From Lachnospiraceae bacterium (lineage in GTDB: Bacteria > Bacillota > Clostridia > Lachnospirales > Lachnospiraceae), in contig JAFXVI010000053.1 in the NCBI GenBank assembly GCA_017524595.1, positions 1 through 39,743 on the forward strand: 39,743 bases of DNA, given 5' to 3'. The notes beneath the pieces were generated by a model. It did not search any database. It was not told where the DNA came from and worked only from the letters and a program-made list of their open reading frames with translations. Below are positions 1-39,743 of this stretch, one piece after another. Made by a program: the position numbers and the translations under genes. Each line of letters begins with the position of its first letter. The first letter of the stretch is position 1.

Positions 1-699
1 GTATGTATCGAATGAAGAAAAAGCCTGTGCTCCTGCCCATTCGTTCTGCATTATACCCAGGAAATTAACCATCTGGTTGCACAGAACCGATAAATGAGCC
101 GCGGGAGCTGAGGTAATCTTACCTGTGATACCGCCAAGTCCTTCCTTAATAAGCTGCTTCAGCGACCAACCCGCACAGTATCCCGTAAGCATCGAAAGAT
201 CATGGATATGTATGTCCGCATTACGATGCGCATCGGCTATCTCCTGATCATATATCTCCGATAACCAGTAATTGGCAGTCACTGCTCCCGAATTGCTTAA
301 TATAAGACCGCCCACCGAATATGTAACTGTTGAATTCTCTTTGACACGCCAGTCCTCCACCTTGACATAACTGTTTACCACATCCTTATAATCAAGAATG
401 GTGGACTTCATATTGCGCATCTTCTCACGCTGCTTGCGATATAGGATATAGGCCTTGGCAACTTCGGTATAACCCGCCTGTTCAAGCACGGTCTCGACAC
501 TGTCCTGAACATCCTCGACACTTATCCTGTCCCCGTCGAGCTTGCTCTGGAAATCCGATGTCACCCTTAGCGAGAGCAGATCTATCATATCATTATTATA
601 CTGCTTCTCGCATGCATCGAAGGCCTTCATGATCGCATCGCTGATCTTACTGATATTAAAATCAGTAACCTGTCCGTCCCTCTTAACAACACTAAACAT
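1..699 (-). CDS. nrdD: Anaerobic ribonucleoside-triphosphate reductase, N-terminal part (cut by window edge)
   Basis: Class III ribonucleotide reductase makes dNTPs from NTPs in the cytoplasm without oxygen, using a glycyl radical installed by NrdG. The 233 visible residues begin with an ATP-cone allosteric domain (about residues 1-95, VVKRDGQVTDF near the start) and run into the catalytic barrel. There HIHDL (164-168), YCAGWS with conserved Cys175, and NFLGIMQNEWAGAQAFSSF (212-230) are typical of NrdD. The start ATG at 699 is preceded by GGGGAGG about 10 nt upstream. The C-terminus with the glycyl-radical motif, and any nrdG, lie outside the window. Expression is probably controlled by NrdR, because two boxes sit upstream of a strong promoter. 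The family call is very secure. Confidence 0.96.
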   Translation of the reverse strand, partial: MFSVVKRDGQVTDFNISKISDAIMKAFDACEKQYNNDMIDLLSLRVTSDFQSKLDGDRISVEDVQDSVETVLEQAGYTEVAKAYILYRKQREKMRNMKSTILDYKDVVNSYVKVEDWRVKENSTVTYSVGGLILSNSGAVTANYWLSEIYDQEIADAHRNADIHIHDLSMLTGYCAGWSLKQLIKEGLGGITGKITSAPAAHLSVLCNQMVNFLGIMQNEWAGAQAFSSFDTY

Positions 700-767
700 A
701 CCTTATACTCCTCCCCTTCTGTCAGATACGATACCCATTTCGTACACCCCTTGAATTGTAAAATCTG

Positions 768-809
768 AAAAAAAAGTACGCAGTTTGGTCCGAATCAGTC
801 AAAACCGCG
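768..809 (-). terminator. Hairpin plus eight-T run in the nrdD leader (possible attenuator)
   Basis: Reading on the minus strand, CGCGGTTT (809-802) can pair with AAACTGCG (786-779), an 8-bp stem with one G-U pair. It is followed after three bases by eight consecutive T (775-768). It lies between the predicted transcription start near 812 and the nrdD start codon, so it would act as an early terminator or as a 5'-end stabilising hairpin. The stem is modest and the loop is 15 nt, so termination is uncertain. Confidence 0.4.
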
Positions 810-818
810 ACTAGTGTT

Positions 819-847
819 AGTATAGCATTGAGGTTTTTAAAAGTCAA
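819..847 (-). promoter_or_regulatory. nrdD promoter, sigma-A type with extended -10
   Basis: On the minus strand TTGACT (847-842) is separated by 17 bp from TATACT (824-819). A TG one base before the -10 makes it an extended -10. Transcription should begin near 812, giving a leader of about 113 nt before nrdD. Confidence 0.85.
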
Positions 848-854
848 CGTGAAA

Positions 855-902
855 ACACAAGATATTATGTGGCTTTTTTGATACAAACACTATATCTTGT
901 GG
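855..902 (-). promoter_or_regulatory. Pair of NrdR boxes upstream of nrdD
   Basis: ACACTATATCTTGTGG (887-902) and ACACAAGATATTATGT (855-870) resemble the NrdR box consensus, roughly acaCwAtATaTwGtgt. The two 16-mers start 32 bp apart, close to three helical turns, which is the known arrangement for cooperative binding of the ATP/dATP-sensing repressor NrdR. The nearer box ends 8 bp from the -35 element. The second box is the better match; the first deviates at several positions. Confidence 0.8.
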
Positions 903-939
903 TTTTTATGTTAACCCGATCATGTGATTTTTTAAGGTC

Positions 940-979
940 AAAAAAACCCCTTCTTCACTATAAAAATGGGGGAAGGGGT
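940..979 (-). terminator. Second terminator downstream of the TPR lipoprotein gene
   Basis: On the minus strand ACCCCTTC (979-972) pairs with GAAGGGGT (953-946) and is followed by a run of seven T (946-940, the first within the stem). The 18-nt loop is long. It lies 137 nt after the TPR gene stop and just before the nrdD control region, so it insulates nrdD. Confidence 0.6.
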
Positions 980-995
980 CAATGCAAAAGAGTCA

Positions 996-1022
996 AACAA
1001 AAATCGACCAACTTGGTCAATT
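996..1022 (-). terminator. First terminator downstream of the TPR lipoprotein gene
   Basis: Minus-strand AATTGACC (1022-1015) pairs with GGTCGATT (1009-1002), an 8-bp stem with one G-U pair and a 5-nt loop, followed by TTTTGTTTG. This is a compact intrinsic terminator about 95 nt after the stop codon of the TPR gene. The core is also a near-perfect 13-bp palindrome (1006-1018) that could alternatively be a protein-binding site. Confidence 0.6.
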
Positions 1023-1116
1023 GTTAAAAGTATACAAATTTGTTTTTCTGATTTGTACATTATTATCTTTCAGCTTCTATCCTCTGATCAGGAACGGAGG
1101 ACTGTTATACGCTCCG

Positions 1117-2169
1117 TCATCTCGTGCTAAGGAAGATGTATTCCCTTTGCGCTTCCTCATCACCGGGATACTTTTCCAGATATTCCTTCATAAGCACCCC
1201 TGCCTTTTTAAAATCAAGAAGATACTCATATGCAACCGCTTCATTAAACCGAAGGCTCTGGTCATATGAAGGATCGTTAAGAGCTATGCCGTTTTCAAAA
1301 GAATTAAGAGCCTTCTGATATTCCTTTTGCTTCAGGCTGATAAGGCCCAGTTCATTATAAACAGCTGCGCTGTCCTGATGTTCCTCAAGATAATCCGAAT
1401 AAAGCCCGGTAGCATAACTGACATCTCCCAGCGCTTCATAGGACTTGCCAAGATATAATATGATCTCTTCTGTATCTCCGTCGGTCCTTGCCTCCTCAAA
1501 ATAATTTCTCGCCTCATCATATTTTCCAAGGTAATAAGAAAACATTCCCGATTGATATGCCGTCATCTTGGAGTTTTTCGAAAGAGCTCTGCTGATATAG
1601 TCTTCACCCTCCGCTTTCATGCCTGCCGCATCGAGTGCCTGATAAATGCATATATACATGTCCAGGTCTCCAGGTTTCAACTCAACCGCCCTGTCAAAAT
1701 CACTGATGGCACTTTCTTTATCATTCTTAAGAAGCTCAACCCTTCCCCTGAGATAGTGGGCATCCGGCGAGCGCTCATCGAGACTTAAGATAGCATTATA
1801 GGTATCAAGCGCCTCATCCAACTCGCCACACTTATACTCTGCCATGGCCAGATAAAAGTTTATATCATAATCAACCTTTTTAACCAATCCGTTGGAGGCC
1901 TTCAATGCCTGTTCAAACGCTTCTATCGCCTCCTCGTATCTTCCCTGTCCCATATAGGCAATACCCATGCCGCGATATGTAAGGCGTTTATCCTCCCCTT
2001 CTTTAAGCGCATTATCAAAACATGCAACGGCCATTGAATAATCCTGCTGTTCGATCGCATCCATTCCCTGGTTTATGTTTTCTTTGCCGCCCCCGATGTC
2101 ACAGCCGCCAAGCACTGCCGCAACCGCAACACAGCATACTGTTTGTATAAACTTCCTTCTGCTTATCAT
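1117..2169 (-). CDS. TPR-repeat lipoprotein of unknown specific role
   Basis: A 350-residue exported protein. The N-terminus has a signal peptide ending in lipobox LGGC (Cys23), so lipid anchoring on the outer face of the membrane is expected. The segment SRRKF at residues 3-7 also resembles a twin-arginine motif. The rest, from about residue 30, is a string of tetratricopeptide-type helical pairs, for example NQGMDAIEQQDYSMAVACF, AYMGQGRYEEAIEAFEQAL and ELGLISLKQKEYQKALNSF. That fold makes a protein-binding scaffold and does not give a specific function. The frame stays open another 70 codons upstream, but the ATG at 2169 is chosen because the signal peptide begins there and the promoter lies at 2212-2240. 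The ribosome site is weak. It is divergent from the TraX-like gene. Confidence 0.85.
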   Translation of the reverse strand: MISRRKFIQTVCCVAVAAVLGGCDIGGGKENINQGMDAIEQQDYSMAVACFDNALKEGEDKRLTYRGMGIAYMGQGRYEEAIEAFEQALKASNGLVKKVDYDINFYLAMAEYKCGELDEALDTYNAILSLDERSPDAHYLRGRVELLKNDKESAISDFDRAVELKPGDLDMYICIYQALDAAGMKAEGEDYISRALSKNSKMTAYQSGMFSYYLGKYDEARNYFEEARTDGDTEEIILYLGKSYEALGDVSYATGLYSDYLEEHQDSAAVYNELGLISLKQKEYQKALNSFENGIALNDPSYDQSLRFNEAVAYEYLLDFKKAGVLMKEYLEKYPGDEEAQREYIFLSTR

Positions 2170-2211
2170 CTCTTGAATTCTTTCATAATATGTAAGAAAT
2201 ACTACGTGTTT

Positions 2212-2240
2212 AGTATAACCGACTTTTATATGTTTTACAA
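2212..2240 (-). promoter_or_regulatory. Promoter of the TPR lipoprotein gene
   Basis: Minus-strand TTGTAA (2240-2235), 17-bp spacer, TATACT (2217-2212). Its -35 shares five bases with the -35 of the opposite TraX promoter. The predicted leader is about 36 nt. Confidence 0.7.
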
Positions 2241-2262
2241 TAACAGCCGCCCGTGCTATAGT
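2234..2262 (+). promoter_or_regulatory. Promoter of the TraX-like gene (predicts a leaderless mRNA)
   Basis: TTTACA (2234-2239), 17-bp spacer, TATAGT (2257-2262). The expected start of transcription, about seven bases after the -10, coincides with the ATG at 2269. No Shine-Dalgarno sequence precedes that ATG, which fits a leaderless transcript. Confidence 0.65.
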
Positions 2263-2268
2263 ATATTC

Positions 2269-3021
2269 ATGTCTGAAACGGAAAAAATACTGCAAAAGAA
2301 ATTTTTCAGCGGCAGCACGCTTAAGATCATTGCCTGCATCAGCATGTTTATAGATCATACATTCTATGTACTCATGCATACATACAGGAGCTACATATCA
2401 TCCCTTGATTATGTTTCCATACAGCATTTCAACAGGATATATATATTCGGACGCAACGTAGGACGCGTAGCCTTCCCCATATTCTGTTTTCTTCTTGTTG
2501 AGGGATTTTTCCATACGAAAGATATAAAAAAATATTTGCTGCGGCTCCTTATAATGGCCTTTATTTCCGAGCATGCTTTTAATCTTCTCTATTCAGGGCA
2601 GCACTTTGACAGGAATGGTCAGAATGTATTCTTTACACTGTTCATCTCTCTGCTTACCATCTGGGGGATTGATACCGTTCTGAAAACAGAGAAGCTGCTC
2701 CCCGCAATATCTTCAATACTCATTGCCATCATTGTGCTTGCAGGATGCCTTGCAGCCTATTTTCTTAAGACCGACTACTCATATCACGGAGTAATGTCAG
2801 CCATCGTGTTCTACTTCCTTCACCAAAGCCTGTTACTTGCATGTCTTGGAGGAGCTGTTACATTTATATGGGAACCATGGGCGATCACTGCGATCCTTCC
2901 TATATTCCTGTACAACGGTAAGCGAGGGCTTAAGGCTAAATATATCTTCTATATATTCTATCCACTTCATATTTACATCATTTACTGTTTCATCAATTAT
3001 GTACTATACAAGAACCCCTGA
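2269..3021 (+). CDS. TraX-family integral membrane protein
   Basis: A 250-residue polytopic membrane protein. The N-terminal stretch (about residues 14-32: FSGSTLKIIACISMFIDHT) and the following GRVAFPIFCFLLVEGFFHTKDIKKYLLRL match the TraX family, named for the F-pilin N-acetylating factor but widespread in Firmicute chromosomes, where its substrate is unknown. About six to eight hydrophobic segments follow and the protein ends shortly after the last one. The frame is open 42 codons further upstream, but that part overlaps the divergent promoter and the start of the TPR gene. ATG 2269 is preferred because it directly follows the -10. There is no ribosome site. Acyl transfer to a cell-surface molecule is a family-level guess only. 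Confidence 0.82.
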   Translation: MSETEKILQKKFFSGSTLKIIACISMFIDHTFYVLMHTYRSYISSLDYVSIQHFNRIYIFGRNVGRVAFPIFCFLLVEGFFHTKDIKKYLLRLLIMAFISEHAFNLLYSGQHFDRNGQNVFFTLFISLLTIWGIDTVLKTEKLLPAISSILIAIIVLAGCLAAYFLKTDYSYHGVMSAIVFYFLHQSLLLACLGGAVTFIWEPWAITAILPIFLYNGKRGLKAKYIFYIFYPLHIYIIYCFINYVLYKNP

Positions 3022-3042
3022 GCATAATGCCCAGGGGTTCTT
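3010..3042. terminator. Hairpin shared by the converging TraX and DUF3048 genes
   Basis: A perfect 11-bp inverted repeat (3010-3020 with 3032-3042; arm AAGAACCCCTG) has an 11-nt loop and contains the TraX stop codon. Only short T stretches flank it on either strand, so it may be a weak bidirectional terminator or a 3'-end stabiliser. Confidence 0.6.
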
Positions 3043-3070
3043 ATCATAAATGAAATCTTTTGATCACCGT

Positions 3071-4201
3071 TTACTCAATAGACAATCCACTCCAGATATC
3101 ATCGGGAACCAGCGCAACATATGTGCGTCCAGTATTAAGAACTATCTCGTTGCCGTCCTTATCATAATACCTGGTAGGCGTAAGCTCATCCTCCTTGGTC
3201 CATGTTACCGGAATGCACTTACCATTTGTAATATAATATCCGTCACGGTTAAAATCGATCGAATGGAACATCATGTATCCGTTGGCATCAAACTGTACAT
3301 AGCGGCAGTTCTGGATCAGTATGTTCTTAAATGAAAGCTGTGTATCACCGTTTCCGGGATCCGTATGCTTGTTTCCATACTCCGAATACAGATAAGTTCC
3401 GCTTCCTTCATCATAATCCATATACGGCTTGTTGTGCTTATAAGGCATCTGGATATGTGTAGCAGATTTCGTATCCGAGTACTGGCTAAGATCATTGGGC
3501 TTGCTTGCCGAGGTAAACTGGTAATGCGGACCGGGATAATAATCATTATATGTTCTAGAATACTTGGGATGACTCTCAAAGTTCTTGTCTATATCACCCT
3601 CAAGTATATACTCGGTAAACTCCCTTGACTTACCATTATTGACACGCGAGAATGTACCGCTGAAATTCTCGACATAATCCTTAGCCATGTAATCATCAAT
3701 ATAGAACGGTCCACCGTCATGACATATTACAGCATTCCATTCAGGTACTATCTGTAGGTTTGTCGGCCTTACGCTTCGGATACTTCCTATCTGTTTAATG
3801 CTGTTATAATCCTTGAACAACACCATAAGACGCGTAACACCGTCATTGGCGGTACTGTTGGTCATCTCATAAACAACATCCGACTGTGATACTCCGTAAT
3901 GAGGAAGTGCCGTCTTCTCATTATCGATCATTACAGCTATGGGTCTCTGTTCCTTAAGTGCCTCATCTATCCATTCGTTTGTCAACTCACTTCTGTACAT
4001 GCCGGGACGGACTTCTTCATCATCGCTATCAACAGAAATAGCATCTGTCGGTGACGCATCGTCATCTGTTACAACCTGTATGACCGGTTCGTTACTTGAT
4101 GTGTCCGGTTCACCTGCAGGCGCCTCTTCCTCCGCACTGCATCCAGCCAGCGCCAACGCTGTTGTCAGCGCAAACAACAGGAAAAAATTTCTTTTTTTCA
4201 T
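3071..4201 (-). CDS. DUF3048 (YerB-like) lipoprotein
   Basis: A 376-residue exported lipoprotein. Residues 1-21 form a signal peptide with lipobox LAGC (Cys21). An acidic, Ser/Thr/Asp-rich linker of about 50 residues follows. The globular part contains PIAVMIDNEKTALPHYGVSQ, VYEMTNSTANDGVTRLM and IGSIRSVRP, which are hallmarks of the DUF3048 N-terminal domain. The C-terminal domain carries NCRYVQFDANGYMMFHS and VPVTWTKEDELTP-type segments (here IPVTW). The family is common in Firmicutes and its biochemical role is not established. The ATG at 4201 is chosen because GGGAGG lies 11 nt upstream; an ATG nine codons earlier overlaps that ribosome site. It has its own extended -10 promoter. Confidence 0.9.
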   Translation of the reverse strand: MKKRNFFLLFALTTALALAGCSAEEEAPAGEPDTSSNEPVIQVVTDDDASPTDAISVDSDDEEVRPGMYRSELTNEWIDEALKEQRPIAVMIDNEKTALPHYGVSQSDVVYEMTNSTANDGVTRLMVLFKDYNSIKQIGSIRSVRPTNLQIVPEWNAVICHDGGPFYIDDYMAKDYVENFSGTFSRVNNGKSREFTEYILEGDIDKNFESHPKYSRTYNDYYPGPHYQFTSASKPNDLSQYSDTKSATHIQMPYKHNKPYMDYDEGSGTYLYSEYGNKHTDPGNGDTQLSFKNILIQNCRYVQFDANGYMMFHSIDFNRDGYYITNGKCIPVTWTKEDELTPTRYYDKDGNEIVLNTGRTYVALVPDDIWSGLSIE

Positions 4202-4257
4202 GATTAATATTGCCTCCCTTGTAATCATTTAAAACCCCAAATCACACTACCTTATCT

Positions 4258-4266
4258 ATTTTACCA
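4258..4266 (-). promoter_or_regulatory. Extended -10 promoter of the DUF3048 gene
   Basis: Minus-strand TGGTAAAAT (4266-4258) is a TGn-extended -10 element. The -35 region is poor (TGACTT at 16 bp). It lies between the end of the SGNH gene and the DUF3048 start and gives a leader of about 50 nt. Confidence 0.5.
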
Positions 4267-4313
4267 AATAATCTTGTATAAGTCACTGAAAAAATACACA
4301 AGTTTTAGATTTT

Positions 4314-5303
4314 TTATCGATCATGTTTAATATATTTGCCGATAAATTCCTCTGTATACAGCTTTGCGCCCTTCTCATTTAAATGAGATGAATCACCAAA
4401 ATACATATTATCATAACAGGGAATATCGGTTTCAAACAGTATTTCGGGATTATCGTTCGCAAACCTGTTGATATAGCCTGCATACTCTCTGACATATCCC
4501 GGATCCAGCCTGCTATATGAAGCCTCATTCATCGGAGGCTGAAGCACAACGGTGTCTATCCCGTTGCGTGAACACAGCTTGAGTAATCTTTCAAAATAAT
4601 GCGTTATCAAAAGATGCTCCCCTCCCCTGTTCATTTCTGTATAGTTGGCTTCATAATTGATATCATCGCATCCGTCGGCAGTCCCGTAAAGCGCATGCCC
4701 GCGATCACTTACCTGCCGCTCATACAGTTCTCTGTTAACACTAAGCCTTCCATTCCCTCTTGAATTGATAAGCGCAGGGAGATAACTGTCGGGAAGCCGC
4801 AGATACATGCTCAATATATCAAACCTGTCAAAATCATCCAAAACCTCAGCACCATAGGATCTTCCCTGTGAATACACATTCATCGCTTCACTGAAAGTCA
4901 GATGATGAAAATACATTGTCCTGGTCTCATAATTGTCCATATATGAATAATGGAACGGCGCAAACATTATGACTACACGCTTTGGAACACCGTTGTTTGT
5001 TATGTAATGCTCAAGCGTATAATACATTTCAACAGATGTGGCTCCTCCGATCCCAAGGTTTACATAATCTTCTCCCAGCATTTCGGGAACCAGATCTGCC
5101 ATCGCCCTTGAATCACCCAATATCAATGATGCTCCTCCAATGCCTGTGGCTTCCCTGCCTTCCTGTACCATCTTCGTATAGTGCCAGGAAGGATATTCCT
5201 CATCCATGTAACCCATGGGATTAAGAAAAGTATATGCAACCACTGCAATGAGCGGAACAAGTGCCAATATGCATTTTGCCGTGAATATAAGCAACCGTTT
5301 CAT
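4314..5303 (-). CDS. Membrane-anchored SGNH/GDSL-like acyltransferase or esterase (DltD/AlgX-like role)
   Basis: A 329-residue protein with one N-terminal transmembrane segment (about residues 7-27) and an extracytoplasmic SGNH-hydrolase-like domain. LILGDSRAM holds the nucleophile candidate Ser65, and GDSSH near the C-terminus gives the Asp304/His307 pair. Blocks such as NLGIGGATSVEMYYTLEHY fit the family. Its ATG directly abuts the stop codon of the upstream MBOAT gene (TAAATG), so the two are translationally coupled. Such MBOAT plus SGNH pairs move acyl groups from the cytoplasm to an exported polymer, as in DltB/DltD, AlgI/AlgX or PatA/PatB. The polymer here is unknown. Confidence 0.85.
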   Translation of the reverse strand: MKRLLIFTAKCILALVPLIAVVAYTFLNPMGYMDEEYPSWHYTKMVQEGREATGIGGASLILGDSRAMADLVPEMLGEDYVNLGIGGATSVEMYYTLEHYITNNGVPKRVVIMFAPFHYSYMDNYETRTMYFHHLTFSEAMNVYSQGRSYGAEVLDDFDRFDILSMYLRLPDSYLPALINSRGNGRLSVNRELYERQVSDRGHALYGTADGCDDINYEANYTEMNRGGEHLLITHYFERLLKLCSRNGIDTVVLQPPMNEASYSRLDPGYVREYAGYINRFANDNPEILFETDIPCYDNMYFGDSSHLNEKGAKLYTEEFIGKYIKHDR

Positions 5304-6764
5304 TTAAAACCCCTGATACAAAAACTCCTGAGTAGACAGATTGCAGGAAAAAATTATCATTGTAAAAATAAGATAATATACGCACCACCTGGCAACAACC
5401 GGCGTCCTGTCAAGCAATGAATATACTTCGCAGTTTTTCTTTTCACACATTATGTCAACCATCAACAGCACTATAAGCGCTACAATTACAAATATAAGAT
5501 TAAGACTCCCAAGGCCAAGACCCGTTATGGTACCATCGGTAAGCTGCGAAAGCCTGATGCCCGTAAAGGTCCTGCGAAGCTCATCGATCGCAGTCATAAC
5601 GTTTCCCGCACGGAAAAATACCCATGTCACGCTGACAAGCGCATAGGTATATGCAATGCACAGTACCCTTCCCATCCCTTCCTTACTGCTCAGCTTAAGG
5701 AAACTTCCTGCCTTTTCCTTAAGCGGCAAAAACACATATCCAAGCACCTGGTATATTCCGAACAATATACCCCAAATGAGGAAGTTAAGGGTGGCACCAT
5801 GCCAGATCCCGCTAACGGCAAATACGATCATAATATTTATATAACGTCTAAACGTTCCCTTCCTGCTGCCGCCAAGAGGTATATACAGATAATCCCTGAA
5901 CCATGTAGACAGCGAAATATGCCATCTGCGCCAGAAATCCGAAACGGATACAGCCAGATAAGGTTGTCTGAAATTACGCATGATCTTAAAGCCCATGACT
6001 CTTGCAGCGCCTATGGCGATAAATGAATACCCTGCAAAATCACAATATATCTGAAAGCTGTACGCGATAAGGGCAACGATCATCGGTATCCCCCGGTAAC
6101 CTCCCAAAAACCATCCTTCACTGACAGCACCCGTGCCCGAATAGACAAACTCAGTAAGTATGCTCAACCTTCCTACTATCACCATCTTAAGAAAATATCC
6201 CCATAACATCATGAACAACCCTTCCTTAACTCTCACCGGATCCCATTCATGTTTCTCATTTATCTGAGGTATCAGATTCTTTGCTCTCTCGATAGGACCC
6301 GACAGTATGCAGGGAAAGAACGAAACGAACAGTGCATATTTAAGGATATTATGCTCGGGCTCCACTTCTTCCCTGTAGCAGTCCACGATATAGGTAAGCG
6401 ACTGAAAAGTATAGAATGATATGCCGGCCGGAAGGAGCAGACTGAATTCCCGCTCCGTCTCAAACAGTGACAGGATAAAATCTGAATATTTGAAATACAT
6501 GAGTATGAACAGATTGAGCACAAAGCCCGCACCGACATACAGACGCTTCTGCCCCTGCGTTTCAGCATTGTAAACAAGACGTCCCGCAGACCATGTTATC
6601 ACTGTGGAAACCATAAGAAGAACTGTGGCTGACTGATCCTGACATGCATAGAAAAAATAGCTGCCAAGCAGCAGCCATATATATCTGTACCTGTGCGGGA
6701 TCAGAAAATACAATATCACTACAGCAGGAAAAAAGAGCATAAAAGGAAGTGAATTGAATAACAT
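5304..6764 (-). CDS. MBOAT-family membrane-bound O-acyltransferase
   Basis: A 486-residue polytopic membrane protein of the MBOAT family (AlgI/DltB/PatA type), with about ten hydrophobic segments. Diagnostic blocks are SFYTFQSLTYIVDCYR, FPCILSGPIERAK, DFAGYSFIAIGAARVMGF, then FWRRWHISLSTWFRDYLYIP (conserved His282) and SGIWHGATLNF (His322, the usual catalytic histidine). It should carry an acyl group, commonly acetyl, across the membrane and hand it to the SGNH partner encoded immediately downstream. ATG 6764 follows GGGGAGG by 7 nt; the 22 upstream in-frame codons lack a ribosome site and cover the promoter. There are no dlt genes alongside, so D-alanylation is unlikely. Confidence 0.94.
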   Translation of the reverse strand: MLFNSLPFMLFFPAVVILYFLIPHRYRYIWLLLGSYFFYACQDQSATVLLMVSTVITWSAGRLVYNAETQGQKRLYVGAGFVLNLFILMYFKYSDFILSLFETEREFSLLLPAGISFYTFQSLTYIVDCYREEVEPEHNILKYALFVSFFPCILSGPIERAKNLIPQINEKHEWDPVRVKEGLFMMLWGYFLKMVIVGRLSILTEFVYSGTGAVSEGWFLGGYRGIPMIVALIAYSFQIYCDFAGYSFIAIGAARVMGFKIMRNFRQPYLAVSVSDFWRRWHISLSTWFRDYLYIPLGGSRKGTFRRYINIMIVFAVSGIWHGATLNFLIWGILFGIYQVLGYVFLPLKEKAGSFLKLSSKEGMGRVLCIAYTYALVSVTWVFFRAGNVMTAIDELRRTFTGIRLSQLTDGTITGLGLGSLNLIFVIVALIVLLMVDIMCEKKNCEVYSLLDRTPVVARWCVYYLIFTMIIFSCNLSTQEFLYQGF

Positions 6765-6785
6765 CAGCGCCTCCCCTGTAATTGC

Positions 6786-6814
6786 TTGATATTCGATTTT
6801 GATTGTACTATAAT
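6786..6814 (+). promoter_or_regulatory. lepB promoter
   Basis: TTGATA (6786-6791), 17-bp spacer, perfect TATAAT (6809-6814). Transcription should start near 6821, giving a leader of about 20 nt with an AGAGGAG ribosome site. Confidence 0.85.
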
Positions 6815-6830
6815 AGGAAAATAATCGCAA
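6802..6830 (-). promoter_or_regulatory. Promoter of the MBOAT-SGNH operon
   Basis: Minus-strand TTGCGA (6830-6825), 17-bp spacer, TACAAT (6807-6802). It lies almost on top of the lepB promoter in the opposite direction, so polymerase can probably occupy only one at a time. Confidence 0.55.
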
Positions 6831-6841
6831 GAGGAGTTATA

Positions 6842-7411
6842 ATGTCTCAGAACAATGATACCAACATAAAGAAACCCCGCAAGATGACCAAAACCGAGGT
6901 CAAACGCGAGATAATGGAATGGATACTGATACTGGAAATAGCCGTAGTCATTGCAGTAGTCGTTAACATGTTCCTGATCGTCAATGCAGTCATCCCATCA
7001 GCATCCATGGAAACTACGATAATGACAGGCGACCGTATCTTCGGCAACCGTCTTGCATACAAAAATCAGGATCCTCAGCGCGGAGATATCGTTATCTTCA
7101 GATTCCCCGATGACGAATCCCAGCTGTTCATCAAGCGTGTAATAGGACTCCCCGGAGAAACACTGGAGGTACGCAACGGCAGGGTGTATATAAACGGTGA
7201 TTCGATGCCTCTTGAAGAACCTTATATCAAAGTGGATCCTATAGGTGATTACGGGCCCGTTACCATCCCTGAAGACGGATATTTCATGATGGGAGACAAC
7301 CGTAATTATTCCGCCGATTCGAGGTTCTGGGTACATCCCTTCGTGATGAAGGACAAGATACTCGGCAAGGCTGTATTCAGATATTACAGACAATTTGGAG
7401 CAATAGAATAA
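6842..7411 (+). CDS. lepB: Signal peptidase I
   Basis: A 189-residue type I signal peptidase that removes signal peptides from exported proteins at the outer face of the membrane. It has a short basic cytoplasmic N-terminus, one transmembrane segment (about residues 26-49), then the catalytic domain. IPSASMETTI gives the nucleophile Ser55, LFIKRVIGLPGE gives the general-base Lys98, and MMGDNRNYSADSR is the conserved box E. The size is normal for a Gram-positive SipS-like enzyme. The ATG at 6842 follows AGAGGAG by 6 nt. Its terminator overlaps the coding end of the converging lgt gene. Confidence 0.96.
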   Translation: MSQNNDTNIKKPRKMTKTEVKREIMEWILILEIAVVIAVVVNMFLIVNAVIPSASMETTIMTGDRIFGNRLAYKNQDPQRGDIVIFRFPDDESQLFIKRVIGLPGETLEVRNGRVYINGDSMPLEEPYIKVDPIGDYGPVTIPEDGYFMMGDNRNYSADSRFWVHPFVMKDKILGKAVFRYYRQFGAIE

Positions 7412-7414
7412 AGA

Positions 7415-8197
7415 TCATTTATCATCGGCCGGCAGGGTGTATTCCGTTGCCGGCTGATTTTTATTTACAAAATACAGATAGCATACGGCAAAAATAACCA
7501 TGAAAATAGAGATAAACTGTGAAGTAGACAGAATGCCTACCATTCCCCTGTCCTTATCGTCGCGGAATATCTCGATAATGAACCTGCCAACACCGTACAT
7601 CAGAAGATATATCCCCGACACCATCCCCCTGTACTTTACCTTCCTTGTGATCAGTATGAGAAAAACTGCCAGAAGGATATCAAACAGGGCTGATATCAAC
7701 TGGGTCGGGATAAGCCGTATCCCCGCAGGAGCAAGTGAATTCTCAGGAAATACCACGCCGAACCATGAATCGGTAGGCTTGCCGTAGCAGCAACCCGCCA
7801 TAAAGCAGCCGACACGTCCCAACCCCTGATTTATCGCAACCGCAGGCGCCATCATATCCATATATGTCAGGAACGACAGCTTCTTTATCTTACAATAAAC
7901 AAAGATCGATAGTATGCCTGTGATTATCCCGCCGTATACAACAAAGCCCTCTGAACCCAGCGTACTCATCGGCGATATCAGGAACTGCCTGAAGTTGACT
8001 ATAATAAACATGATCTTGCCGCCCATCCAGCCGAACAACAGCACACATATCGAAATATTGGTAAAATCATCCTCGGACAGTCCAAGCTTCTTAGTCCTGT
8101 AGCCTCCTATAAGCACAGCCAGAACAAAGCCTATTCCTATCATAAGTCCGTATCCATGAACCGTGAACGGCCCTACTGTAAATAAATCTATTGCCAT
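7415..8197 (-). CDS. lgt: Prolipoprotein diacylglyceryl transferase
   Basis: A 260-residue membrane enzyme that transfers diacylglycerol from phosphatidylglycerol to the lipobox cysteine of prolipoproteins, the first step in maturing the lipoproteins also encoded in this window. Features are the N-terminal FTVHGYGLMIGIGF, the EGFVVYGGIITG block, GLGRVGCFMAGCCYG in place of the more usual GRIGNF signature, and YGVGRFIIEIFRDD near the C-terminus. There are about seven transmembrane segments. The ATG at 8197 has AAGAGGTG about 7 nt upstream. It lies 50 bp downstream of argC, and its 3' end nearly touches lepB (3-bp gap, convergent). Confidence 0.95.
   Translation of the reverse strand: MAIDLFTVGPFTVHGYGLMIGIGFVLAVLIGGYRTKKLGLSEDDFTNISICVLLFGWMGGKIMFIIVNFRQFLISPMSTLGSEGFVVYGGIITGILSIFVYCKIKKLSFLTYMDMMAPAVAINQGLGRVGCFMAGCCYGKPTDSWFGVVFPENSLAPAGIRLIPTQLISALFDILLAVFLILITRKVKYRGMVSGIYLLMYGVGRFIIEIFRDDKDRGMVGILSTSQFISIFMVIFAVCYLYFVNKNQPATEYTLPADDK
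7424..7462 (+). terminator. lepB terminator embedded in the lgt coding sequence
   Basis: An 11-bp stem with a single G-U pair (7424-7434 with 7448-7458) has a 13-nt loop and is followed by TTTTATTT on the plus strand. It follows lepB by 12 bp and lies entirely within the last codons of lgt on the opposite strand. On the minus strand there is no T run, so it is directional. Confidence 0.8.
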
Positions 8198-8211
8198 ATA
8201 ACACCTCTTCA

Positions 8212-8226
8212 GTCACTTTCAGTGAC
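8212..8226 (-). other. Small intercistronic hairpin between argC and lgt
   Basis: GTCACT and AGTGAC form a perfect 6-bp stem with a 3-base loop, directly upstream of the lgt ribosome site (8202-8210). There is no T run, so it is not a terminator. It could influence processing or lgt translation. Confidence 0.35.
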
Positions 8227-8247
8227 AGCTTCTCTTCGATCTAAAAC

Positions 8248-9207
8248 CTAAACAATCTTCAGTCCTGTTGTTTCGTCGCAGCCAAGCACTATGTTCATAC
8301 ACTGGATCGCCGCTCCGGAAGCACCCTTGCCAAGATTGTCAAAACATGCATTTATTAACAACCTGTCATCATTTCCGCTAACATAGATCCTCGCATCATC
8401 CCGCCCGCTCATAGCGTTGGCCGACAGGAATCCTCCTGTTTCGGACTCGCTTCCAAACGGCATGACCTTAATGAACCGCTCGCCCTTATAATAATCTGCA
8501 AACATATCCCTCAGTTCACATGGAGTCATCTTCTTCCTGCACAAATGAGTATATATCGGGAAAGTCACTAACATACCGCAATAATAATCATCAACAACCG
8601 GTGTAAACAGCGGCTCTCTGTCAAGACCGCAGATCACCTTCATCTCCTTAAGATGTTTATGCTGCTGGGAAAGTGCATATTCTCTCGGCGCAAACAGCTC
8701 ATCTCCCTTATCCTCGCCTTCGTATAAAGCTATTGTTTTCTTTCCTGCTCCGCTGTAACCCGACAGAGCACTGACAGAAACAGGATAGTCCGTACCGATA
8801 ACGCCTGACTGTATTAGCGGATATACCATCATGATGAACCCCGAAGCATAGCACCCCGGAACGGCGATCCTTCTACTGTTCTTAATGTTCTCCCTGAACC
8901 GGGGAGCCAGTTCCGGAATCCCGTACGCCCATCCGGGTTCGGTCCTGTGGGCAGTGGATGCATCTATGAGCACGGTATGATCATTATCCTTATCCATAAG
9001 TGATACTGCTTCCCTTGCGGCGTCATCCGGCAGGCACAGAAAAGCTACATCCGCTCCATTTAGATATTTAGACCGTTCGCAGTTATCCTTCCTGAGTTCC
9101 TCAGGTATATTTAACAGCTCGATATCATCCCTGTCCGTAAACCTGTCGTTTATCCTAAGACCCGTAGTTCCTGCGCTTCCGTCTATATAGACCTTTGTTT
9201 TATTCAT
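8248..9207 (-). CDS. argC: N-acetyl-gamma-glutamyl-phosphate reductase, short (type 2) form
   Basis: This 319-residue enzyme performs the third step of arginine synthesis, the NADPH-dependent reduction of N-acetylglutamyl-phosphate to the semialdehyde. GSAGTTGLRI (10-19) is the nucleotide-binding turn. AVPGCYASG carries the catalytic Cys119. SALSGYSGAGKKT and NDDRLLINACFDNLGKGASGAAIQC are conserved. The length fits the type 2 subfamily rather than the ~345-residue type 1. The ATG at 9207 has TGGAG 8 nt upstream. No other arg gene is near, so this is an orphan locus. A clear promoter was not found, although a terminator for the previous gene lies at 9272-9294. Confidence 0.95.
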   Translation of the reverse strand: MNKTKVYIDGSAGTTGLRINDRFTDRDDIELLNIPEELRKDNCERSKYLNGADVAFLCLPDDAAREAVSLMDKDNDHTVLIDASTAHRTEPGWAYGIPELAPRFRENIKNSRRIAVPGCYASGFIMMVYPLIQSGVIGTDYPVSVSALSGYSGAGKKTIALYEGEDKGDELFAPREYALSQQHKHLKEMKVICGLDREPLFTPVVDDYYCGMLVTFPIYTHLCRKKMTPCELRDMFADYYKGERFIKVMPFGSESETGGFLSANAMSGRDDARIYVSGNDDRLLINACFDNLGKGASGAAIQCMNIVLGCDETTGLKIV

Positions 9208-9271
9208 AAATATCTCCAGTGTTATGTAAACTAATATCCGATAAACAAATACGTAACTATTCGAACACAAG

Positions 9272-9294
9272 AAAACCGCGGAAGCACTCCGCGG
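9272..9294 (-). terminator. Terminator of the chemotaxis receptor gene
   Basis: Minus-strand CCGCGGA (9294-9288) pairs with TCCGCGG (9282-9276) across a 5-nt loop, followed by TTTTC. Further A-U and G-U pairs can extend the base. It sits 25 bp after the receptor stop and 65 bp before argC. Confidence 0.8.
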
Positions 9295-9319
9295 CTTCTC
9301 TTATGTATTACAAATATCT

Positions 9320-11035
9320 CTATTCTATGATAAATTCACCTACTATTGACTTGAGCTGCTCTACACACTGCAGACTCTCTTCAACCAGATCATTGGTCTC
9401 TGACGTTCTTGTGACCATATCGGTAGTCTTGTCAGCGATATCGGTAACTCCCAGAGTAGACTCTCCAACTGTCGATGTAATGCCTGACATGGCATCACTT
9501 ATCTTTGAAATGGAATCCGCAAGATTGATGATCGATTCATGAACATCATTCATGCTGCGCTTGAACTCCATTGCATCCGAACTGTACTGCTCGCTGACCT
9601 CGGCAAATTCCTGATAATCGTTAAGCACTGTTTCCTCAAGGAATCCCGTTGTTTCCTCAAGACAGGCTGTCATGTTGGCAACAGCCGCATTAACTTCGCC
9701 GACTATTCCGTTGATATCTGTGACCGACTTGCTCGTCTGTTCAGCAAGATGCCCGATCTCAGTAGCAACAACCGCAAATCCGCGTCCTGCCTCTCCTGCC
9801 CTTGCAGCCTCAATGCTGGCATTGAGTGCAAGAAGAGAAGTCTGTGATGATATTGACATTATCGCTTCCGTAAGTTCATTGATCTTACTTACAGCCTTAC
9901 TGTCCTCTATAGCATTCGCCGAACGTATCTTAACGGAATTATATGTCTCCTGAGTCCTGCGTGTAGCCTCGACTGTCTTATCCCTTAAAGAGTTGGCCCT
10001 GTCCATAACCTCTATGCTCAATTCATCTCCACGTTCTGAAAGCTGCGTAATATCCTTGGCTCCGTTCTGCATATATCCGATATTGGCATAAATGCTCTCA
10101 GTCGTAGCCGCTGTCTCTTCCATACCTGCCGCAAGTTCCTGCGTTGTTGCCGAATTGTCGGTACACATATTGTTTACTACATTCGTAACGCTCTGCAACT
10201 GGTTAACATTGCCGTCTATCCTTGTACTTGCATCCTCTATATTGCCTACCATCTTGGCCAGATTAGACCTCATCTGCACTACCGCGCGAGCCATTGCTCC
10301 GGTCTCATCCTTACGCTTACACAACTTATCTGCTCTCTGACTCTTCCTGAAATTAAGCTCTGAAGTCCTTGCTATAACATCTGTAAGCATCTTAAGAGGT
10401 TTAACCAGCATGGAGCTCAATATATATGCAAGCACCGAACATACCAGCAGAACAACGACCGCTATGATTATGGCCATGTTTCTTATCTTATTAACCTTGC
10501 CGGTAACCTCAGTCTTGGAAACATCGCACACAAGCAGATATCCAACCTTGGTCAGCGCGTATCCCGCTATCCTGTTGCCTGATCCACTGTTATATACCAC
10601 CATACCGCTGTCATTATTGAAAGCATCCATCACCTCCTGGGCTGTCATTGTCTGTCCCGCAAGAGTTTCATCCTGACTGTATTTGATGACCGCCTCATCT
10701 GTGACAAGGATCACATTAGTAGTCTCATATCCCTCGATCTTAACCGTATCAAGGATCTCAGCATATCTTGATACCGGCTGTGTGATACCACCGGTCTCGA
10801 CATCTATAACGTCCCGCTCTGTCTCAGCCATATACTGCATCTGCGTGCTTATCTGCTCAACCATTGAGTCCTTGAACCTGGATACTGTAAGCAGCATTAC
10901 GATCACCACTGCCACTACCAGTGACGCAATAACAAGCATCATTATTTTAAAACAGATGGAATTCAGAAATGTTGTCCCGGAATCCGGACCCTTCCTGGCC
11001 GTTCCCGCTTTTTTCTTAGACTGCTGCTTCTCCAT
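9320..11035 (-). CDS. Methyl-accepting chemotaxis protein
   Basis: A 571-residue transmembrane chemoreceptor that feeds CheA/CheW. The order is: Lys-rich cytoplasmic start; TM1 (about 27-52); extracellular sensor of about 130 residues, the size of a single Cache/four-helix sensor; TM2 (about 187-213, [20 protein letters not shown]); HAMP linker (to about 270); long signalling coiled coil. The conserved hairpin tip [27 protein letters not shown] is complete. There is no C-terminal CheR-docking pentapeptide. ATG 11035 follows GGGAGGGG by 8 nt. It is a single gene with its own promoter and terminator; the ligand is unknown. Confidence 0.95.
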
Positions 11036-11094
11036 AATGTAGCCCCTCCCAAAATAATTTGTTGCCAAATAAGTGTAATATAGATATGTAAAAC

Positions 11095-11123
11095 ATTATA
11101 CAATAATCATACCTATAGTTCAA
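11095..11123 (-). promoter_or_regulatory. Promoter of the chemotaxis receptor gene
   Basis: Minus-strand TTGAAC (11123-11118), 17-bp spacer, perfect TATAAT (11100-11095). The leader is about 52 nt. This is a housekeeping-type promoter, not the sigma-D/sigma-28 motif typical of late motility genes. Confidence 0.8.
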
Positions 11124-11129
11124 CAGATT

Positions 11130-13532
11130 CTATGAAATAGTACCAAAGCCCTCCCAGAATTCCTCCAATTTATCCGAGGCACCGGCAAGAGTCATCTGTT
11201 CATATCTTTTCCACTCCCGTGGGAACAACTTAAGGTACGCAGATGTAAGGAATCTCTCATCAAGCAAGGCAACCACTCCCACATCATCCACAGTACGTAT
11301 CACACGGCCTGCGGCCTGCAATACCTTGTTCATGCCCGGAAACCTGTAAGCATAATCAAAACCGTCAAGTCCGTTAAGCTCATAAGCTTCCTTCAGTATC
11401 TTTCTCTCATTACAGACCATGGGAAGTCCGGTTCCGACTATTATCGCCCCTATGAGGCTGTCATTCTTAAGATCTATCCCCTCTGAAAAAATCCCCCCCA
11501 TTACACAAAATCCAACCAGCGACTGTATGGTAAGTCCATACCTGGCCGGAAGCATCCCCGGCGTAAATGCTGCAAGGAATTCTTCCCTCTCGACCTCACT
11601 CATTGACTGTTTCTGCGCAAGGATCACAACCGTATCAGATGCAAAATACTCATTATATACGCTAAGTACTTCATACAGAAATGCATGCGATGGAAAAAAA
11701 ACCATATAGTTACCTGCCCTTGCCGCAACGATCTTAGATATATACTCAGCAATATTATGGTATTCAGTTTCGTTTCTACGGGTATATTTGGAACTTACAT
11801 CGCGCGCTATGAACAGACCCCGTTTTTTTTCATCAAAGACCGAACGTGCATATACAGCATAGTCATCTGTTTCAGCTCCCAACATATCCTTGTAGTAGCC
11901 TATCGGAAGCAATGTGGCTGAAAAGAAAACCGTACTCACTGCTTTTACGAGGCGCTGTTTCAGCGAGTCGGCCGGATTGATACATAAAAGCTTTAACATA
12001 AAATCACCGCCCCGCACATGCTCACAGTAGATGCGGTAATCATGCTCGCCCATGTTATCATACATATTTAAAAAATGCCGTATCCTGAAATAAAAATCAA
12101 GCAGCACTTCCTTATCCTTAAAATTCTCCTGTTCGTCAAGAAAAGTCTCAAGCCTTGCCATAAGTCTTGAAAACGCCATTACTATATCGCTTATATCCTC
12201 CAGTACCGTATATTCGCTGCACTCCCGCTTAAGCGAAAGAAGCTTGCGGTTTCCGGATCCAAACGCCCTTGCAAGCCTTGAATCCGCCTCATTTACAAGC
12301 CGCTTCAAGACAAGAAAATCCTCTTTATACAAAGCGGCACTGTACATATCCATTCCCCGGTCCACAAGATTATGAGCTTCATCCACAAGAAAAACATATT
12401 TACCCTGAACTGCATCTGCAAAGAAACGTCTCAAATATACATTGGGATCAAATACATAATTGTAATCACAGATCACCGCATCAGAAAACAACGACATATC
12501 AAGACACATCTCAAACGGGCATACATTATGTTTATACGCATATTCTTCTATTACTTCTCTTGTAAACGAATCCTCATGCTCTAACAGGTCATACATAGCA
12601 TTGTTGATCCTGTCAAAATGTCCCTTCGCCCTCTCACAGCCTTCCGGATTGCATTCACAACTCTCAAGCGGACATATTTTCTCCTTGGCAGTTATAACGA
12701 CTGATTTAAGCTTAAGTCCCTGCCGTCTCAGTATGTCGAAACAATCCGCCGCCACTGTTCTTGTTATCGTCCTTGCCGTAAGATAGAATATCTTATCACA
12801 CAATCCTTCACCCATGGCTTTGATGGTCGGAAATACCGTAGATACCGTCTTGCCGACACCGGTAGGCGCCTCAATGAACAGCTTTTTCCCATGTAATATG
12901 GTCCTGTATACCTGACCTGCAAGTTCCTTCTGTCCTTCCCTGTATTCAAACGGAAATCCCACACTGTGTATAGAAGTGTTCCTTATTTCTCTAAATGAAA
13001 ATTCAAAATCAGCCCAGCGCCTGTACCGGCTTACAAGGTCCTCGAACCAGCGCTTTATTTCGCCAAAGGTATAGGTTTCATGGAAGTATTTGGTCTCAAG
13101 TGTGATTTGGTTTACATAAGTCATGCGAACGGTTATCTCTAAAAGAGATTCCTGTTCCGCAAAGATAAATGCATAACATTTGGCCTGTGCCAGATGGACA
13201 GGCACAGGTTCTTTGATACGGTCAAGATCAATATACTGGGTCTTTATCTCATCAATAACATAATTGTCTTCATTAAAAATGATACCGTCTGCCCTTCCTT
13301 CAATAACGATATCATAATCATCAAGGTTTATTATCTTTTTGAGAGCAACCTCAGGATGATAATTGCTACCCATGCGCTGCTGGATCATCCGGTGTATCCT
13401 CGCACCCTCAAGCATTAGCTGCACATCCTGTCCGCTCTTCTTTCTGTTGTCAATATCACCCGACCTTAAAATGAACTCAACCAGGCCGCGTACTGAGACT
13501 ACTATTCTGTTCCTGTCTGACCCCTCACCCAT
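11130..13532 (-). CDS. PD-(D/E)XK nuclease fused to an XPD/DinG-type iron-sulfur helicase
   Basis: An 800-residue probable DNA-repair enzyme. The N-terminal ~190 residues look like a RecB/Cas4-type nuclease: Asp82 in EGRADGII, then Glu95/Lys97 in YVIDEIKTQ, then the QAKCYAF helix. From about residue 195 follows a superfamily 2 helicase: EYREGQ motif, Walker A APTGVGKT (222-229), DEAH box (384-387), and C-terminal motifs such as FSATLLP and AAGRVIR. Cysteines 287, 299, 338 and 343 sit between Walker A and DEAH where XPD/DinG helicases bind a 4Fe-4S cluster; Cys292 and Cys294 are alternatives for one ligand. The ATG at 13532 has GGAG 7 nt upstream and starts 20 bp after the GGDEF-EAL gene. The substrate is unknown. 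Confidence 0.88.
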   Translation of the reverse strand: MGEGSDRNRIVVSVRGLVEFILRSGDIDNRKKSGQDVQLMLEGARIHRMIQQRMGSNYHPEVALKKIINLDDYDIVIEGRADGIIFNEDNYVIDEIKTQYIDLDRIKEPVPVHLAQAKCYAFIFAEQESLLEITVRMTYVNQITLETKYFHETYTFGEIKRWFEDLVSRYRRWADFEFSFREIRNTSIHSVGFPFEYREGQKELAGQVYRTILHGKKLFIEAPTGVGKTVSTVFPTIKAMGEGLCDKIFYLTARTITRTVAADCFDILRRQGLKLKSVVITAKEKICPLESCECNPEGCERAKGHFDRINNAMYDLLEHEDSFTREVIEEYAYKHNVCPFEMCLDMSLFSDAVICDYNYVFDPNVYLRRFFADAVQGKYVFLVDEAHNLVDRGMDMYSAALYKEDFLVLKRLVNEADSRLARAFGSGNRKLLSLKRECSEYTVLEDISDIVMAFSRLMARLETFLDEQENFKDKEVLLDFYFRIRHFLNMYDNMGEHDYRIYCEHVRGGDFMLKLLCINPADSLKQRLVKAVSTVFFSATLLPIGYYKDMLGAETDDYAVYARSVFDEKKRGLFIARDVSSKYTRRNETEYHNIAEYISKIVAARAGNYMVFFPSHAFLYEVLSVYNEYFASDTVVILAQKQSMSEVEREEFLAAFTPGMLPARYGLTIQSLVGFCVMGGIFSEGIDLKNDSLIGAIIVGTGLPMVCNERKILKEAYELNGLDGFDYAYRFPGMNKVLQAAGRVIRTVDDVGVVALLDERFLTSAYLKLFPREWKRYEQMTLAGASDKLEEFWEGFGTIS

Positions 13533-13552
13533 TCACTGCTCCGTAACCCTGT

Positions 13553-15244
13553 TCACAGCTCAACGGCATATACATGTCCTCCGGCAAGCTTATCCGTATA
13601 CTCCTCGTAAGGAAGTGGCTTGTCGAACAGATAACCCTGTATCATTGTACAGTTCATATCCTTAAGTATCCTTGCCTGTTCTGCAGTCTCACAGCCCTCA
13701 GCTATAACCTCCATGCCCAGTCCGGTCACCATCGACATGATGGAACTTAAGATCACACGGTCTTTGGAATCTTTGACAGTGATGTCGTCGATAAATGATT
13801 TGTCAATTTTGATAACATCTACATTAAGATCTTTAAGAAGGCTTAGTGAAGAATATCCGGTACCAAAATCATCTATGGAAATGCATATCCCCTGTTCACG
13901 TAATTCGTTAATATATTTCTCAAGGGTCATATAGTCTTCAGAACTAGCACTTTCGGTCAGCTCTATCTCAATAAAGTCAGGATTGATCCTGTATTTCTGA
14001 ATAACGTTTATAACATCATCGATCAAATGAGGATTGCGAAGATGAAGCTTGCTGAAGTTGACCGATACACGCGCCGGGACTATGCCCTGTCCGGTCCAAT
14101 GTCTTATATTCTCACATACCCTTTCCAGAACATAGAAATCAAGATCGCAGATAAGTCCTTCTTTTTCAAGCACAGGAACAAAACCGGCAGGGCTTATTAT
14201 CTGATCGTCGCGTTTCCAGCGTACCAAAGCTTCACAGCCGCATATCTTACCAGTAAGGCTATTAACCTTAGGCTGATAATATACAAGAAATTCCTTGCGT
14301 GTCAGAGCGGTCCTGAAGTATGAGATGATCTGCCTCTCATTGTTGGCGCGTTCAAGTATTTCCGGACGGAACCACACAACTTCCGAATCACAGACCTGCT
14401 TGGCATATACTAATGATGCGCTGGAACGGCTTAAAGCTTCACCGATGTTATTAATATGCGCCGGTATCGGATAGACACCCGAACGGGCCGAAATCCCGAG
14501 TGCACGTGTCTGATTATCAAGGACCACCGTTATATTTATCTTGGATATATAATTAAGATAGTTGTCGACATTCTCATTCTTAAGAAGTGCAACAAAATTG
14601 TCGCCGCCGAAACGTGCTATGATCTCATCCTGTTTATAGAAATTCAAGAGCCGGCTGCCGTATTCCTTAAGAACAGTATCGCCGGCCTGGCTTCCAAAAG
14701 TCTGGTTAATATAGTTGAAGCTCTTAAGATTTGAAAAAACAACGGTATATTGGTTCAGGATACCCTTAATGCTTAACTCCTGACTGAACTTCATGAAGTA
14801 TGTAGTATTCGGAAGCATAGTCAGGTAATCGGTCAGCTGACGCATATTGAGCATTTCTGTTACGCGTGCCTTTGCCAGGACTACATACATGTTTTTTATA
14901 AGAAAATCAAGTGCCGATTTTTCCTCCTCATTCCATTTATAACCGGCAACCGGAAATACTGCAAAGCTTACGTTGCCCTTGGCAGGGCTTTTAAACATAC
15001 GCGTATGTGCGAGCAGTTCAAAACCCAGAGGGGATTCATAGAGTACGCGAAAATCATTCAGGCCGACAGCATCGGCGCTGCTTGGCGGGATTTCAGTCCT
15101 TATCTCAAACTTTCCGAGATGCATTTCATCTGATATATTCAAAAGCGCTCCGGGAATGAGATTGACGATATCTTCAGCAGATACGGTTTCAGCTTGCAGT
15201 GCATTATAGAATTGTCTATATCCTTCGCTGCATAATGTTGTCAT
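13553..15244 (-). CDS. Degenerate GGDEF plus intact EAL domain protein (probable c-di-GMP phosphodiesterase)
   Basis: A 563-residue soluble protein. Residues 1-125 are an N-terminal sensory region I do not recognise. The GGDEF domain (about 140-300) has RFGGDNF at 211-217, so the catalytic glutamate of GGDEF is Asn and cyclase activity is not expected. The EAL domain (about 305-555) is complete: CEALVRW (Glu338), IEIELTES, DDFGTGYSSL (458-467), VIKIDKSF, AEGCET and QGYLFDKPLP. It probably hydrolyses c-di-GMP to pGpG, possibly tuned by GTP at the GGDEF site. ATG 15244 is preferred for its GGAG 10 nt upstream; another ATG at 15265 lacks a ribosome site. It is likely co-transcribed with the helicase. 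Confidence 0.9.
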   Translation of the reverse strand: MTTLCSEGYRQFYNALQAETVSAEDIVNLIPGALLNISDEMHLGKFEIRTEIPPSSADAVGLNDFRVLYESPLGFELLAHTRMFKSPAKGNVSFAVFPVAGYKWNEEEKSALDFLIKNMYVVLAKARVTEMLNMRQLTDYLTMLPNTTYFMKFSQELSIKGILNQYTVVFSNLKSFNYINQTFGSQAGDTVLKEYGSRLLNFYKQDEIIARFGGDNFVALLKNENVDNYLNYISKINITVVLDNQTRALGISARSGVYPIPAHINNIGEALSRSSASLVYAKQVCDSEVVWFRPEILERANNERQIISYFRTALTRKEFLVYYQPKVNSLTGKICGCEALVRWKRDDQIISPAGFVPVLEKEGLICDLDFYVLERVCENIRHWTGQGIVPARVSVNFSKLHLRNPHLIDDVINVIQKYRINPDFIEIELTESASSEDYMTLEKYINELREQGICISIDDFGTGYSSLSLLKDLNVDVIKIDKSFIDDITVKDSKDRVILSSIMSMVTGLGMEVIAEGCETAEQARILKDMNCTMIQGYLFDKPLPYEEYTDKLAGGHVYAVEL

Positions 15245-15249
15245 GTTTA

Positions 15250-15278
15250 TTGCGCTCCGTGACATAAAAAGATATACT
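15250..15278 (+). promoter_or_regulatory. mtnA promoter
   Basis: TTGCGC (15250-15255), 17-bp spacer, TATACT (15273-15278). The leader of about 60 nt is too short for a SAM riboswitch. Confidence 0.6.
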
Positions 15279-15279
15279 A

Positions 15280-15308
15280 ATACTATCATGAAACGGGCTA
15301 AAAAACAA
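15280..15308 (-). promoter_or_regulatory. Promoter of the GGDEF-EAL gene
   Basis: Minus-strand TTGTTT (15308-15303), 17-bp spacer, TAGTAT (15285-15280). The -10 is only one base from the -10 of the opposite mtnA promoter, so the two start sites overlap. The match is moderate. Confidence 0.45.
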
Positions 15309-15346
15309 TGAGAAAGAACCAAATATCAACAACAGGAGGTTGCAGA

Positions 15347-16399
15347 ATGGACAATATACTGGATTACGATACCGTTACGCTTGATGAGGAGGATAATACT
15401 CTTGAAATAATCGATCAGACACAACTCCCATACAGGACTCAGATACTGAAACTTACTGAAACAAAGGACATTTGGGATGCGATCTATCACCTTAAGGTAC
15501 GAGGTGCCCCTGCGATAGGTGTTGCGGCTGCGATAGGTCTTTATATCGCATCCACGCAGGCTGATACAGATGATATTGAGGAATTCCTGAATTATGTCCG
15601 TGAGAAAAAAGAATACTTAAACAGCGCCAGACCCACGGCAGTCAATCTTTCCTGGGCACTTGAACGGATGGAGAAAGTATGTCTTGATAACAGGAATCTC
15701 GACATTCCGAAAATATGCAGTCTGCTCAAACAGGAAGCGCTTAAGATAAAGGCTGAAGACACGGAAATGTGCTACCGTATCGGAGAAAACACGCTTGGCC
15801 TGCTTGATAAAGGATACGGTCTGCTTACTCATTGTAATGCAGGACAGCTCGCAACATCCAGATACGGTACAGCCACATCAGCCATGTATCTTGGATATGA
15901 GAGAGGGTATGGTTTCAGGATATACTGTGATGAGACCAGGCCGCTGCTTCAGGGTGCCAGACTGACAGCTTATGAACTTTCATCAGCCGGAATGGATGTA
16001 ACTCTTGTATGCGATAATATGGTGTCTTCGTTAATGAGGCAGGGACTCATTAATGCCGTGCTCGTAGGATGTGATCGTGTGGCAGCTAACGGAGATGTTG
16101 CAAATAAGATAGGTACATCTGTGGTTGCGACAGTGGCAAGGCGGTATAACGTACCGTTTTATGTATGCGCACCATCATCCACGATAGACCTTAGCACTGC
16201 ATCTGGAAACGATATAGTGATAGAACAAAGGCCTGCGGAAGAAGTAACAGAAATGTGGTATGAGCGACGTATGGCGCCTGATAATATCAAGGTGTATAAT
16301 CCTGCTTTCGACGTCACGGACCACGAACTAATATCGGCTATAATTACAGAAAAGGGAGTGATCCGAGAGCCGTATCTTAAAAACCTGAAAGGATTTTAG
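15347..16399 (+). CDS. mtnA: S-methyl-5-thioribose-1-phosphate isomerase
   Basis: This 350-residue isomerase converts methylthioribose-1-phosphate to methylthioribulose-1-phosphate in methionine salvage. It belongs to the eIF2B-like fold. VRGAPAIGVAAAIG is the family signature, LLTHCNAGQLAT holds the catalytic Cys163, and VGCDRVAANGDVANKIGT holds Asp243, matching the Cys/Asp pair known in the Bacillus enzyme. ATG 15347 is preceded by a perfect AGGAGG 8 nt upstream. No other mtn gene is present, which suggests either a scattered pathway or a shortened salvage route. It is divergent from the EAL gene and convergent with the permease (4-bp gap). Confidence 0.95.
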   Translation: MDNILDYDTVTLDEEDNTLEIIDQTQLPYRTQILKLTETKDIWDAIYHLKVRGAPAIGVAAAIGLYIASTQADTDDIEEFLNYVREKKEYLNSARPTAVNLSWALERMEKVCLDNRNLDIPKICSLLKQEALKIKAEDTEMCYRIGENTLGLLDKGYGLLTHCNAGQLATSRYGTATSAMYLGYERGYGFRIYCDETRPLLQGARLTAYELSSAGMDVTLVCDNMVSSLMRQGLINAVLVGCDRVAANGDVANKIGTSVVATVARRYNVPFYVCAPSSTIDLSTASGNDIVIEQRPAEEVTEMWYERRMAPDNIKVYNPAFDVTDHELISAIITEKGVIREPYLKNLKGF

Positions 16400-16403
16400 A
16401 TCT

Positions 16404-17486
16404 TCAGAGTGTCAGATCGCCTTCATGTATCCATCCGATCTTCCGAAACGCCTGCCCAAAGAGCCATGTGAGGACAGCGGGCAGGACGAAACAGATCAGA
16501 ACAAGGCCGATCCAGTCAAATGCAGTTATGGAGGCTTTGGTACCGGCTGCGATATCGTTTATCCATCCGGTATATACACCTATCTGCCCCACGAGGCCGC
16601 AGGTACCCATACCGGATGAGATTGCCTCTCCGTTCATCTGCATACGGAAAACACAGGTTGCTACAGGTCCGGTTATGGCTGAAGTAAGGATGGGGGGGAT
16701 CCATATCCTCGGATTTTTGACAATGTTGCCCATCTGGAGCATGCTGGTTCCTATCCCCTGTGAGATAAGACCTCCGACTCTGTTCTCTTTATAACTCATA
16801 AAGGCAAAGCCTACCATCTGTGCACAACATCCGGCAACTGCAGCACCGCCCGCAAGCCCGGTAAGAGAAAGCGCAGCACATATGGCAGCCGAACTTATCG
16901 GAAGAGTGAGTGCGATACCAACTATCACCGAAACAAGTATGCCCATCACAAACGGATGCAGTTCCGTAGCCCACATGATCAGTCGTCCGACTGAGCTGGC
17001 CGCCGCTCCTATGGCCGGAGCAAGTCCTATGGACAGCAGCACTCCAATACCTATAGTTACAAGAGGAGTCACCAGTATATCGATCCTGGTCTCTTTGGAT
17101 ATCATCTTGCCAAGCTCGGTAGCTATGATCGCGATCACCAATACCGCCAGCGGCCCTCCTGCACCTCCAAGGGTATTTGCGGCACTTCCTACGGCAAGCA
17201 TTGAAAACAGTACAAGATTGGGAGCCTTAAGGGCATAGGCTATAGCAACAGCCATTGCGGGACCCGCAACTCCCTTGGCATACCCGCCCATATCGATCAG
17301 AATCTGTACACCGAACTGCGTTCCTATGGTCGAAAGGATCGTGCCAATAAGAAGTGACGCGAACAGACCGCTTGCCATCGCACCCATCGCATCAATAAAG
17401 TATCTTTTCCAGGATATCTCTATATCCTTTTTTTTAAGAAAGGCCTTGAAACCTCCCTGTGCTCCGGTATTATTATTTTCACTCAT
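16404..17486 (-). CDS. PTS EIIC-like permease (EIIC_2 type), without EIIA or EIIB
   Basis: A 360-residue, very hydrophobic, Gly/Ala-rich protein with about nine or ten membrane segments. Blocks such as GGYAKGVAGPAMAVAIAYAL, GGAGGPLAVLVIAII and LPISSAAICAALSLTGLAGGAA, and the conserved KNPRIWIPPILTSAITGPV, fit the stand-alone PTS EIIC family 2, commonly annotated as a PTS sugar transporter subunit IIC. No phosphorylation domain is attached or adjacent, so it may be a regulator, a facilitator or a partner of other PTS proteins. ATG 17486 has GAGGAG 5 nt upstream. It starts 19 bp after the EIIC-EAL gene and is probably in the same operon. Confidence 0.82.
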   Translation of the reverse strand: MSENNNTGAQGGFKAFLKKKDIEISWKRYFIDAMGAMASGLFASLLIGTILSTIGTQFGVQILIDMGGYAKGVAGPAMAVAIAYALKAPNLVLFSMLAVGSAANTLGGAGGPLAVLVIAIIATELGKMISKETRIDILVTPLVTIGIGVLLSIGLAPAIGAAASSVGRLIMWATELHPFVMGILVSVIVGIALTLPISSAAICAALSLTGLAGGAAVAGCCAQMVGFAFMSYKENRVGGLISQGIGTSMLQMGNIVKNPRIWIPPILTSAITGPVATCVFRMQMNGEAISSGMGTCGLVGQIGVYTGWINDIAAGTKASITAFDWIGLVLICFVLPAVLTWLFGQAFRKIGWIHEGDLTL

Positions 17487-17505
17487 GATAACTCCTCAAA
17501 TCCGT

Positions 17506-19668
17506 TTATTCTTCCGTTACTGCAAACATATTATTCCGTTCATCAAGCGCCCGCTCCCCGAGTTCTTTAAACTTTGAAAGCGGTATGGCAGGACTGTACA
17601 GATATCCCTGATAAATATGGCATCCCACATCTTCAAGAGCTTTGCGTTGTTCTTCTGTTTCGACATATTCTGCTATCGTCTCTATGTTAAGTCCTTCGGT
17701 GAGGCGGGATATTGATGAGATGATCTCCCGGCTCCGTTCGTTGAAGACATCACGGCTTATTCCGCCATCGAGCTTGACTATATCGAATATGCTCGACTGG
17801 AGATACTTGATCGAAGTATTTCCCATTGAGAAGTCATCTATACCGAAGGTATAACCCAGCGTCTTGATCCGCTGCAGCCTGGCTATAAAGTTGTCATCCA
17901 CCTTAAGGGTTGCCTGTTCCGTGATCTCAATGAGAACATGCTTACACTTGCCGGGATAGATAATGTGAAGGTTCTTTAAGAAGTCCTCAAACTCATCTGT
18001 CTGGATAGTGATACCCGTTACATTTATTGAGATATGGAAGTTCTCATCCTCCTTGTATTTAAGCAGTTCATCAAGATGCCTGAATACTGTCAAGAAGATC
18101 TTTTCCTCAAGTTCTGTAAGCCTGTTAAGTTCCTCTGCCAGTGCTATAGCAAGCGGAGGATATATCGGTCCATACTGTTCATGTGTCCAGCGCAACAAAG
18201 CTTCGGCTCCGATAAGTACATGTTCCTCGTTGAACTGCGGCTGGTAATACAGCACAAAATCATCACTGTCAATATAGTCGCTCAGTTCGGCTGCCAGCGT
18301 CCTTGCTATCCTGCCGGGATCACCCGGAAGAGTCAGGAACTCAACAGGTTCACGGCTTTCCTCACATTCCTTGAGTATATCCTCAAGTAGTCTGACCTTC
18401 TCATGCGAATTCATGAACTTGATCCGGTCGTTTATCCTGACAAAAGGAAAATATATAAGAGTTCCGACGATTATACATACTATCTGAAGCACGGAACCCG
18501 CTACCGAACCGGTAGCAATATATCCGCCAAAGATGATCGGCGTCGTCCAGTTGACTGCATGTGTAGCTACAGGAACTAGCCCCAAAGCCATTGCACAATA
18601 GCATATCAGTATATTAGCGATCGGAGCAAGCAGGAAAGGTATCAGAAATACCGGGTTGAATATTATTGGCAATCCCAGTATCAGCAGCTCGTTTATATTA
18701 AATATCATGGGTATGGAAGCTGTACGTGCAAGAAACTTGTCATTCTTCTGCTTACTGAATATAAGTAGCGCGATTATCAAAGACCAGGTGGAACCGCAGC
18801 CACCAAGCAGAACAAAGACATCTATAAACACACCGGTAAGTATCGGATCAAGGCCGCTAGCCGGCTTATTTATGTAATCAAGTGCAACATCAAATATCTG
18901 GTATTTGATCTCACCGAGTGCATCCGAACCATGTATTCCACACATCCACATCAGATTCTGCAACAGTTCAAAACGTATCAGATTGGCCAGACTGTTTCGT
19001 GTGTTTATGAAAAGGTTCTTGAACCATCCGGTAAGAAGGACATAGAAACTCTTGTAGCCCATGGTCACAAGTCCCAGATTGATGATCGCAAAGAACTCAA
19101 GAACAATTATCATCGGAAGCAGTGAGATCAGTATGGTGGCGAAATCGGTGCTTATCCCGTCAACATATTTGCGGCTCTGAAAGACGATCTTGTTAAGCAG
19201 CAGGATATAGATATATGCAGACAGCATACCGCACAATATGGCGGTCAATATGTTCTTGGGGCCTAACAGGTCAAGATTGATCGAATCGGGATTATTGAAA
19301 ATACCTGAAATTATGAAAAAGCCCACAAGTGAAGTGATGATCACCGCCAGCCTGTGCGATGCTTTGCCGTAAATCCTGTTTACACTGTCAGCTACGGCTA
19401 TGGTCATGAACACAGACAGCATGTCATAAGTGGCAAGATGAATGAACCTGAGCATTTCATACAGAAGTCCTTCAAAGGTATCATGAATAAAACTCTGATA
19501 TGCAGGAATCGGAAAGTTGATAAGCACCTGAATAAAAGCACTGATAAGAAAAACAGGTATCAGGGATTCAAGGCTTTCGCTCAGGAGCTTAATAGGTTTG
19601 GCTCCGGAAGTCATCTTGAAAATATAAAGAATCTTTCTCCTGAATGTCTTGAAATTGAGCTTGTTCAT
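17506..19668 (-). CDS. PTS EIIC sugar-channel domain fused to a cytoplasmic EAL domain
   Basis: One uninterrupted 720-residue frame. Residues ~20-412 are a full EIIC domain of the cellobiose/lactose (CelB/ChbC) type with about ten membrane segments. WMCGIHGSDAL (His246) and IPMIFNINELLILGLP (Glu327) correspond to the sugar-binding His and Glu of ChbC-like channels, and NWTTPIIFGGYIATGS is typical. After a charged linker (~413-465), residues ~470-705 form an EAL domain: YYQPQF, AEALLRW (Glu489), SINVTG (Asn549), IEITEQ (Glu581), DDF (Asp611/612), VKLDG (Lys632), AEYVE (Glu670) and YQGYLYSPAIP (Gln687). Metal and substrate residues look kept, but loop 6 reads DDFSMG rather than DDFGTG, so hydrolysis is uncertain. 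ATG 19668 is preferred over GTG 19677. A sugar-sensing c-di-GMP phosphodiesterase or effector is inferred. Confidence 0.93.
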   Translation of the reverse strand: MNKLNFKTFRRKILYIFKMTSGAKPIKLLSESLESLIPVFLISAFIQVLINFPIPAYQSFIHDTFEGLLYEMLRFIHLATYDMLSVFMTIAVADSVNRIYGKASHRLAVIITSLVGFFIISGIFNNPDSINLDLLGPKNILTAILCGMLSAYIYILLLNKIVFQSRKYVDGISTDFATILISLLPMIIVLEFFAIINLGLVTMGYKSFYVLLTGWFKNLFINTRNSLANLIRFELLQNLMWMCGIHGSDALGEIKYQIFDVALDYINKPASGLDPILTGVFIDVFVLLGGCGSTWSLIIALLIFSKQKNDKFLARTASIPMIFNINELLILGLPIIFNPVFLIPFLLAPIANILICYCAMALGLVPVATHAVNWTTPIIFGGYIATGSVAGSVLQIVCIIVGTLIYFPFVRINDRIKFMNSHEKVRLLEDILKECEESREPVEFLTLPGDPGRIARTLAAELSDYIDSDDFVLYYQPQFNEEHVLIGAEALLRWTHEQYGPIYPPLAIALAEELNRLTELEEKIFLTVFRHLDELLKYKEDENFHISINVTGITIQTDEFEDFLKNLHIIYPGKCKHVLIEITEQATLKVDDNFIARLQRIKTLGYTFGIDDFSMGNTSIKYLQSSIFDIVKLDGGISRDVFNERSREIISSISRLTEGLNIETIAEYVETEEQRKALEDVGCHIYQGYLYSPAIPLSKFKELGERALDERNNMFAVTEE

Positions 19669-19981
19669 ATCTCTCACCCTACTGAAAAATATGGTGCATC
19701 CGCATAGAAATACAGATTTAAGTACACCGTAAAGATTATTTTATCTTATTTAAAATAGTTATGCACTGAAAATAAGACTTAATTTATAAGTATTTTTATA
19801 AGATTGCATGAAATTTTTATGAACATAACCAAAAATACTGAAAATACGCTTATGGAGTTTTGAGGCATTCATAAAACTGTTGGCAAATAGTGATAAAACC
19901 ACTCATTGGGTCATAGCATGAGTAGACATAATGCACAAATACTTGGTGTTTTGGCTGCCGCAAACCACCATATGTTGATTC

Positions 19982-20010
19982 TTGACAATGAAATGACCAT
20001 GGTGTAAAGT
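19982..20010 (+). promoter_or_regulatory. Candidate promoter of the HPr-like gene
   Basis: Perfect TTGACA (19982-19987), 17-bp spacer, TAAAGT (20005-20010). A better -10, TATAAT, lies 17 bp further on without a good -35. The leader would be about 125 nt, including the palindrome at 20080-20101. Confidence 0.5.
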
Positions 20011-20079
20011 GCTATAAACCATATAATAAGGTATCGTAGAGTGACGAACTCCTTACGGTGCCTTTAAAACCGGTATTTA

Positions 20080-20101
20080 TCATAAGAAGAAGTTCTTATG
20101 A
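20080..20101 (+). other. Perfect 9-bp inverted repeat in the leader of the HPr-like gene
   Basis: TCATAAGAA and TTCTTATGA flank a four-base centre (GAAG). In RNA this is a stable tetraloop hairpin; in DNA it is an operator-like dyad. It lies 43 bp before the GTG start and is not followed by a T run, so it is a regulatory candidate rather than a terminator. Confidence 0.5.
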
Positions 20102-20144
20102 CAGGGGCTCGTTTATAAGTAATACAGGAAAGGGGTGCATAAGA

Positions 20145-20369
20145 GTGAAGGAGTGTAAGATTAAGCTTAATTTGAATGATGCATGCGAATTCGTTCAGAA
20201 GGCCTCGAAGTGTGATTTTGATATTGACATTTTTTACAATCGTTTTGTGATCGATGCGAAATCAATCTTAGGCGTTCTGGGACTGGATTTTTCAAGGGAA
20301 CTTACCGTTCAGTACGGCGGCGAGAACCAGGAATTCTCCACAATGCTTAACAGACTTGCAGTCGGATGA
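20145..20369 (+). CDS. HPr-like (Crh-type) protein lacking the phosphorylatable histidine
   Basis: A 74-residue protein with the HPr fold pattern. FVQKASKCDFDIDIFYN aligns with the HPr helix 1/strand 2 region (FVQTASK in Gram-positive HPr), and IDAKSILGVLGL aligns with the HPr Ser-46 loop. In the usual GxHARPA loop, His15 is replaced by Asn9, and the Arg and Pro are also lost, so it cannot take phosphate from enzyme I. Ser40 matches the regulatory Ser46, the target of HPr kinase. This resembles Crh, which acts in carbon catabolite control with CcpA. GTG 20145 follows AGGGGTG by 7 nt. It is divergent from the EIIC-EAL operon. Confidence 0.8.
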   Translation: MKECKIKLNLNDACEFVQKASKCDFDIDIFYNRFVIDAKSILGVLGLDFSRELTVQYGGENQEFSTMLNRLAVG

Positions 20370-20391
20370 AAAGATGAAGCACGTATATAAC

Positions 20392-20423
20392 AGGGAGCCG
20401 CGGATATAAATACGCGGCTCCTT
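20392..20423. terminator. Hairpin between the converging HPr-like and prfA genes
   Basis: A perfect 9-bp stem (20394-20402 with 20413-20421, arm GGAGCCGCG) can be extended by a G-U and an A-U pair. On the plus strand it is followed by TTTCGT, a weak T run; on the minus strand there is none. It lies 7 bp before the end of prfA. Confidence 0.65.
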
Positions 20424-20430
20424 TCGTATA

Positions 20431-21498
20431 TCATTCCATCTTGGATAATTTCGCTGCCTGGTCTGCGGCAATACATGCATCCAGTATTTCCTGGATATCA
20501 CCGTTCATTACCTTATCAAGCTTATATAATGTAAGATTTATCCTGTGATCTGTAACCCTTCCCTGAGGGAAGTTGTAAGTCCTGATCTTCTCAGAACGGT
20601 CACCCGTACCTATCTGGCTCTTCCTTAACTCAGCCTCTGCATCATGAGCCTTCTGCTGTTCTATATCATACAGTTTCGCGCGGAGCAGGGCGAACGCCTT
20701 CTCTTTATTCTGGAGCTGCGACTTCTCGGTCTGTGAATAAATGACAATTCCTGTAGGATAATGTGTAAGACGGACCGCCGAATCTGTCGTATTTACGCAC
20801 TGACCGCCATTACCGGACGCGCGCATCACGTCTATCCTTATATCCTTTTCATCTATCTGGACATCCACTTCTTCTGCCTCCGGCATCACAGCAACAGTTA
20901 TCGTCGAAGTGTGTATGCGTCCGCCCGATTCAGTCTCCGGAACACGCTGTACACGGTGTACTCCGCTTTCGTATTTCATCACGGAATATGCGCCCTGTCC
21001 GTTTATCATAAATGTAACGCTCTTCATTCCGCCTATGCCTATTTCTTCGACTTCAAGCGTCTCCACCTTCCATCGTCTTCCTTCGGCATAATGTACATAC
21101 ATCCTGTATATCTCGGCTGCAAACAGCGCGGCCTCGTCACCGCCTGCGCCCGCACGTATCTCAACTATGACATTCTTATCATCATTGGGATCCTTGGGAA
21201 GAAGAAGGATCTTAAGCTTATCCTCCAGTTCTTCAACATTTTTCCTGGCATTTGACAGCTCCTCCTTAAGCATCTCCTTCATATCTTCGTCGGATTCATC
21301 TGAAAGCATAACCAGAGAATCTTCTATATCCTGTTTGTTCTTCTTATACTCCTTATAAGTCTCAACTATCGGAGCAAGATCGCTCTGCTCCTTCATGAGC
21401 GCACGGAAGCGCTGCTGGTTATCGGCAACACCCGGCTCATTCAGTTCATTCATTATATCTTCATAGCGCATTATAAGATCGTCAAGTTTATCAAACAT
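20431..21498 (-). CDS. prfA: Peptide chain release factor 1
   Basis: A 355-residue release factor that recognises UAA and UAG and triggers peptide release at the ribosome. The PxT codon-recognition motif is in [15 protein letters not shown]. The catalytic GGQ is in [17 protein letters not shown], with Cys rather than His after GGQ. The length is standard. It is last in the run rho-rpmE-DUF1385-prmC-prfA, next to the methylase that modifies the GGQ glutamine, the usual pairing. The ATG at 21498 has a purine-rich GAGAGGG rather far upstream (11-12 nt). Confidence 0.97.
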
Positions 21499-21527
21499 AT
21501 CTTCAATATCCCTCTCTCGTCTGCATC

Positions 21528-22400
21528 TTAAGCCATATTAAGTATTATGCTCCGCCTTCCCTTGACCACCCTGTCAAGTCCTGCAAGATCCCGGACCACG
21601 CTGATATCTGTATATCCCTTATCCCTGAGAAGCCCCGATACCGCCGGTCCCTGATCGTATCCGATCTCAAACAGGATGCAGCCTCCCGGAATGAGATATT
21701 CATCCGCTCCTTCTAATATACGTTTATAAAAATCAAGCCCGTCGGTTCCTCCGTCAAGAGCATTTACAGGCTCATAGTCCCTGACCTCCTCCATAAGAGT
21801 ACCGATGATCCCGCTTGGAATATATGGCGGATTTGATATCACTATGTCAAACCGGTCTTTCTTCATAGAAGGATGAGCATTAAGTGCCTCAAACAGATCA
21901 CCCTGCAAAAACTTCGCATTCACGCCATTTGCCGCCGCATTGTGCTCAGCTGTTTTCAATGCTTCCCCCGAAATATCCGTACCGATCCCCTCAATGTCAT
22001 TCTTGTATCTCATAAGGCTTATGAGGATACAACCGGAACCGGTACACAGATCCAGCACCCTCATTCCGTCCCCGGTCTCTATCATAGCTTCTTCAACAAG
22101 ACATTCCGTATCCTGCCTCGGTATGAGCACATGTTCATTGACCTCAAAATCAAGCCCCATGAACTCCTGATGTCCTGTAATATACTGGAGCGGCACGTGC
22201 TTTTTCCTGCGCTCTATCAGGGCAAGATACTCATCCGATCTATCCTCCGCAACAGCATCCGTTCCATGTGCCAGGATATGATCCTTATTAACTCCAAGCA
22301 CATGTTCAAGAAGCAATGATGCATCTATATCCGCATCTGAAATACCTGCTGCCCGCAGAGCCCCTGCTCCCCTGCCACGCAGCTCATTGATACTGCTCAT
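21528..22400 (-). CDS. prmC: Release-factor glutamine N5-methyltransferase
   Basis: A 290-residue SAM-dependent enzyme that methylates the GGQ glutamine of release factors. The helical N-terminal domain contains [19 protein letters not shown] and VLIPRQDTE. The methyltransferase fold has [15 protein letters not shown] as the SAM-binding motif and [13 protein letters not shown] as the catalytic NPPY. The start is chosen at ATG 22400, with GGGG 9 nt upstream; an ATG two codons earlier sits too close to that site, and longer forms run far into the upstream gene. It overlaps the end of the DUF1385 gene by 17 bp, so translation is coupled. Confidence 0.95.
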
Positions 22401-23355
22401 ACTCATAAGCCCCGTCAACGTCGTATCCGAATTCTTTTGCAAGGTATCCCCTCCAGTCGAACACGGCATCTACCGCCATAATGGCAACCTCTATCATCGA
22501 TTCATCCGGCTCCCTGGTTGTCAGCTTCTGGAGCATAAGTCCGGGGGCTGACAATATCCTTACTATTATATTGTTGGTCCTGCCCGCAAGCCTGATTATC
22601 TCATATGATATCCCTGCTATCACCGGTATCAGGAGTATCCTTATGACAACTCGCATTACAGGATCTTCCACCCTTATGAAAACAAACAGGATAACACTTA
22701 TGAATACAACAAAAAACAGGAAGCTGGTCCCACATCTCTTATGCTGCCTTGAAGACATTGCAACATTATCGATCGAAAGCGGCAATCCATGTTCAAGACA
22801 ATTGATACACTTATGCTCGGCTCCGTGATACATGAATACCCTGCGGATATCCTTCATACACGATATCGCCACAAGATACATCACGAATATGACTATCCTT
22901 ATGACTCCTTCCAGAACGGCAAGTACCGTATCATTTAATATCCATCTTCGTAAAAACTGCGACAGGAAATAAGGAAGTATCATAAAAAGCGCAATGGCTA
23001 TAGCCAGCGAAAATACAACAGTTATCACCGATATGATCTTAGCTGCCGCTTCGGGGTTCTTATTATCCTTCTTGTGCGCCCTCTCTTCCTCATCTTCATA
23101 AAATGATGCGGAATAATTCAGAGTTCTGGTTCCCAGTATCAGGGAATCTATAAAGCTGAATATCCCTCTTATAAAAGGGATCTTATTAAGGCTCTTTACC
23201 GGAGCAAACGAATCATATTCCTCAAGGGATACGTTTATCTCTCCTTCCGGAGTCCTTACAGCCACCGCATACTTGTCACCGTTCTTCATCATTATTCCTT
23301 CGATAACAGCCTGTCCGCCTATGCCGGAATAATGATCAACATATTTCTTCTTCAT
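22384..23355 (-). CDS. DUF1385 (YqhQ-like) membrane protein
   Basis: A 323-residue protein with the DUF1385 signature: YSGIGGQAVIEGIMMKNGDKYAVAVR at the N-terminus, SLNKIPFIRGIFSFIDSLILG, then about four membrane segments and the conserved MYHGAEHKCINCLEHG and SSRQHKRCGTSFLF. His/Cys-rich conserved blocks hint at metal binding, but the function is unestablished. The gene regularly sits beside prmC and prfA in Clostridia. ATG 23355 has GGAG 6 nt upstream. The U run of the rpmE terminator ends immediately before this ribosome site, so expression may depend on read-through. Confidence 0.92.
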   Translation of the reverse strand: MKKKYVDHYSGIGGQAVIEGIMMKNGDKYAVAVRTPEGEINVSLEEYDSFAPVKSLNKIPFIRGIFSFIDSLILGTRTLNYSASFYEDEEERAHKKDNKNPEAAAKIISVITVVFSLAIAIALFMILPYFLSQFLRRWILNDTVLAVLEGVIRIVIFVMYLVAISCMKDIRRVFMYHGAEHKCINCLEHGLPLSIDNVAMSSRQHKRCGTSFLFFVVFISVILFVFIRVEDPVMRVVIRILLIPVIAGISYEIIRLAGRTNNIIVRILSAPGLMLQKLTTREPDESMIEVAIMAVDAVFDWRGYLAKEFGYDVDGAYEYEQYQ

Positions 23356-23365
23356 TTTTAACTCC

Positions 23366-23394
23366 AAAAAAGGCCGAGGTGAAACCTCGGCCTT
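23366..23394 (-). terminator. Strong terminator after rpmE, abutting the DUF1385 ribosome site
   Basis: A perfect 11-bp stem (arm AAGGCCGAGGT) with a 3-nt loop is followed by a T run of six, the first two within the stem. The T run touches the GGAG ribosome site of DUF1385, whose ATG is 11 bp further. Confidence 0.85.
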
Positions 23395-23406
23395 CTAACC
23401 TCAATC

Positions 23407-23613
23407 TTATTTGCTTGCAACGCCGTATTTCTTATTGAACTTCTCGATACGTCCGTCAACCCTTGCACTCTTCTGCTGTCCAGTGTAGAACGAATGGCAC
23501 TTGGAACAGATCTCGACATGGAGCTCAGGCTTGGTCGAACCGACTACAAATGTATTACCACAGTTACAGGTAACCGTTGCCTGCTGATAATTCGGATGTA
23601 TTCCTTCTCTCAT
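23407..23613 (-). CDS. rpmE: 50S ribosomal protein L31 (zinc-binding form)
   Basis: A 68-residue L31 starting [16 protein letters not shown]. Four cysteines arranged as CNCGN and [10 protein letters not shown] mark the zinc-binding (C+) type, in contrast to the zinc-free YtiA/RpmE2 type made during zinc starvation. GKTK is replaced by the usual Firmicute tail region [23 protein letters not shown] 23613 follows GAGGTGA by about 7 nt. It has its own promoter downstream of rho and a strong terminator. Confidence 0.97.
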
Positions 23614-23655
23614 TGATATCACCTCACATATATCTCTAAATAACACAGCTTTATT

Positions 23656-23684
23656 ATATTAACACAGCAATTATCTTAATGCAA
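23656..23684 (-). promoter_or_regulatory. rpmE promoter with flanking direct repeats
   Basis: Minus-strand TTGCAT (23684-23679), 17-bp spacer, TAATAT (23661-23656), with a TG extension before the -10. The 9-mer GCTGTGTTA occurs twice in the same direction (23668-23660 and 23649-23641), 19 bp apart, on either side of the -10. Confidence 0.65.
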
Positions 23685-23689
23685 GCATT

Positions 23690-25090
23690 TTATATGAATC
23701 TTGTCTTCTTGATTATCTGCACAAAATCACTGTTGCTCCTTGTATGCACAAACATATCCAGCACCTTCTCGACCGCTTCTTCAGCCTTAAGTCCGTTAAG
23801 GGCCTTTCGTATTATATTTATTGCCTCAAGCTCTTCAGGTTCGAGCAGGAGATCCTCGCGCCTTGTTCCTGACTTGGGTATGTCAATTGCAGGAAATACC
23901 CTTCGTTCAGACAGCTTGCGGTCGAGTACCATCTCCATATTGCCGGTTCCTTTGAATTCCTCGTATACAACATCATCCATCTTGCTTCCGGTCTCTATAA
24001 GCGCTGTTGCCAGTATCGTAAGACTTCCGCCTTCACGCATGTTCCTGGCGGCGCCGAAGAAGCGCTTCGGCATATGCAGAGCCGCCGGATCAAGACCTCC
24101 CGATAAAGTACGGCCGCTTGGCGGAACCGTCATGTTATATGCCCTGGTAAGTCTCGTTATCGAATCAAGCAGGATGATGACATCCTTACCGCCTTCAACA
24201 AGACGCTTGGCCCGCTCTATCACCATCTCTGCCACCCTCTTGTGATGCTCGGGCAATTCATCGAATGTTGAATAGATGACCTCAACATTATTGCCCTCGA
24301 TCGCCTCCTTTATATCCGTAACTTCCTCGGGGCGCTCATCGATCAGCAAAATTATCAGGTGCATCTCGGGATTGTTCGTGGTAACTGATCTTGCAACATC
24401 CTTAAGCAGCGTAGTCTTACCTGCCTTCGGGGGAGATACGATCATTCCTCTCTGCCCCTTGCCTACCGGAGACATCAGATCCATTATCCTCATCGCTACT
24501 GTTCCGCCCGGTCTCTCGAGCCTAAGCCTCTCATCCGGAAAGATGGGCGTCAGTTCCTCAAAGTTCTTGCGTTTGGCATGTTCTGCGGGTGAAAGACCGT
24601 TGATAGTCTTTACAAACAACAAGGCACCAAACTTATCGGTCTGTGTCCTCACCCTTGTATTACCGGTTATTATATCGCCTGTTTTAAGGCCAAACCTTCG
24701 TATCTGGCTCGGCGCTACATAAACATCATTCTCACCCGGCAGATAATTCTCACTTCTTATAAACCCGTATCCATCAGCAAGCACCTCCAGTATACCGCTC
24801 GCTTCTATACCGGAATCAAGACTCTTCTTCTCATCTGAAATATCAAGGTCATTCTGTCTGTCCTTATCGGTCTCTTCCTCCATTGTCCTGTCAGGCTTAA
24901 TTTCCACCGGTTTCTCAGCCTGATCTGCAACAGCCTTCTCAACGGGCATGGCTTCCTCTTCATCCTTCCTCACCATGGCCTCAATAACATCCGCCTTCTT
25001 AAGACCGGTAATCCCCTTAATGCCACGGGCTCTGGCGAGATCCTTAAGTACTGAAAGCGCCAATGTTTCATACTTTGCTCTGTTACTCAT
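23690..25090 (-). CDS. rho: Transcription termination factor Rho
   Basis: A 466-residue RNA-dependent ATPase/helicase that ends transcription. The Rho N-terminal helix domain ([28 protein letters not shown]) is followed by an acidic/lysine-rich linker of about 55 residues (residues 42-95) that is longer than in E. coli. Then come the RNA-binding cold-shock-like domain ([34 protein letters not shown]) and the ATPase with P-loop PKAGKTTLL (Lys225), Q-loop and the RhoHexamer [14 protein letters not shown] block. ATG 25090 has GGGAGA 5 nt upstream; in-frame codons further upstream belong to the leader. It is adjacent to rpmE, a common arrangement. Confidence 0.97.
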
Positions 25091-25229
25091 ACTTCTCTCC
25101 CTGAAATAAAACAATAAAATTAAGTCCCTGTTTAAAACCTGAACCTGTTTAACTATTACATCATCGGGAATAATCACGAAATGCTGTGATATGTTATACT
25201 TCCAATTAAAATCATTAAATCATACTTTC

Positions 25230-25273
25230 AAAAAAAAAGCAAGAGAAGCCGAAAACTATGTATACGGCTTCTC
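25230..25273 (-). terminator. Terminator at the end of the CDF transporter gene, containing its stop codon
   Basis: Minus-strand GAGAAGCCG (25273-25265) pairs with CGGCTTCTC (25251-25243); the stop codon lies in the 13-nt loop. It is followed by TTGC and nine T (25238-25230). This ends the tig-clpP-clpX-lon-ysxC-AI-2E-CDF run. Confidence 0.85.
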
Positions 25274-26422
25274 AATATTAATAAGTGCATAGTGATCTCC
25301 CGGCAATTCACGTACTTTCTGTTTTACCGCAGCCACTATATCATCATCACTCATCTCAAGTCCGTGAGGTATCACCAGATCAAAGATAAGGTTGGTATGT
25401 GTTGAGCCCTGGACCATCCTGAAATCATTTATGGAAAGACGAGGATCCACATTCGTTACTATTATCCTGACGAAATCACGCATCCTTGCCGTTATCGAAT
25501 TATCTGTAACGATAGGGTCCATATGGATGACGCACTCACATTTAAGGACTTCCTTAAGCTTGCGTTCGATATTATCTATCGAATCGTGTATCTCTACTAT
25601 ATTACCATTCGCAGGAACCTCGGCATGCAGAGATATCATACTGCGTCCCGGCCCGTAATTGTGGATGACAAGGTCATGCATCCCAAGTACATCCCTCTGT
25701 GCAAGGACATACTTTTCTATCAGCCGGACATATTCGGGATCCGGTTTGGTACCAAGCAGAGGATCCACTGTGGTTTTGACAGAGCTTATTCCGGAATAGA
25801 TTATAAATATCGAAACTATAAGACCGCACCATCCGTCTATGACAATGCCGGTAAACTCAAATACTATAACAGACAGGAGAACTGCTGTCGTCGCGATCGC
25901 ATCGGTAAAACTGTCTATGGCTGCAGCCTGCATTGCGGGCGACTGTATACGCTCGCCTATGCGTTTGTTATAAATATACATATATATTTTTATAACTATG
26001 GCTGCTTCCATGACCACGAATACGGCACGGGATGTGACTATATCCCTCGGATCGATGATCCTGGCCACGGATGACTTTCCCAGTTCTACGCCGAACACTA
26101 TGATGATTATGGAGATGATCAGACCCGCAACATACTCGATGCGTCCGTGTCCGAAAGGATGCTCGGGATCAGGTCTGCGGCCTGCCATCTTGAAGCCTAT
26201 GATATTTATAACTGACGATCCGGCATCCGTAAGATTGTTTACAGCGTCTGTTATTATTGCGATTGAACCGGACATCACTCCTATAAAAACCTTCATACAG
26301 CACAGAAGGACATTGAGCATTATCCCCACTCCGCCGCATACAACGCCGTATCCCTGTCTTACCTTCTCATCATTTATCTTATTGTAATCGTTTACAAGTA
26401 TCCTTATAAGAAGACTTACCAT
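25256..26422 (-). CDS. Cation diffusion facilitator family transporter
   Basis: A 388-residue metal/proton antiporter. Six membrane segments precede a cytoplasmic C-terminal domain. SIAIITDAVNNLTDAGSSV supplies the first half of the transport site, HPFGHGRIEYVAG is the conserved segment after TM3, and AAAIDSFTDAIATTAV gives the second Asp pair. The C-terminal part is longer than in FieF, with about 90 extra residues after the usual dimerisation domain. The metal (Zn, Fe, Mn or Co) cannot be told from sequence alone. ATG 26422 has GGGGA 6 nt upstream and starts 13 bp after the AI-2E gene, so it is the last gene of that operon. Confidence 0.93.
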   Translation of the reverse strand: MVSLLIRILVNDYNKINDEKVRQGYGVVCGGVGIMLNVLLCCMKVFIGVMSGSIAIITDAVNNLTDAGSSVINIIGFKMAGRRPDPEHPFGHGRIEYVAGLIISIIIIVFGVELGKSSVARIIDPRDIVTSRAVFVVMEAAIVIKIYMYIYNKRIGERIQSPAMQAAAIDSFTDAIATTAVLLSVIVFEFTGIVIDGWCGLIVSIFIIYSGISSVKTTVDPLLGTKPDPEYVRLIEKYVLAQRDVLGMHDLVIHNYGPGRSMISLHAEVPANGNIVEIHDSIDNIERKLKEVLKCECVIHMDPIVTDNSITARMRDFVRIIVTNVDPRLSINDFRMVQGSTHTNLIFDLVIPHGLEMSDDDIVAAVKQKVRELPGDHYALINIEKPYT

Positions 26423-26435
26423 TATTTTCCCCGAA

Positions 26436-27668
26436 TTAAGAATCTTCGCCCGCCTGTGCACCCGGATCTTCAGGATGATCCTTCCTTCCCGATCCCGCGC
26501 TGCCATCATTTCCAGATGTGATACCCTCGGCCATTAGTTCTTCGTCCGTGAATCTTCTGAACCGGACAATATCGTTAAACAGTATCTTTATGCTGTATAC
26601 AAAATTACTGAATACGCCCGCCTTGTACAGGTTTATTACTATCATGCCTATAGGGACTGCAAGTATAAGACCTATAGCACCTTTTATGCGAAAACCAATA
26701 TAGAGCAGGAGTAACGTCGGCAACGGATCAAGACCCATTGAATCACCCACAAGCTTGGGTTGGATAAGCTGCCTTACAAGCTGCGATGCGCCCCACGTTA
26801 TGAGCAGTCCTGCCGCCAGCTTGTAATCCGCCTGAAATATCTTTATGATCGCCCACGGTATCATAACCGTTCCTGTACCGAAAAACGGCAGGAAATCAAG
26901 CAGTGCTATCAGAAACGCAACCAGCAGAGCATTATCCTGACGGAGTATTATAAGACCGATAAGCAGGACTAAATATACTATTCCCATTATCTTAAACTGA
27001 GCCTTTAAATATCCGCCAACCGCATCCTTCATTGTGTCATATACGATATTCCATCTCCTTATGATCTGCTCAGGAACAACTTTTAACACTATATTAAGGA
27101 CATAATCCCTCTCAGCAAGAAAAATATATGAAGCCAGTATTGCCATGATAATTCCGATTATCACCAAGGGGACATTCTGGGCAAGATCCGATGTAATACC
27201 GGCTATCGGAGTCCCAAGATCGCTAAGCCATGCAGTTGCGCTCGAACCCGCATTGTTCGTTGCATCGTTAAGCCAGTTCTGCACGGATACAGGCATCTTG
27301 TTCAAGTATACATTATAAACCCCCATCACCGAACGAAGGGTCTCCTCCGTCCTTCTCCAGAGTTCCGGCGCTTCCGCCGCAAGACTCACGATCTCATCGA
27401 TTATCTTTGCAATTATAAGATAACCCAAAAATACGATCAAGGCAATTACTATGATGATAACAAAAGCCGTTCCTGCCTTCCTTACTATCTTCATCCGTTT
27501 TTCAAGAAATCTTACAACCGGATTGGCAATAAGGGCAATGATCCCTGCTATCACAAAAGGCATAAAGAAAACGATCACCTTCGGCAGGACAAAAACACAT
27601 ATAAGGATCACCGCAATAAAAGATATTATGTTAACCGTTATCTTTAAGTATTTCGTCGATCGTTTCAT
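26436..27668 (-). CDS. AI-2E family transporter
   Basis: A 410-residue protein of the AI-2 exporter/UPF0118 family with about eight membrane segments. Conserved segments are IAGIIALIANPVVRFLEKR, ALLDFLPFFGTGTVMIPWA, QPKLVGDSMGLDPLPTLLLLYIG and GLILAVPIGMIV; GLDPLPTL is the family marker. Members export AI-2-like molecules or act as sodium/proton antiporters, so the substrate is open. A hydrophilic C-terminal tail (~30 residues, Gly/Asp/Glu-rich) is unusual. ATG 27668 lies within the end of ysxC (38-bp overlap) with GGAGGAG 4 nt upstream. Confidence 0.9.
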   Translation of the reverse strand: MKRSTKYLKITVNIISFIAVILICVFVLPKVIVFFMPFVIAGIIALIANPVVRFLEKRMKIVRKAGTAFVIIIVIALIVFLGYLIIAKIIDEIVSLAAEAPELWRRTEETLRSVMGVYNVYLNKMPVSVQNWLNDATNNAGSSATAWLSDLGTPIAGITSDLAQNVPLVIIGIIMAILASYIFLAERDYVLNIVLKVVPEQIIRRWNIVYDTMKDAVGGYLKAQFKIMGIVYLVLLIGLIILRQDNALLVAFLIALLDFLPFFGTGTVMIPWAIIKIFQADYKLAAGLLITWGASQLVRQLIQPKLVGDSMGLDPLPTLLLLYIGFRIKGAIGLILAVPIGMIVINLYKAGVFSNFVYSIKILFNDIVRFRRFTDEELMAEGITSGNDGSAGSGRKDHPEDPGAQAGEDS

Positions 27669-28224
27669 ATATCTCCTCCCGCCCCTGCTTTGACTGGGCA
27701 GAAAATGGGATTATCTTTGTGTCGGGTCTTGTCTTAAGCTTATCCCTTATAACTTTAATATTCTTCTGGATCTGGCTCCTGTTTATCTTGTCAAGCTTTG
27801 TCGCAATTATTACCGGTTCATATCCGTTAGCAACTATCCAGCCGTACATATCCGCATCGTTTGCTGACGGTTCATGCCTTATGTCTATAAGAAGGAATAC
27901 GGTCTTAAGCTGTCTGGAAGTCCTTAAATATCTCTCGACCATCTTTCCCCACTTTTCCTTGACTTCCCTGCTTACCCTGGCATAACCATAGCCCGGAAGA
28001 TCAACAAAGTATATCTCGTTATTTATGTTATAGTAATTGATCGTCTGTGTTTTACCCGGCTGCGCGGATGTACGGGCAAGCGACTTACGGTTCATAAGAG
28101 CGTTTATGAGCGATGACTTTCCCACATTGCTCTTCCCTGCGAATGCGACCTCCGGATATTTATTATCCGGCAGTCTGCTGGTAATACCGCAGACGGTTTC
28201 CAGTTCCACGTTTTTTATCTTCAT
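27631..28224 (-). CDS. ysxC: Ribosome biogenesis GTPase YsxC/EngB
   Basis: A 197-residue GTPase needed for late 50S subunit assembly. G motifs: GKSNVGKSSLINAL (G1), TQTINYY (G2 region), DLPGYGYA (G3), TKLDK (G4) and SAQSK (G5). The length is normal. ATG 28224 follows the lon stop by one base and has no clear ribosome site of its own, so translation is probably coupled to lon. The lon-ysxC pairing is common in Firmicutes. Confidence 0.96.
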   Translation of the reverse strand: MKIKNVELETVCGITSRLPDNKYPEVAFAGKSNVGKSSLINALMNRKSLARTSAQPGKTQTINYYNINNEIYFVDLPGYGYARVSREVKEKWGKMVERYLRTSRQLKTVFLLIDIRHEPSANDADMYGWIVANGYEPVIIATKLDKINRSQIQKNIKVIRDKLKTRPDTKIIPFSAQSKQGREEIYETIDEILKDNG

Positions 28225-28225
28225 A

Positions 28226-30562
28226 TCATTTGCTCAGAGCGTGTTTCAGCACATCCTCCATAGTCTCGACATATACTATCTTAAGTCCCTTAAGTATCTC
28301 ATCGCTTATCTCGGCTATATCCTTCTCGTTCTTTTTTGGTACCAACACGGTCTTTATTCCCGCATTCTTTGCAGCAAGAGTCTTCTCCTTAAGACCGCCT
28401 ATCGGCAGCACGCGGCCCCTCAGCGTTATCTCTCCTGTCATCGCAACATCTGCCCTGACAGGAATTCCCATGACCGCCGAATATATTGCAGTAGCCATGG
28501 TTATGCCTGCAGACGGACCGTCTTTTGGAACCGAACCCTGCGGTATATGTATGTGAAAATCATGCTTACTGAAATAATCAGCCCGTATCTTACCGCGTTC
28601 GCTTATCGACCTTATATAGCTTAAGCCCGTCTGAGCCGACTCCTTCATCACATCGCCAAGCTGCCCTGTAAGCTTCAGTTCTCCCTTGCCCGGCATTACG
28701 TTTACTTCTATCTGGAGTGTATCACCGCCCACGGCTGTCCATGCAAGACCTCTTACTATTCCGATCTGGTCTTCATCATTGGCCTTATCGTATTCATAGC
28801 GGCTCTTTCCAAGGTATTTCTCCAGATTGCCTGCAGTTATCCTGACACACTTCTTCTTATCCTGAATTATTTCCCGGGCACTCTTACGACACAGTTCACC
28901 TATCTTGCGCTCGAGATTTCTTACGCCTGCCTCTTTCGTATATCCTCTTATTATCTCCTCCATAGCCTTATCATTGATCGTAAGCTGACCCGGCTTGAGA
29001 CCGTTCTTCTCGAGCTGCTTTGGCATAAGGTGTTCCTTCGCTATATGCAGCTTCTCATTCTCCGTATAGCTTGATACTTCGATCATCTCCATACGGTCAA
29101 GCAGGGGACGCGGAATGTCTGATACCGAATTGGCGGTAGCTATAAATAACACCTCCGACAGATCCAGCGGCAGCTCTATATAATGATCCCTGAACTTACT
29201 GTTCTGTTCACTGTCAAGCACCTCAAGAAGCGCAGACGCAGTATCGCCGCGATAGTCGCTGCTCATCTTGTCTATTTCATCAAGAAGGAAGAGTGGATTC
29301 TTTACTCCCGCGTTCTTAAGTCCCATCGCTATTCGGCCGGGCATTGCGCCCACATAGGTTTTACGATGGCCGCGGATCTCGGCTTCATCCCTGACTCCGC
29401 CAAGGCTTATCCTGACATATTTCTTATTAAGAGCCCTTGCAACCGATCTTGCAATACTAGTCTTACCGGTTCCGGGAGGACCCACCAGACATACTATGGG
29501 ACTGCTGCCTTTTTTGGTAAGATTACGCACCGCAAGAAATTCAAGCATCCTTTCCTTGACTTTTTCAAGACCGTAATGATCCTCGTTTAGTATCCTCTCG
29601 GCATCATCGAGGTTCTTATTATCCCTTGACACCTTGTTCCATGGCATTTCGAGCAGCGTCTCAATGTATCCTCTTATAACTCCGCTTTCCGACGAAAAAG
29701 GAGATGCCTGATATAGGCGGTCCACTTCTTTCTTAAGCTTCTCCTTTACTTCGACAGGAGCCTTGAGTTCTTTGATCTGCTGCAGATATTCCTCTTCATC
29801 TGTTAAGTTCTTACCTTCTCCGAGCTCCTGTTTGATAGCCTTAAGCTGTTCTCTTAAAATATACTCTTTCTGGTTCTTATCGACACGCTCACGAACCTGT
29901 TCCTGAAGATTCTGCCTTACCTTTAGTATATTGATCTCATTCTCAAGTATCGTACAGAAAATGACTGCCCGCTCACGTTCACTTCGGGATTCCAGCAACC
30001 GCTGCCTGTCATATGCGGTCATAGGCAGATGTGCCGCATACACATCCATAAGATCTGCAAAAGGCATCTTTGTAACCTTGCATTTGCTCAGTATCTTCTC
30101 AACCTTGGGATTATACTGCAGATACTCACGCATCGTTGCCATAAATGACTGTATAAGGGCCACTCTCTCGGGATCGGTCTCATCCTCGTAACTGTCAGCA
30201 TTATCAAGGACAACAGGCCTTACGACTCCCATACGGCACCCTTCTTCTTCGTATATCTCAAGCAAGTCGGCACGCCTCACACCCTCGACCAGCACCCTGA
30301 TCGTTTTGTTGGGAAGCTTGAGAACCTGCTTTACCGAAGCTATACAGCCAATTGGATACAGTTCCTCTTCCCGGGAATTATCAGCATCCGTATCTTTGAG
30401 CATAACGATAAAAACATGCTGATCCTTCTGTACCATTGCATGCTCTATGGCTCGTATTCCTACATCATTAACTATATCAAAATGTATTATCATGCCGGGT
30501 ATGACCGCAAGACCCCTTACGGATACCACCGGCATACGTTTTTTATAAGCTCGCACCGGCAC
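28226..30562 (-). CDS. lon: ATP-dependent protease Lon
   Basis: A 778-residue cytoplasmic AAA+ protease that degrades misfolded and regulatory proteins. N-terminal LON substrate domain (to about 200), coiled coil, AAA+ module with GPPGTGKTS Walker A and LFLLDEIDKMS Walker B, then the protease domain with PKDGPSAG (nucleophile Ser684) and GGLKEK (Lys727, 43 residues later as in E. coli). The GTG at 30562 is chosen because AGAGGTG lies 6 nt upstream; ATG 30535 is an alternative nine codons in. A separate promoter precedes it, although it also follows clpX. Confidence 0.97.
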   Translation of the reverse strand: MPVRAYKKRMPVVSVRGLAVIPGMIIHFDIVNDVGIRAIEHAMVQKDQHVFIVMLKDTDADNSREEELYPIGCIASVKQVLKLPNKTIRVLVEGVRRADLLEIYEEEGCRMGVVRPVVLDNADSYEDETDPERVALIQSFMATMREYLQYNPKVEKILSKCKVTKMPFADLMDVYAAHLPMTAYDRQRLLESRSERERAVIFCTILENEINILKVRQNLQEQVRERVDKNQKEYILREQLKAIKQELGEGKNLTDEEEYLQQIKELKAPVEVKEKLKKEVDRLYQASPFSSESGVIRGYIETLLEMPWNKVSRDNKNLDDAERILNEDHYGLEKVKERMLEFLAVRNLTKKGSSPIVCLVGPPGTGKTSIARSVARALNKKYVRISLGGVRDEAEIRGHRKTYVGAMPGRIAMGLKNAGVKNPLFLLDEIDKMSSDYRGDTASALLEVLDSEQNSKFRDHYIELPLDLSEVLFIATANSVSDIPRPLLDRMEMIEVSSYTENEKLHIAKEHLMPKQLEKNGLKPGQLTINDKAMEEIIRGYTKEAGVRNLERKIGELCRKSAREIIQDKKKCVRITAGNLEKYLGKSRYEYDKANDEDQIGIVRGLAWTAVGGDTLQIEVNVMPGKGELKLTGQLGDVMKESAQTGLSYIRSISERGKIRADYFSKHDFHIHIPQGSVPKDGPSAGITMATAIYSAVMGIPVRADVAMTGEITLRGRVLPIGGLKEKTLAAKNAGIKTVLVPKKNEKDIAEISDEILKGLKIVYVETMEDVLKHALSK

Positions 30563-30592
30563 TTCGCACCTCTTATTTAAGCCTTAGTATAT

Positions 30593-30621
30593 AAATGCCC
30601 CCGCATTGCACGGAGACATTT
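30593..30621 (-). other. Imperfect dyad over the predicted lon transcription start
   Basis: AAATGTCTCCG and CGGGGGCATTT form an 11-bp inverted repeat with two G-U pairs and a 7-base centre. It begins right at the lon -10 and covers the expected start near 30615. It does not match the CIRCE or CtsR consensus. It could be an unknown operator, or a weak hairpin for read-through clpX transcripts. Confidence 0.45.
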
Positions 30622-30650
30622 ATTATATGTACACTATGTTTTCTTCTCAA
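30622..30650 (-). promoter_or_regulatory. lon promoter
   Basis: Minus-strand TTGAGA (30650-30645), 17-bp spacer, perfect TATAAT (30627-30622), in the 91-bp gap after clpX. It allows lon-ysxC to be expressed apart from tig-clpP-clpX. Confidence 0.75.
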
Positions 30651-30653
30651 ACC

Positions 30654-31925
30654 CTATTCAGCTTTCTTAAGCTTGCTGCCGCGACGCATGATAAGCGGTT
30701 CGCCTCCGTTTTCTACAGCAGTAGCGGTGATCACAACCTTATGGATCCTGGAATCCGACGGAATCTCAAACATAAGCTCAAGCATCAGCTTCTCAAGTAT
30801 CGACCTTAAGCCCCTGGCTCCTGTCTTACGCTCATGAGCCTTCTTTGCAATGGCTCTTACAGCATCTTCCTCAAACTGAAGCTCCACACCGTCCATTTCA
30901 AACAGCCTCTCGTACTGTTTGATTATTGCATTCTTCGGTTCGGTAAGCACCTTGACAAGCGCATCCTCATCAAGTCCCTGCAATGATACTCCTATCGGCA
31001 CACGTCCTACGAACTCCGGAATAATACCGTACTTAACAAGATCCTCCGGCTGTACCTGCTTTAACAGTTCATTGATATCCTGCTCATTGCGTGCCTTGAT
31101 CTCGGCATTGAAACCGATAGATTTCTTATCCAGTCTGTTCTCAACTATTTTATCCAGTCCTTCAAAAGCTCCCCCGCATATGAACAGAATGTTGGTTGTA
31201 TCTATCTGTATAAGCTCCTGATGCGGATGTTTTCTTCCTCCCTGTGGAGGTACCGAAGCCTGCGTTCCCTCTATTATCTTAAGCAGAGCCTGCTGAACGC
31301 CCTCACCGGAAACATCCCTTGTTATCGATACGTTCTCGCTCTTCCTGGTGATCTTATCTATCTCGTCTATATAGATGATACCGTATTCGGCACGCTTGAT
31401 ATCATAATCTGCGGCCTGTATCAGCTTAAGCAGGATATTCTCAACATCCTCACCTACATATCCGGCTTCCGTAAGTGCTGTAGCATCTGCGATACAGAAC
31501 GGAACATTGATTATTTTGGCCAGAGTCTGAGCAAGAAGCGTCTTACCCGAACCTGTAGGCCCTATCATGATAATATTGCTCTTCTGAAGCTCCACATCCG
31601 AATCTTCTGCTGCAGTAACCCTTTTATAATGGTTGTATACAGCCACCGAAAGTACCTTCTTGGCCTCTTCCTGTCCGATAACATTTTCGTCAAGGAATTC
31701 CTTTATCTCCCTCGGCTTAAGAAGGTTGATATGAAGGCTTCCCTCACTGCTTTCCGCATCCACATAAGTATCGTCTTCGAGCTCGTCACGGATTATGTCC
31801 ATGCAGATCTCAATACACTCATCGCAGATGTAAGCTCCTGCCGGACCTGCAATAAGCTTTCTTACATGATTTTCCGGCTTGTTACAGAATGAACATCTTA
31901 TCCTGTCATCAATCTTTCCCGCCAT
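30654..31925 (-). CDS. clpX: ATP-dependent unfoldase ClpX
   Basis: A 423-residue AAA+ hexamer that selects and unfolds substrates for ClpP. The zinc-binding domain has CSFC (11-14) and CDEC (34-37). The AAA+ core has [16 protein letters not shown] Walker [11 protein letters not shown] Walker B, the [22 protein letters not shown] sensor/pore region and a sensor-2 [13 protein letters not shown]-type ClpP-binding loop residues are present as [10 protein letters not shown] 31925 follows AAGGGGA by 5 nt, 28 bp after clpP. Confidence 0.98.
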
Positions 31926-31953
31926 GATCTTCCCCTTTTCTTATCCCCTTTAA

Positions 31954-32538
31954 TTATGCGCGTGATGTAATTATCTTATCTATAAGCCCGTAATCAAGCG
32001 CCTCTTGAGCTGTCATCCAGTTATCCCTTTCGGTATCTCTTGCAATAACATCTATGGGCTTGCCTGTATTCTCAGATAAAATACGGTTCAGATTCTCCTT
32101 GGTACGGAGTATCTGCTTGGCCGCTATCTCTATCTCGGTTGCCTGACCTTTGGCACCTCCCAAAGGCTGATGGATCATGACCTCGGCATTAGGAAGCGCA
32201 AACCTCTTGCCCTTCTGTCCGCCTGCAAGCAGGAAAGCTCCCATACTCGCTGCCATACCCATGCAGTAGGTGGCAACATCACACTTCACGTAGTGCATCG
32301 TATCATAGATCGCATAACCGTCCGTAACCGAACCACCGGGACTGTTGATATAGAAATGGATATCCTTATCAGGATCCTCCGCTTCCAGAAACATCATCTG
32401 TGCAACAACAAGGCTCGATGTCGCCGGATTAACCTCTTCACCAAGAAATACTATACGTTCCTTTAACAGCCTTGAAAAAATATCATATGATCGTTCTCCG
32501 CGGCTGGTCTGTTCAACGACAATAGGTACTAAACTCAT
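31954..32538 (-). CDS. clpP: ATP-dependent Clp protease proteolytic subunit
   Basis: A 194-residue serine protease that forms the tetradecameric chamber used by ClpX. The triad is complete: Ser98 in GMAASMG, His123 in MIHQPLGG and Asp172 in [30 protein letters not shown] is the oxyanion-loop block. ATG 32538 follows AAGGAGAG. It sits 26 bp after tig and 28 bp before clpX, the standard bacterial order. Confidence 0.98.
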
Positions 32539-32564
32539 TTTTCTCTCCTTATGCCTTATGAATC

Positions 32565-33857
32565 CTATTTATGCTCTTTCGCATTATTTACTACAAAATC
32601 AACTGCCTTCTGTATCTTAAGATCCTCGATTATCTGCTCCTTCTCATAGTCCCCCATAAGATCCTTGAGCTTATCTTTTTCCATCTGATACATCTCAGCC
32701 ATCCTGTCAAGTTCATGGTCATAATCATCATCCGATACTTCAAGACCCTCAGCATTTGCAACGGCCTCCATAACAAGTCTTGACTGGATGCGCTTCTCGG
32801 CTCCCGGCCTCATCTGCTCAAGGAACTTGTCCATATCCATTCCTGTGAACTGGAAATACTGCTCAAGCGTAAGTCCCTGCTGCTGAAGCCTTCCAGCATA
32901 ATCCTGAGCCATCTGACGAGTCTGTGTATCTATCATGGCATCAGGGATATCCATCTTGCTGTCCTTGATGATAGCCTCGATGACCGCATCCTCCTTCTTG
33001 GTTTTAGCGGCCTCTTCCTTCTTCTCAAGAAGCTTCTTCTTAACATCTTCCCTGTATTCTTCCAGTGTATCGAATTCACTTACCTCACTTGCGAACTCAT
33101 CATCAAGTTCCGGAAGCTCCTTCTCCTTGATCTCATGCACGGTTACCTTGAACACAGCATCCTTACCCTTAAGCTCATCGGCATGATAATCCTCAGGGAA
33201 AGTCACCTTGACCTCTGTCTCCTCATCTATCCTGGCCCCTATTAGCTGTTCTTCAAAGCCGGGTATAAATGCTCCCGAACCAATGGTAAGAGGATAATTC
33301 TCTCCCTTGCCTCCTTCAAACGCTTCGCCGTCCACAAAGCCCTCAAAGTCAATTATCGTCATATCCTTATCCTTAACAGGTCTGTCCTCAACGGCTATCG
33401 TACGCGCATTACTCTCGCGTTCCTTATCGATCTCCTTATCCACTTCCTCATCGGTCACTTCGCGGTCGATCTTATCGATCTTAACGCCCTTATACTTACC
33501 GAGATCCACATCCGGTTTAAGAGCAACCTCAGCCGTAAAGATGAACGGCTTACCCTTCTCACACTGGGTAACGTCGATCTTGGGCTGTGATACTATGTTT
33601 ATTTCCTTATGCTCGGATATCTCCTTCTCATAAGCATCAGGGATGATGATATTTGCAGCATCCTCATAAAATATCTCCGGTCCGTACATCCTCTCTATCA
33701 TCTGCTGCGGAACCTTACCCTTGCGGAAACCCGGAACACTTATCTTGTTCCTGTTCTTCTTGTATGCCTCCGTTGTTGCCCTGGCAAATTCCTCAGATGA
33801 AACCTCAATGGTAAGCTTCGCCATATTGTGTTCCAAATTCTCAACCGTTAAGCTCAT
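32565..33857 (-). CDS. tig: Trigger factor
   Basis: A 430-residue ribosome-bound chaperone and peptidyl-prolyl isomerase that meets nascent chains at the exit tunnel. The ribosome-docking signature [10 protein letters not shown] is at about 40-49. The FKBP-like domain (about 150-245) includes [26 protein letters not shown] and [11 protein letters not shown]. The C-terminal helical arms contain [21 protein letters not shown]. First gene of the tig-clpP-clpX group. ATG 33857 lies 11 nt after a perfect AGGAGG, a somewhat long spacing. The leader of about 90 nt holds a large inverted repeat. Confidence 0.97.
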
Positions 33858-33910
33858 TCTTATGAATTCCTCCTAAACCCTTAATCATTTACAATTTATT
33901 AAACCAAACA

Positions 33911-33938
33911 ATTCAGTACATGTAGACATGTACTGAAT
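33911..33938. other. 28-bp near-perfect palindrome in the tig leader
   Basis: Perfect 13-bp arms (ATTCAGTACATGT and complement) surround only two central bases. As RNA it makes a long A-U-rich hairpin; on the minus strand it is followed by TTGTTTGGTTT, an imperfect T run. It could end transcription from the DJ-1 gene, act as an operator at the tig promoter, or stabilise the tig leader. Confidence 0.6.
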
Positions 33939-33956
33939 CATTGCATACCATTTCAG

Positions 33957-33965
33957 AGTATAACA
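33957..33965 (-). promoter_or_regulatory. Extended -10 promoter of tig
   Basis: Minus-strand TGTTATACT (33965-33957) is a TGn-extended -10 with no good -35. Transcription would begin near 33950, upstream of the palindrome. Confidence 0.55.
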
Positions 33966-34003
33966 CACACCAGTTGTAAATGCTAGTATATAATATATTA
34001 TCA

Positions 34004-34555
34004 TTACTGATTATATACGATCTTTCTCTTAAGCGCACCTGCCTCGGTCTCGCTGTCAAATATCCTGACAAGTTCAAGCGCAAAGGGAATGGCTGTTCCC
34101 AATCCTCTCGATGTGGTTATGTTTCCGTCAGTCACCACATCATCCTTGCATACCTGGGCACCTTTAAGCTGATCTTCCATTCCCGGATAACAGCAGGCCT
34201 TCTTGCCTTCAAGCAGTCCCATATCTCCCAGTATAGTAGGTGCGGCGCAGATGGCTGCTATACGCCGGTTGGTCTGAGCAAACTGCTTTACCATATCCAT
34301 AAGCGGCTCGCACTCCTTAAGGTTGAGTGTTCCAGGCATTCCGCCCGGAAGTATGAGTATAGCCGCGTCACTTATCTGTATGTCAGAGAGCACCTTATCG
34401 GCTATGACTTTGATATTATGTGATCCCATGACTTCCTTATCCTTCGTGATCGATACCGTCCTGGTAACGATATTATCACGCCTTAAAATATCAACTACCG
34501 TCAACGCTTCGATCTCTTCAAATCCTTCTGCCAGAAAAACATAACATTCCTTCAT
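34004..34555 (-). CDS. DJ-1/PfpI family protein (YajL-like)
   Basis: A 183-residue class I glutamine-amidotransferase-like protein. AEGFEEIEALTVVD contains the conserved Glu near residue 15, LILPGGMPGT is the oxyanion region, and AAICAAPTIL contains the nucleophile cysteine (about Cys102) at the nucleophile elbow. A final TSRGLGTAIPFALELV matches the family. Members act as chaperones, deglycases or glyoxalases; specific activity cannot be assigned. ATG 34555 has TAGGAGG 6 nt upstream. It lies 38 bp after the unknown helical protein gene and may share its transcript. Confidence 0.93.
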   Translation of the reverse strand: MKECYVFLAEGFEEIEALTVVDILRRDNIVTRTVSITKDKEVMGSHNIKVIADKVLSDIQISDAAILILPGGMPGTLNLKECEPLMDMVKQFAQTNRRIAAICAAPTILGDMGLLEGKKACCYPGMEDQLKGAQVCKDDVVTDGNITTSRGLGTAIPFALELVRIFDSETEAGALKRKIVYNQ

Positions 34556-34593
34556 GTAAAGCCTCCTATCTGCTGTTAACCGGTTAACAAATA

Positions 34594-36102
34594 CTACTTA
34601 TAATTAAGCACTTCATCCCATGCGGTTTTGAGTTCTTCATCCACTTCCTTCTTCTTTACTTTCTTGACCGCATGGAAGACCTCACTGCTTATCTTCTTGA
34701 TATTGCTCTCCTTGGTTTCCTCCCAGGCGCTTATAAGCTCGGCTGCCGCCTTTCTGAATCTTATTATCGCAGAATTAACAGCCGTTATCACCAACTTGTC
34801 GCCCTTGCCGGGATATCCGCCAAGCTGTTTTAAAACAACATCGATCTGCCATATACTGTCCGAATCGGGTCCCGGTTCCTCAGTACCCATTCCCTCCTTA
34901 AAATCACGATCCAGAAGATTCTTATAACAGATGTTTAAGAACTCATCCACATAGACGCCGTCTCTCATAAAATAATATGCATACCTGTAATAGCCCGTAA
35001 AATCATTCCCGACCTGTTCAAGCAGTTTATCCGCAATGTCTATGCCCGCCTCAAACGCTGCAGGCACGGCAAGTTCCGGAATGTCTTCAACGCTGTTCTT
35101 GATCATATCTTCCGCATCCGAAAGACTTAAGAGCCTGTCTATTATCTGTATGGCCTTATTGTTATCTTCCTCCAGCGATCGGGTATTACCTTTAAGGAAG
35201 CGCTTAAGGTCAAACAGATTGGCTATATCCTCAATATCCAGTGTATGATTGGTAAGCTCCTGGAGATATAGCATCGTCAACAGTGCCGGATTACTGATCT
35301 TTGATATACCCCCGCCCTGCATATCCATAAGCAGTCCGTGCATTATGTCGCTGGCACCCTTCATCTGCTCATCATCAAATCCGCCGTTACGCAGCCTGTT
35401 CTCAAGGTCACACTTATCATATGCCGTTTTGCCAAGATATCCGTATGAAATATCATTACGGCATCCATGGCGAAGCACCCAGTCCTTTACTTCATCATTC
35501 ACGGGTTCAAGACACTCCATTGCGTTGATCTTCCCCCAGCCGTTTAACTTCTGGGCATATATATAATAAACATGATCCCTTACCTCCGGCGGCCAGCTCT
35601 TAACATTTGAAATGACATAGCTTGTAAACTCCTCATAAAGCCCCAGCGTGATGATGTGCTTCTTTATCACCTCATCATCCGCAAAATCAAAAAGCACAAG
35701 GAGCAGCAGCCCAAGCTTTACGGTTTCAAGCTTTGTTCCGAAAATGGTCAGCGAATAGGCAAGCGTTGACAGCTTATGCGGATCGTAATCCTTGATGTTG
35801 TCAATGATATTTTTAAGCAGGAGTCCTCTGATATCGGAAACCCGAAAACCAAGTACTTCATCATCAAATGAATGTACGGCCAGTCTTGCGTTTATGTTAA
35901 TATTGTTCCTGATCATCTCGACAGCTTTATTAAGCATTCCCTTGGGCGGTCTTTGAAGTGCATGCCCTATAAGCCCTTCCTGTTCTCCCATAAACTGAAC
36001 AGGTTTCTCATCCGGCTTAAGCGCATCTTCCAAAACGTACCCCTCAGGCACACAACCGCATTCCTTAACTAACGCATCGATCCGTTCAAAAATACTCTTC
36101 AT
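34594..36102 (-). CDS. Unrecognised 502-residue helical cytoplasmic protein
   Basis: I do not recognise this family. No signal peptide or clear membrane span is seen, though KLGLLLLVLFDFAD is quite hydrophobic. The sequence is rich in Leu, Asp, Glu and Lys and is predicted by eye to be nearly all alpha-helical with repeated 30-40 residue units, for example LSTLAYSLTIFGTKLETVKLGLLL and VIKKHIITLGLYEEFTSYVI. This suggests a HEAT/ARM-like solenoid and protein binding. Long charged C-terminal helices (KKISSEVFHAVKKVKKKEVDEEL) end it. ATG 36102 is preferred over 36108 because GGAG is 7 nt upstream. No catalytic motif stands out. Confidence 0.75.
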   Translation of the reverse strand: MKSIFERIDALVKECGCVPEGYVLEDALKPDEKPVQFMGEQEGLIGHALQRPPKGMLNKAVEMIRNNININARLAVHSFDDEVLGFRVSDIRGLLLKNIIDNIKDYDPHKLSTLAYSLTIFGTKLETVKLGLLLLVLFDFADDEVIKKHIITLGLYEEFTSYVISNVKSWPPEVRDHVYYIYAQKLNGWGKINAMECLEPVNDEVKDWVLRHGCRNDISYGYLGKTAYDKCDLENRLRNGGFDDEQMKGASDIMHGLLMDMQGGGISKISNPALLTMLYLQELTNHTLDIEDIANLFDLKRFLKGNTRSLEEDNNKAIQIIDRLLSLSDAEDMIKNSVEDIPELAVPAAFEAGIDIADKLLEQVGNDFTGYYRYAYYFMRDGVYVDEFLNICYKNLLDRDFKEGMGTEEPGPDSDSIWQIDVVLKQLGGYPGKGDKLVITAVNSAIIRFRKAAAELISAWEETKESNIKKISSEVFHAVKKVKKKEVDEELKTAWDEVLNYK

Positions 36103-36170
36103 GAACATGCTCCAAATTAAAACTGATAGTTTCCCTCAAGACACCTTATCTCTTAGATGTGACAATAATG

Positions 36171-36194
36171 AAGGAGCGTAAAATCACGCTCCTT
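36171..36194 (-). terminator. Hairpin downstream of malQ
   Basis: Perfect 9-bp stem AAGGAGCGT/ACGCTCCTT with a 6-nt loop, 41 bp after the malQ stop. On the minus strand it is followed by CATTATTG rather than a T run, so any termination is weak. Confidence 0.5.
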
Positions 36195-36235
36195 TAATAA
36201 TAACATAAAATTCCCGTAAATAAAACATCAATAAA

Positions 36236-37717
36236 TCACTTACGGAAGTATAATGTAGTAATTTCCTTCATCTCGTATGCCAGGTCTTTCGTAAACGCCC
36301 CATTCTTCATCCTCCATGTCCAGTTGCCGCCAAGAGTCGAAGGAGTGTTTATCCTTCCTTCATGTCCGAGTACAAGATAATCCTGCATTGGTATTATACA
36401 GGTTTCGGAAACCGAAGCAAGTGCAAGCCTTATATAATCCCATACCAGCTCCTTCCCCTCATGTCCCGTATTGTTTAAATACCTTTCAGCAAACTTACGG
36501 TCATCCTCCGATATACTCTCATACCATCCAAGGACCGTATCATTGTCGTGCGTTCCGGTATATACCACACTGTTCTTTATATAATTATGCGGAAGATAGT
36601 CACTCTCTTCCTTTGAATCAAATGCAAACTGCAGGACCTTCATTCCCGGGAAGCCTGTATCTTTAACAAGCTTTAATACCGAAGGAGTCAGAAAACCCAG
36701 ATCCTCGGCAATGACATTAATATCACCGAGTTCCTTCTTAACAGTCTTAAACAGCTGAATTCCGGGACCTTTCTTCCACTTTCCGAATTCCGCTGTCTTG
36801 TCACCGTATGGTATCGCGTAATACTCGTCAAACGCCCTGAAATGATCTATCCTTATCACATCATAAAGCTTAAGACAGTGGCGCATTCTCCTGATCCACC
36901 ACTCATATCCCGTCTTCCTGTGATACTTCCAGTCATACAGCGGGTTGCCCCACAACTGCCCCGTCTCACAGAAGGCATCAGGCGGACATCCCGCCACGCC
37001 TGTCGGCATGCAGTTTTTATCAAACTTAAACAGCCTCGGATCAGCCCATGTATCCGCACTGTCAAAAGCCACATATATCGGGATATCCCCGACTATCTTT
37101 ATGCCCTTTTTATTTGCATAGGCCTTGAGCGCCTTCCACTGTCCATCAAACAGATATTGGATATACTTATAGAACTCGATCTGGACAGCATATTTTTTCT
37201 TATAGTATTCAACCGCCTTATTCTTTCTCAGCCTTATATCATCATCCCACTTAGCAAAACTTACGCCACCGAACGAATCCTTTACAGCCATATAAAGGGC
37301 ATAATCCTCAAGCCAGAAACTGTTGCGGGATACAAACTTCTCATACTTCTTATCCTGCTTAAGATCACTCCTGTCAAACGCCAGCTTAAGCACCTTGAAT
37401 CTGGACAGATAGATCTTCTCATAATCTATGCATTCCTCATCCGCCCCAAAATCATACCGGTCACATTCCTCCTTTGTAAGCAGTCCCTCTTCTATCAGCT
37501 TGTCAAGGTCGATTAAATACGGGTTGCCTGCGAAGGTGGAAAATGACTGATAAGGAGAATCACCATAACCGGTAGGTCCAAGCGGAAGTATCTGCCAGTA
37601 GCTCTGTCCTGCCGCTTTCAGTCTGTCAACAAACTTATATGCCTCTTTGGAAAAGGTTCCTATCCCATACCTGCCGGGAAGGCTGGCAACAGGCATAAGG
37701 ACTCCGCTTTTTCTCAT
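36236..37717 (-). CDS. malQ: 4-alpha-glucanotransferase
   Basis: A 493-residue GH77 amylomaltase that moves maltosyl and longer units between alpha-1,4-glucans, making chains long enough for phosphorylase. [31 protein letters not shown] is the N-terminal family block. [10 protein letters not shown] contains the nucleophile Asp, [11 protein letters not shown] the acid/base Glu, and [13 protein letters not shown] the third carboxylate. ATG 37717 overlaps the glgP stop by four bases (ATGA), so the two are translated together. The pair processes cytoplasmic glycogen or imported maltodextrins to glucose-1-phosphate. Confidence 0.97.
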
Positions 37718-39743
37718 GCTTTCTTCTCCTTCTTTGTCGCTTTCTTCTCTGTCGCCTTTCCGGCCTTTACAGCCGGCTTTGATTCTCCCTTTGAGTGCCA
37801 GATATCCTTATCATACTGTGCTATAGTCCTGTCCGATGAGAAGAAGCCTGCTTTCGCGATATTGACAAGCATCTTCTTATGCCACTTCTTCTGATCCTCA
37901 TAATCGGCAAAGGCCTTATCCTTGACCTCTATGTACTCTTCCAGATCGAGCAGTGTCATGAACCAGTCCTTGTTGAGCAGTTCATTATACAGCCTCTTAA
38001 GATTGACTTTGTCGCCGACCTTTAATGCTTCCCTGCTCACTATAAAATCAACCGCTTCCTTTATGACCCTGCTCTTCTTATAGTAGTTCTTCGACACATA
38101 ATCAGCCTTGGCATAATGTTCGATAACGGTATCAGAATCCTTGCCGAATACATAGATGTTATCCTTCCCCACGAGATCACATATCTCAACGTTGGCTCCA
38201 TCCATTGTTCCAAGGGTTACTGCGCCGTTAAGCATGAACTTCATGTTACCGGTTCCGGAAGCCTCCTTGCTGGCAAGAGATATCTGCTCCGAAATATCGC
38301 AGGCAGGTATCAGTTTCTCGGCATAGCTTACGTTATAATTCTCTACCATAACAACCTTTAAATATGGTGAAACCGCAGGATCATTGTTGATTATCTCCTG
38401 AAGCACAAGGATGAGATGTATTATGTCCTGCGCGATAATATAGGCAGGCGCTGCCTTGGCACCAAAGATGAATGTCAGAGGACGCTTAGGCTTCTTACCT
38501 GACTTTATCTCAAGATATTTGTGTATTATGTAGAGCGCGTTCATCTGCTGGCGCTTGTATTCGTGCATGCGCTTGATCTGGATATCAAAGATCGAATCCG
38601 TGTCAAGTTCCACGCCTTCATGCTCCTTTATGTATGCCGCGAGCTCTTCCTTCTTCTGTTTCTTTATGGCAGCTATACCGTCACAGACTTTCGCATCAGC
38701 TTTATACTTCATAAGCTTTTCAAGCTCATCGGCATCCTTTTTCCAGCCTTCTCCTATAAGCCCCGTGATATAATCCGCAAGCTCTCTGTTGCAGGACATG
38801 AGCCAGCGCCTGAAAGTGATGCCGTTGGTCTTATTGTTAAACTTCTCAGGATAGATATCATAGAAGTGCTTAAGCTTAGAAGCCTTAAGTATTTCCGTAT
38901 GCAGGGCGGCAACACCGTTTATCGAATATCCGAAATGGATATCGATGTGCGCCATATGCACCCTGTCATCATTATCTATTATCCATACACGCTCATCACG
39001 GTACTTCCTTACTGTCAGCCTGTCCAGTTCCTTTATGATCGGAACAAGCTGCGGAACCACCTTCTCAAGATAAGCAAGCGGCCACTTCTCGAGCGCTTCC
39101 GCAAGTATCGTATGATTTGTATAAGCGCAGGTCCTGCTTACAACTTCCACGGCTTCCTTAAATGCAAAACCTTCCTTCTCAGTCAGCAGCCTTATAAGCT
39201 CGGGAATGACCATCGTCGGATGAGTATCATTTATCTGGATCGAAACATGCTCATACAGCTTATGGATGTCCTGTCCCTTGCTCTTTACTTCGTCAAGTAT
39301 CATCTGGGCGCCGTTGCTTACCATAAAATACTGCTGGTATATTCTGAGGAGATTACCTGCCTCGTCCGAATCGTCAGGATAAAGGAAGAGGGTAAGATTC
39401 TTCTTTATATCCTTCTTGTTAAAATCTATTCCCTTCTTAACGATGGACTCATCAACTGTATCAAGATCAAATAAATGCAGCTTGTTCACTCCGTTATCGT
39501 AGCCCACAACATCTATATCATAGAGCCTGCTCTTTACTTTCTTCTTTCCAAAGCATACTTCGTATGACTTTCCGGTATCTGTAAGCCATGACTGCTTTTC
39601 GATCCAATCATTCTTCTCAGCGTTCTGCTTGTTATCCTTAAAAACCTGCTTAAACAGTCCGAAGTGATAATTAAGTCCTATTCCGTCCCCGGGAATGCCA
39701 AGGGTAGCCATCGAATCAAGGAAGCAGGCGGCCAGCCTTCCCA
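37714..39743 (-). CDS. glgP: Glycogen/alpha-glucan phosphorylase, N-terminus cut by window edge
   Basis: About 675 residues of a GT35 phosphorylase, which releases glucose-1-phosphate from alpha-1,4-glucan ends using pyridoxal phosphate. The frame is already open at the window edge ([10 protein letters not shown]), so about 100-150 N-terminal residues are missing; the ATG at 39711 is internal. [28 protein letters not shown] carries the PLP-binding lysine (in MKFMLNG), and [15 protein letters not shown] is a further marker. After the usual end (DKDIWH) the protein continues for about 27 residues of Lys/Ala/Glu-rich sequence, an unusual tail. Translationally coupled to malQ. Confidence 0.96.

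Follow-up and report, generated by a model that had tools for sequence, protein, structure and literature searches.

The locus analysed here raises the question of what a sugar-transport domain of the phosphotransferase system (PTS) is doing in one chain with an EAL domain, i.e. whether its EIIC half still serves transport or has become the input of a c-di-GMP phosphodiesterase. The gene (17506..19668, minus strand) lies in a Lachnospiraceae contig (JAFXVI010000053.1, assembly GCA_017524595.1), of which the whole stretch of 39,743 nucleotides was analysed and is called the window hereafter. It encodes 720 aa from an ATG at 19668 in a single frame, and the sole stop codon of this frame is the terminal one, at the 17506 end. 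An in-frame GTG at 19677, upstream of the ATG, would give 723 aa if used. Since this GTG sits inside the ribosome-binding-like AGGGTGAG (19673..19680, minus strand; read from the sequence), which precedes the ATG, the latter is preferred as start. Residue numbers refer to P0001, the GTG-started translation, and exceed those of the preliminary description by three.

The protein consists, in this order, of a lactose/cellobiose-type PTS EIIC membrane domain (18406..19593, residues 29-424), an approximately 40-residue linker of near-constant length (18292..18405, residues 425-462) and an EAL phosphodiesterase-type domain (17578..18291, residues 463-700), all on the minus strand. Both Pfam domains scored above their cut-offs, i.e. 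PTS_EIIC (PF02378) at residues 38-352 with an E value of 9e-26 and 91.1 bits (cut-off 30.7), and EAL (PF00563) at residues 464-696 with an E value of 1.4e-48 and 165.7 bits (cut-off 31.3). The match to the NCBIfam lactose/cellobiose EIIC family TIGR00410 reached 204.1 bits, below the cut-off of 236. Among solved structures, the EIIC half is closest to 3qnq (ChbC; E 2.8e-41), and the second half to EAL domains. As the preliminary description had stated, the two domains are joined in one frame, with neither EIIA nor EIIB attached; the protein is intact, and the minus strand is an addition to that description, which gave none.

An assembly error, or two separate genes, can be ruled out by the single frame, by purifying selection and by 54 other intact fusions, which align along the full length. 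These include the fusion at the sister locus L009, from an independent goat-rumen Lachnospiraceae bacterium MAG, with 79% protein identity overall. Between the two genes, dN is 0.13 and dS about 2, i.e. near-saturated, and their linkers are 90% identical. Within the window, no known RNA, riboswitches included, was found at the Rfam gathering threshold, and a scan of positions 16200-20500 returned promoter-like and terminator-like sequences at about chance level (11 vs 9.7 expected and 3 vs 3.2 expected, respectively).

The searches for relatives scored three to at most six candidates per genome, and one of them, the class draw, took only matches with E <= 1e-60; the counts of fusions and of stand-alone EIICs are lower bounds. 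Full-length matches were found in at least 37 of 299 genomes drawn from the family, the window's own included, i.e. 36 intact fusions and one interrupted by a stop (G143). The phylum draw of 398 genomes contributed at least six intact fusions (in the window's own genome, G641, G673, G670, G444 and G500) and a broken frame in G663. At least 15 intact fusions came from the class draw of 391 genomes, those of the window's own genome and G673 among them; a further class-draw candidate, in G714, runs off its contig end. Over all draws and L009, this amounts to at least 55 distinct intact fusions. Their distribution across the family genomes is patchy, and no fusion was found in G193, the only genome of the same genus in the family draw.

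Based on the phylogenetic relationship of the EIIC domains, the fusions stand apart. In an IQ-TREE analysis of 100 EIIC rows under LG+F+R5, from which the contig-edge rows L092 and L151 were left out, the 55 EAL fusions, two broken fusions and two fusions to a histidine kinase grouped as one exact clade (UFBoot 97) to the exclusion of the 41 stand-alone EIICs, the latter having been chosen by similarity to the fused EIIC and representing its near relatives, not a random sample. FastTree recovered the same split with 86 rows (support 0.97) and with 102 rows (support 0.989); the contig-edge row L092 grouped with the stand-alone EIICs in the former and with the fused ones in the latter.

The two sides of this split also differ in their PTS partners. 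Lac-type EIIA (PF02255) occurred in 6 of 57 fusion genomes, two of which carry broken fusion frames; by batch, these are 5/42 (G143 belonging to the 42), 0/2 (L009's genome and G663) and 1/13. All six positive genomes, i.e. G253, G015, G046, G033, G077 and G976, hold a stand-alone EIIC as well. The same domain was found in 29 of 30 genomes with a stand-alone EIIC (14/15 and 15/15, G145 being the sole miss) and in none of 38 genomes for which the search had turned up no lac-type EIIC. Comparing 6/57 with 29/30 in a Fisher test gave 4e-16, a value that is only indicative, the genomes being related. For the 13 new fusion genomes it had been predicted in advance that G976 alone would be PF02255-positive, and it came out so.

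In the window's own genome (1.73 Mb, 60% complete), of which the window is contig 102, neither PF02255 nor EIIB (PF02302) was found in the part searched, and EI and a true HPr are present; L009's genome had no PF02255. Of 42 fusion genomes, 20 lack EIIB and the other 22 have it in some form; in 12 of these 22, all matches lie within frames of 634-706 aa and would therefore belong to other multidomain proteins. EI (PF05524) was absent in 6 of the 42 (G224, G092, G641, G670, G444 and G500, 91-100% complete). Among the 16 genomes searched for HPr, which include these six, G641, G670 and G444 lack it, and G224, G092 and G500 hold one copy each. The earlier remark that classic PTS transport would require partners in trans can thereby be made more precise, as 51 of the 57 fusion genomes yielded no Lac-type EIIA.

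The gene neighbourhoods were compared with frames of at least 80 aa, in a search that detects only relatives of genes already confirmed. No EIIA/EIIB cluster was found beside a fusion in the loci with flanks. The near stand-alone EIICs L099-L103 adjoin the gene clusters c3, c4 and c5, which by reading of the sequences would be EIIA, EIIB and a LevR-like regulator, and PF02255 matches lie inside all five loci. In 7 of 41 fusion loci, an adjacent signalling gene lies on the same strand at a gap of 6-128 bases, encoding a GGDEF or GGDEF-EAL protein in L041, L043, L117 and L126 and an MCP in L107, L130 and L134. A GGDEF gene likewise lies upstream in L105, which stands outside this count, the fusion frame there being masked by an antisense frame.

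Within the window, a gene for a PTS_EIIC_2 (PF13303) membrane protein (16404-17486, minus strand) lies on the same strand, 19 bases past the fusion stop. It was considered as a conserved partner and rejected, since of 42 loci the window and L009 alone have it in a cluster next to the fusion. An HPr-like ORF (20058-20366, plus strand), divergent from the fusion, matched PF00381 at 26.2 bits (cut-off 23) over profile positions 13-62 only. Its translation is without any histidine, and therefore it could not carry the usual phospho-His. Similar weak, late-starting HPr matches were found in 9 of 16 genomes searched, the window's own included, and this ORF, too, was discarded as a partner, since it adjoins the fusion in no locus but the window and L009. 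A GGDEF-EAL protein is encoded nearby (13553-15322, minus strand), with a gene on the other strand in between (15308-16399), which we take to be MtnA-like; the order is the same in L009.

A comparison of the 55 fused with the 41 stand-alone EIICs shows which parts of the domain have been kept. The pocket residues His249 (18931..18933, minus strand; ChbC H250) and Glu330 (18688..18690, minus strand; ChbC E334), as aligned with 3qnq, are retained in 52/55 and 53/55 fusions, and in 33/41 and 40/41 stand-alone EIICs, respectively. The same holds for W244 (53/55 and 37/41), N327 (54/55 and 35/41) and W377 (54/55 and 38/41). In ChbC, the equivalent of Glu330 presumably faces the phosphorylated hydroxyl. 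The divergent fusions L045 (4950-7040) and L046 (4962-7082) have lost both pocket residues 249 and 330 and kept the EAL catalytic set; perhaps their EIICs bind another ligand.

Other positions have been lost. At 13 positions, a letter conserved in at least 85% of the stand-alone EIICs is present in less than 40% of the fusions; these are located within residues 169-186, at 222-223, at 331 and at 376. Residues 169-186 (19120..19173, minus strand) form a loop and the start of the next helix, a block that most stand-alone EIICs conserve and the fusions have lost. The strongest differences are at four positions: P176 is found in 38/41 stand-alone EIICs and 0/55 fusions, F183 in 39/41 and 4/55, P222 in 41/41 and 1/55, and P376 in 40/41 and 0/55. 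The window protein reads R169, V172, S176, L222, L331 and N376 where stand-alone EIICs have I, P, P, P, P and P. Counted over ten such marker letters, 42 of the 55 fusions keep none, 12 keep one and a single one keeps four, compared with nine or ten kept in 36 of the 41 stand-alone EIICs and four to six in the other five. The loop near residue 169 comes after the fourth hydrophobic stretch; taking the N-terminus of the EIIC fold to be inside, this loop would be cytoplasmic.

From this we infer that the lost sites may have served EIIB docking or transport. ChbC itself, in the 3qnq alignment, is without prolines at 331 and 376, and three of the five stand-alone EIICs with few marker letters (L074, L075 and L077) have a divergent loop, yet lie in EIIA/EIIB operons with a Lac-type EIIA; therefore, loss of the loop block alone is no proof of lost EIIB docking. 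On the whole, the sequences provide evidence of a departure of the fused EIIC clade from the PTS.

The EAL half is predicted to be of the c-di-GMP phosphodiesterase type from its family score and its complete set of catalytic and metal residues. E492, N552, E584, E587, D614, D615, G619, S622, K635, D637, E670 and Q690 are invariant in 55/55 fusions, and position 673 is E in 50/55 and D in 5/55. A loss of catalytic residues, as in degenerate EAL receptors of the FimX/LapD kind, is not the case in any of the 55. All residues that had been named in the preliminary description are present, i.e. His249, Glu330, Glu492, Asn552, Glu584, Asp614/615, Lys635, Glu673 and Gln690, and loop 6 (residues 614-619; 17821..17838, minus strand) reads DDFSMG as claimed. 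The canonical DDFGTG is absent from all 55 fusions: 53, with M618, carry DDF[S/G/A]MG, L145 carries DDYGKG and L149 DDFGVG. Other EAL domains matched by a motif scan read GTG, GSG or GAG in 10/10 cases, and four more M-bearing rows of that scan represent fusions or fragments of broken ones. Loop 6 of Escherichia coli PdeK, an annotated phosphodiesterase, is DDFGMG. Domains that function although some of their signature residues deviate are on record (PMC12900916), and EAL enzymes are activated by dimerisation, which moves the DDFGTG loop (PMC5301497).

Between F412, where the last EIIC helix ends, and Q479 of the EAL domain, the distance is 67 residues in 39 of the 55 fusions, with a range of 65-70. 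This near-fixed spacing would fit a mechanical coupling of both halves, short of proving it. The two kinase fusions carry another output. L047 (G104; 2345-5395, minus strand) combines an EIIC of the same clade with HisKA, HATPase and receiver domains, and L150 (G1023; 3001-5244, plus strand) with HisKA and HATPase, the EIIC N-terminus being in a separate frame. They are sisters (UFBoot 100) and nested with the EAL fusion L022 (100), which suggests one exchange of EAL for a kinase within the EIIC clade. Therefore, EIIC is likely to be the input in both types of fusion. No Lac-type EIIA was found in G1023; G104 holds both a Lac-type EIIA and a stand-alone EIIC, and its L047 carries Gln in the place of His249. 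Directly before the EIIC-kinase gene of L150, positions 1-2517 (plus strand) encode binding-protein-like, histidine-kinase-like and receiver-like sequence, as read from the translation.

Considering these results, the fusion is probably a one-component, transporter-derived sugar sensor that would control an EAL c-di-GMP phosphodiesterase. Its EIIC half would have retained the Lac/Chb-type disaccharide pocket and given up work with EIIA and EIIB, and, judging from ChbC, its ligand would probably be a disaccharide with a beta linkage, e.g. cellobiose or chitobiose. Binding of the sugar may shift an EIIC dimer between conformations, a movement that the last EIIC helix and the near-fixed linker would pass on to the EAL domain, where activity would depend on dimer geometry and loop 6, so that the rate of c-di-GMP hydrolysis could change in either direction. 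The preliminary description had proposed such a one-component sensor in the form of an occupied sugar channel coupled directly to c-di-GMP breakdown. The sensor finds strong indirect support in the clade split, the missing Lac-type EIIA, the loop residues lost with the pocket kept and the kinase swap; the term channel is to be dropped, EIIC being an alternating-access carrier fold. For the clade as a whole, we lean towards receptors that would be independent of the phosphorelay even without EI or HPr, with a c-di-GMP phosphodiesterase and a histidine kinase as interchangeable outputs, such that saccharide occupancy would directly set a second messenger or a phosphorelay. Some points count against a sensor: retention of Glu330 would also be expected of a working permease, non-Lac EIIA and EIIB could serve in the genomes that keep EI, and 5 of the 41 stand-alone EIICs likewise keep just four to six of the ten marker letters. 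The patchy distribution of the gene, the absence of PF02255 from the stand-alone-EIIC genome G145 and the pocket residues lost in L045 and L046 also count on this side.

Some of these points would suit a transceptor, in which EIIC still moves sugar, either with the EIIB of another PTS or, unphosphorylated, through facilitated diffusion, and the EAL domain reads the flux. The pocket residues, Glu330 included, are kept, the window's own genome retains EI and a true HPr, and some EIIB occurs in 22 of 42 fusion genomes. However, 12 of these 22 have their matches just in the 634-706-aa frames, Lac-type EIIA was not found in 51/57 genomes and EI is absent in 6/42, the marker letters of stand-alone EIICs are lost and no EIIA/EIIB cluster adjoins the fusions, which makes transport by the fusion unlikely. 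Coupling in the reverse direction, i.e. an EAL domain that merely binds c-di-GMP and gates the carrier, had been raised in the preliminary description on account of DDFSMG. Loop 6 does differ from DDFGTG in 55/55 fusions, yet this is a weak sign of an EAL domain that gates and has no catalysis: the residues for catalysis, metal binding and loop stabilisation do not vary in 55/55, DDFxMG is shared by 53/55 and PdeK itself has DDFGMG. As the kinase fusions of the same EIIC clade, moreover, point to EIIC as the input, we regard this direction as very improbable.

The phosphorylation sites of the PTS lie on EI, HPr, EIIA and EIIB, and none is on EIIC. This general knowledge, the missing Lac-type EIIA in 51/57 genomes and the absence of EI in 6/42 leave hardly any room for an EIIC domain that reports the PTS phosphorylation state to EAL, even though a review of 2022 classes the PTS_EIIC of c-di-GMP proteins among the phosphoreceiver domains (PMC8846402).

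If the sugar-sensor reading is correct, the fusions would show how a transporter turned into a receptor, since the loss of partner-related residues can be followed from position to position, and the filing of EIIC as a phosphoreceiver in c-di-GMP proteins would change. Many c-di-GMP enzymes respond to signals that have yet to be found; in this case, the input fold has solved structures, a known ligand class and a kept pocket, and therefore the signal can be guessed and directly tested. A C. difficile c-di-GMP paper of 2011 may mention such proteins, so prior notice is conceivable. The pairing of EIIC and EAL domains as such is already in print, as a rare one: the 2022 review counts Pfam architectures of PTS_EIIC with GGDEF, EAL or HD, and PTS_EIIC is a rare partner there (PMC8846402). 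Its treatment, as far as that part of the review goes, is one paragraph with the phosphoreceiver wording, compared with the phylogeny, partner analysis and residue test given here. A clade-wide departure from the PTS and a kinase swap were not found in the literature, in a search covering open-licence papers.

Carrier folds as inputs of signalling enzymes are known from CbrA-type sensors, which combine an SLC5 transporter domain with a histidine kinase. These differ from the EAL fusion in both the carrier superfamily and the output, and a nearer parallel is found in L047 and L150, where EIIC is joined to a kinase. The permease 3qnq ('PTS system, cellobiose-specific IIC component') shares the EIIC fold and the His and Glu of the pocket with the fusion, but is without an enzyme domain and retains the KMP..VPP loop block. 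In Vibrio cholerae PdeS (PMC6877527), sugar availability likewise controls an EAL phosphodiesterase, there in trans by a soluble phosphorylated PTS protein, EIIA-Glc. In contrast to PdeS, the fusion carries a membrane sugar-binding domain in the same chain, and the partners of a phosphorelay are often missing from its genomes.
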